From Caulobacter sp. 32-67-35 (GTDB taxonomy: Bacteria; Pseudomonadota; Alphaproteobacteria; Caulobacterales; Caulobacteraceae), in the NCBI GenBank assembly GCA_002280875.1, contig NCEV01000044.1:1-44385 (forward strand): a stretch of 44,385 bases of DNA, in the 5' to 3' direction. Within the stretch, counting starts at the first letter, position 1, and each line of letters starts with the position of its first letter. The notes beneath the pieces are model-generated. The model was not told where the DNA came from. It did no database searches and saw only the letters and a program-made list of their open reading frames with translations. Positions 1-44,385 of the stretch are shown in pieces. The position numbers and the translations under genes are program-made.

Positions 1-367
1 TCGCGACGGCAGGATCGTCGGGCTCGATGCGCTCCACCAGGATCTCGATCCTGGCGCCGCACAGCAGCTGGATGTCCGGCCACGGGCTGCCCCGGCCATA
101 GACCAGCCGCCGCGGCGCCCCATCCTCCAGGCAGGCCAGGGCATGGCCCTCGACATCGGCCTCGATGCAGCCGCCGGACAAAAAGCCGGAAACACTATTT
201 TTTCCGAAGACCATCTGTGTGCCGACCGGACGCGGCCCGCCGTCGCCCAGGTCGACGATGGTGGCGAGCGCCGCCGGACCCGCCAAAAGCGCCGCCCGCA
301 AGGCGGGACGGACGTCATCGGCCATGCCGTAGAGGGGCCAGTCGGCGGCCGTTTGAGAGCTGTTCAT
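1..367 (-). CDS. XdhC/CoxI-family protein, partial (3' end outside window)
   Basis: The minus-strand frame opens with ATG at 367 and stays open to the window edge, giving the first 122 residues. I recognise the XdhC/CoxI N-terminal domain: an SGGCIEADV block at residues 64-72 and an LLCG block at 101-104, both typical of proteins that handle or insert molybdenum cofactor for xanthine dehydrogenase and CO dehydrogenase-type enzymes. The C-terminal Rossmann domain, if present, lies outside the window. It is transcribed away from the aldo/keto reductase gene, with about 90 bases between them. The family call is firm from these motifs; the partner enzyme cannot be inferred from this window. Confidence 0.75.
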   Translation of the reverse strand, partial: MNSSQTAADWPLYGMADDVRPALRAALLAGPAALATIVDLGDGGPRPVGTQMVFGKNSVSGFLSGGCIEADVEGHALACLEDGAPRRLVYGRGSPWPDIQLLCGARIEILVERIEPDDPAVA

Positions 368-425
368 CACCCGCGACTTTAACCCCTCGGCAAGGTTCCA
401 GAAACGGGTTCTTCAAACCTTTGGT

Positions 426-459
426 CGTACGGTCACCCGACAAAGTGTCGTTCCGTACG
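426..459. promoter_or_regulatory. Nested inverted repeat just upstream of the aldo/keto reductase
   Basis: CGTACGG at 426-432 pairs with CCGTACG at 453-459. Inside it, CGACA at 438-442 pairs with TGTCG at 446-450 around a 3-base loop. The outer arm ends one base before the candidate ATG at 461 and covers the region where a ribosome binding site would sit, so it could act as an operator or as an RNA hairpin limiting initiation. The symmetry is seen; the role is inference. Confidence 0.45.
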
Positions 460-460
460 G

Positions 461-1281
461 ATGGTCATGCCCATTTCGGTCTCAAAGCTCGGTCTCGCGG
501 CCGCCCAGTTCGGGCTCGACGGCATGACGTCGTCGCCGCGCGGGCGCTCGCCTGAAGCCGAAGCCCGCGACATCCTGAACATCGCCGACCGCTCGAGCCT
601 TTCGGTGCTGGACGTTTCGGGCGTCTATGGCCGGGCCGAGTCGATCCTCGGCGACCTCATTCCCCGCCCCGTCAATTTTCGCGTGACCCTGTCGACCGCC
701 CGCGCGGACCGGGGGCCTGATTTCGTCGAGGCCGAAGCCCGGGCCAGCCTGCGCCGCCTGGGCCTTGAGCGCGCCGACGCCATCATCGTCCAGTCGCCGT
801 CCGAGCTGTTTGGCCCGCATGGCGCCGCCCTGTGGGACCGCCTGGCCAGGCTGCGCGACGAAGGCCTGTTCCAGAAGATCGGTGTCTCGGCCCATGCCAG
901 CGACGATCCGGTGGGCGTGGCCCGTCGCTTCAAGCCCGATATTCTGCAGGCTCCGGCCTCGCTGCTGGACCAGCGCCTGCTGGCCGCAATGGCCTGCTGT
1001 TCCTGCCGCCCGATCGCGTGCCGGCCCAGCTGAAGGGCGCCTCGGGCCGTCTGTCGCGCGTGCGCCGGATGATCGCCGAGGGTCGTTCCGATCCGCTTCA
1101 GGCCGCTCTGGGTTTCGCTTTGTCGCGCCCCGAAGCCAGCGCCGTCCTGGTGGGCGTGACCTCCGCCGCCGAGCTTTCGGCCGTGGTCGCCGCCGCCTCC
1201 AGCCCGCCGCCGGATCTGGACTGGGACGACATGGCCATCGACGATCCGGTCGCGCTCGACCCGCGTCGTTGGGTCGCTTAG
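461..1281 (+). pseudogene. Aldo/keto reductase family protein, interrupted by an internal gap
   Basis: Residues from 461 to about 990 read as the N-terminal two thirds of an aldo/keto reductase-like barrel (SKLGLAAAQFGLDG near the start, then VLDVSGVYGRAESILGDL and KIGVSAHASDD). After LLDQRLLA the frame is lost. From about 993 the next frame continues as GLLFLPPDRVPAQL to a TAG ending at 1281. In relatives roughly 20-30 residues separate these two blocks, so a short segment is missing as well as the frame. The start could be ATG 461 or ATG 467. The cytidylyltransferase gene follows 161 bases downstream, a pairing seen in surface-sugar loci. I treat this as one gene disrupted by deletion or by assembly error. 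Confidence 0.75.
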
Positions 1282-1442
1282 GCGACTCCCCGAATCAAGC
1301 CCGACAGTACGAAGCCTGCCCAGGTCCAGCGGTCGCGCGAGCGGCGCCGGAATATGGTTTATGCCGCGTAAGTCTTTGATTCATTCGGATTTTATGAATT
1401 ACGGCTAGGCTTGCGGAACAACAGCTTTCAGGGGAGAGCGTC

Positions 1443-2147
1443 GTGATCCTTACCGTCCTGCAGGCCCGCATGGGGTCCCGCCGTCTTCCGGGCAAGGCCA
1501 TGGCCACGCTCCAGGGCGAGCCGATGATCATCCGCCAGCTGGAGCGCCTGCGCAGCGCGCGCTGTCCCAGCAAGATCATCGTCGCCACCAGCACCGACGC
1601 TTCCGATGACGCCCTGGCCGGCTTCGTGGTCTCGCGCGGCTATACGGTTTATCGCGGAGCCGGGTCCGATATTCTCGACCGCATCGCCCGCTGCGCCGAA
1701 ACCATCAGTTCGGTCAGCCACGTCGTGCGCATCAAGGGCGACGCGCCCTTTGTCGATCCCGGTATCGTGGACGAGGCGGTCCGCCTGGCCCTGGCCAGCG
1801 GCGCCGACTACACATCCAACCACGTTCAGCGCACCTATCCGGCCGGGCTTGAGGTCGAGGTGGTCACAGCCAACGCCCTGCGGGTCTCGGCCGCACAGGC
1901 GCGTGATCCGATGGCCCGCGTGTCGCCCACCGCCGCCATTCGCAACGATCCGGCCCGGTTCTCGCAGGCTCACCTGAAGGCCCGCCGCGACTGGTCGCAC
2001 CTGAACTGGCGGGTCAAGACCGCCGCCGACCTGGCCTTCGCGCGGTCGATCTACGACGCCCTGCATCCGGTCGATCCCGGCTTCTGCATGAACGACGTGC
2101 TGGACCTGGTCGAAAGCCATCAGGACCTGGCGCGGTTCGCGGCCTGA
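1443..2147 (+). CDS. SpsF-like cytidylyltransferase (CMP-sugar type)
   Basis: The 234-residue protein begins at a GTG preceded by GGGGAG at about 1431-1436. The N-terminus ILTVLQARMGSRRLPGKAM is the nucleotide-binding signature of the CMP-KDO/CMP-sialate synthetase superfamily, in the SpsF subgroup. GSDILDRIARCAE and VRIKGDAPFVDP are the following conserved blocks. Such enzymes activate sugar acids with CTP for surface polysaccharide or flagellin modification. The upstream neighbour is a disrupted aldo/keto reductase, and that pair suggests a nonulosonate-like modification route; the precise sugar is not deducible. It ends 131 bases before the convergent ald gene, across a repeat. Confidence 0.8.
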   Translation: MILTVLQARMGSRRLPGKAMATLQGEPMIIRQLERLRSARCPSKIIVATSTDASDDALAGFVVSRGYTVYRGAGSDILDRIARCAETISSVSHVVRIKGDAPFVDPGIVDEAVRLALASGADYTSNHVQRTYPAGLEVEVVTANALRVSAAQARDPMARVSPTAAIRNDPARFSQAHLKARRDWSHLNWRVKTAADLAFARSIYDALHPVDPGFCMNDVLDLVESHQDLARFAA

Positions 2148-2158
2148 CCTTAAAAACT

Positions 2159-2271
2159 GTCATCCCGGCCCAGCGCGTAGCGCGCCGAGCCGGGACCGCC
2201 GGGAACTCGGCGCGAGACGTCCGGCCGACCCCAGTGCTTGCGGCGGCCCCGGGTCTTCGCCCGGGATGACA
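2159..2271. repeat. Dispersed inverted-repeat element, family A
   Basis: The element begins TGTCATCCCGG and ends with CCGGGATGACA, so its termini are inverted repeats, with further internal GC-rich symmetry. A diverged second copy lies at 35149-35264. Both sit downstream of genes between convergent units, where the folded transcript could also act as a terminator. It codes for nothing visible and resembles REP- or MITE-like intergenic repeats. Confidence 0.75.
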
Positions 2272-2278
2272 GCGTCTG

Positions 2279-3391
2279 TTACGTCCAGGCGCCGTAAGGA
2301 TCGACCGACGGCTTGCCCAGCGCCTGCGCGACGGCCGGGTGGGTCAGCTCGCCCTTCAGCACATTGAGACCGCGGGCCAGGTGGACGTTGGTCTTCAGGG
2401 CGTCCAGGCCGTGGTCGGCCAGGGCCAGGCCGAACGGCAGGGTCGCGTTGCCCAGGGCTTCCGACGAGGTGCGCGGCGCGGCGCCGGGCATGTTGGCGAC
2501 GCAGTAGTGGACGACGCCGTCGACCGTATAGGTCGGCTCGGCGTGGGTGGTGGGCTTGCTGGTCTCGAAACAGCCGCCCTGGTCGATCGACACGTCGACC
2601 AGCACCGAGCCCGGCTTCATCTGCTTGAGGTGCTCGCGACGCACCAGCTTGGGCGCGGCGGCGCCGGCGGTCAGCACGGCGCCGATGATCACGTCAGCTT
2701 TCAGGATCTCTTCTTCCACGGCCGCGAAGGTCGAATAGCGGGTCAGGATGCGGCCCTGATAGAGGTCGTCCAGTTCGCGCATGCGCGGGATAGAGCGTTC
2801 CAGCACCACGACTTCCGCGCCGAGGCCAGCGGCCATGCGCGCGGCGTTGGAGCCGACCACGCCGCCGCCCAGCACGGCCACGCGGGCCGGGGGCACGCCC
2901 GGCACGCCGCAGAGCAGCAGGCCCATGCCGCCATTGTGCTTCAGCAGGGTTTCGGCGGCCGAGAACACGGCGATCCGGCCGGCCACTTCCGACATCGGCG
3001 CCAGCAGCGGCAGGCCGCCGCGCGCGTCGGTGACGGTCTCATAGGCGATGGCCGCGCAGCCGCTGCTGAGCAGGCCCTCGGTCTGGGCCGGATCGGGCGC
3101 CAGGTGCAGATAGGTGAAGAGGATGTGGCGGGGTTCCAGCTTCTCCCACTCGACCTTCTGCGGCTCCTTGACCTTGATGATCATGTCCGCGCCGGAGAAC
3201 ACGGCTGCGGCGTCGGCGGCGAGGGTCGCGCCAGCTTTCAGATAGTCACCGTCGGCATAGCCCGCGCCGAGGCCGGCGCCGGACTGGACCAGCACGCTGT
3301 GCCCATGGCCGACATATTCCCGGACGGCGGTGGGGGTGAGACCCACGCGGTGTTCGCCCGGTTTGATCTCTGAGGGGACGCCTACGCGCAT
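2279..3391 (-). CDS. ald: Alanine dehydrogenase
   Basis: The 370-residue protein matches the family length of about 371 and catalyses NAD-dependent, reversible oxidative deamination of L-alanine to pyruvate. MRVGVPSEIKPGEHRVGLTP is the classic N-terminus, the lysine of IIKVKEPQ and the histidine of FTYLHLAPD are substrate-site residues, and AVLGGGVVGSNAARMA is the NAD-binding glycine motif. I start at ATG 3391, which has GGAGG at a suitable distance; the frame is open to a TTG further upstream, but that codon overlaps the ribosome binding site. It is divergent from an Lrp/AsnC regulator gene, the usual arrangement for its activator. It ends next to a dispersed repeat. Confidence 0.95.
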   Translation of the reverse strand: MRVGVPSEIKPGEHRVGLTPTAVREYVGHGHSVLVQSGAGLGAGYADGDYLKAGATLAADAAAVFSGADMIIKVKEPQKVEWEKLEPRHILFTYLHLAPDPAQTEGLLSSGCAAIAYETVTDARGGLPLLAPMSEVAGRIAVFSAAETLLKHNGGMGLLLCGVPGVPPARVAVLGGGVVGSNAARMAAGLGAEVVVLERSIPRMRELDDLYQGRILTRYSTFAAVEEEILKADVIIGAVLTAGAAAPKLVRREHLKQMKPGSVLVDVSIDQGGCFETSKPTTHAEPTYTVDGVVHYCVANMPGAAPRTSSEALGNATLPFGLALADHGLDALKTNVHLARGLNVLKGELTHPAVAQALGKPSVDPYGAWT

Positions 3392-3413
3392 GATGGTTTC
3401 CTCCAAGGGTGCT

Positions 3414-3472
3414 TTCTCGCCGGTTTACGCCTCTCTTCGCGCAGGTTCCTTGGGCATTTCATCCGGCGAGAA
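3414..3472. promoter_or_regulatory. Ten-base inverted repeat pair in the ald/Lrp divergent region
   Basis: TTCTCGCCGG at 3414-3423 and its exact reverse complement at 3463-3472 are spaced 49 bases start to start, roughly five helical turns. They lie between the two divergent genes. Lrp/AsnC proteins assemble as multimers that wrap DNA over several phased sites, so this pair is a plausible operator. The match is seen in the sequence; the binding is inference. Confidence 0.5.
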
Positions 3473-3481
3473 CCATGATAT

Positions 3482-3494
3482 GCAGGAATCCTGC
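3482..3494. promoter_or_regulatory. Short perfect palindrome near the Lrp-family start
   Basis: GCAGGA-A-TCCTGC forms a perfect 6-base-arm palindrome 16 bases before the regulator's ATG at 3511. It may be an autoregulatory half of the ald/Lrp control region. Confidence 0.4.
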
Positions 3495-3510
3495 GTCACC
3501 TGGTGTCCTG

Positions 3511-3984
3511 ATGAAGAAACCCGTCGTCGAACTGGATGGCTTTGACCGGAAGCTCCTGAACCTGCTGCAGAGACGGGGTCGGGCCAGCTATGTGGACATG
3601 GCTGAAGCGGTGAATCTGTCCGAGTCCGCCTGCCTGCGCCGTGTACGGGCTCTGGAGGAGGCCGGGGTCATCAGTCGCTATGCCGCCGTCATCGATGAGC
3701 GGGCGGTAGGCCTGCCGCTGAGCGTCTTTGTCACCGTCACCCTGTCGTCCCAGGCCGAGGCGACGCTGAGCGCCTTCGAGAAGGCCGTCGCCAATGTGCG
3801 CGAGGTGGCCGAATGCTATCTGATGACCGGCGGATCGGACTATCTGCTGCGGCTGGTGGTGCGGGATGTCGATGATCTGGAGCGCGTTCACGCCCAGGAG
3901 CTGACGCGAATTCCAGGCGTTGTCAGGGTCAGTTCCAGCATCGCCCTGCGCGCGGTGGTCAAGCGCGCTGAATTGCCGCTGTGA
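3511..3984 (+). CDS. Lrp/AsnC family transcriptional regulator
   Basis: The 157-residue protein has the standard two-part Lrp layout. An N-terminal helix-turn-helix (LDGFDRKLLNLLQRRGRASY, then LSESACLRRVRALEEAGVI) is followed by a C-terminal ligand-binding RAM domain (CYLMTGGSDYLLRLVVRD and IPGVVRVSSSIALRAV). I start at ATG 3511 because translation from there gives the family length. It is divergent from ald and shares a control region containing two inverted repeats, so it probably controls ald in response to alanine or another amino acid and may regulate itself. Confidence 0.88.
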   Translation: MKKPVVELDGFDRKLLNLLQRRGRASYVDMAEAVNLSESACLRRVRALEEAGVISRYAAVIDERAVGLPLSVFVTVTLSSQAEATLSAFEKAVANVREVAECYLMTGGSDYLLRLVVRDVDDLERVHAQELTRIPGVVRVSSSIALRAVVKRAELPL

Positions 3985-4066
3985 CAGTGCTTCAAATACC
4001 TACGGTCGGTTAACCTTGTCTCTCTAGTCCTTTGTCCCGACGCGAAAATCCACGTCGGGGGACGAG

Positions 4067-4873
4067 ATGGTTTCGAGAAGACTTCTACTGGGCGTTCTGG
4101 CGTCCGGACTGGCTGGCGCGCCGCTGGCCGCCCTGGCCGAGGGTGATGATCATCACGCGCCCGCGCCGCGCAAGGCCGCGCCCAAGCCCCGTGCCGCTGC
4201 AGCCCGCGCCGCGCCCGCGCCGGTGCGCTCGACGGTCGCCGAATATCCCAAGCCGGTCGAGACCCATGCGCCCGAAGTGATCATCAATCCCGATGAAGCG
4301 CTGGGCCGCCTCAAGCACGGCAACGCCATCTTCGCGCGCGGCGGCGCCAGCATGGCCCTGCCCAGCTGGACGCGGATCAATGAGCTGGCTGGCGGCCAGA
4401 AGCCCTTCGCCATCATCGTGGGCTGCTCCGACAGCCGCGTGCCGCCGGAACTGGTGTTCGACTGCACCCTGGGCGAGCTGTTCGTGGTCCGCGTGGCCGG
4501 CTCGACCGTCAGCCGCGAGGGTCTGGGCTCGATCCTCTATGCCGTCGAGCACCTGGGCGCGCCGCTGATCGTCGTGATGGGCCACACCAAGTGCGGCGCC
4601 GTCGGGGCGGCGGTGGACGTGGTCACCAAGCACAGCCATCTGCATGGCGCGCTGTTCGACATGGCCCTGCCGATCGTCCCGGCCGTTCTGGAGGCTCAGG
4701 CCAAGTCCCCCGTCGATCTGCAGGACGCCGCGATCCGTCAGAATGTTCACGACACGGCCGAGCGCCTGAAGTCCGCCGATCACATTCTGTCGGAGCGTAT
4801 CGCCTCGGGCCGCCTGAAGATCGTTTCGGCCTGCTACAGTCTGTCGACGGCTCAGGTCGAGTTCAACGTATAA
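4067..4873 (+). CDS. Exported beta-class carbonic anhydrase
   Basis: The protein has 268 residues. Residues 1-25 form a signal peptide beginning MVSRRLLLG with a twin-arginine-like SRR motif, cleaved probably after ALA. A proline/alanine-rich linker (about 30-60) follows, then the beta-carbonic anhydrase domain. Zinc ligands are visible: Cys120 in CSDSRVPPE with Asp122 and Arg124 as the catalytic dyad, then His173 and Cys176 in HTKCGAVGAA. It interconverts CO2 and bicarbonate, presumably in the periplasm. A second, cytosolic beta enzyme lies at 12274. Zinc enzymes exported folded by Tat are well known; assignment to Tat rather than Sec is inference. Confidence 0.88.
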   Translation: MVSRRLLLGVLASGLAGAPLAALAEGDDHHAPAPRKAAPKPRAAAARAAPAPVRSTVAEYPKPVETHAPEVIINPDEALGRLKHGNAIFARGGASMALPSWTRINELAGGQKPFAIIVGCSDSRVPPELVFDCTLGELFVVRVAGSTVSREGLGSILYAVEHLGAPLIVVMGHTKCGAVGAAVDVVTKHSHLHGALFDMALPIVPAVLEAQAKSPVDLQDAAIRQNVHDTAERLKSADHILSERIASGRLKIVSACYSLSTAQVEFNV

Positions 4874-4884
4874 GCTTGTGCGAC

Positions 4885-4902
4885 AACGGGCTCCCGCCCG
4901 TT
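4885..4902 (+). terminator. Hairpin after the exported carbonic anhydrase
   Basis: AACGGGC and GCCCGTT form a perfect 7-base stem with a TCCC loop, 12 bases after the stop codon. There is no T tract, so termination would be weak. Confidence 0.4.
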
Positions 4903-4963
4903 GACCCGGCGCGGGCCTTGGCGTCACATCCCCCTCTGAACGTGGTGAACCGGGGGATGCTGC

Positions 4964-7900
4964 ATGTCGACGGACGAGACACCGCCCGCGAGCGGTTCGG
5001 ACGACTCGACTCCCGGCGCCCGCGCGGCGTTTCTTGACCGGCTGAAGGCCTGGCGGCCCGATCGCGGCCAGACCCGGATGATCGCCGTAGCGGCGGCGGC
5101 CCTCGTGGTAGGCTTCGGCGGCGGCATCCTCGCGGGCAAGGCCGGCGAGCTGGGCTGGTTTGGCGGAAACAAGAGCGCGGTGGCCTCGGCGCCGGTCAAG
5201 GGCCAGGCCTGGTCGCTGTTTGGCAAGCCTCGCTCGGCCAATGCGCCGCGTCGCGGCATTCCCAAGCCCGAAGGCTTCGCCGTCTGGCAAAGCCGCATCG
5301 ACAGCAGCGGCGCCGACCCCATGGCCTGCGTGCGGATGAGCAAGGCGCTGGATCCCTCCAAGCCCTATGCAGACTATGTGCTGATCTCGCCCGACACCGG
5401 CCGCACGCCGGCCGTGCGGGTCAAGGGCGACGAGCTGTGTGTGGGCGGGGTCGGCTTCACCGATCATCGCGTCACCCTGCTCAAGGGCCTGCCCGCCAGG
5501 GGCGGCGAGACCCTGGCCGCCAATGCCGATGTCGATTTCACCTTTGGCGAAAAGCCGCCCTATGTCGGCTTCGCCGGCGACGGGGTGGTCCTGCCGCGCG
5601 AGGAATCCGACGGCGTCGGCATCGAGACCATCAATGTCCAGACCCTGGCCATCGAGGTCTGGCGCGTCTCTGACCGCAATCTGGTGCGCAAGTCGATCAG
5701 CGCCCCCGACCCCACCGGCGAGGGCGACTGGGCCGGCGACTATGGCGACGACAGCGTGGGCGAAGACGGCCGCCGCGTCTGGAAGGGCGTCGTGCCCGTC
5801 ACCGGCGCGGCCGGCCAGAAGGCGACCACCGTCTTCCCGCTGGGCGCGGTGCTGAAGGACATGAAGGCCGGGGGCTATCTGATCAAGGCGCGCGACGCCT
5901 CGGGCGGCCGTGACCCCGACGCCGAGGGCGACACCCCGCCGGCCCAGGCCCGCCGCTGGATCGTGTTCACCGACATGGCGATGATCGCCTATGACGGCTC
6001 CGAATCCCTCGACGTGGTGGTCCGCTCGCTGAAGAGCGCCAAGACCATGGCCGGCGTCCGCGTGGCCCTGGTGGCCCGCGACGGCGAGGATCTGGCCGAG
6101 GCCAAGAGCGACGCCGACGGCCGGGTGCGCTTCCTGCGTCCACTGCTGGAAGGCGAAGGCTCAGAGCGCGCCAAGATGGTGATGGCCTATGGGCCGCTGG
6201 GCGATCTGGCGGTGCTGGATCTCGACCGCTCGCCCGTCGACCTGTCCAAGCAGGGCGTCGGCGGCCGCGAAGGCGCCACCGCCGGCCGTTCGACCCGCAC
6301 CGATATCGACGGCTATCTCTATGCCGATCGCGGCATCTATCGGCCCGGCGAGACGGTGCATCTGACCGCCATGGTCCGCGACCGGCTGGCCAAGGCGGTG
6401 AACGACCGCAAGGGCGAGATCATCGTCAAGCGGCCCTCGGGCGTCGAGTTCAAGCGCTATCCGTTCAGCGGCGCCAAGGCCGGCGCCGTGCTGGCCGACA
6501 TCGCCCTGCCGCGCTCAGCGCCGCGCGGGCGTTGGGTGGCCGAGCTGAAGATCGAGGGCATCGAGGCCGCCTCGGGCAGCCTGACCTTCAGCGTCGAGGA
6601 CTTCGCGCCGCAACGCCTGGCCGTCACGGCCACGGGCCAGGAGTCTGTCCCCCTCAGTGTGGGTGAGACCCGCAAGGTCGATGTCTCGGCCCGCTTCCTC
6701 TATGGCGCGCCGGGCGCTGGCCTGCAGACGCAGGGCGAGGCGCGGTTGCGCGCCGACAGCGATCCGTTCCCCGCCTACAAGGACTATCGCTGGGGCGACG
6801 CCGACAAGCCGTTCGAGGAGAAGTTCCTGGAGCTGGGCACAACGGTCACTGACGGCGAGGGCAGGGCTGTCCTTTCGGTCGGCTCGGAGCTGGCCGGCGA
6901 CACGGCCCAGCCGCTGATCGCTGCGGTCACCACCTCGGTGTTCGAGCCCGGCGGCCGACCGGTGCGCGAGAGCCTCGACCTGAAGGTGCGCGGCAAATCC
7001 CTCTATTACGGGGTCAAGATCGACCAGGGCGAAAGCGCCAGGGGCGACCCGCCGATCAGCCTGAACATCATCGCCGTCAACGCCGCCGGCCAGCGGGTGG
7101 GCGCGACCGCGACCTACACCCTGATCAGCGAGAACTGGGACTATGACTGGTTCCAGCAGGACGGCCGCTGGCAGTGGCGGCGCACCAGCCGCGACGCGGT
7201 GGTGGCCAAGGCCAGCGTCAATATCGGCGCCGGCGCTCCGGCCCGCTTCACCCGCCGCCTGGGCTGGGGCGACTATCGCCTCGTGGTCGAGGGCGCCGAT
7301 GGTTCGCGCACCGTCACCCGCTTCGCCGCCGGCTGGGGCTCGCCCGCCAAGGACGCCGAGGCGCCGGACTTCGTGCGCGTCAGCGCCGGGACCAAGGCCT
7401 ATGTCCAGGGCGATACGGTCGAGATCACGCTGAAGCCGCCCTATGCGGGTGAAGCCCAGATCGCCGTCGCCACCGACCGCCTGATCGACCTGAAGACCGT
7501 CTCCGTCGGCGAGAACGGGACGACCGTGCGCCTGAAGACCTCGGCCGCCTGGGGCGGCGGGGCCTATGTGATGGTCAGCGTCATCCAGCCGCGCGACCCG
7601 GTCGCCTCGCCCAAGCCGCGCCGGGCCCTGGGCCTGGTCTATGTGCCGCTCGATCCCAAGGACCGGAAACTGACCGTCGATCTGGGCACGCCCGTGAAGA
7701 TCGACTCCAAGGCGCCGGTCGAAATCCCCGTGGCGGTGAAGGGCCTGGGCCTGGGCCAGCGCGCCCACGTCACCATCGCGGCGGTCGACGAGGGCATTCT
7801 GCGCCTGACCCGCCAGGACAGTCCAGATCCGGTGAAATGGTATTTCGGCAAGCGCGCCCTGGGCGTCGACTATCGCGACGACTACGGCCGCCTGCTCGAT

Positions 7901-10022
7901 CCCAATCTGGGCGCGCCCGCCAATGTCAATTTCGGCGCCGACGAGGTCGGGGGCGAGGGTCTGACCGTCACCCCGATCAAGACCGTGGCCCTGTGGTCGG
8001 GCGTGGTCGAGACCGGCCTTGATGGCAAGGCGGTGATCAGGCTGCCCGCCGCCGACTTCAACGGTGAGCTGCGTCTGATGGCCGTGGCCTGGACCGATAC
8101 CGCCGTCGGCTCGGGCTCCAAGCCCCTGACCGTGCGCCAGCCGGTGGTGGCCGACCTGAACCTGCCGCGCTTCCTGGCCCCCGGCGACAAGGCCATGGCG
8201 ACGCTGGAACTGCACAATGTGGAAGGCAAACCCGGCGCCTATACCGCCGAGGCCTTCTCGTCGGGCGGGCTGAAGGTGGCTTTCAAGAAGGTGTTCCAGC
8301 TAATCCTGGGACAACGGATCGCCGAGAAGATCCCCTTCCTGGCCCCCGACGTCACCGGCATCGGCAAGATCGGCTTCAAGGTGGCCGGGCCGGGCTTTAC
8401 GACCAGCAAGGACTATCCGATCCAGACGCGCCTCGGTTGGGGCGACGTGGTTCGCACCACCACGCAGCTGCAGCAGCCGGGCGCGGCCTATACGCCGACG
8501 GCGGATCTGATGAGCGGTCTGGCGGCCGGGGATGTGACGCTGCAGGTCAGCTATTCGCCGTTCAAGGGCTTCGACCCGGCGGCGATCGCGGTGGCCCTGC
8601 AACGCTATCCCTATGGCTGCACCGAGCAGCTGGTCTCGACGGCTTATCCGCTGCTCTACGCCCAGAGCCTGACCAGCGACCCGAAGCTGAAACGCACCCC
8701 GACGGCCCTGGCCAATGCGGTGGGCAAGCTGCTGGATCGCCAGACCCTCGACGGGGCCTTTGGCCTGTGGCGGGTGGGCGATGGCGAGGCCGACGCCTGG
8801 CTGGGCGCCTATACGACCGATTTCCTGCTGGAAGCGAGGGCCCAGGGCGTGGCCGTGCCGGACGCGGCAATCGACAAGGCCATGAACGCCATGCGCCAGA
8901 TCAGCCGTCCCGACGGCTGGGCCTCGGTCTCGTACCGGATGGAATATCCCGAGTGGTGGGCGTCTTCGCCGGAGGCCTCCAAGAAGGCCACCGAACGGAT
9001 GCGTCGCCGGGCCTCGGCCTATGCGCTGTATGTGATGGCCAAGGGCGGCAAGGGCGACCTGGCCCGCCTGCGCTGGTGGCACGACGTGCAGATGAAGGAC
9101 GAAGACCAGCCCATGGCGAAGGCCTATGTCGCCGCCGGTCTGGCCCGGATGGGCGACAATGCCCGGGCCCGTTCGGCCATGCGCCAGGCGGTCCGGTCGC
9201 TGGGCTATCGTGACGAGCAGGACTGGTACCAGAGCCCGCTGCGCGACGTGGCGGGACTGACGGCCCTGGCCGTCGAGGCGGGCCAGGGTGATGTCGCCCG
9301 CCAGCTGCAGGGCCGGCTGGAGAATGTGGTCAAGGATCCCGACGCGCTGAACACCCAGGAACAGGCTGCCGTGCTTCACGCGGCCTACGCCCTGCTGAAG
9401 GCTGCGGGCGGGCCCGATCTCGATCAACGCCACGGGGGCCCTGGCCCTGCCGCCAGCCGGCGGCGCGCCGCGCTGGGCGGTGGGCAAGCTGGCCGATAGT
9501 CGCTTCGTCAACACCGGCAAGGGCGCCCTGTGGCGTACCGTCAGCGTTCGCGGCACGCCCACGGTCGCGCCGGGGGCGGAAGCCAATGGCCTTTCGGTTA
9601 ACAAGCGCTTGCTGTCGATGACCGGGGCGGCGGTCGATCCGGCCACCATCCGCCAGGGCGACCGGATCATCGTGCTGGTTTCGGGCCGCTCGATGCAGGC
9701 CCGCTCGACCGCCCTGGTGGTCGACGACGCCCTGCCGGCCGGCTTCGAGATCGAGACGACGCTCGGCGCCGACGACGCCCAGAACGGGCCCTACAGATTC
9801 CTGGGCGAACTGACGGGGGCCGACGTGCAGGAAAGCCGCGACGACCGCTTCATCGCGGCCATGGACCTGGAAGGAAACAAGCCCTTCGCCCTGGCCTATG
9901 TGGCGCGGGCGGTGACCCCGGGCGAGTTCTTCCTGCCCGGCGCCGTGGCCAAGGACATGTACCGGCCCGCGATCACCGCACGGTCGGACGCCGGCCGGGC
10001 GGTGATCGCGCCGGGGCAGTAG
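4964..10022 (+). pseudogene. yfhM: Bacterial alpha-2-macroglobulin (YfhM-like), frameshifted near the 3' end
   Basis: This is a very large inner-membrane-anchored, periplasmic protease trap of about 1685 residues, the usual size for the family. Residues 37-58 are a membrane segment (MIAVAAAALVVGFGGGILAG). MG2 domains and a bait region follow, then the thioester motif CTEQ at Cys1219 within the terpenoid-cyclase-like domain. The frame is open from ATG 4964 to 9499, but homology moves to the next frame at about 9410-9420. There a GGGCCC run appears one G too long; removing one G joins LLKAAGGP directly to ISINATGALALPPAGG and on to the stop at 10022. This may be a homopolymer error. The next gene is pbpC, the classic pairing for defence of a damaged cell wall. 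Confidence 0.88.
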
Positions 10023-10038
10023 TGATGTCGAATGTGGG

Positions 10039-10173
10039 CTCCCTTCCCCCTTTGATGGGGGAAGGGTTGGGGATGGGGGTGAAAGCCTGTCCGGTTGAGG
10101 CGCGGCCTTCGTGAAATCGTCCGACGCTGTCACCCCCACTCCCGACCTCTCCCCCATCAAGGGGGAGAGGAGA
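10039..10173. repeat. Paired inverted repeat, family B, reaching into the pbpC start
   Basis: An arm of about 44 bases at 10039-10082, with a CTTTGATGGGGGAAGG core, recurs in inverted, slightly diverged form at 10130-10173, with a CCCCCATCAAGGGGGAGAGG core. About 47 bases separate the arms, the structure of paired REP-like elements. The second arm lies inside the proposed pbpC reading frame and encodes its residues 7-21. Confidence 0.75.
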
Positions 10174-12216
10174 GCGAAATACGTTCCGCTTCTGTCAAAG
10201 GCGCTCGTCGGCTTCCTCACCGTCCAGGTCGTCCTCGCTGCCCTGAGCGCCATCTTCCCGCCGGACATGACCCGCGCCCGGCAGTCCTCGCCCGTGGCGC
10301 TGGACCGGCGCGGGACGTGGCTGCGGGCCCTGCCGGTCGAGGACGGCCGCTGGCGGATCCGGGCTGATCTGGAGCGCACCGACCAGACCTTCCGTAAGCG
10401 TCTGATCGCGGTGGAGGACGGCCGGTTCTACCAGCACCTCGGCGTCGATCCCCTGGCGGTGGTCCGGGCGTTCGGTTCGGCGGTGCTGAACGGTCGCCCG
10501 ACCTCCGGCGCCTCGACCCTGACCATGCAGACCGCGCGCCTGCTGGAGCCGCGCCCGCGCAATCTGGGCGCCAAGCTGATCGAGATGATCCGCGCCGTGC
10601 AGCTGGAATCGCGGCTGACCAAGCGCCAGACCCTGGCCCTGTACCTGACGCTGGCGCCCTATGGCGGCAACCTGGAAGGCGTGCGCGCCGCCAGTTTGGC
10701 CTATTTCGGCCAGGAGCCGAGCAGCCTGACCGACGGCCAGCAGGCTTTGCTGATCGCCCTGCCGCAATCGCCCGAAGCCCGCCGTCCAGATCGCCGGCCC
10801 GAGGCGGCGCGGCTGGCGCGGCGGGCGGTTCTGGACAAGATGGTCCGCGCCGGGGTTCTGACCGAGGCCGCCGCTGTCGAAGCCGACGCCGAACCCCTGC
10901 CGCGCCGTGCGCCGTTCCCGGCCCTGGCCTGGAATGTGGCCGGCGAACTGGCCCGCGCCGCGCCAGCCTCTCAGGCCAGTGTGATCACCACCCTCGACGC
11001 CGACCTGCAGGCGCGGCTGGAGCCGATGGCCGCCGCCATCGCGGCCTCGCAGGGGGCCGACGCCACCGCCGCGATCCTGGTGGTGGAAATCAAGGGCCGG
11101 GCGGTGCGCGGCGCGGTGGGATCGGCAGGCCGCGACCGGGCCGGGGGCTGGGTGGACATGACCCGCGCCCTGCGCTCGCCGGGTTCAGCCCTGAAACCCT
11201 TCATCTACGCCATGGCCATGGACGATGGCCTGGTCGCCGCCGACACCCAGCTGGCCGACAGCGCCACGCGCTTTGCCGACTATCAGCCCGAGAACTTTGA
11301 CCGCGTGTTCCACGACAAGGTCACGGTCCGCGAGGCCCTGACCCATTCGCTGAACGTGCCGGCCGTGGCGACGCTGGAGCGGCTGGGTCCCGAGGCCTTC
11401 GCCGGCCGGATCGAGGCGGCCGGCGCCCATCTGGCCCGGCCGAAATCGGAGCTGAAGGCGGCGGGCCTGGCCCTGGCCCTGGGCGGGGAGGGGATCACCC
11501 TGCGCGACCTGGCCCTGCTGTATGCCGCCCTGGGCGACGGCGGCCTCGCCAAGCCGCTGGCCTGGACGGAAGCCGACGCCCGGCTGCGGGAGACGTCCGG
11601 CGGAACCCGGCTGGTGCGCCCGGAGGCGGCGCGACAGGTGCTGGATATCCTGCGCGAGGCCCCCGCGCCGCGTGGCCGGGCGCCCTCGGCCCTAACCCGG
11701 GGCGGACCCGCCATGGCCTTCAAGACCGGTACCTCCTACGGCTTCCGCGACGCCGTGGCGGCTGGGGTGGTCGGCGGCTATGCGATCATCGTCTGGACCG
11801 GCCGCGCCGACGGCGGCGCGCGGGGTGGGCTGACCGGGCGAGACGCGGCCCTGCCGCTGCTGTTCGACGTGGCCGACGTGGTGGGCGCCCCGGCCGCCGC
11901 GCCGCGTCCGATCGCGCCGAAGTCGGCGCCTCAGGCTTTGCAGACCCTGCGCGCCCAGACCGAAGGTCCGCGCCTGATCTTCCCGCCGGACGGCGCGGCC
12001 GTGCAGGTCGAGGCCCTGGGGCCAAGGTCGCGCGGGCTGGTGCTGGCGGCGGGCGGTGAGGACCTGACCTGGTATGTCGGTGGCGCACCTCTGGCGGCCG
12101 ATCCGGTCAGCGGTCGGGTGGTCTGGAGGCCGGCGGCGCCGGGGTTCTACCGGTTGTCGGTGGTGGACGGGCAGGGGCGCAAGGCGTCGGCGCGGGTGCG
12201 CATCAAGGGCGGTTGA
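10111..12216 (+). CDS. pbpC: Penicillin-binding protein 1C (bifunctional glycosyltransferase/transpeptidase)
   Basis: The 701-residue protein has a membrane segment at about 31-49, a GT51 peptidoglycan glycosyltransferase domain and a transpeptidase domain. In GT51 the catalytic Glu102 lies in VEDGRFYQHLGVDP, followed by GASTLTMQTARLL. The transpeptidase motifs are SALK with Ser359 and Lys362, then SLN in THSLNVPAV, then KTGTS at 538-542. A C-terminal BiPBP_C domain follows. It polymerises and may cross-link peptidoglycan in the periplasm. Its pairing with alpha-2-macroglobulin is conserved in many proteobacteria. The start is a GTG with no clear ribosome binding site, and the first 20 or so codons come partly from a dispersed repeat, so the true N-terminus is uncertain. 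Confidence 0.9.
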   Translation: MKSSDAVTPTPDLSPIKGERRAKYVPLLSKALVGFLTVQVVLAALSAIFPPDMTRARQSSPVALDRRGTWLRALPVEDGRWRIRADLERTDQTFRKRLIAVEDGRFYQHLGVDPLAVVRAFGSAVLNGRPTSGASTLTMQTARLLEPRPRNLGAKLIEMIRAVQLESRLTKRQTLALYLTLAPYGGNLEGVRAASLAYFGQEPSSLTDGQQALLIALPQSPEARRPDRRPEAARLARRAVLDKMVRAGVLTEAAAVEADAEPLPRRAPFPALAWNVAGELARAAPASQASVITTLDADLQARLEPMAAAIAASQGADATAAILVVEIKGRAVRGAVGSAGRDRAGGWVDMTRALRSPGSALKPFIYAMAMDDGLVAADTQLADSATRFADYQPENFDRVFHDKVTVREALTHSLNVPAVATLERLGPEAFAGRIEAAGAHLARPKSELKAAGLALALGGEGITLRDLALLYAALGDGGLAKPLAWTEADARLRETSGGTRLVRPEAARQVLDILREAPAPRGRAPSALTRGGPAMAFKTGTSYGFRDAVAAGVVGGYAIIVWTGRADGGARGGLTGRDAALPLLFDVADVVGAPAAAPRPIAPKSAPQALQTLRAQTEGPRLIFPPDGAAVQVEALGPRSRGLVLAAGGEDLTWYVGGAPLAADPVSGRVVWRPAAPGFYRLSVVDGQGRKASARVRIKGG

Positions 12217-12226
12217 CCTCCCCCAT

Positions 12227-12262
12227 CTCCGCTCTTCCCGGCGAAGGCCGGGGAGAGCGGAG
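12227..12262. terminator. Bidirectional hairpin between pbpC and can
   Basis: A 16-base stem (12227-12242 with 12247-12262, one G-T pair) closes a GAAG tetraloop between two convergent genes. It is followed by TTT on the plus strand. Confidence 0.7.
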
Positions 12263-12273
12263 TTTGGTGGGTC

Positions 12274-12900
12274 TCAGCCTGGCCCGCCGGCCACGCGCTC
12301 ATAGTCCTCAAGGCTGGAAATCCCGACGTTCAGGTCGTTCACCAGGCCGTTGGCCAACGAATAGACCCAGCCGTGCACCGACAGCGACTGGCCGCGCGCC
12401 CAGGCGTCCTGCACGAAGACGTCGGAGGCCACGTTGCGGACCTGACGGATGACGTTCAGTTCGCACAGGCGGTTGAGCTTGTCCTTTTCGGTGGGCAGGG
12501 CGTCCAGCTCGTGGCGGTGCTCGGCATGGACCTCGCGGATCGGATGCAGCCAATGGTCGACCAGGCCACGTCGCTGGCCGTCGATGGACGCCGCCACGCC
12601 GCCGCAGCCATAGTGGCCGACGACCATGATGTGCTTGACCTTGATCACGTCGACCGCGAACTGCAGCACGCTCAGATAGTTGGCGTCCTGCGGCGGGGCC
12701 AGGTTGGCCACATTGCGGTGGACGAACAGCTCGCCGGGATCCAGGCCGACGATCTCGTTGGCGGGCACGCGGCTGTCGCTGCAGCCGATCCACAGATATT
12801 CCGGGCTCTGCTGGTTTTCGAGCCGCTTGAAGAACTGCGGATCGACCTCCGTCTTGCCCTTCGACCAGGCGGCGTTGTTGGCCTTCAAATCTTCAAGCAT
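12274..12900 (-). CDS. can: Beta-class carbonic anhydrase, cytosolic
   Basis: The 208-residue protein lacks a signal peptide and closely follows E. coli Can. Zinc and catalytic residues are Cys40, Asp42 and Arg44 in CSDSRVPANE, then His96 and Cys99 in GHYGCGGV. It supplies bicarbonate to biosynthetic carboxylases. It is the last gene of a tight minus-strand run: the isomerase gene ends 7 bases upstream and the FAH-family gene precedes that. Why an aromatic-catabolism pair is linked to carbonic anhydrase is not evident from the sequence. Confidence 0.92.
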   Translation of the reverse strand: MLEDLKANNAAWSKGKTEVDPQFFKRLENQQSPEYLWIGCSDSRVPANEIVGLDPGELFVHRNVANLAPPQDANYLSVLQFAVDVIKVKHIMVVGHYGCGGVAASIDGQRRGLVDHWLHPIREVHAEHRHELDALPTEKDKLNRLCELNVIRQVRNVASDVFVQDAWARGQSLSVHGWVYSLANGLVNDLNVGISSLEDYERVAGGPG

Positions 12901-12907
12901 GATTTCC

Positions 12908-13549
12908 TCAGGCCTTTTGGGCGTCGGGTTGAAGGTTGGGGTGGGCGGCGGCGATGGCCGGGTGTTCCAGCGCCCTGGCCACGACGGCGCTGATCGCCGG
13001 GAACGGCGTCATGTCCACGTGGAAACGGGCGGCGTTATAGACCTGCGGGACCAGGCAGCAATCGGCCAGACCCGGCTCCGCGCCGAAGGCGTAGCCCTTG
13101 CCGTGCCGGGCCACCATCGGCTCAAGAGCCGTGAAGCCGTCGACGATCCAGCGCTGCGCCCAGGCGTCGCGGCCGTCCTGATCGACGCCCAAACCGGTGA
13201 GGGCGCGCAGGATGCGCAGATTGTTCACCGGGTGGATGTCGCAGGCGACGATCTCGGCCATGGCGCGCACGGTGGCCCGGTCGAACGGATCGGCGGGCAG
13301 CAGGCGCGGCTGCGGAACCGTCTCGTCCAGCCATTCCAGGATCGCCAGGCTCTGGGTCAGGGGGCGGCCATCCACGTCCAGTGTCGGCACCAGGGCTTGG
13401 CCGTTGAGGGCGCGATAGGCCTCGCCGTGATGCTGGCTGGAAACCAGATCCACGGGCTGGATGGCGTAGTCCAGGCCCTTGAGGTTCAGGCCGATCCGCA
13501 CCCGATAGGGCGCGCTGGCCCGCCAGGCGCTGTGCAGGGTGAGCTTCAT
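12908..13549 (-). CDS. maiA: Maleylacetoacetate/maleylpyruvate isomerase (zeta-class GST)
   Basis: The 213-residue protein has a thioredoxin-like N-terminal domain (MKLTLHSAWRASAPYRVRIG, where the family has the SSCS-type glutathione motif) and an all-helical C-terminal GST domain. ALVPTLDVDGRPLTQSLAI contains the cis-proline and glutathione gamma-glutamyl contacts. It performs glutathione-dependent cis-trans isomerisation of the ring-cleavage product of homogentisate or gentisate. The upstream FAH-family hydrolase, 9 bases away, would take the next step. No dioxygenase is nearby, so the pathway cannot be fixed. Confidence 0.85.
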   Translation of the reverse strand: MKLTLHSAWRASAPYRVRIGLNLKGLDYAIQPVDLVSSQHHGEAYRALNGQALVPTLDVDGRPLTQSLAILEWLDETVPQPRLLPADPFDRATVRAMAEIVACDIHPVNNLRILRALTGLGVDQDGRDAWAQRWIVDGFTALEPMVARHGKGYAFGAEPGLADCCLVPQVYNAARFHVDMTPFPAISAVVARALEHPAIAAAHPNLQPDAQKA

Positions 13550-13558
13550 GGGGCTCTC

Positions 13559-14239
13559 CTAGACCACAGTGAAGGACAGCTTGCCGACGCCCTCGACCTC
13601 GCCCTCGACCCTGTCGCCGCGCACGATGGCGCCGACGCCCTCGGGGGTGCCGGTGAAGATCAGGTCGCCGGCTTCAAGCCGCCACAGCTGGCTGGCCTGG
13701 GCGATCACCTCGGCGACGTTCCAGATCATGTCGGCGATCTGGCCGCGCTGCCTTTCGACGCCATTGACCGACAGGAAGATCGCGCCCTGCGGCGGTGGTC
13801 CGCTTATCGGGCGGATGGCCGAGATCGGCGCGCTGGCGTCGAAGGCCTTGGCGGCTTCCCAGGGGTGGCTTTTGGCCTTGGCGGCGGCCTGCAGGTCGCG
13901 GCGGGTGAGATCGACGCCGACCGCGTAGCCGAACACCAGGTCGATGGCCTGTTCGGGCGTCAGGTTTTCGCCGCCGGCCTTCAGGGCCGCGACCAGCTCG
14001 ATCTCGTGATGCAGGTCAGAGGTCGCCGACGGATAGGGCACGGTGGTCGGAAGGGGCGCCACGGCGTCGGCCGGCTTGGCGAAGAAGAACGGCGGATCGC
14101 GGGCGTCGTCGCCCATTTCGCGGGCGTGGGCGGCATAGTTGCGACCCACGCACAGGATGCGCCGGACCGGAAAGACATCGGACGAGCCCTCGACCGGGAC
14201 CACGGGACGGGCGGGCGGGGGGAAGGTGTACGTCATCAT
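13559..14239 (-). CDS. Fumarylacetoacetate hydrolase-family protein (fumarylpyruvate hydrolase-like)
   Basis: The 226-residue protein is the short single-domain FAH form. RILCVGRNYAAHAREMG opens the domain, HHEIELV carries metal-binding glutamates, and FGYAVGVDLTRRDLQ and LIFTGTPEGVGAI are the other conserved blocks. Members cleave C-C bonds in fumarylpyruvate, fumarylacetoacetate or acylpyruvates using a divalent metal. The small size and the neighbouring zeta GST favour fumarylpyruvate hydrolase in a gentisate-type route, but tyrosine degradation remains possible. ATG occurs at both 14239 and 14236, with a 17-base palindrome immediately upstream and no visible ribosome binding site. Confidence 0.82.
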   Translation of the reverse strand: MMTYTFPPPARPVVPVEGSSDVFPVRRILCVGRNYAAHAREMGDDARDPPFFFAKPADAVAPLPTTVPYPSATSDLHHEIELVAALKAGGENLTPEQAIDLVFGYAVGVDLTRRDLQAAAKAKSHPWEAAKAFDASAPISAIRPISGPPPQGAIFLSVNGVERQRGQIADMIWNVAEVIAQASQLWRLEAGDLIFTGTPEGVGAIVRGDRVEGEVEGVGKLSFTVV

Positions 14240-14256
14240 GGCGCTTGATTAGCGCC
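14240..14256. promoter_or_regulatory. Palindrome abutting the FAH-family start codon
   Basis: GGCGCT-TGATT-AGCGCC is a perfect 6-base-arm inverted repeat touching the ATG at 14239. It occupies the place of a ribosome binding site, suggesting an operator, a translational hairpin or a leaderless message. Confidence 0.45.
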
Positions 14257-14411
14257 AAACCGCGCGGTTCAAAAGCGCCCTGCCCAGGTTATCGCGTGTC
14301 AGAAATCATCGCGACACCGCGGGCGGCTAAACGTTCTTTCACTTGCCCCCGTCCGCGTAGCCGAGTCATGACGGTTGCGGGGAATATTGGGCGTCTTTCC
14401 AAGCGGGGGCT

Positions 14412-15302
14412 GTGAGCGCGCGAATGCTGATCATCGAGAACCTGACTCACGTCTACGGCAACGGCGTTCGGGCCCTGGACGAGGTCAGCCTGACCATACC
14501 GCGCGGCATGTATGGCCTGCTGGGTCCGAACGGCGCGGGCAAGTCGACCCTGATGCGCACCATCGCCACCCTGCAGGCCCCGACTTCGGGCCATATCCGT
14601 TTCGACGATATCGACGTGCTGAAGACCCCGGAGCTTCTGCGCCGCACCCTGGGCTATCTGCCGCAGGATTTCGGCGTCTATCCGCGCGTCTCGGCCTACG
14701 ACATGCTCGACCACATGGCGGTGCTCAAGGGCATTGCTGGCGCCAAGGCGCGCAAGGAAACCGTCGAGAGCCTGCTCAATCAGGTCAATCTGTGGGGCGT
14801 GCGCAAGAAGGCCCTGGCCGGGTTCTCGGGCGGCATGCGTCAGCGCTTCGGCATCGCCCAGGCCCTGATCGGCGATCCGCGCCTGATCATTGTCGACGAG
14901 CCCACGGCCGGCCTCGACCCTGAAGAGCGCAACCGGTTTCTCAACCTGCTGGCCGAGATCGGCGAGAACGTGGTGGTGATCCTGTCGACCCACATCGTCG
15001 AGGACGTGTCGGACCTGTGTCCGGCCATGGCGATCATCTGCGATGGCCGCATCGTCAAGCAGGGCGCCCCCAATGATCTGGTGGTCCAGCTGGCCGGCCG
15101 GGTCTGGCGCAAGACCATCGACAAGGCCGATCTCGAAGCGGCCAAGGCGCAGTATCAGGTGATCTCCACCCGCCTGCTGGGCGGCCGCACGGTGATCCAC
15201 ATCCTGGCCGACAGCGATCCTGGCGAGGGCTTCGCCGCCGTCGAGGGCGGTCTGGAGGACGTCTATTTCTCGACCCTGTCCACCACCCGCCGCGCGGCGT
15301 AG
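14412..15302 (+). CDS. ABC transporter ATP-binding protein
   Basis: The 296-residue ATPase has Walker A GPNGAGKST, Q-loop YLPQDFGVYP, the ABC signature FSGGMRQR, Walker B LIIVDEPTAGLD and the switch histidine in STHIVED. GTG 14412 or the ATG four codons later is the start. It stops 11 bases before the permease/peptidase gene, which has AGGAGG upstream, so the two form one operon and almost certainly one transporter. The subgroup resembles the ABC-2 exporters paired with M1-peptidase fusions in alphaproteobacteria; the substrate is unknown. Confidence 0.9.
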   Translation: MSARMLIIENLTHVYGNGVRALDEVSLTIPRGMYGLLGPNGAGKSTLMRTIATLQAPTSGHIRFDDIDVLKTPELLRRTLGYLPQDFGVYPRVSAYDMLDHMAVLKGIAGAKARKETVESLLNQVNLWGVRKKALAGFSGGMRQRFGIAQALIGDPRLIIVDEPTAGLDPEERNRFLNLLAEIGENVVVILSTHIVEDVSDLCPAMAIICDGRIVKQGAPNDLVVQLAGRVWRKTIDKADLEAAKAQYQVISTRLLGGRTVIHILADSDPGEGFAAVEGGLEDVYFSTLSTTRRAA

Positions 15303-15313
15303 GAGGACAGCCC

Positions 15314-18300
15314 ATGTTCGCCAAGATCGCGGGCTTCGAGCTCCGCTACCAGCTGAAGTCGCCTGTGTTCTGGGTGGTGGCGACGGTATTCTTCCTGCTG
15401 ACCTTCGGGGCGGCGACGATCGACCAGATCCGCATCGGCGGCGGCGGTCAGATCCACAAGAACGCGCCCTATGCGATCGCTCAGACCCACCTGATCCTGT
15501 CGATCTTCTACATGTTCGTGACCACGGCCTTCGTGGCCAATGTGGTGGTGCGCGACGACGAGACGGGCTTTGGGCCGATCCTGCGCTCCACCCGGATCGG
15601 CAAGTTCGACTATCTGTACGGCCGCTTTACGGGCGCGTTTCTGGCGGCCGCGATCTCGTTCCTGGTCGTGCCCCTGGCGATCTTCATCGGCTCGTTCATG
15701 CCGTGGATCGACCCCGAGCGGCTGGGCCCCAACCTGCTGGACGCCTATCTGTTTTCCTATTTCGCCCTGGCCCTGCCCTCGATCCTGCTGACCTCGGCGA
15801 TCTTCTTTGCTCTGGCCACGGTGACCCGCTCGATGATGTGGACCTATGTCTGGGCACGGCGGCCTTCGGCCTGGCCACCAAGTACTGGACGGCCACCGAG
15901 CGCAACACCCTCACCCCCGCCCTGACCGGCGCCCTGCTGTTCAACCGCGTCTTCGCCGTGGCCCTGTCGGCGGCTTTCCTGGGAGCGGCCTACTGGCTGT
16001 TCAAGATCCAGTCGGCCGAGCTGGCCGGCGACCGCAAGGTCAAGGCCAAGGCCGGTCCCGCCCCCGTCGAGATCCTGCCGGCTGCGCCCAGCGGTCCCAT
16101 CGTTCCACGTCATGACCGCCAGACGGCCTGGGCCCAACTAAGGGTCCGCACCCGGCTGGACATGGGCCAGGTGTTCAAGAGCCCGGCCTATTTCGTGCTG
16201 CTGGCCCTGGGCCTGGCCAACGCCATGGGCTCGCTGTGGTTCGCCACCGAGGCCGGTCGCTATGGTGGGGAGATCTATCCGCTCACCCGCGTGCTGCTGA
16301 TGCCGCTGATGGGGTCGTTTGGCCTGATCCCGATGATCATCGCCATCTATTATTCCGGCGAGCTGGTCTGGCGTGAACGCGAGCGCAAGACCCACGAGAT
16401 CATCGACGCCACCCCGATTCCAGACTGGGCGTTTGTCGTCCCCAAGACCCTGGCCATCTCGCTGGTCCTGATCTCGACCCTGCTGGTCAGCGTGCTGGCG
16501 GCGATCATCAGCCAGCTGGCCCACGGCTACACCCATCTGGAGCTGGGCAAGTACCTGCTCTGGTACGTGCTGCCGCAATCGGTGGACTGGATCCTGCTGG
16601 CTGTGCTGGCGGTGTTCCTGCAGGCGGTCAGTCCGCACAAGTTCGTCGGCTGGGGCCTGATGGTGATCTACATGGTCGCCACCATCACGTTCACGAACCT
16701 GGGTTTCGAGCACAAGCTCTACAATTACGGCGCGGTCACCGATACGCCGTTCTCGGACATGAACGGCCAGGGCAAGTTCTGGATCGGGGCCTGGTGGCTG
16801 CGGCTGTACTGGACGGCCTTCGCGGTGGTGTTGCTGGTCCTGTCCTACGGCCTGTGGCGACGCGGAACAGAGAGCCGCCTGTGGCCGCGTCTTGTGCGCC
16901 TGCCGCCCCGCATGACGGGCAAGGCGGGCATGACCCTGGCGACGGCGCTGGCCGTGTTCGCGGGCACGGGCGTCTTCATCTACGTCAACACCAATGTCTG
17001 GAACACCTACCGGACCAGTATCGACAACGAGACCTGGCAGGCCGACTACGAAAAGACCCTGCTGCCGTTCGAGACCATGCCGCAGCCCAAGATCGTGGCC
17101 ATGACCCTGGACCGGTTCGACCGCGACCTGAAGGTCAGGGGGCTCTCGATCCAGGGGGCTTGGGCGAAGAAGACCTATGACCGGTTCAACTACCGGATCT
17201 TCGCCTTCGACACGCCGATGGTCCCGGGCGAGCGGCGCAAGATGAGCTTCATCACCGAGCGCTCGCAGAAGGGCTTCCCCAACAGCGGCGCCGAAACCCG
17301 CGTGGTGGCCAACGGGACCTTCATCAACAATCTGGAGATCGCGCCGATCCTGGGCATGGCCCGCGACGGCCTGCTGGTCGACCGCGCCAAGCGCCGCAAA
17401 TATGGCCTGCCGGCCGAGCGCCGCATGGCCAGGCTGGGCGATGTGGCCTCGATGCAGTTCAACGGCCTGCGCAAGGACGCCGATTTCGTGTCGTCGGACA
17501 TCACCGTCACCACCGACGCCGACCAGACGCCGATCGCGCCGGGATACAAGGTCTCCGAAGAGGTCTGGTCGCTGCGGGACGACATCAAGGGTCCGGTGAA
17601 GGGCGAGGGCGATCGCCGCACGGTGCGCTTCGTCACCGAGGCGCCGATCCTGCCGTTCCTGTCGATCCAGTCAGCCCGCTATGCGGTGTCGCGCGAGACC
17701 TACAAGGGCATTGATCTGGCGATCTATTACGACCCCCAGCACGCCTGGAACATCGACCGCATGAAGGCCAGCATGAAGGGCTCGCTGGACTATATGCAGG
17801 CCGAATTTAGCCCGTATCAGTTCCGCCAGATGCGGTTCCTGGAGTTTCCGGACTACGCCCAGTTCGCCCAGGCCTATGCCGGCACCATGCCGTGGTCGGA
17901 GGGGCTGTTCTTCATCTCCGATTATCGCGACCCCGAGAAGATCGACATGATCACCTATGTCGGCGCCCACGAGATCGGCCACCAGTGGTGGGCCCACCAG
18001 GTGATCGGCGCCGACCAGCAGGGCGGCTCGATGCTGAGCGAGACCTTTGCCCAGTACGCGGCCCTGATGGTGATGAAGCGGACCTATGGCGAGAGCCAGA
18101 TCCGCAAGTTCCTGAAGTTCGAGCTCGACAGCTATCTGCGGGCCCGGGGCGGCGATCCGCTGGAGGAGCAGCCGCTCTACAAGGTCGAAAACCAGGGCTA
18201 CATCCATTACCGCAAGGGCTCGCTGGTCATGTACCGGCTGCAGCGCGAGATCGGCGAGGCGGCGGTCAACCGCGCCCTGCGCAAGCTGATCGCCAACCAC

Positions 18301-18756
18301 GCCTTCAAGGGCGCGCCCTATCCGACGACCCTGGACTTCATGCGGGCGATCCGCGCGGAGGCGCCGGCCGACAAGCAGGCCCTGATCACCGACCTGTTCG
18401 AGAAGATCACCCTCTACGACATCAAGACCAAGGCCGCCGCGGTGAAGAAACGCGCCGACGGCCGGTTCGACGTGACCCTGACCGTCGAGGCCAGGAAGAT
18501 GTATGCCGACGGCAAGGGCAAGGAGACGGAAAGCCCGCTGAACGAGACGATGGATATCGGCCTGTTCACCGCCGAGCCGGGCAAGAAGACCTTCAAGGCC
18601 CAGGATGTTCTGCTGTATGAGCGCCGGCCGATCCGCTCGGGCGTCCAGACCCTGACCTTCACGGTGGCCAAGGCGCCGAAGTGGGCCGGGATCGATCCCT
18701 ACAACACCGTCATCGACCGCAATGGCGATGACAATACGGTCAGGGTCGGCGGATGA
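15314..18756 (+). pseudogene. ABC-2 permease fused to M1-family peptidase, interrupted by an internal gap
   Basis: A polytopic ABC-2 type permease region is fused to a gluzincin domain bearing HEIGHQWW (His at 17968-17970) and the downstream glutamate in SETFAQYAAL, the zinc motif of M1 aminopeptidases. The frame from 15314 is coherent up to TRSMMWTYV (about 15856). Homology resumes one frame over at GTAAFGLATKYWTATERNTL and runs to the stop at 18756. A stretch of about 30 residues expected between the two, part of a membrane region, is absent. The gene overlaps the following thioesterase by 4 bases. If intact in the organism it would partner the upstream ATPase in the inner membrane and process peptides at the membrane. 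Confidence 0.85.
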
Positions 18757-19045
18757 GCGAGGGCGGACTGAAGCTGGATGCGGCGGCGTTCAACGCCTTT
18801 CTGCAGCGCGCCTTTCCCGAAGGCGATCCGGCCTCGATGCCCGAGGCGATCGAGGCGTCTAAGGGGCGGGTTCTGATGCGCCAGCCGTTCTCGTCGCGGC
18901 AATTGCGACCGGGCGGGGTGATCTCGGGACCGACCTTGATGGCCATGGCCGACACCGCCGCCTATGCGGTGACGATATCCTGCTGTGGACGGAGTCGCGC
19001 GAGCGAGCCGCCGCCAAGGCGACGGTCGCCTACGCGATTCCCTAG
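18753..19045 (+). pseudogene. PaaI-type thioesterase (hotdog fold), interrupted by an internal gap
   Basis: ATG 18753 overlaps the preceding stop as ATGA. The N-terminal part through GGVISGPTLMAMADTAAYAV (about 18970) is a typical hotdog thioesterase with the catalytic-helix acidic residue in MADTAAYA. The C-terminal end, DILLWTESRERAAAKATVAY followed by AIP and a stop at 19045, is in another frame. Family members run about 140-150 residues and only about 97 are present, so the central strand region of roughly 45-50 residues is missing at the junction near 18970-18978. An acyl-CoA thioesterase would be the normal function. Confidence 0.75.
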
Positions 19046-19049
19046 ATCC

Positions 19050-19646
19050 TTAGTTTACGAAGCCCTTCTTGAGCCCTTCGGCCATGTTCAGGTGTTCCTG
19101 AACGGTCGGGGCTGTGGCGGCGGCGAAGGCCTTGATGGCCGGGGTGTCGCCGTCCTGGGCATAGCGCTGCAGCAGGTTCAGCATCGCCTGATGAGCGTCG
19201 ACCTGGGCGTCGGCGTAGGCCTTGTCGAAGTCTTCGTTGCTGGCCTTGGTCAGGTCGTCGAGGTCATCCTGCATGTCCTTGGACAGCATCGCCGGCACGG
19301 TGATGGCCGCGCCCGAGGCGGCGATGGCGGCTTTCAGGCTGTCGCCGGTCTTGCCGTGAGCCGTTTCCATCTTGGCGGCGAAGGCCTTGACCTCGGCATT
19401 GGTCGAGCGCGAGGCGGCCAGCTTGGCGGCTTCGATCTCGAACATGTTCAGGTCGGCGGCCTTCATGGCGAAGACGTCGGCCTTGGTCTCGTCGGCCATG
19501 GTCGGGACGGTGGCGGCTGGGTTGGCGTCCGGCGTTGCAGCCTGTTCGGCCGGCGTCGCGGCGCCCTTGGTTTCGGTCTTGTCACCGCAGGCGGCGAGGC
19601 TGAGGGCGGCGAAGGCGGCGCCGACGATGAGGAGATGACGGGTCAT
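19050..19646 (-). CDS. DUF4142-family lipoprotein
   Basis: The 198-residue protein has a lipoprotein signal (ALSLAAC, lipidated Cys20), a low-complexity Ala/Thr/Pro linker to about residue 50 and a helical DUF4142 domain (KAADLNMFEIEAAKLAASRS, then VKAFAAKMETAHGKT). DUF4142 proteins are ferritin-like helical bundles of unknown function, often envelope-located and stress-induced. A possible GSR promoter with an 18-base spacer lies upstream at 19721-19746. The gene is convergent with the disrupted thioesterase, 4 bases apart. Confidence 0.85.
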   Translation of the reverse strand: MTRHLLIVGAAFAALSLAACGDKTETKGAATPAEQAATPDANPAATVPTMADETKADVFAMKAADLNMFEIEAAKLAASRSTNAEVKAFAAKMETAHGKTGDSLKAAIAASGAAITVPAMLSKDMQDDLDDLTKASNEDFDKAYADAQVDAHQAMLNLLQRYAQDGDTPAIKAFAAATAPTVQEHLNMAEGLKKGFVN

Positions 19647-19720
19647 GGCTGTCTTTCCCTGCGCGTTTTTATAGAGGATTGAAGTCTGGTCAGCGTCGCG
19701 CGGCGCTGTATGGCTATAAG

Positions 19721-19746
19721 AACATCACGGCGCCGTGATCGGTTCC
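19721..19746 (-). promoter_or_regulatory. Possible GSR-type promoter containing a 16-base palindrome
   Basis: Read on the minus strand, GGAAC (19746-19742) is followed after 18 bases by GTT (19723-19721), one base longer than the seven exact GSR promoters in this window. Between the two boxes sits ATCACGGCGCCGTGAT (19724-19739), a perfect palindrome. It could be a repressor site over the promoter of the DUF4142 gene, or a shared operator with the divergent CoA-transferase gene. Confidence 0.4.
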
Positions 19747-19768
19747 GAGCAGGCTGGGGAAGATCGAC

Positions 19769-20965
19769 ATGGCTAGGGCGCCGCTGGACGGATTGCGGGT
19801 CATCGAAATGGGCTCGCTGATCGCGGGGCCCTTCTGCGGCCAGATCCTGGGCGACTTCGGCGCCGAGGTGATCAAGCTGGAAGACCCCAAGGTCGGCGAC
19901 CCGATGCGCCAGTGGGGTCGCAGCAAGCCTCAGGGCCTGTCACCCTGGTGGCCGGTGATCGGCCGCAACAAGAAATCCGTCACCATCGACCTGCGCACTG
20001 AGGAAGGCCGTGACCTGGCCCGTAGCCTGATCGCCCAGGCCGATGTCGTGGTCGAGAACTTTCGCCCGGGCACAATGGAGGCCTGGGGCATGGGCTATGA
20101 GGCCCTGTCGGCCACCCATCCGGGTCTGGTGATGGCGCGGGTGTCGGGCTTTGGCCAGACGGGTCCCTATTCACACCGCGCCGGCTACGCCTTGGTCGGC
20201 GAGGCCATGGGAGGGCTTCGCCACATCACCGGCGAGCCCGATCGCAATCCCGCGCGGGCGGGCATCTCGATCGGCGACAGCCTGTCGGGCCTCAACGCGG
20301 CGCTGGGCGTGATGATGGCCCTGCATTCGCGGGACCGCACCGGCAAGGGCCAGGTTGTCGACGCCGCCATCTATGAGAGCGTGCTGACGGTGATGGAGAA
20401 CCTGATCACCGAATATGACCTCACCGGCTATATCCGCGAACGGTCGGGCGCCGTGCTGCCCGGCATCGCGCCATCAAATGTCTATCCAACGAAAAGCGGC
20501 GAGCTGATCCTGATCGGGGCCAATCAGGACACCCTGTTCAAGCGTCTGTGCGAGCTGATGGGTCGACCGGATCTGGTCGATGATGTCCGTTATCGCGACC
20601 ATGCGGCGCGGGGCGCGCATCAGGGCGAGCTGGACGCCCGCATCGCCGCCTGGACCGCCGACCAGGAGATCGAGACCCTGCTGCCGCGCCTGGAGGAAGC
20701 CGGCATCGCCACCGGCCGGATCTATCGCGCGCCCGACATGCTGGCCGACCCCCACTTCGCGGCGCGCGAGTCTATCGTCAGCGTGCCCCATCCGGTGTTT
20801 GGCCAGGTGAAGATGCAGAACGCCTTCCCGCGCCTGTCTCAAACCCCCGGCGCGGTGCGCTGGACGGGCCCGACGCTGGGCGAGCATACCGACGCCGTGC
20901 TGCGCGAGGTGGCGGGCCTGAGCGAGGAGGCTATCGCCGGGCTGCGGGCGCGCAAGGTTCTCTAG
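19769..20965 (+). CDS. CaiB/BaiF (class III) CoA-transferase
   Basis: The 398-residue length and motifs are those of family III CoA-transferases such as formyl-CoA and carnitine CoA-transferase. PLDGLRVIEMGSLIAGPFCG opens the protein, the catalytic aspartate is Asp170 in SIGDSLSGLNA, and VENFRPGTMEAWGMGY is another family block. These enzymes move CoA between carboxylic acids through an aspartyl-CoA thioester. The substrate cannot be told from sequence. It stands alone between a divergent DUF4142 lipoprotein gene and a repeat. Confidence 0.9.
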   Translation: MARAPLDGLRVIEMGSLIAGPFCGQILGDFGAEVIKLEDPKVGDPMRQWGRSKPQGLSPWWPVIGRNKKSVTIDLRTEEGRDLARSLIAQADVVVENFRPGTMEAWGMGYEALSATHPGLVMARVSGFGQTGPYSHRAGYALVGEAMGGLRHITGEPDRNPARAGISIGDSLSGLNAALGVMMALHSRDRTGKGQVVDAAIYESVLTVMENLITEYDLTGYIRERSGAVLPGIAPSNVYPTKSGELILIGANQDTLFKRLCELMGRPDLVDDVRYRDHAARGAHQGELDARIAAWTADQEIETLLPRLEEAGIATGRIYRAPDMLADPHFAARESIVSVPHPVFGQVKMQNAFPRLSQTPGAVRWTGPTLGEHTDAVLREVAGLSEEAIAGLRARKVL

Positions 20966-20973
20966 CTTAGATC

Positions 20974-21078
20974 CTCCCCCTCTGGGGGAGGTGGCCCAGA
21001 GGGCCGGAGGGGGCCAGCTCGGCCGATGTCCGGCTAGCCCTCTCAGTCGCTCCGCGACAGCTCCCCCAGAGGGGGAGC
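20974..21078. repeat. Dispersed inverted-repeat element, family C
   Basis: Both ends carry self-complementary CTCCCCCTCTGGGGGAG-type palindromes, with GGTGGCCCAGAGGGCCGGAGG inside the left end. A close copy lies at 36227-36342. It is non-coding and lies between convergent genes. Confidence 0.75.
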
Positions 21079-21097
21079 AGCTATCACGCGCTTGCCT

Positions 21098-21148
21098 AGA
21101 GCCCTTTCCGACCTGATTGTTTCATCAGGGTCGGGCGAAAAGGGCTCT
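21098..21148. terminator. Long hairpin between CoA-transferase and HWE kinase genes
   Basis: AGAGCCCTTT (21098-21107) pairs with AAAGGGCTCT (21139-21148). Inside, CGACCTGAT pairs with ATCAGGGTCG apart from one bulged base. The hairpin lies downstream of both convergent genes and could terminate either. Confidence 0.5.
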
Positions 21149-21159
21149 AAATCAAAAGT

Positions 21160-21196
21160 TTAGAGCATTTTTCGATCCGATAACCGTTTCACACTC
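21160..21196. repeat. TAGAGCA-type alphaproteobacterial repeat, degraded
   Basis: A TTTAGAGCATTTTTCGATCC segment followed by GATAACCG and ending CTCTAG resembles the TAGAGCATGATCCG-type intergenic repeats common in alphaproteobacteria. It abuts the kinase stop codon. A still more degraded TAGAGCGTTTC occurs at about 28202. Confidence 0.4.
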
Positions 21197-23112
21197 TAGT
21201 GCCGCCCCGTCACATCCGCGATGGCCCGCGCGATCTGGTGCACATTGTAGGGCTTGCGAACGATCGGCGCGTCGAAGCCCATGGGCGCGGCCTTGTCGGC
21301 ATAGCCCGTGGCGAACACGAACGGGCGGCCTTCGCGGCGTAGAATTTCCGCCACCGGGGCCACCGACTGGCCGTTGAGGTCGGCGTCCAGCACCGCCACG
21401 TCGAACACCTGGTCCAGCATCGACAGGGCCTCGCTGAGCTCGGCCGCGCAGCCGACCACCACGACCCCGGCGTCTTCGAGACCGGCTTCCAGCTCGAGCG
21501 CCAGCAACAGAGAGTCCTCGACGATCAACACCTTGAGGCCGGCTATGGCCCCGGGGCGGACGTTCTCGTCGGCGGCGATGAGGGTCTCGACGATCCGTTC
21601 GGGGACAGCTTTCTCAGGTTCGGGCGGCGGGCCGTCGGCCAGGGCCTCGGGCGAGGCCTGGATCAGGGCGCTGAGACCGCCGCGCTTGTATTCCATGCGA
21701 GCGCGCCCGCCCAGTTCGCGGCCCACGACATCTTCGATCAGGGTGGCGCCAAAACCGCGCTTGGTCGGCTCGGTCGCCGGCGGTCCGCCGGTTTCCAGCC
21801 ACTCCAGCGCAAAGCCGCCCTCGGGCGAGCGACGCCAGACCACCTCGACCTTGCCGTTCTCGCTCGACAGCGCGCCGTACTTGACCGCGTTGACCGCCAG
21901 TTCGTGCAGGGTCAGCGACAGGGCCGAGGCCGCGCGCGGGGTCAGAAACAGCTCGGGGCCGTCCCATCGCGTCTGGGTCGGCGCCACGCCGCCCAGCTCG
22001 GCGGCGGCGATCCGCGCCAGGGTAGCCCCACGCCAGCGGGCGGCGCTCAGCAGATCGTGGGCCGAGCTCATGGACTTCAGCCGGGCGGCGAAGGTCTTCA
22101 GGAAGACGTCCAGCGAGGCCGACTTGCGGGCGGACTGGGCGGCCACCGATTGCACGACGGCCAGCAGGTTCTTGATGCGGTGGTCCAGCTCGGCCAGCAG
22201 GCTCTCGCGCTGCTCGTCCTGCTGCTTGCGATCGGTGATGTCCTGGATCACGCCGATCAGGCGGGTCGGTTCACCCTCTTCATCGAACGTCATCACGCCT
22301 GCGGCGCGGTTCCACTGGATGCGCCCGTTCTCGTCGGGATTGCGCCGGAACTCCACCTCGTAGCGGCCGCGTTTGCGCAGCTGCTCGTCGACGTTTTTCT
22401 GGATGCGGGCGCGGTCGTCCTGATGGACGTAGCGAAACAGGGACTGGCCATCCTCGGCCGGAACAACGCCCTCGGGCAGGTTGGCGATCTTGGCCAGCCG
22501 TCGACTGATCCGATAGATGTCCAGCGCGCGGTCCCACTCGAACTCGCCCAGGCTGGCCGCGCTGATGGCCAGGGCCAGCCGTTCGCCGTCCGGCGTCCGA
22601 GCGCCTGCCGGCTCCCCGCTCTCGCGGTCTTGCAGGAGCGTTTCCATCGCCAGGGCTGCAAGATCGATCAGGGACTGGCGCGCATCGGGCCGCTCAGAGG
22701 TTCTGGGCTGCGAATCTTCGACGCTGAGCAGCCCCACGACCTGACCATTCGGATCGATCAGGGGCGCGCAGGCCAGAAAGCCGATCGTCTTCAGCGACAG
22801 GGACGCCAGCCGGGCGTCCGAGCGCGCGTCCGGGCAAATCAGGGGTTCGCGCAAGGCGATCAGCAGGTCGGCGACCGAGCCTTGCCGGGGCGTCACGCCG
22901 CCGCCGCCGCCGAAACTGGCCTTGCAATGCAGCCGGCTCGCACCGATCAGCCAGAGGGCCGCATGAGGCGCCTGAAAATGCGTGGCCGCCAGGCGCACCA
23001 GCCGCAGGAAACGCGGATCATCGCCCAGCTTGTCAAAGGCCTTCAACGCCTTGGTGGCGCGCAGCCGAACGGCTTCCTTGTCGGCGTCTTGCGCGGAACG
23101 GGGCTCCTCCAT
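21196..23112 (-). CDS. HWE-family hybrid histidine kinase (GAF-PAS-HWE-receiver)
   Basis: This is a 638-residue soluble kinase. A GAF-like sensor (about 25-165) is followed by a PAS/PAC domain (about 178-295). The HWE transmitter has phospho-acceptor His311 in LDHRIKNLLAVV, His403/Glu404 in HELAVNAVKYGAL, and the conserved Trp438. The C-terminal receiver (about 526-638) has Asp576, a VIVED-type acidic pocket at 530-533, a FATGY motif at 600-604 and Lys620. There are no membrane segments. HWE and HisKA_2 kinases are the usual inputs to PhyR, and FATGY-type receivers are known GSR regulators, so a role in stress signalling is plausible but inferred. It is divergent from the 23285 gene. Confidence 0.88.
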   Translation of the reverse strand: MEEPRSAQDADKEAVRLRATKALKAFDKLGDDPRFLRLVRLAATHFQAPHAALWLIGASRLHCKASFGGGGGVTPRQGSVADLLIALREPLICPDARSDARLASLSLKTIGFLACAPLIDPNGQVVGLLSVEDSQPRTSERPDARQSLIDLAALAMETLLQDRESGEPAGARTPDGERLALAISAASLGEFEWDRALDIYRISRRLAKIANLPEGVVPAEDGQSLFRYVHQDDRARIQKNVDEQLRKRGRYEVEFRRNPDENGRIQWNRAAGVMTFDEEGEPTRLIGVIQDITDRKQQDEQRESLLAELDHRIKNLLAVVQSVAAQSARKSASLDVFLKTFAARLKSMSSAHDLLSAARWRGATLARIAAAELGGVAPTQTRWDGPELFLTPRAASALSLTLHELAVNAVKYGALSSENGKVEVVWRRSPEGGFALEWLETGGPPATEPTKRGFGATLIEDVVGRELGGRARMEYKRGGLSALIQASPEALADGPPPEPEKAVPERIVETLIAADENVRPGAIAGLKVLIVEDSLLLALELEAGLEDAGVVVVGCAAELSEALSMLDQVFDVAVLDADLNGQSVAPVAEILRREGRPFVFATGYADKAAPMGFDAPIVRKPYNVHQIARAIADVTGRH

Positions 23113-23196
23113 ATTCCGACCATAGACTCGCTTCGCGTCAGGCGCGAGTGGCGATAAAAATTCTGCAGTGGTGAAGCTTCCGCCGCGCGTTATTAT

Positions 23197-23222
23197 GGAA
23201 CTGCACGCCGAGGCTCCGCGTT
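23197..23222 (+). promoter_or_regulatory. Possible GSR-type promoter with an 18-base spacer
   Basis: GGAAC at 23197-23201 is followed after 18 bases by GTT at 23220-23222, upstream of the DUF883-like gene. The spacer is one base longer than in the exact sites elsewhere in the window. Confidence 0.35.
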
Positions 23223-23284
23223 GACGGGGCTAAGCTAGATCGCCAGCGCGCGCCGCTGGTTGCGCCCGCGAACCGGAGATGACC

Positions 23285-23635
23285 ATGCCTGCTGATGTCC
23301 TGAAGACCGCCGCGAAAGACGCTGACAAGGTCAAGAGCGCCGCCGCCGCCGCGGTCGATCACGCCGAGCACAGCTTCGTCGAAGCCGCCAACGCCGCCAA
23401 GGTGTCGCTGGCCGAGGCCGCCAAGCGGGTTGAAAAGTCGGTCGCCGAGGGCTTTGACACCCTGCGCGCCCAGAGCCGCACCTATACCGACACCGCAGGC
23501 CAGCAACTGGACGACGCCCAGCGCTATGTCACCGAGCGAGTTCGCGAACGTCCGCTGACGGCCACCCTCGCCGGTCTCGGCGTTGGCGTGCTCATCGGCC
23601 TGCTGATTGCCGGCAACCGAAATACCCACCGGTGA
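23285..23635 (+). CDS. Small ElaB/YqjD (DUF883)-like membrane-anchored protein
   Basis: Starting at ATG 23285, six bases after GGAG (an alternative ATG lies at 23279), it encodes about 116 residues. A long charged, alanine-rich amphipathic helix occupies residues 1-85, then RERPLTATLAGLGVGVLIGL and a short tail form a C-terminal membrane anchor. This layout matches the DUF883 family, tail-anchored proteins associated with ribosomes and stationary phase in E. coli. Its stop overlaps the GTG of the next gene, so the two are co-translated. A weak GSR-like promoter lies upstream. Confidence 0.72.
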   Translation: MPADVLKTAAKDADKVKSAAAAAVDHAEHSFVEAANAAKVSLAEAAKRVEKSVAEGFDTLRAQSRTYTDTAGQQLDDAQRYVTERVRERPLTATLAGLGVGVLIGLLIAGNRNTHR

Positions 23636-24030
23636 TCTTCGAAAAAACCCTGATGACGCTTGCGGCGGCGGCGGCCATAGCGGCTGCGGCCGCCGTTGGC
23701 GTGTTCGCCGCAGCCTTCGCCCTCTATGCGGTTGTCCAGGTCTATCTGGGCGCTGCGGGCGCCGCCGCCGTTGTTGCAGCGGTCGCAGCTCTGATCGTCG
23801 CGATCGCCGGTCTGATCGCTGCTCGCAAGGTCGAACAGCGCCAGGCTCCCAGCCAGGGCGCTACGCCGGACTCGTTTGGTCTGACGGAAAAGATTGTCGG
23901 CATTGTTCGCGATCGTCCCCTGCTGTCGATCGGCGCGGGGCTCGCAGCGGGTGTCTTCGCGTTGAAGAATCCGGTTCTGACGGCGGCTGTTTTCAAGGCC
24001 TTCATGGAACCGCGGCAACCGCCACGCTAA
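23632..24030 (+). CDS. Small membrane protein, phage-holin-superfamily-like (DUF1469 type)
   Basis: The 132-residue protein begins at GTG 23632 inside the preceding stop. Two hydrophobic segments (about 8-35 and 42-64) form a hairpin, then a linker and a third weaker hydrophobic stretch (RPLLSIGAGLAAGVFALKNP, about 94-113). The general design is that of actinobacterial Holin-X/DUF1469 proteins, which often accompany DUF883 proteins in envelope-stress operons. Nothing suggests phage lysis. The pairing with the upstream DUF883-like gene supports a joint membrane role. Confidence 0.65.
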   Translation: MIFEKTLMTLAAAAAIAAAAAVGVFAAAFALYAVVQVYLGAAGAAAVVAAVAALIVAIAGLIAARKVEQRQAPSQGATPDSFGLTEKIVGIVRDRPLLSIGAGLAAGVFALKNPVLTAAVFKAFMEPRQPPR

Positions 24031-24044
24031 ATACCCTTCTGCCT

Positions 24045-24074
24045 GCGTTCCCGTCCTCCCCTCCTTGGGAACGC
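24045..24074. promoter_or_regulatory. Hairpin in the sodB leader
   Basis: GCGTTCCC at 24045-24052 and GGGAACGC at 24067-24074 form an exact 8-base stem with a 14-base pyrimidine-rich loop. It ends 17 bases before the sodB ATG. It could terminate the upstream gene, act as an operator, or structure the sodB leader. Confidence 0.5.
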
Positions 24075-24091
24075 CATCCCATGGAGTGACC

Positions 24092-24712
24092 ATGTCCTAC
24101 ATCCTGCCTGAGCTGCCCTACGCCTATGAGGCGCTGGAGCCGACGGTTTCGGCCAATACCCTGCATTTCCACCATGACAAGCACCACGCCGCCTATGTCA
24201 CGGCCCTCAACGGCCTGCTGAACGGTGACGACAAGGGCTCGCTGGAAGAGGTCATCAAGACCGCCGCCCCGGGCAAGGTGTTCAACAACGCCGCCCAGGC
24301 CTGGAACCACGCGTTCTTCTGGGACGCCATGAGCCCGGAAAAGACCGCGCCGGGCGCCGAGCTGGCCGCCGCGATCAATGAAGCCTTTGGCGATCTGGCC
24401 GCCCTGAAGACCGCCTTCGTCACCGAGGGCGTCGGCCACTTCGCCTCGGGCTGGGTGTGGCTGGTCGCCGAAGGCGGCAAGCTGAAGGTCATCTCGACCC
24501 ACGACGCGGCCACCACGGTGACGGAAGCCGGCGTGACCCCGCTGCTGGTCTGCGACGTCTGGGAGCACGCCTATTATCTGGACCACCAGAACAACCGGAA
24601 GGGTTTCCTGGAAGCCTGGTTCGACACCCTGGCCAACTGGACCCTGGCCGACAGCCAGTTCGCGGCGTCCAAGGGCGCGGGCGAGGTCTGGGCCTATCCG
24701 GCTCCGCAATAG
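24092..24712 (+). CDS. sodB: Superoxide dismutase [Fe]
   Basis: The 206-residue protein converts superoxide to oxygen and hydrogen peroxide. Metal ligands are visible: His27 (LHFHHDKHHAAY), the histidine of AWNHAFFWD, and the aspartate and histidine of CDVWEHAYYLD. FNNAAQAWNHAFFWDAM follows the iron-type pattern of E. coli SodB, whose N-terminus it also resembles. I start at ATG 24092 because the N-terminus SYILPELPYAYEAL aligns with the family; a longer frame exists. It has no signal peptide, so it is cytosolic. A hairpin in the leader and a strong terminator at 24735 bracket it. Confidence 0.95.
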   Translation: MSYILPELPYAYEALEPTVSANTLHFHHDKHHAAYVTALNGLLNGDDKGSLEEVIKTAAPGKVFNNAAQAWNHAFFWDAMSPEKTAPGAELAAAINEAFGDLAALKTAFVTEGVGHFASGWVWLVAEGGKLKVISTHDAATTVTEAGVTPLLVCDVWEHAYYLDHQNNRKGFLEAWFDTLANWTLADSQFAASKGAGEVWAYPAPQ

Positions 24713-24734
24713 CCACAGCGGCCTGAAGTGTGGG

Positions 24735-24761
24735 ACGGCGCGGCCATGGCCGTGCCGTTTT
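24735..24761 (+). terminator. Rho-independent terminator of sodB
   Basis: ACGGC-G-CGGCC and GGCCG-T-GCCGT form a stem with an AT loop that ends in TTTT, 22 bases after the sodB stop and between convergent genes. Confidence 0.7.
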
Positions 24762-24766
24762 GCGTT

Positions 24767-25561
24767 TCAGGCCTGCCGACGGTCGAAGGCCCAGCTGCGC
24801 AGCGTCACGAAATCGGTGCGCTCAAAGCCCATGGCCGTGACCCGGATCTGGGTCGGATCAATCTCGATGATGTTGAAGCTGGGCGGCACGCCGCGCTCGC
24901 GCACCGACAGCGTACCCGACACCACCGCCCGCGTCTTGCCGTCACCGAAAGGATAGGGCGACACGAACGGCGTATGGATATGGCCAGACAGGACCAGGTC
25001 CGCCCCGGCCATCGTCAGGCTGTTGGCGGCCCGGGTTCCGCCATGCACCTCGCTGGTCATCGGCTCGCCGGTCAGCTCCATCAGGGGGTGATGGCAGACG
25101 ACGATGCGAGCGTCGCCCGGCGCGCTGGCCAGCTGGCCTTCCAGTCGGCGGATTTGGCTGCCGGAGATGGCGCCCTTCGACCAGTTCCAGCGCAACTGCG
25201 CGCGCCGGGCGGTGTTGACCCCGAATACCGACACCCCCGGGGCGCGCCAGACGCCGCCATCGGCGGGGCCAAAGCGCGCCTCATAGCGCCGCCAGGGCGC
25301 GATGAACCGCTCCAGCAGTTCGCCTGGCCCGACATAGGGCGTGTCGTGATTGCCGGGCGTGGTGAACAGGGGTGTGGGCGCGCGATCGAGCCAGGCCCTG
25401 GCCGCGTCGAACTCGGCCACGACGCCGTCGCGGGTCAGGTCGCCTGCCGCCACCATCAGATCGGGCTTTTCCTGATGAAACCGCGCCAGCGCCGCCTCTG
25501 TCGCGGCCTGGTTCTCGCCACCGAAATGAATGTCGGAAACCTGGATGATCTTGATGGTCAT
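24767..25561 (-). CDS. Calcineurin-like metallophosphoesterase
   Basis: The 264-residue protein has all five metallophosphatase blocks: DIH (VSDIHFGG), GDLT (VAAGDLTRDG), GNHD (TTPGNHDTP), the HH pair of VVCHHPLME, and GHIHTP. The family uses a dimetal centre to hydrolyse phosphomonoesters or phosphodiesters; the closest pattern is the Icc/CpdA group. I start at ATG 25561, two bases after the stop of the lipid-kinase gene, so the two genes are one operon driven from the GSR promoter at 26442-26466. With a lipid kinase as partner it may act on a phospholipid-derived or cyclic nucleotide substrate, but this is only inference. Confidence 0.88.
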   Translation of the reverse strand: MTIKIIQVSDIHFGGENQAATEAALARFHQEKPDLMVAAGDLTRDGVVAEFDAARAWLDRAPTPLFTTPGNHDTPYVGPGELLERFIAPWRRYEARFGPADGGVWRAPGVSVFGVNTARRAQLRWNWSKGAISGSQIRRLEGQLASAPGDARIVVCHHPLMELTGEPMTSEVHGGTRAANSLTMAGADLVLSGHIHTPFVSPYPFGDGKTRAVVSGTLSVRERGVPPSFNIIEIDPTQIRVTAMGFERTDFVTLRSWAFDRRQA

Positions 25562-25563
25562 GG

Positions 25564-26418
25564 TCACTCGGGCAAAGCCACGGCGCGGAAGGCCTTGGGA
25601 CGGAAACGGATTTGAATCTCCGGCCCCAACCGCATCGGTTCTCCATCGAGCAGGGCGGGAATCCGGCCGCCGGCCCACACCCGGCCGACGCGGCAGCGAC
25701 CCATGCTCACCGAAGGATCATCACGCCAGGTTCCGCTCAGCGCGCTGACCCCCAGGCGGAAGATCTCGATGGCGTTGGACGGATCGACGGCCGCCGCCTC
25801 CAGGGCCCGGTCGTCTTCGTCCAGGACCGTGGAGACCAGGGGGCACATCAGGGTCAGGGCTTCAGCCTTCTGCTTGGGTCGACCATCAAGGGTAAAGCGC
25901 AGGCGGCCTGAAAAGGCGCGGCGAAAGGCCCGCTGGGCGCGCAGGGCGGTCAGCCGGATCTGTCCGGCCCGCGCGGCCTCGCGGGCGTCCGCCCAAAGGG
26001 CGGGACTGCCCAGGATGGCGGCGACGAAGAACAGGCGTCCAGCCACCTCGCCGCCCGACACCATGCGCGGCGCGCCGTCCGTCAGGCAGGCCGCCATGGC
26101 CTCGGGCCACGAGCGCTCGCCGTAGAAGGCGCGAGGCAGCATGTTCATCGTCCCGCCGGGCAGGGGCGCGATGGGCGGGCCGTCGGGACCTGACATCTCC
26201 GCAGCGGCCCGGGCCGTGCCGTCGCCGGCGATGACAAAGACGGCGTCAGGATCGGAATCGATGACGCGGCGCAGGCAGGCGGCCAGATCGCCATCGGGCG
26301 TGTGCACCGTTCCGGCTACGCCCTGTTCAGCGAGAATGCGCTCGGCGATGGCCGGCGCATCGGCGCCAACTGATCCCGAAGCGGTGTTGGCGATAATTTC
26401 GACGCGACGCACGGGCAT
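25564..26418 (-). CDS. Diacylglycerol/sphingosine kinase-family lipid kinase
   Basis: The protein has 284 residues. The DAGK catalytic domain shows VEIIANTASGSV at the N-terminus, the GDGT nucleotide motif in VIAGDGTARAAAE and the second glycine motif PLPGGTMNMLPR, followed by the beta-sandwich C-terminal domain. It should phosphorylate a lipid hydroxyl with ATP. The ATG at 26418 touches GAGG, too close for a ribosome binding site; GTG 26412 has a six-base spacer and is probably the true start, giving 282 residues. A perfect GGAAC-N17-GTT promoter lies just upstream, so membrane-lipid modification appears to be part of the stress response. Confidence 0.85.
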   Translation of the reverse strand: MPVRRVEIIANTASGSVGADAPAIAERILAEQGVAGTVHTPDGDLAACLRRVIDSDPDAVFVIAGDGTARAAAEMSGPDGPPIAPLPGGTMNMLPRAFYGERSWPEAMAACLTDGAPRMVSGGEVAGRLFFVAAILGSPALWADAREAARAGQIRLTALRAQRAFRRAFSGRLRFTLDGRPKQKAEALTLMCPLVSTVLDEDDRALEAAAVDPSNAIEIFRLGVSALSGTWRDDPSVSMGRCRVGRVWAGGRIPALLDGEPMRLGPEIQIRFRPKAFRAVALPE

Positions 26419-26441
26419 CCTCGCTGCATGGGGAGTCGGTT

Positions 26442-26466
26442 AACGGCCAAGCTTTTCGGCGGTTCC
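26442..26466 (-). promoter_or_regulatory. GSR (EcfG/SigT-type) promoter of the lipid kinase operon
   Basis: On the minus strand GGAAC (26466-26462) is followed by exactly 17 bases and GTT (26444-26442), the published alphaproteobacterial EcfG consensus. Predicted transcription starts about 17 bases before the coding start. It is divergent from the site at 26479. Confidence 0.75.
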
Positions 26467-26478
26467 GAGCCTCACAAC

Positions 26479-26503
26479 GGAACCTTGCATACGGCGGGTC
26501 GTT
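26479..26503 (+). promoter_or_regulatory. GSR promoter of the glycine-zipper lipoprotein gene
   Basis: GGAAC (26479-26483), 17 bases, GTT (26501-26503), 34 bases before the ATG at 26538. It forms a back-to-back pair with the minus-strand site at 26442. Confidence 0.78.
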
Positions 26504-26537
26504 AGTCAGACCGGGATAGCTCGATGGGAAACCCACT

Positions 26538-26879
26538 ATGAAAATGACCATGATCGCCCTGCTGGGTGTCGGCTTGATGGCCACGGCCTGCACATCGACC
26601 GGCAATGTAGAACGTAATGCCGCCGGCGGCGCAGCGCTTGGCGCGCTCGCAGGCGCTGTGATCGGCAATAATGTGGGCAGCGGCAGCGCCAGCACGGGCG
26701 CAGCCATCGGCGCGGCCCTCGGCGGCACCGCTGGCGCCGTCAAGGGCTGCCGTGAAGACGGCGGTTGCGGCGCGAACACGGTCAATCGCCGCCAGTACTA
26801 CGATGAACGCGCGGGCCGCTATTACTATTACGACGCTGGCAGCGGCCGATACTTCTGGGAAGACGGTCGTCCCCGTTAG
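26538..26879 (+). CDS. Glycine-zipper lipoprotein
   Basis: The 113-residue protein has a lipoprotein signal (LLGVGLMATAC, lipidated Cys18). A glycine-zipper segment, AAGGAALGALAGAVIGNNVG, is continued by GAAIGAALGGTAGAVKG (about 29-69); this is the pattern of paired Gly-rich transmembrane helices. The tail is tyrosine-rich (RRQYYDERAGRYYYYDAGSG). It is probably an outer-membrane lipoprotein that can oligomerise. A GSR promoter lies directly upstream and a strong hairpin follows, so it is a single-gene stress-induced unit. OsmB/SlyB-type proteins have this design, but I do not recognise an exact family. Confidence 0.85.
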   Translation: MKMTMIALLGVGLMATACTSTGNVERNAAGGAALGALAGAVIGNNVGSGSASTGAAIGAALGGTAGAVKGCREDGGCGANTVNRRQYYDERAGRYYYYDAGSGRYFWEDGRPR

Positions 26880-26905
26880 GGAGCGATCGCGCCGATGAAA
26901 AACCC

Positions 26906-26938
26906 AAGGGGCGGCCGGCAGATTGCTGGTCGCCCCTT
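26906..26938 (+). terminator. Terminator of the glycine-zipper gene
   Basis: AAGGGGCG and CGCCCCTT pair as the outer stem, with CCGGC and GCTGG (one G-T pair) continuing inside. It begins 26 bases after the stop codon. Confidence 0.65.
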
Positions 26939-26965
26939 GTCATGTCCATCACACGGGGAGGCACT

Positions 26966-27418
26966 ATGACCATCAAGATGACTGTGGCGACGCTTGGCGC
27001 CGGGCTGATGCTCGCGGGCTGCGCTTCCGCGCCCTGGAGCGCGAGCCGCGCCGCGATAGAAACCCAGCCGCCGGCCTGCGCCGATTTCCAGGTTTCCATC
27101 TATTTTGAGCGGGACGAGGTGAAGGTGACGCGTGAGGCGCGATCGGTGCTGAACAGCGCCCGCACCATGGCGCGCGGCTGCAAGGTTGAGAAGGCTCGTG
27201 TTGTCGGCCTGGCTGACGCCGTCGGCGCGGCGGACGTCAATATGGATCTGTCCAGGGCGCGGGCGGTCTCGGTCACCAAGGCCCTGACCCGGGCGGGCTT
27301 TGGCCAGGTAGAGTTCGATGTCGCCGCGGCCGGGGATATCGGCGCAACAACCACAGCCGGGGCTTCCGCCCCGCTGCGCCGACGGGCCGATATCTTCTTT
27401 GACGTCAGCAAGCCCTGA
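26966..27418 (+). CDS. OmpA-family lipoprotein
   Basis: The 150-residue protein starts at ATG 26966 with GGGGAGG five bases upstream. The signal ends LMLAGC (lipidated Cys19). The remainder is an OmpA-like peptidoglycan-binding domain: VSIYFERDEVKVTREARSVL supplies the first strand and helix, and NMDLSRARAVSVTKAL is the helix that normally binds diaminopimelate. It would tether the outer membrane to the wall. The domain is short and its motifs are somewhat diverged. It may be expressed by read-through from the GSR promoter at 26479 or from an unrecognised promoter. Confidence 0.8.
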   Translation: MTIKMTVATLGAGLMLAGCASAPWSASRAAIETQPPACADFQVSIYFERDEVKVTREARSVLNSARTMARGCKVEKARVVGLADAVGAADVNMDLSRARAVSVTKALTRAGFGQVEFDVAAAGDIGATTTAGASAPLRRRADIFFDVSKP

Positions 27419-27437
27419 GGCCTGAAACGCCGAGACG

Positions 27438-27464
27438 CCCGCCCTGGTCAGCTGGGGCGGGTTT
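27438..27464 (+). terminator. Terminator of the OmpA-like gene
   Basis: CCCGCCC and GGGCGGG form a 7-base stem around a 10-base loop and are followed by TTT. On the minus strand the same hairpin lies at the likely 3' side of the predicted sRNA. Confidence 0.6.
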
Positions 27465-27479
27465 CCTGCCGGGCGCATG

Positions 27480-27582
27480 ACGTGCGGGCTTGAAGCCGTG
27501 ACGGAAAAGGGGGGAGGGGTGCGGAGGCGGCAGGCTGGCTTGCGCCGGCCTCAAGTCGGGGGGGCGTCGCCGCCTCCGCACT
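27480..27582 (-). ncRNA. gsrN: Predicted GSR-dependent sRNA, GsrN-like
   Basis: An exact EcfG promoter (27613-27589) points left into DNA with no convincing reading frame. The predicted start, about 27581, coincides with the first base of a perfect 12-base stem: GTGCGGAGGCGG (27581-27570) pairs with CCGCCTCCGCAC (27530-27519). The loop contains a run of seven C, and a second C-rich tract, CCCCTCCCCCC, follows the stem immediately. GsrN of Caulobacter is a SigT-dependent sRNA with exposed C-rich loops, and I recall that it is usually encoded near phyR-nepR-ecfG. The 3' end is uncertain and could extend to the hairpin at 27464-27438. Start, stem and C tracts are seen; identity with GsrN is inference. 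Confidence 0.6.
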
Positions 27583-27588
27583 GAGGAA

Positions 27589-27613
27589 AACGCGATCTCC
27601 AAAAGCTGGTTCC
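27589..27613 (-). promoter_or_regulatory. GSR promoter of the predicted sRNA
   Basis: On the minus strand GGAAC (27613-27609), exactly 17 bases, then GTT (27591-27589). No protein-coding gene lies within reach downstream. Confidence 0.75.
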
Positions 27614-27670
27614 CGGCGGCGGCGATTTTTTTTTGCGGCCGGTGGAAATCGCCGTCCGCCTGGGCGCCAT

Positions 27671-27695
27671 GGAACAGTCGGGGGTCGCAAACGTT
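27671..27695 (+). promoter_or_regulatory. GSR promoter of the small membrane protein genes
   Basis: GGAAC (27671-27675), 17 bases, GTT (27693-27695), about 50 bases before the GTG at 27744. It is divergent from the sRNA promoter at 27589. Confidence 0.75.
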
Positions 27696-27743
27696 GTTCT
27701 GGCGCGGCCAAGCAGGGCCGCATTCCAACCAAGAGAGCACGTC

Positions 27744-27932
27744 GTGATCCGGAGCTACCAGGCTGAACATGGCGGAACGGTTTTCTACGCGGCGCCCAGC
27801 CGGCGTCAGAAGACGAGGCGCACGCGCCTCATGGCGCTGATGGTGATCACGGTCGTCGCCGCGTCGGCCGGCGTTGTCCACAACCTCAATGCGCGATCCA
27901 TGCCGATCGAGATGCTCGCGCCGACCCAGTGA
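27744..27932 (+). CDS. Small single-pass membrane protein, unknown function
   Basis: The GTG at 27744 is preceded by AAGAGAG and by an exact GSR promoter. The 62-residue product has a basic stretch (SRRQKTRRTR, about 19-28) followed by one hydrophobic segment (LMALMVITVVAASAGVV, about 29-45), so it probably inserts with its N-terminus in the cytosol. I do not recognise a family. The next small gene begins 19 bases downstream, suggesting a two-gene stress operon of tiny membrane proteins. Confidence 0.55.
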   Translation: MIRSYQAEHGGTVFYAAPSRRQKTRRTRLMALMVITVVAASAGVVHNLNARSMPIEMLAPTQ

Positions 27933-27951
27933 CTTTCTGAAGGAGAGCGAT

Positions 27952-28203
27952 ATGCCCGCCGACACGGATCATCCTGCCCCACGCCTCAACGCCACGCGCG
28001 CGCGTCAGGGACGTCGGGGACAGCACATCTTCTGGATCCTGATCATTTCAACGGTACTGGCCGCCGTCGCGCTGTTTGGCGCCTGGGGCTTCCGGTCCGG
28101 GGATCTGGCGTCGGTCGAGCAGAACACAGGCGTGGACACCCCCGCCGAGGCCAGCCGCTACAACACCGAACAGTCTCCCGTGCGCCAGGCGCCCGCGAAC
28201 TAG
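27952..28203 (+). CDS. Small single-pass membrane protein, unknown function
   Basis: ATG 27952 has AAGGAGAG upstream. The 83-residue product has a basic N-terminus (NATRARQGRRGQ), a membrane segment (IFWILIISTVLAAVALFGAW, about 26-45) and a polar, probably periplasmic tail rich in Ser, Glu, Pro and Gln. It follows another tiny membrane protein gene under a GSR promoter and is convergent with phyR across a perfect terminator. No family is recognised. Confidence 0.7.
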   Translation: MPADTDHPAPRLNATRARQGRRGQHIFWILIISTVLAAVALFGAWGFRSGDLASVEQNTGVDTPAEASRYNTEQSPVRQAPAN

Positions 28204-28267
28204 AGCGTTTCTGCATCCGCTGACAGAGCGGTCTGGCGCGGAAGCGCTGTGGCCAGTCCCATACCAA

Positions 28268-28293
28268 AACGGCCGCCCTCTCGGGCGGCCGTT
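28268..28293. terminator. Bidirectional terminator between the small genes and phyR
   Basis: AACGGCCGCCC and GGGCGGCCGTT form a perfect 11-base stem with a TCTC loop. On the minus strand it ends in TTTT, 20 bases beyond the phyR stop codon. Confidence 0.8.
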
Positions 28294-28312
28294 GACGTTC
28301 TGGAGGCCCTGA

Positions 28313-29113
28313 TCAGGCGGCCTTGCGGGTGCGCCTGGGATGGAAGAACAGGGCCTGGCCGATCGCCGCCTTCACCGTTTCCGGCTGGAAGGGCTTGGTG
28401 ATCAGGAAGGTCGGCTCCGGGCGCTCGCCGGTCAGCAAACGCTCGGGGAAGGCGGTGATGAAGATCACGGGCACGTCGAGACGGGCCAGGATGTCCTTGA
28501 CGGCATCGATGCCAGACGAGCCGTCGGCCAGCTGGATGTCGGCCAGCACCAGACCCGGGGTCTTGCGAGCGACCGCTTCCACGGCCTCGCCGCGCGTGGC
28601 GGCGATGTCGGTGACCTCGTGGCCCAGTTCGCGAACCAGGGCTTCGATGTCGGCGGCGATGACCGGTTCGTCCTCGATGATGAGCACGGTAGTGGCCAGT
28701 TCAGCGTCGATCTCGGTCTGGGCCTCGGAGATCAGGCGTTCGATGTCGCCAAATTCGCAATCGAGAATCTGGGCGGCTTCGGTCGGCGTGAAGCCTTCCA
28801 GGGCGGTGAGCAGGAAGGCCTGGCGAGATCGCGGCGCGATCCGCATCAGCCGTTGCGTGGCGTCGTCAGCGGCGGAACCGCTGTCGTCGTGACGCGCTTC
28901 AAGTTGGGCGCCTGTGGAAAGCCAGATGGCATGGAAAACGCGATAGAGCGCGACGCGGGGCGACAGGTCGGCGTCCAGCGAACGCTCCCCGGCGGCCAGC
29001 GCTTCCAGGGCGACCCGGACATAATGGTCGCCAGTATTCTGATCGCCAGTAAGGGCGCGGGCGTAGCGACGGATATAAGGTAGATGTGGCGCCAGCCGAG
29101 CAAGAAGACTCAT
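28313..29113 (-). CDS. phyR: GSR anti-anti-sigma response regulator PhyR
   Basis: The 266-residue length is that of Caulobacter PhyR. Residues 1-135 form a sigma-like domain resembling EcfG sigma-2 and sigma-4 (IRRYARALTGDQNTGDHYVR; APRSRQAFLLTALEGFTPTE). Residues 140-260 form a receiver with Asp192 in VLADIQLADGSSGID, Thr220 and Lys240. When phosphorylated, the sigma-like domain is released and captures NepR, freeing SigT. ATG 29113 follows GGGAGGGG. The gene is divergent from nepR-sigT-phyK and has its own EcfG promoter, giving positive feedback. Confidence 0.97.
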   Translation of the reverse strand: MSLLARLAPHLPYIRRYARALTGDQNTGDHYVRVALEALAAGERSLDADLSPRVALYRVFHAIWLSTGAQLEARHDDSGSAADDATQRLMRIAPRSRQAFLLTALEGFTPTEAAQILDCEFGDIERLISEAQTEIDAELATTVLIIEDEPVIAADIEALVRELGHEVTDIAATRGEAVEAVARKTPGLVLADIQLADGSSGIDAVKDILARLDVPVIFITAFPERLLTGERPEPTFLITKPFQPETVKAAIGQALFFHPRRTRKAA

Positions 29114-29187
29114 GACCCCTCCCGATGCGGTGTCTTCGTGAAAAACGCGATCCAATGGCCAAGCTGGGCCATTCGATCAGGGTCTTA

Positions 29188-29212
29188 AACGCCGCCTTAT
29201 CCAGCGGGTTCC
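29188..29212 (-). promoter_or_regulatory. GSR promoter of phyR
   Basis: On the minus strand GGAAC (29212-29208), 17 bases, GTT (29190-29188), upstream of the phyR ATG at 29113. Confidence 0.85.
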
Positions 29213-29251
29213 GCCCCACGCGGAATTTTGGCATCTTATGCCCAAGCTTGT

Positions 29252-29276
29252 GGAACCCGATACGGAAAACCGCGTT
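29252..29276 (+). promoter_or_regulatory. GSR promoter of nepR-sigT-phyK
   Basis: GGAAC (29252-29256), 17 bases, GTT (29274-29276), 65 bases before the nepR ATG. It is back to back with the phyR promoter. Confidence 0.87.
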
Positions 29277-29340
29277 GTCGTCTGGCAGACACTCATTCGG
29301 CCAAAGGGGGCGGGCGCTGCGTTACACCGGCGTCGAGGAC

Positions 29341-29526
29341 ATGATCGAACACGTACCCATGGATGATCACCGCAAAGGCGCTGCGGCGCTCGACGAAGCT
29401 CGCCTGCGTCAGCAGGCTATTGGCGTGAAGCTGCGCCAGCTGTTCGACGAGGTTGTCAACGAGCAGGTTCCCGACGAATTTCTCGAAATTCTGCGCAAGG
29501 CCGAGAAGCCTGCAGGCGAGGAATGA
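29341..29526 (+). CDS. nepR: Anti-sigma factor NepR
   Basis: The 61-residue protein contains the NepR core, IGVKLRQLFDEVVNEQVPDE followed by FLEIL, two amphipathic helices that clamp across the sigma-2 and sigma-4 domains of SigT or across phosphorylated PhyR. I start at ATG 29341 (ATG 29359 is possible). Its stop overlaps the sigT ATG as ATGA, so anti-sigma and sigma are translationally coupled. Confidence 0.95.
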   Translation: MIEHVPMDDHRKGAAALDEARLRQQAIGVKLRQLFDEVVNEQVPDEFLEILRKAEKPAGEE

Positions 29527-30140
29527 GCATGACGGACACCGAAGCTCAGGTCGGCCGCTCGCCGTTCGACCCGCCGCGCGACAATGCTTTCAAGCGCGAG
29601 CTGGTGACCCTGATCCCGCATCTGCGCGCCTTTGCGCGCACCCTGACCGGTGATCCCACCGCGGCCGACGATCTGGCGCAGGACGCCATGATGAAGGCCT
29701 GGGACGCCCGCGCCAGCTTCCAGCTTGGCACGAACATGAAGGCCTGGACCTTCATGATCCTGCGCAACCAGTTCTATTCGGAAAAACGCCGCTCCTGGCG
29801 TCAGAGCCAGCTTGATCAGGAGGCCGCCGAGCGGACCCTGGTCGCGGTCGATGATCCCGAGGCGCCCGTGGCGCTGGACGAACTGCGCATGAGCCTGGGC
29901 ATGCTTCCCGCCGAACAGCGTGAAGCCCTCATTCTCGTCGGCGCTGGCGGCTTTGCCTATGAGGAAGCCGCAGTGATCTGCGGCTGCGCCGTGGGCACCG
30001 TCAAAAGCCGCGTCAGCCGCGCCCGTCGGGCGCTGCAGGCGATCCTGGAAGCCGGCGCCTATGACCGGGATGGCAGATCGGCGGGCGATGCGATGGGTTC
30101 GATTCTGGCCGACGCGGAGCGATTGAGCTCCTTAAGGTGA
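29523..30140 (+). CDS. sigT: ECF sigma factor SigT (EcfG, ECF15 group)
   Basis: The 205-residue protein has sigma-2 (LIPHLRAFARTLTGDPTAAD, then LAQDAMMKAWDARASFQLGT with a WTFMILRN helix) and sigma-4 (MLPAEQREALILVGAGGFAY, then YEEAAVICGCAVGTVKSRVS). It directs RNA polymerase to GGAAC-N17-GTT promoters, of which seven exact copies occur in this window, including its own. ATG 29529 within the same frame is an alternative start. It is co-translated with nepR upstream and overlaps phyK downstream. Confidence 0.96.
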   Translation: MSMTDTEAQVGRSPFDPPRDNAFKRELVTLIPHLRAFARTLTGDPTAADDLAQDAMMKAWDARASFQLGTNMKAWTFMILRNQFYSEKRRSWRQSQLDQEAAERTLVAVDDPEAPVALDELRMSLGMLPAEQREALILVGAGGFAYEEAAVICGCAVGTVKSRVSRARRALQAILEAGAYDRDGRSAGDAMGSILADAERLSSLR

Positions 30141-31837
30141 GACCTTTCAAAAGCCGGGGCGCGGAGGCTGTAACCTCGATCCGCGTCCGCCTGGCGGCGG
30201 CGCTGGTCGTCGCCCTCCTGCCGGTCCTGTTGCTGGGCGGCCTGCAGTCGCTGTTTGCGTTCCGCGCCGAGGCGGACCTGCGCCGCCAGAGTCTTGAGCT
30301 GGCGGCGGGTCGCAGCGCGGCCATCGCCCATGCGCGCATCGCGGCGGCAGGGGTTCTTCTGCAGACCCTTGGCCCGGGCTCGGTAGGCCTGGAATGCGCG
30401 CAGCGCCTGGCGGATGTGCGGGCGCGGCTGCCCGGCTACGCCAATCTTGTCCGGTTCGACGCCCGGGGCCGGGTTGTCTGCGCCGCCGCGACGACACCGC
30501 CCGATCCCACACGCGCCGGCCGGGCCTGGTTTCGCGAGCTGGACGCCGGCTCTGATCTGGTCGTCGCCAGCGCGCCCGGCGTGATCTATGCGACGGAGCC
30601 CTCGGTGCTGGCCGCGGTGCGGGCCTCTGGTCCGGGCGACAAGTTCGACGGGGCCATGGTCGCCGTGCTGACCCTGCGCAGCCTCCGCCTCGAAACCGCC
30701 AACCGGTTCATGCCAAACGGCGCCGAGATCGCCCTGGCCGACTCGCAAGGCGTGGTGTTTACCTCGACCGATCCCAGCGCCTTTGACGCCCCGCCCCCAG
30801 GCTGGCGCGCCAAGGCCAATGAGCGCGGCGCAGTGCTGTGGTCGGGCAAGGATCGCAACAAGCGCAGCCGGGCCTATTCGGCGGCGCCCCTGACCGAAAG
30901 CGGCGTCTTCGTCCTGCTCTCGGCGCCGGCGCCGGGCCTGCTGTCCTGGGCCTGGATCAATCCGATCTCGCGCCTGATCCTGCCGCTCCTGGCCTTCGGC
31001 CTGGCCCTGGGGGCGGTGCTTTACGCGGCCGAGCGCGCCGTGATCCGCTGGATCATCTATCTGCAGCGCATTGCGGCGATCTATGCCAGGGGTCGCTTTA
31101 CCGTACGGCCCCTGCAGGCCGAGCGGGCGCCGCCCGAGATCCGCGAACTGGCCGCCACCCTCGACGACATGGCCGGGGCGATCGTGGCGCGCGATGCGTC
31201 CCTGATGGACAGCCTGGCGGAGAAAGACGCGCTGATGCGCGAAATCCATCACCGGGTGAAGAACAACCTGCAGATCATCACCTCGCTGCTCAACATGCAG
31301 CAGCGGGCCCTGACCGATCCGGCCGCCAAGGCGGCGATGAACGATACGCGCCAGCGGATCACGGCCCTGGCCCAGATCTACCGCGCGCTCTATCAGGGAC
31401 CCGACCTCAAGCGGGTGGATCTGCGGCCTTTCATGGAAGAGCTGACAGCCCAGCTGCTGGCCGGCGAAATGTCCGGATCAGGGGCGGTGCGCACCGAGGT
31501 CCACGCCGATCCCCTGGTCATCGACCCCGACCGCCTGGCGCCGATCGCCCTGTTCGCCGTTGAGGCCATCACCAACGCCCAGAAGCACGCCTTTGCCGAA
31601 CGGGGCGGGATTCTGTCGGTGAACTTCCATGTGCGCGGCGATGAAGCCGAACTGTCCATCGGCGATGATGGACCGGGCGCCAATCAGGGCCCGGGCGAAG
31701 GCGTCGGGCGAACCCTGATGAGCGCTTTCGCGCGACAGCTTCGCGGCAAGGTGACCTTCGAAACCAGCGACCAGGGCGGCCTGCTTGTGCGCCTGGTGTT
31801 CCCCACGCCACAAGCGCCGCCTTCGGCCGGAACCTAG
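30137..31837 (+). CDS. phyK: Membrane sensor histidine kinase PhyK
   Basis: The 566-residue protein starts at GTG 30137, overlapping the sigT stop. A membrane segment at about 17-43, a periplasmic sensor of roughly 230 residues and a second membrane segment at about 278-300 are followed by a HAMP-like linker. The HisKA_2 transmitter has phospho-acceptor histidines 371/372 in EIHHRVKNNLQIITSLL, and the ATPase has N-box EAITNAQKHA and G-box DDGPGANQGPGEGVG. It is the kinase for PhyR in Caulobacter. Its last codons overlap an EcfG promoter serving the next gene. Confidence 0.95.
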   Translation: MRPFKSRGAEAVTSIRVRLAAALVVALLPVLLLGGLQSLFAFRAEADLRRQSLELAAGRSAAIAHARIAAAGVLLQTLGPGSVGLECAQRLADVRARLPGYANLVRFDARGRVVCAAATTPPDPTRAGRAWFRELDAGSDLVVASAPGVIYATEPSVLAAVRASGPGDKFDGAMVAVLTLRSLRLETANRFMPNGAEIALADSQGVVFTSTDPSAFDAPPPGWRAKANERGAVLWSGKDRNKRSRAYSAAPLTESGVFVLLSAPAPGLLSWAWINPISRLILPLLAFGLALGAVLYAAERAVIRWIIYLQRIAAIYARGRFTVRPLQAERAPPEIRELAATLDDMAGAIVARDASLMDSLAEKDALMREIHHRVKNNLQIITSLLNMQQRALTDPAAKAAMNDTRQRITALAQIYRALYQGPDLKRVDLRPFMEELTAQLLAGEMSGSGAVRTEVHADPLVIDPDRLAPIALFAVEAITNAQKHAFAERGGILSVNFHVRGDEAELSIGDDGPGANQGPGEGVGRTLMSAFARQLRGKVTFETSDQGGLLVRLVFPTPQAPPSAGT

Positions 31838-31853
31838 CTTCGCCGGGGGCGTT
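31829..31853 (+). promoter_or_regulatory. GSR promoter of the entericidin-like gene
   Basis: GGAAC (31829-31833), 17 bases, GTT (31851-31853). The -35 box lies inside the last codons of phyK, 54 bases before the ATG at 31907. Confidence 0.8.
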
Positions 31854-31906
31854 GTCTGACTCGAACAGGTTCCATGCCCCATCGGGCCAAAACACCGGAG
31901 AACACC

Positions 31907-32044
31907 ATGCGCAAATTGATCGTACTCGCCGCCATCGCCGCCAGCCTTTCCGTCGCCGCCTGCAACACCGTCGAAGGCGCCGGCAAGGATGTCTCGTCGG
32001 CTGGCAAGGCTGTCACCGAGACCGCCCAGGACGCCAAGAACTAG
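31907..32044 (+). CDS. Entericidin EcnA/EcnB-family small lipoprotein
   Basis: The 45-residue lipoprotein begins at ATG 31907 with GGAG nine bases upstream. The signal ends SLSVAAC (lipidated Cys19), followed by NTVEGAGKDVSSAGKAVTET, the hallmark of the entericidin family. In enterobacteria these peptides form a stationary-phase toxin/antidote pair linked to membrane lysis; single-copy alphaproteobacterial versions are common stress-response targets of unknown action. It has its own exact GSR promoter and a textbook terminator, so it is a monocistronic stress gene. Confidence 0.9.
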   Translation: MRKLIVLAAIAASLSVAACNTVEGAGKDVSSAGKAVTETAQDAKN

Positions 32045-32070
32045 TTCAGCCCCTTCAGGCCAGAACAGGA

Positions 32071-32105
32071 AAGCCCGCCGGTCCTCTGGGATCGGCGGGC
32101 TTTTT
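32071..32105 (+). terminator. Terminator of the entericidin-like gene
   Basis: AAGCCCGCCG pairs with CGGCGGGCTT around a 12-base loop and ends in TTTTTC, 27 bases after the stop codon. Confidence 0.88.
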
Positions 32106-32125
32106 CGTGCGTCGCGTCAAGGCTG

Positions 32126-32959
32126 TCAGGCGGCCGCTTCGGCCTGGTCGGCGGGGCGACGTGCGAAGACGCCAGCCTGGTCTGATGCTTCGAACAGGGT
32201 GGCGGCGGCGCCGGTCAAAAGGTCGTCCGGGCTCAGCACCAGCACCCCGTCATCGGCCAGGCGCGCGGCCAGGCTCTCGATCAGTCGGCCGTGCAGCGAG
32301 GCGTCGATGCCGGCCAGCACATGACGCAGCAGGATGACGTCGAACCGCCCCAGAGAGGACAGGTCGCTGAGCAGGTTGATCCGCTTCCAGCGCACCGACT
32401 GGCGGATGCGCGGCGAGATCTCCCAGGTGTCATCCTGATTGGCGAAGTGTTTGACCAACTGGGTGATCGGCAGGCCGCGCTGGATCTCGAACTGGGTGTA
32501 GAGGCCGCTCTGGGCCTTTTCCAGGCAGCGTTCCGACAGGTCGGAGCCAAAGAACTCAAACTTCGCGCCCGGCTCGACCTCGCGGCTTTCGCCTGCGGCC
32601 ATGGCCAGGGAGTAGACTTCCTGGCCCGTCGAGCAGGCCGCGCTCCAGATGCGGATCGGCTGGTCGCGGCGCGCCTTTGACAGGGTCGGCAGAACCGTGT
32701 CGCGCAGGTGAGTAAAGACCTCGCGGTCACGGAAGAAGCTGGTCTCGTTGAAGGTCAGGGCCTCGACGACCGCCCAGATCAGGCGTTCCTCGCGCTTGGC
32801 GCGCAGGGCGGCGATCAGGGCCTCGATCGAGTCGAAGCCCTCGCGGCGAGCCAGCGGCGCCAGGCGGCTTTCGACGACGTAGGTCTTGTCGACGTCGACC
32901 GCCAGGCCGGCGCGGGCGCGGCCAAGGGCGGCCAGAAGGTCCATGTCCTCGGGGGTCAC
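32126..32959 (-). CDS. cheR: CheR-type chemoreceptor methyltransferase
   Basis: A small N-terminal helical domain (to about 85) with ALTFNETSFFRD leads into the SAM-dependent methyltransferase domain, whose SAM motif is IWSAACSTGQEVYSLAMA. DVILLRHVLAGID replaces the usual FCRNVLIYF block and lacks its NP-type signature, so substrate choice may have diverged. CheR methylates glutamates of chemoreceptors. I start at GTG 32959, overlapping the stop of the receiver gene by 4 bases; ATG 32944 is the alternative. It lies in an orphan cluster with a CheY-like gene and chpT rather than with receptors. Confidence 0.85.
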   Translation of the reverse strand: MTPEDMDLLAALGRARAGLAVDVDKTYVVESRLAPLARREGFDSIEALIAALRAKREERLIWAVVEALTFNETSFFRDREVFTHLRDTVLPTLSKARRDQPIRIWSAACSTGQEVYSLAMAAGESREVEPGAKFEFFGSDLSERCLEKAQSGLYTQFEIQRGLPITQLVKHFANQDDTWEISPRIRQSVRWKRINLLSDLSSLGRFDVILLRHVLAGIDASLHGRLIESLAARLADDGVLVLSPDDLLTGAAATLFEASDQAGVFARRPADQAEAAA

Positions 32960-33321
32960 AGCAGGCCCGCCTCGGCGAACTTCGCCGCGATGATCTCGCC
33001 GTCGAAAGGCTTCATGATGTATTCGTTGGCGCCGGCCTCGAGGGCTGCGCGGATATGGTCGACGTCGTTCTCGACGGTGCAGAACACCACGGTCGGCGTG
33101 TCGCCGCCCGGTTCGTTGCGCAGCTGGCGCAGGAACTCGATGCCGTTCATTACGGGCATGTTCCAGTCGAGCAGGACAGCATCGGGCATGGCGGCGCGAC
33201 ACCACGCGAGCGCCTCCATGCCATCGGCGGCCTCGGCGATCTCGAAGCCGATGTCCTCAAGGACTCGGCGGGCGACCTTGCGGATCACCCGGCTGTCGTC
33301 GACCACCAGACAGGTCTTCAC
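32956..33321 (-). CDS. Single-domain CheY-like response regulator
   Basis: The 121-residue receiver starts at GTG 33321 with GGAG upstream (the frame opens further out at a TTG). It shows the acidic pair in CLVVDDSRVIRK, the phospho-acceptor aspartate in AVLLDWNMPVMNG, a Thr in VVFCTVEN and Lys in YIMKPFDGE. There is no output domain, so it signals by protein binding, as CheY does, or buffers phosphate. It is co-translated with cheR and lies just downstream of chpT, which transfers phosphate among cell-cycle receivers. A link to chemotaxis or to cell-cycle signalling is equally possible. Confidence 0.88.
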   Translation of the reverse strand: MKTCLVVDDSRVIRKVARRVLEDIGFEIAEAADGMEALAWCRAAMPDAVLLDWNMPVMNGIEFLRQLRNEPGGDTPTVVFCTVENDVDHIRAALEAGANEYIMKPFDGEIIAAKFAEAGLL

Positions 33322-33415
33322 GGCATGCTCCAATCCCAAGCGCCCATCGTCGGGCGCCGAGGTTAAGGAGCGGTGAGCATAAGCCCCGAAAGGCGCCCTT
33401 CGTCCCCGATCAGGG

Positions 33416-34087
33416 TCAGGCCGGGACCCAGCAGGCCAGGCTGATGCGATCCTCGCCCGCCTCTACCGCGACCTGGCCGCCCGCGGCGCGCACCAGGGCG
33501 TGCAAATAGGCCGCCTGCACCCAGGGTCCGCCCAGACCTTCGGTCAGGGCCTCGCCGCGCAGGCCGGCCAGCACTTCGGGCCGCAGGCGGGCGCGGGGGC
33601 CGACGGAATCGGCGGTGATCAGGAACCGGCCCTCGGCGGTGACGCCCTTCAGGGTGGCGACGCCGCCGGCCGGCAGGGCGCTAGCCGACAGCTGGGCGAT
33701 GTTGAGCAGGGCGCGGGCGGCGGCCTTGTTGATCGGCTGGGAGTCGATGGACCACACCATGGTGGGCCGCACATGGTCAAAGACGCCCTGGGCCAGCTTT
33801 TCCAGCTCGCGCGAGTCGAAGGCCTCGGCCGAGGCCGAGGCGCCGAAGGCGACCCGGCAGAACTGCAGCAGGTCGGCCAGCTTGCGGGCCGACGAGGCGA
33901 TCAGGCTCATGGCGTCCTCGCGCATGTCCTGGGCGGAGGGATCCTCCAGCAGGTCCAGCCCCGACACGATGGCGCTGGCCGGGCTGATGAAGTCGTGACA
34001 CAGGCGCGCCGCCAGCATCGCGGCGAAGTCGGGACCGTTGACGTCAACGGTCGTGGTCGGGGCGGGCTCGGGGGGCGTGTCGGTCAT
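33416..34087 (-). CDS. chpT: Histidine phosphotransferase ChpT
   Basis: The 223-residue protein has the ChpT phospho-acceptor helix LAARLCHDFISPASAIVSGL, with His31, in a DHp-like hairpin, then a degenerate kinase-like ATPase fold (WSIDSQPINKAAARALLNIA; ALTEGLGGPWVQAAYLHALV) without the nucleotide-binding glycine boxes. In Caulobacter it is essential, passing phosphate from CckA to CtrA and CpdR. ATG 34087 is the start. It lies upstream of the cheY-like/cheR pair in the same orientation, about 95 bases apart, and is divergent from the DUF3553 gene. Confidence 0.93.
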   Translation of the reverse strand: MTDTPPEPAPTTTVDVNGPDFAAMLAARLCHDFISPASAIVSGLDLLEDPSAQDMREDAMSLIASSARKLADLLQFCRVAFGASASAEAFDSRELEKLAQGVFDHVRPTMVWSIDSQPINKAAARALLNIAQLSASALPAGGVATLKGVTAEGRFLITADSVGPRARLRPEVLAGLRGEALTEGLGGPWVQAAYLHALVRAAGGQVAVEAGEDRISLACWVPA

Positions 34088-34153
34088 GGTCGCAGACTCT
34101 GGCGTGATTTGAGGCTTTGGCAAACGGGGCGTGGGCCCTATCAGGGGCGCGTT

Positions 34154-34339
34154 ATGGATCCGTTTCTTGAACCGGGCGTCCTCGTGCGCCATCCCGACCA
34201 GCCCGACTGGGGCCTGGGCCAGGTGCAATCGGTGATCGGCCATCGCGTCACCGTCAACTTCGAAGACGCCGGCAAGCAGACGATCGACGCCCAGCGCGTG
34301 ACGCTCGTCTTCGTCGGCGACGATCCCAGAGGGTCCTGA
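34154..34339 (+). CDS. DUF3553-family small protein
   Basis: The 61-residue protein has the DUF3553 pattern: EPGVLVRHPDQPDWGLGQVQ then VTVNFEDAGKQTIDAQRVTL, a small beta-barrel similar to the RapA/CarD-like fold that may contact nucleic acid or protein. It stops immediately before the cysQ ATG, with no gap, implying translational coupling. Function is unknown. Confidence 0.85.
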   Translation: MDPFLEPGVLVRHPDQPDWGLGQVQSVIGHRVTVNFEDAGKQTIDAQRVTLVFVGDDPRGS

Positions 34340-35122
34340 ATGACTGTTTCCGACCTGCCGCTCGCAGACTGGGGCCGCGCCCTCGCCGGGATCTGCGAGG
34401 AGGCCGCGAGCATCATCCTGCCGTTCTGGCGCACCGAGCTCAGCGTCACCCGGAAAGCCGACTCCAGCCCGGTGACCGAGGCCGATCAGGCCGGCGAGCG
34501 CCTGATCCTGCAGCGACTGGCCGAGGTCTTCCCGGACGTGCCGACCGTCTCCGAGGAGCATGCCAGCGAATTCGGCGCGCCCGAGGATATCGGGCCGCGC
34601 TTTTTCCTGATCGACCCGGTCGACGGCACCAAGGCCTTCGTGCGCGGCGATCCCAGCTTCACCGTCAATATCGGCCTGATCGAAAACGGTGTCCCGGTCG
34701 CTGGCGCCATAGTGTCCCCGGTGACGGGCGAGACCTGGTTCACCACTTCGGACGGCGTGCTCAAGCGCCTGCAGGCGGGCGGCGCGGAGACGGGGGTCGA
34801 GGTCCGCGCCTGGCCCAGGGGCGAGGCCGTGGCCCTGATCAGCCACACCATGACAGAGGCCCGCGCGGCCGAACTGGCCGTCGAATATGGCTTTGACCTC
34901 CGCACTCCGATGGACAGCTCGATCAAGCTGTGCCGCATCGCCGAGGGCGCGGCCGATATCTATCCGCGCCATGGTCCGACCATGGAATGGGACACGGCCG
35001 CCGGCCATGCGATCCTGGTTGCCGCCGGCGGAAGGTTCACCAAGCCGGACGGCGGGGCGTTCGTCTACGGGAAGGCCGATCAGGGCTTCCGCAACGGCTG
35101 GTTCGTGGCGCGGGGCGGTTAA
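34340..35122 (+). CDS. cysQ: 3'(2'),5'-bisphosphate nucleotidase / inositol monophosphatase family
   Basis: The 260-residue enzyme has the metal-binding motifs of the Li+-sensitive phosphatase superfamily: PTVSEEHASE, IDPVDGTKAFVRGDPSFTVN and MEWDTAAGHAILVAAGG. The spacing and the WDTAAGHA block match CysQ, which removes 3'-phosphoadenosine 5'-phosphate made in sulfate assimilation. HisN-type histidinol phosphatases share the fold and are an alternative. ATG 34340 follows directly on the DUF3553 stop. A dispersed repeat ending in T residues follows. Confidence 0.85.
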   Translation: MTVSDLPLADWGRALAGICEEAASIILPFWRTELSVTRKADSSPVTEADQAGERLILQRLAEVFPDVPTVSEEHASEFGAPEDIGPRFFLIDPVDGTKAFVRGDPSFTVNIGLIENGVPVAGAIVSPVTGETWFTTSDGVLKRLQAGGAETGVEVRAWPRGEAVALISHTMTEARAAELAVEYGFDLRTPMDSSIKLCRIAEGAADIYPRHGPTMEWDTAAGHAILVAAGGRFTKPDGGAFVYGKADQGFRNGWFVARGG

Positions 35123-35148
35123 GGGCTATCACCTCTGACCAAAACGGA

Positions 35149-35264
35149 TGTCATCCCGGACGGACAAGCGCGAAGCGCGCCGATCCGGGACCGACGCCTG
35201 GGCTCAACGCTTCCGGCGGTCCCGGATCTGCGCCCGGCTTTCGCCGGGCTTGTCCGGGATGACA
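35149..35264. repeat. Dispersed inverted-repeat element, family A, second copy
   Basis: It begins TGTCATCCCGG and ends CCGGGATGACA, like the element at 2159-2271. TTTTT immediately follows on the plus strand, so it may also end cysQ transcripts. Confidence 0.75.
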
Positions 35265-35316
35265 GTTTTTCCCTCACAGCGCCGTATGCAAACGCCCGGC
35301 CTTCAGGGAGAGGACT

Positions 35317-36183
35317 TTAGGGCGCCGGCTCGACCTCAGCCGGCGTCGTCAGGATCGTTCCGGCCGAGGCGGCGATGATGCAGCCGATGGCCAGCCACTG
35401 CAGCGGCGCCAGGCGCTCGCCCAGCATCAGCAGGCCTGCCAGGGCGCCCACCGCCGGCTCGGCGCTGAGCATCACGCCGAAACTGCGCTTGGGGATGCCC
35501 TTCAGGGCGATCATCTCCAGCGAATAGGGGATGGCGCTGGACAGCACCGCCACCACCAGGCCCAGCATCAACACGCGGGGATGGAAGAGCTCGGCGCCGG
35601 CCGAGACCAGGCCTATCGGCGCCACGATCAGGGCCGCCGTGCTCATGCCCAGAGCCACGGTGCGGCCAGCGTGCATATGGCCGGTGCGCTTGCCCAGCAC
35701 GATATAGAGCGCCCACAGCACCGCCGCCGCGCCCGCGAAAGCCACGCCGACGGGGTCGAGGGCGTCGGCGCCGGGTTTCAGCGGCAGGAGCAGCAACAGG
35801 CCCGCGGCGGCCAGTCCGATCCAGACGAAATGGATCAGCCGGCGCGAATGCAGCAGGGCCAGGGCCAGCGGCCCGGTAAATTCAATGGCGATGGCCAGAC
35901 CCAGCGGGATGGTCCGCAGGGACATGTAGAAGCAGAGGTTCATCAGCCCCATCACCGCGCCGTACAGCGCCACGGCCGTCAGATCAGCGCGGCTGAGCGG
36001 GTGTCGCCACGGCCGCCAGAGGGCCAGCAGCAGCAGGGCCGAAAAGCCTACGCGATAGGCGGTCGTGCCCTGGGCGCCGACCAGCGGGAACAGCTGCTTG
36101 GCAAAGGACGTGCCGATGCACAGCGTCATGATCGCGCCGAACAGGGCGGCGTAGGGCGTCAGGGATTTGAGCGGGGCGGCCAT
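35317..36183 (-). CDS. rhtA: EamA-family transporter, RhtA-like exporter
   Basis: The 288-residue protein has ten predicted membrane segments arranged as two EamA repeats. GTTAYRVGFSALLLLALWRP and the second-repeat VVAVLSSAIPYSLEMIALKG are typical. Length and pattern resemble E. coli RhtA, a threonine/homoserine exporter, though EamA substrate assignments are weak. ATG 36183 gives the expected N-terminus. It stands alone between two repeat elements. Confidence 0.82.
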   Translation of the reverse strand: MAAPLKSLTPYAALFGAIMTLCIGTSFAKQLFPLVGAQGTTAYRVGFSALLLLALWRPWRHPLSRADLTAVALYGAVMGLMNLCFYMSLRTIPLGLAIAIEFTGPLALALLHSRRLIHFVWIGLAAAGLLLLLPLKPGADALDPVGVAFAGAAAVLWALYIVLGKRTGHMHAGRTVALGMSTAALIVAPIGLVSAGAELFHPRVLMLGLVVAVLSSAIPYSLEMIALKGIPKRSFGVMLSAEPAVGALAGLLMLGERLAPLQWLAIGCIIAASAGTILTTPAEVEPAP

Positions 36184-36226
36184 AAGGCCGTTCTTAGGGA
36201 ACCGGAGGCGGGGGTTCCAGTCGCGA

Positions 36227-36342
36227 GATCCTCCCCTCTTGGGGGAGGTGGCCCAAAGGGCCGGGGGGGGGGCTAGCGCGGCTTTCGCCCAGATGGCCCC
36301 CTCCGTCGCCTCCGGCGACACCTCCCCCAGAGGGGGAGGAGC
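36227..36342. repeat. Dispersed inverted-repeat element, family C, second copy
   Basis: AGATCCTCCCCTCTTGGGGG at the left and CTCCCCCAGAGGGGGAG at the right match the ends of the element at 20974-21078. GGTGGCCCAAAGGGCCGGGG lies inside the left end, as in the first copy. Confidence 0.75.
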
Positions 36343-36354
36343 TTTCTTGATCGC

Positions 36355-36711
36355 CTACTTCTTCATCCAGCCGCCATCCAGCGGCTTCCAGTACTGGCCG
36401 GGCGCCAGACGGCTGTAGAGCTGCTTAGCGGTGGCCTGGCCGGCGGCTTCAGGGGTCACGCCGGTCTTGGCGGCGATGTCCTTGTAGGCGGCGGCGCGGC
36501 CGGTGTTGATCTCGGCGACCGAGGCCCGCAGGGCGGCGTCGCCCCCGGACACGATCCCCAGATAGCCGTCCGCCTGCTCGCCCACCGTTCCGGCGGCCTT
36601 GCCAGCGTCGACGGCGGCCTTGGCGGCGGCCGTCTGGGCCAGGGCCGCGCCCGCGCCTGCGGCGGCGAGTGACAGGCCGATGGCCAGAACCGTCAGTGTC
36701 TTGCGCATCAT
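36355..36711 (-). CDS. ydbL: YdbL-family (DUF1318) periplasmic protein
   Basis: The 118-residue protein has a signal peptide (cleavage near AALAQ, about residue 26) and a DUF1318 domain (VGEQADGYLGIVSGGDAALR, then YKDIAAKTGVTPEAAG). It is the third gene of a ydbH-ynbE-ydbL run, as in E. coli. ATG 36711 is preferred because AGAGGA lies six bases upstream (ATG 36708 is next). YdbL is thought to modulate the YdbH-YnbE bridge. Confidence 0.88.
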   Translation of the reverse strand: MMRKTLTVLAIGLSLAAAGAGAALAQTAAAKAAVDAGKAAGTVGEQADGYLGIVSGGDAALRASVAEINTGRAAAYKDIAAKTGVTPEAAGQATAKQLYSRLAPGQYWKPLDGGWMKK

Positions 36712-36725
36712 GTCGGTTCCTCTGT

Positions 36726-36905
36726 CTAGAACAGGTTGGGGTTTTGCTGGATCAGCGTCTGGACTTCCTTGTCCAGCCGCACCCGGACGTCGGCGTCCAG
36801 CTTGGCGTAGATATTGATCGGGTCGACCTTCACGCGGATCGTCGGGGTGCAGGCTCCCAGCGCTCCCATCGCGATCAGGCCCATCAGCAGGGCGCGCTTT
36901 CTCAT
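36726..36905 (-). CDS. ynbE: YnbE-family outer-membrane lipoprotein
   Basis: The 59-residue lipoprotein has signal LIAMGALGAC (lipidated Cys19) followed by TPTIRVKVDPINIYAKLDAD and a C-terminal QTLIQQNPNLF, the YnbE signature. In E. coli, YnbE oligomers extend the YdbH beta-groove to complete a bridge across the periplasm for phospholipid transport. It starts 34 bases after ydbH and ends 14 bases before ydbL. Confidence 0.9.
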   Translation of the reverse strand: MRKRALLMGLIAMGALGACTPTIRVKVDPINIYAKLDADVRVRLDKEVQTLIQQNPNLF

Positions 36906-36939
36906 GCGGGTGTCTCCAGTTCGGTTGGAATGTGATCGG

Positions 36940-39900
36940 TCACGGCTGAACCGGGGCTGAACGCGAAGCTTCAGGGTCCTCGCCCTTATAGGCGCGTCGC
37001 CAAGCTTGCAGAAGCTCGTCGAAGTTCAGCGAGGTGTCGAGGGTCAGTTCGACCGGGGTCTTGGCCGGCAGGGCGATGCGCTTGTTGAACGCCGAGCCGC
37101 GGATCAGGTCCAGCAGGCCGATGCGGGCCTTTTCGGCGACCTTGGGATCGTGCTCGCCCTTGATGTGGAACAGGATCGCCAGCCGGCCCTGATCGGTGCT
37201 GTTGACGCCCGCCTCCAGGGTGGCGAACGACAGGTTCTCCATGGCCTGGTAGGCGAAATCCTGGATCGCGTTGACCGGGGCGTCCGGAGACGGCGGCGGC
37301 GCAGGCGCGCCGGGGCTGTCGCTGTCCTGGCCCTGAACACCGGCCTGAACGCCGGTCAGGGCCTCGCGCGAGATCGCCAGCCGGCCGGGCTGGATGGCCC
37401 TGATCCTGCCGTCCAGGAACCGGAAGCCCCTGGCGCTGAGTTCGAACGGCAGGCGGCCATCAACCACGGCGTCCAGCTGGATCTTCTCGACCAGGGACGA
37501 GGCGGCGATCAGTTCGCCGAGGTCCAGGTGCTCGACGACGATCACGCCGCGGATCGGCTTGTCCGGATCCAGCGACACCTCGGTGGGCTCGATCGAAATC
37601 CGGCCCTTGGCGGCTTCGAAGGCGGCCGAGGAGATGTTCAGCGCCTCCGCGCCCAGGCTGAAGGCGGCGGCGAAGCCTTCCAGCGGGATGATACTATCGA
37701 TGCGGACGATCTTCAGGGTCTGGTCGGGCGCGCTGACCAGCGGGGTCAGGCTGATGAAGTCGATGGTCCCGTCCAGGGTAGCGACAAAGCCGATCGGGCT
37801 GGTGAAGTCGATCCTGTTGGCCGCCAGCCGGCCGCTGCTCTTCATGCCGTCGGCGTCCCAGGCGAACAGGCCCGTGAAGCTGGCGGGTCCCGAGGCCTGG
37901 GTGGCCCAGGCCGCCATCGGCGACAGATCGCCCGGCTGCAGGCCGTCCTTCACGAAGGCCAGTTTACTGGCGTCGATCTCGGCCCGTCCGCGCGCCTGGG
38001 CGACATCGTGGCGGATGATGATGCGGCCCAGCGGCTGGCCGACCGGCGTGGTCGCATCGATGGCCCCGGTCCACAGGCCATTCGACAGAGACAGGCGGCC
38101 CGCGGCGTTGATCGGGTTGAAGCGGCGGGTCTCGGCCGCGTCGCGCAGCCGGCCCGTGTCGAGCTTCACGTCCGCGCGCATCGCGCCGCCGCCGCCCGAG
38201 GCGTTCAGGCCGCCGCCGCCGTCCTCGACAGCGACCTGCGCCTCGTCGAGCGCGGTGGTCAGGTCGCTAAACCGGGCCGAGGCGGTCCAGGCGCCGTCAT
38301 TGAGCGTCAGCAGCGGGCCGGCGCCCGGGCAGACGGTGACCTTGGGGGCGCTCAGTGGCGTCTCGCCGATCAGGATGCGCTTGGCGGTCAGGGGCTGGCA
38401 GCCGGCCAACGTGAAGCTGAAGCGCGAGCCGGCCATCGTGGCCACGCCCTCGATCCGGCCGGCCAGGCCGTCCAGCGGGGCGTAGTCGACGCCGTCGCCG
38501 GTGATGGCCAGACGGCTGCTGAGGGCGCCGCCCTCCATCCGCCAGTCGGGCGCCTCCAGGCGCAGGGTCGGCAGGCCGCCGCCGGACAGGTCGGCGACCA
38601 GCCCGCCGCGCATCTGGCCGGCCAGGGCGTCCAGCAGCGGCCCGCGCGGCGCGGCGAGGCTGGCCCGCACGCCATTGGCGGCGGTCAGGGTGATCGGGCG
38701 GGGCAGGGCCAGAATGGTCCGGCCATCGCGCAGGGTCAGGGGCAGCGCTGCAGCCAGCCGCTCGGCGTCGGGACCCGCGACACCGCTATCGGCGCCGGCC
38801 GAGCCGCTGGCGGTCAGGATGGGATGGGTCAGCGGGCCGGCCACGCGGCCCCTGGCCTCGACCGCCAGGCTGTTCAGGGCCAGGCCGCCGCTGGCCAGCC
38901 GGCTCGCGCCCAGCTGCAGCGCCAACGGACCACTGACCACAGCGCCGGCCTTGTCGGCCGACAGGATCAGACCGGCCAGGTCCAGTCGCGCGGAAACCTC
39001 GCGCAGGGCCGCGCCGCTGGCCAGGGCGTGGCCGGCCTCGGCCTGCACGTGGCCCCGGGTCTGGACGGCAATCTTCTCGCCCAGCCTCGAGGCGGCCACT
39101 TGGGTGAGATTAAGGTCCAGGCTGATGTCACGGGCGTCCAGACCCTGGGTCCGCAGGGTTTCGCCCCGCGCCTTGCCGGTCACCTGCCCTTCGAACCGGC
39201 CCTGGGTCAGGGTCCCGTCCAGGACGCCGAGCAGGGCGAGGGTCGTCGCCGCGTCGTTGATCCGGGTCGCGCCGGCCCGGGCCGAGGCGGCCTTGAGCGC
39301 CAGCCGCACCTCGGCGGGGCCCGTGGCCGACAGTTTGACGAGGTCGGGATAGGCCAGGTCGGCGTCGATCTGGCCCTGGGCGTCGTCGAGCTCGAGGGCC
39401 GGCTGGACCAGCGCATCGATGTCAAAGCTGGCCGCGACGGTCAGGCGCTCGCCGCGCTTGCGGGCCGACAGCAGCGCGCCGCGCGCCTCGATCACCAGAT
39501 CGCCGGTGGCGTAGCGCATCCGCGCCAGCCGGCCGTCGAAGCGCAGCAGCTTGCCGTTGTCGAGACTGGCGTCGCCGGTGACGCGAGCCAGGCCGCCGGG
39601 GGTGCGCAGGTCCAGCCGCGCGTTCTCGACCAGGATGGCCGGGCCGGTGGCCTTCGGATCCTTGGGCGAGGCCAGGGCCTCGTCGATCAGGGGCTGAAGG
39701 GCCCCAAAGTTCAGGCCGCCCTGCTCGGTCAGGCTGGCCTTGATACGGGGGCGCACCAGGCGCACGGCGCGCGTGTCGACAGCAAAGCCGTCGCCATTCC
39801 ACGGCGTCGTCAGGTCATAGGCGACCTCGATGCGGTCGGCGGCGAAGATCGGGTCGCTCTTTGAGCCCAGCAGCACCGAGCCGGAAAAGCCGCTGGCGTC

Positions 39901-40119
39901 CAGGTCGTCGACTACCACCACGGCGTCGATGCCGCGTTCGCGCAGCCAGCTCTGGGCCAGCTCGCGGCTGATCTCGCGGCGACCGCCGTGCGCCAGCAGG
40001 CCGACGGCGATGAAGGCCAGCATCGACAGCGAGACGGCTTCCAGCCCGGCGTCGATCAACCGTTCTCGACGGCGGAAAGCTCTGGTCGGGGGAGCGGGAT
40101 CGGGCGTCGGCTCGGCCAT
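36940..40119 (-). CDS. ydbH: YdbH-family AsmA-like inter-membrane lipid transporter
   Basis: The 1059-residue protein is anchored by one N-terminal membrane segment (about 21-42, EAVSLSMLAFIAVGLLAHGG). The rest is a long repetitive beta-rich periplasmic region typical of AsmA-like proteins, ending with the YdbH C-terminal domain (GRLAISREALTGVQAGV; TDQGRLAILFHIKGEHDP; PVELTLDTSLNFDELL). Such proteins form a hydrophobic groove carrying phospholipids between the inner and outer membranes, redundantly with TamB and YhdP in E. coli. It heads the ydbH-ynbE-ydbL operon. The antisense strand is almost fully open, a GC artefact. Confidence 0.88.
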   Translation of the reverse strand: MAEPTPDPAPPTRAFRRRERLIDAGLEAVSLSMLAFIAVGLLAHGGRREISRELAQSWLRERGIDAVVVVDDLDASGFSGSVLLGSKSDPIFAADRIEVAYDLTTPWNGDGFAVDTRAVRLVRPRIKASLTEQGGLNFGALQPLIDEALASPKDPKATGPAILVENARLDLRTPGGLARVTGDASLDNGKLLRFDGRLARMRYATGDLVIEARGALLSARKRGERLTVAASFDIDALVQPALELDDAQGQIDADLAYPDLVKLSATGPAEVRLALKAASARAGATRINDAATTLALLGVLDGTLTQGRFEGQVTGKARGETLRTQGLDARDISLDLNLTQVAASRLGEKIAVQTRGHVQAEAGHALASGAALREVSARLDLAGLILSADKAGAVVSGPLALQLGASRLASGGLALNSLAVEARGRVAGPLTHPILTASGSAGADSGVAGPDAERLAAALPLTLRDGRTILALPRPITLTAANGVRASLAAPRGPLLDALAGQMRGGLVADLSGGGLPTLRLEAPDWRMEGGALSSRLAITGDGVDYAPLDGLAGRIEGVATMAGSRFSFTLAGCQPLTAKRILIGETPLSAPKVTVCPGAGPLLTLNDGAWTASARFSDLTTALDEAQVAVEDGGGGLNASGGGGAMRADVKLDTGRLRDAAETRRFNPINAAGRLSLSNGLWTGAIDATTPVGQPLGRIIIRHDVAQARGRAEIDASKLAFVKDGLQPGDLSPMAAWATQASGPASFTGLFAWDADGMKSSGRLAANRIDFTSPIGFVATLDGTIDFISLTPLVSAPDQTLKIVRIDSIIPLEGFAAAFSLGAEALNISSAAFEAAKGRISIEPTEVSLDPDKPIRGVIVVEHLDLGELIAASSLVEKIQLDAVVDGRLPFELSARGFRFLDGRIRAIQPGRLAISREALTGVQAGVQGQDSDSPGAPAPPPSPDAPVNAIQDFAYQAMENLSFATLEAGVNSTDQGRLAILFHIKGEHDPKVAEKARIGLLDLIRGSAFNKRIALPAKTPVELTLDTSLNFDELLQAWRRAYKGEDPEASRSAPVQP

Positions 40120-40177
40120 CAGGTCCTAGGTCTGGTTCCAAGCCCCCCGGCTCAACCCAATGTCTAGTTCGCGGCGT

Positions 40178-40844
40178 TTATTCGCGAAAGCCCAGAACGT
40201 CCTGCATGTCGTACAGACCCGGCGGTCTGCCTACGGCCCAGACAGCCGCCGCCACCGCGCCGCGCGCGAACAGGCCCCGGTCGGTGGCCGAGTGCGACAG
40301 GGTCAGCACCTCTTCCTCGCCGGCGAAGATCACGCTGTGCTCGCCGATGATGCCGCCGCCGCGCACCACGGAAAAGCCGATCGCGCCCTGCGTGCGCGCC
40401 CCGGTGACGCCGTCGCGGGCGCGCTCCTCGACGTCGGACAGGGCCACGCCCCGGCCGTCGGCGGCGGCCTGGCCCAGCATCAGAGCCGTGCCCGAGGGGG
40501 CGTCGATCTTGCGCTTGTGGTGGGCCTCGAAGACCTCGATGTCCCACTCGGACGCCGGCAGGGCGGCGGCGGCCCGTTTCACCAGGCCCATCAGCATGTT
40601 GACGCCCAGCGAGTAGTTGCCCGAGCGGACGATGGCGATCTTCGTCGCCGCCGCGTCGATACGGGCGATCTGTTCGGCCGAAAAGCCGGTCGAGCCGATC
40701 ACCACGGCGGGCCCGCCGCGCTGCGCGCAAGTCTCGGCCAGCAGCACCGAGGCCTCGGGCAGGGTGAAGTCGATCACCGCGTCGCACGGCCTGACCCATG
40801 CGGCCCAGGGCTCCGGCGACGGCGATTTTCACAGGCGTTGTCAT
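40178..40844 (-). pseudogene. dapB: 4-hydroxy-tetrahydrodipicolinate reductase DapB, interrupted by an internal gap
   Basis: ATG 40844 opens with [15 protein letters not shown], the NAD(P)-binding glycine motif, then the frame breaks at about 40787. The next frame continues [20 protein letters not shown] through [12 protein letters not shown] and the substrate-site block [18 protein letters not shown] to the TAA at 40178. Around 222 codons remain where 260-270 are expected; roughly 40 residues of the dinucleotide-binding domain are missing. DapB is essential for lysine and peptidoglycan synthesis, so the gap is more likely in the assembly than in the organism. Confidence 0.85.
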
Positions 40845-41068
40845 GACCGCCTAGTCACCCATTCCTGGGCCTTCGGTCAATCGCGGATCGTCTGCGCGGG
40901 CCTGCCCCAGGTTGACGCAACGCCAAGCCCAACAAGCGTTTGCGCGCTTTTTTATGCCGCGCCGCAGGTTGTGAGGGCGCCGCGCCCTCGCTACGGTGCC
41001 GCCCATAAGGGCGCTCCGCATTGACCGGCTCGTCCCCTCAACTGGCATGCAGGACGGAAACGCGGGTT

Positions 41069-43221
<2,153 letters not shown>

Positions 43222-43270
43222 CGAGGTAGTCCGGATCGCGTCCATTGAGCGCCTGAGAACAGGAGTGAGC

Positions 43271-44149
43271 ATGCCAACGGTGGTCGAACAAATTCAGCTC
43301 GAAGCCGTGTCGAGCGAGACCCCCGTCTCTCAGCTGCTTCGCCGCGTAAAGTTGGCGGCAGTTAAGCTCAAGCTCAAGACCGTCGCGGCTTGGGTGGACC
43401 ATGAGATCGATGGCTACGGTGATGCGCCTGTCCCGGACTACCGGATCGTCGCGGGTGCGCCGGTTGCACACAATCCATATAATGGCTGGATCCCAATCCA
43501 GACCTCAGTTGAGCAGATGGATAGTCTAAGGCGATTGAAAATTCGCCAGTCTATAGCGAGCCTAGAGGCTTTAATTCCTGGCGATGGAACAATATATTTT
43601 CAATATTCGCCCGCGATGATCGATTGGATCAATAGCGGCGTGGATATTCCGTTTGCCCGCATGGGTGTGCAACTTGACCGTAGTGCCATAATTGGTCTGC
43701 TTGATCGGGTCCGTGGAAAAGTCTTGGAATGGGCATTGGAGCTTGAGTTAGCGGGAATAACGGGGGAGGGAGTCAGCTTCACTAACCAGGAAGTTGAAAG
43801 AGCGTTGAGCATGGCTTTGCAGATCGAAAATTTCACTGGAACGCTCAACACTGGCGTCGCCAACGGCCCAAATGCCCGGATCAATAACAATTCCACCGAT
43901 AATTCGACGAACATTGTTCAGGAGCATGAGAAGAAGTTCGACGAACTCAAAAGCGCGTTACAAGGGATCGCCGACCAGGGGCGGCGGCAGGAAATTTCCA
44001 CCCAAGTCGATGAGCTAAAAGCTGCTGTGGGCACCAGCCGTTTTCTGGATGTGTACCAAAAGTTCGTTAGCTCAGCATCCGACCATATCACGGTCATCGC
44101 ACCGTTCTTACCTTGGCTAGGCACCCTTCTAGCTGCCGCCGGCTCCTAA
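43271..44149 (+). CDS. AbiTii-domain protein (putative abortive-infection type)
   Basis: The 292-residue protein starts at ATG 43271 with AGGAG six bases upstream. The N-terminal half matches the AbiTii domain pattern: VVEQIQLEAVSSETPVSQLL, then KLKLKTVAAWVDHEIDGYG, YRIVAGAPVAHNPYNGWIPI and LRRLKIRQSIASLE. A low-complexity Asn/Ser/Thr linker (NARINNNSTDNSTNIV) precedes a charged helical stretch and a C-terminal hydrophobic segment (ITVIAPFLPWLGTLLAAAGS). Base composition falls and rare codons (TTA, ATA, AGT) appear compared with neighbours, a sign of horizontal acquisition. An IS110-like transposase tail lies 165 bases away. AbiTii is a poorly characterised phage-defence-associated domain; the mechanism is unknown. 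Confidence 0.75.
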   Translation: MPTVVEQIQLEAVSSETPVSQLLRRVKLAAVKLKLKTVAAWVDHEIDGYGDAPVPDYRIVAGAPVAHNPYNGWIPIQTSVEQMDSLRRLKIRQSIASLEALIPGDGTIYFQYSPAMIDWINSGVDIPFARMGVQLDRSAIIGLLDRVRGKVLEWALELELAGITGEGVSFTNQEVERALSMALQIENFTGTLNTGVANGPNARINNNSTDNSTNIVQEHEKKFDELKSALQGIADQGRRQEISTQVDELKAAVGTSRFLDVYQKFVSSASDHITVIAPFLPWLGTLLAAAGS

Positions 44150-44252
44150 CAAGCAGGTCAGTCATCGTAGGCGCCGCCCCGCCCTAAACCCTCAGACAGA
44201 GCAGGCTCGCCTCCAAGGTTTTAAGGCGCGGCCTCGCCGCTGGCGGGCTCTT

Positions 44253-44300
44253 TCCCTCTCCCCTTGCGGGAGAGGGTGGCCCGCGAAGCGGGTCGGGTGA
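44253..44300. repeat. Repeat segment related to the CCCTCTCCCC intergenic families
   Basis: CCCTCTCCCCTTGCGGGAGA forms a short palindrome, followed by GGGTGGCCCGCGAAGCGGGT and CGGGTGA. This is a common dispersed motif related in style to the family B and C elements in this window. It sits between the AbiTii-like gene and the transposase tail. Confidence 0.5.
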
Positions 44301-44313
44301 GCAACTATGTTGT

Positions 44314-44385
44314 TTATGCGGTTTGGGTGGTCCAGGGCTGCTGTCTGGTCAGAACGAGGTTGGCGGCCTCGATGAGCTTTCGCAT
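44314..44385 (-). mobile_element. C-terminal end of an IS110-like transposase (partial)
   Basis: The minus-strand frame open at the window edge ends with MRKLIEAANLVLTRQQPWTT then QTA and TAA at 44316-44314. The MRKL...N...PW pattern resembles the extreme C-terminus of IS110/IS116/IS902 transposases. Only about 23 residues are visible, so the call is tentative. It would place a mobile element directly beside the AbiTii-like gene. Confidence 0.5.

Follow-up and report, generated by a model that had tools for sequence, protein, structure and literature searches.

What does a stress promoter transcribe when it points into DNA in which no convincing gene is apparent? Such a promoter, an exact GGAAC-N17-GTT match of the EcfG/SigT type, lies at 27613-27589 on the minus strand of a 44,385-nucleotide stretch of Caulobacter sp. 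32-67-35 (contig NCEV01000044.1; this whole stretch is hereafter the window). The original prediction, reasoning from structure and location, proposed that this promoter drives GsrN while leaving room for a distinct small RNA. We now consider it nearly certain that the minus-strand element is gsrN, the general-stress small RNA of the Caulobacteraceae, with which a reading of a regulatory RNA made from bare sequence is confirmed.

The general-stress locus and its promoters

In Alphaproteobacteria, stress leads PhyR to release the sigma factor EcfG/SigT from NepR. The three genes lie close to the element: phyR at 28313-29155 on the minus strand (PF22029, PF22233, PF00072), nepR at 29341-29526 on the plus strand (PF18557) and, behind it, an ecfG/sigT-type sigma factor gene (29529-30140, plus strand; PF04542, PF08281). 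The window holds seven exact GGAAC-N17-GTT sites where 0.57 are expected, a number reached in none of 100 shuffles. In addition to the leftward site of gsrN, these include the divergent stress promoter also foreseen by the original prediction (27671-27695, plus strand), ahead of a small open reading frame at 27744-27932; a divergent pair (29188-29212, minus; 29252-29276, plus) ahead of phyR and nepR-ecfG; a second divergent pair (26442-26466, minus; 26479-26503, plus) ahead of a diacylglycerol-kinase-like gene (PF00781) and a glycine-zipper gene; and a site at the end of a histidine kinase gene (31829-31853, plus). Judging from these sites, the phyR-nepR-ecfG locus looks to be under the control of its own sigma factor.

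Downstream of gsrN, and convergent with it, lies an OmpA-family gene (26966-27418, plus strand; PF00691). Two minus-strand reading frames cross the gsrN region (27405-27965 and 27448-27732) and neither has a Pfam match above cut-off (one weak match, to DUF4689, scores 18.5 bits against 27), in agreement with the earlier statement that no convincing gene is found there. On the plus strand, the frame at 27744-27932 and another at 27952-28203 each encode a hydrophobic stretch and lack a Pfam match; the latter appears to be part of the conserved neighbourhood because tblastn finds relatives of it in 73 of the 103 named loci among the matches listed. A candidate ZMP/ZTP riboswitch at 27611-27672 (plus strand) scored 21.4 bits against a cut-off of 39 and was set aside as a chance match.

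The named loci come from a scan that returned 119 stretches among the matches listed. Twelve of these yielded no module to our script, namely 11 from other or unclassified bacteria by title and L124, from a Caulobacterales genome; four more (L055, L057, L103 and L130), chance hits in other taxa despite a module, were left out, giving 103. Among these listed matches, PhyR is encoded upstream on the same strand as gsrN in 90 of the 103 loci, always in one arrangement, and an OmpA-family gene lies downstream and convergent in 61. The remaining 13 have no PhyR, NepR or EcfG in the stretch covered, which in several cases stops close by. A C. vibrioides genome (L036) is one of the 13, which agrees with the reported position of gsrN, distal to phyR in C. 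crescentus and near it in most Caulobacteraceae (PMC5869019). The promoter itself is widely retained: it is exact in 29 of 30 module-bearing loci found with RF01529 (the window counted, the rest from the best 30 of 208 genomes) and in 49 of 68 loci of the genus, or 61 of 68 with a relaxed motif.

Identity, fold and conservation of the RNA

An Rfam scan of the whole window gave a sole match at the gathering threshold, to RF01529 ('CC3552') at 27577-27515 on the minus strand (60 bits against a cut-off of 50, E 3.1e-07). The same element is the one RF01529 match in the 4.1-Mb assembly, which is 96.31% complete, and among 14 control genomes a match occurs in C. vibrioides only. Among the papers listed from the open literature (main texts) we found none tying CC3552 to R0081 or GsrN. 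From coordinates and sequence features, we conclude that RF01529 corresponds to the published GsrN. When the copy of the relative G130 (L007) is numbered from the G of GCGAAGG, eight bases 3' of the promoter GTT, positions 53 and 54 are C and T, position 64 is T, there are six C in the loop and the terminator hairpin ends at nucleotide 106, for a length of 106 nt; this numbering recovers what is described for GsrN of C. crescentus, with its ends at C53, T54 and T64, a loop that has six C in tandem, and a deletion allele from which nucleotides 59-106, terminator included, are gone (PMC5869019). The katG leader of G130 (L257) also holds GTCGGGG, the counterpart of the published GsrN target GUCGGGG (PMC5869019). 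A little-described Rfam entry is now tied to a studied regulator, and the covariance-model match, this identity, the promoter, the locus and the fold together make the minus-strand element an additional member of a published family, bearing out the GsrN proposal.

The 5' module (RF01529, our own 5'-module model R1 and the folds) spans 63 nt, 27581-27519 on the minus strand, and consists of a stem, a loop and an inner hairpin. The stem was predicted to be perfect and 12 bases long; it is indeed perfect but counts 13 pairs (27581-27569 with 27531-27519). Similarly, transcription had been placed at the first stem base, 27581, which is near the mark, but the start mapped in C. crescentus, transferred by homology, makes 27579 the more likely +1. 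The 18-nt loop, GACG-C7-GACTTGA (27551-27568), carries the run of seven C noted originally and corresponds to the target-pairing part in C. crescentus (PMC5869019). In the inner hairpin (27533-27550), six of seven consensus pairs show compensatory changes, and the window copy has one C-A mismatch. Behind the stem follows the second C-rich tract of the original prediction, CCCCTCCCCCC and then TTTT (27519-27505), where the diverged 3' half begins. The predicted folds are unusually stable, with z -4.23 for 27480-27581 and -4.74 for 27515-27581, none of 200 shuffles being as stable in either case. R1 gives the window copy, which is itself among the 79 rows that make up this model, 86.2 bits, inside the 81.6-90.8 span of 19 genomes of the genus.

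These rows were obtained from 138 distinct modules, which formed 82 clusters, three with misplaced stems being left out. In the 79 aligned modules, 12 of 19 pairs are changed on both sides and 98.6% of cells are paired, against 35-55% in controls with slid partners; compensatory cells number 107, against a shuffled mean of 27.4 and with none of 500 shuffles as high. The stem in syntenic DNA of relatives therefore covaries, as had been suggested for checking. Row finding used the outer stem and part of the loop, leaving the inner hairpin unused, so conservation of outer stem and loop is partly built in; in particular, the script demanded C3+GACTTGA and a stem of at least 8 pairs, and the named scan demanded the promoter plus CCCCGACTTGA, so the near-invariance of CCCCGACTTGA and the outer-stem pairing are partly so by construction.

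The named set and the unnamed sets overlap (L139 and G227, for example). The RF01529-found set comprises 31 loci, the window and the best 30 of 208 genomes, of which the script missed L030; the genus set comprises 73 blastn loci, of which it missed L203, L219, L223, L224 and L225, leaving 68. R1 recovers the module in all seven Caulobacteraceae loci missed by the script (these six and L124); none of the 15 chance loci (14 titled as other taxa, one as an unclassified bacterium) yields it. The seven recovered loci, which stand outside the alignment, always keep a C tract with GAC behind it, and in six of them the TTGA that comes next is altered; firm conservation can therefore be claimed for the C tract and its flank only.

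RF01529 matches 208 of 299 genomes in a Caulobacteraceae sample, 201 of them above cut-off, and at E 0.001 gives no match in the other 91. In the order sample it matches 52 of 299 genomes, all Caulobacteraceae, and in the class sample R1 matches 3 of 385, only in the family of the window; under these strict filters, no match of RF01529 or R1 fell outside the Caulobacteraceae in either sample. Given the filters, and because only Caulobacteraceae sequences went into R1, diverged GsrN-like RNAs such as those proposed for Rhizobiaceae (PMC5869019) would escape. Three genomes of the genus labelled g3 (G151, G155 and G159) have a second RF01529 match below cut-off, at 35-37 bits, possibly a diverged paralogue.

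A 3' half without the usual linker and terminator

With 27420-27640 as the query, blastn gives a match for 73 of the 75 genus genomes, and in most of them the shared block stops within a few bases of the stem. That the 3' half differs from the usual GsrN had been overlooked in the original prediction. In typical copies an intrinsic terminator begins 17-30 nt 3' of the stem. A detector searching within 120 nt 3' of the stem found one in 29 of 30 loci of the RF01529 set (from the best 30 of 208 genomes), the exception being the window, and in 99 of 107 loci of the named set among the matches listed. The other eight named loci, again among those listed, are the four chance hits, L045, where the stretch ends too early, L142, where a hairpin is present and was rejected by the detector, and L139 and L140, which correspond to G227 and G257. 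In the genus set a terminator was detected in 63 of 68 loci and, of the five added loci, in L203 and L223 but not in L219 (G296), L224 (G188) or L225 (G212). Across the genus it is thus found in 65 of 73 loci and not found in eight: the window, G257, G101, G121, G227, G296, G188 and G212. G121 retains a recognisable linker before a decayed hairpin. In G296, G188 and G212, where no terminator was found, the loop is altered after the C tract and GAC, and these lineages may have a different target-pairing part.

In the window, a consensus scan of both strands of 26400-28320 found no terminator-like site. A hairpin at 27438-27461, between the convergent gsrN and OmpA-like gene, is followed by TTTCCT on the plus strand and by a poor T tract on the minus strand; the fold of 27420-27475 is stable on the plus strand (z -2.83) and ordinary on the minus strand (z -0.16). 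In a FastTree tree built on PhyR plus EcfG of 23 genomes (22 selected relatives in addition to the window, with all eight terminator-less ones among them), the eight copies take up four positions: one shared by the window, G101, G121 and G257 (support 0.96), one by G188 and G212, one held by G296, and one, weakly placed, by G227. Before the three added loci were included the tree suggested two terminator losses, and afterwards four. We did not find terminator-less variation of gsrN described in the open literature covered (main texts).

The missing terminator invites other readings of the element. Instead of a free RNA, it could be a structured leader or attenuator at the 5' end of the transcript of some minus-strand gene farther downstream: no terminator was found in the group of the window, and in G101 and G121, where the OmpA-like gene was not found in the stretch, the next gene after gsrN, on the same strand, is the diacylglycerol-kinase-like one. 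However, two plus-strand genes separate gsrN from that gene in the window, a GGAAC-N17-GTT site of its own serves the gene (26466-26442, minus strand; likewise in G101 and G121), and in C. crescentus GsrN exists as a free RNA (PMC5869019), which makes this highly improbable. Alternatively, gsrN might be decaying in the lineage of the window, as the absent 3' module and the mismatched inner-hairpin pair could suggest, together with the lower R1 scores of the loop-altered, terminator-less copies of G296, G188 and G212 (65.6, 61.2 and 45.8 bits). Against this stand an exact promoter, a perfect stem, a loop like that of relatives and a module score well within the range of the genus, and we give gene loss only a very slight chance. 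Finally, a distinct C-rich small RNA merely similar to GsrN would account for the unlike 3' half but has next to no likelihood, since relatives show the same 5' module, promoter and neighbourhood and the largely complete genome holds no other RF01529 match; with that match and a covarying stem, the distinct RNA allowed for originally is not needed.

Proposed working and comparison with known systems

If the element is gsrN, as we hold, its working can be sketched from C. crescentus, where the sigma factor SigT makes GsrN as a free RNA, the loop pairs with G-rich mRNA stretches, and endonucleolytic cleavage near nucleotide 53 leaves a stable 5' isoform (PMC5869019). By analogy we infer that sigma dependence, pairing and processing of this type also hold in the organism of the window. 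Under stress, PhyR would release EcfG/SigT from NepR, and the freed sigma factor would transcribe gsrN leftward from its promoter; folding would expose the C-rich loop, whose pairing with G-rich mRNA stretches would raise or lower expression. Because the usual linker and terminator are missing, the transcript probably continues towards the convergent OmpA-like gene, and this run-on RNA would probably be cut or trimmed back to the stable, active 5' module. A bolder version, which we regard as tentative and rather unlikely, is that in several Caulobacter lineages a terminator-less GsrN is the 5' half cleaved from a long run-on transcript, either antisense to the OmpA-like gene (the window, G257) or leading into the diacylglycerol-kinase-like stress gene (G101, G121), such that one stress promoter would provide a trans-acting small RNA and a cis-acting extension.

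Pairing with the katG leader has been shown for GsrN in C. crescentus (PMC5869019). The katG leader of the window genome matches the loop over 6 nt, and 377 of 500 shuffles are as good; the C. crescentus-like leader L257 matches over 7 nt (16 of 500 shuffles as good), as does L258 (55 of 500). At least 7 bases complementary to the loop occur in 7 of 28 katG leaders, against a shuffled mean of 4.4 and maximum of 9, where stretches were counted from the start of the tblastn match and some therefore contain coding sequence. The 28 leaders come from 35 katG stretches, L233, L237, L238 and L241 being omitted for short flanks and L259-L261 unused. katG as a conserved target is not counted as support, and in the window genome a katG target is not supported by sequence. 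As to katG itself, the N-terminal part of the gene in the window genome (L227) shares 56% identity with its G130 counterpart across 98 query residues, and no match to the query of this comparison came up in 21 of the 75 genus genomes; the genus may hold different katG lineages.

Set beside the Rfam model, the window copy matches RF01529 over the 5' half and leaves 43 of 106 model positions, the 3' half, unmatched. With GsrN of C. crescentus (CCNA_R0081; eLife 2018, PMC5869019) it has in common the promoter type, the 5' stem, the C-rich loop and the inner hairpin, and its neighbourhood is that given for most Caulobacteraceae (PMC5869019). It differs from the GsrN described there in lying near phyR instead of distal to it, in having seven C in the loop instead of six, in the unsupported katG site, and in lacking a detected 3' linker and intrinsic terminator (PMC5869019). 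Within a known, characterised small RNA family, the lack of the terminator in several lineages amounts to a modest variation. The closest parallel is the laboratory allele lacking nucleotides 59-106, which rescued peroxide survival in C. crescentus while giving a run-on RNA of about 200 nt (PMC5869019); given that linker and terminator are dispensable for this function, we do not take them as defining GsrN. That allele, like the window copy, keeps the 5' module without linker or terminator, but it is engineered whereas the window copy is natural and its behaviour predicted. In the terminator-less copies, found in four places of the tree, the published 3' deletion (PMC5869019) has its natural equivalents, with which one can test whether selection acts on the 5' module by itself.
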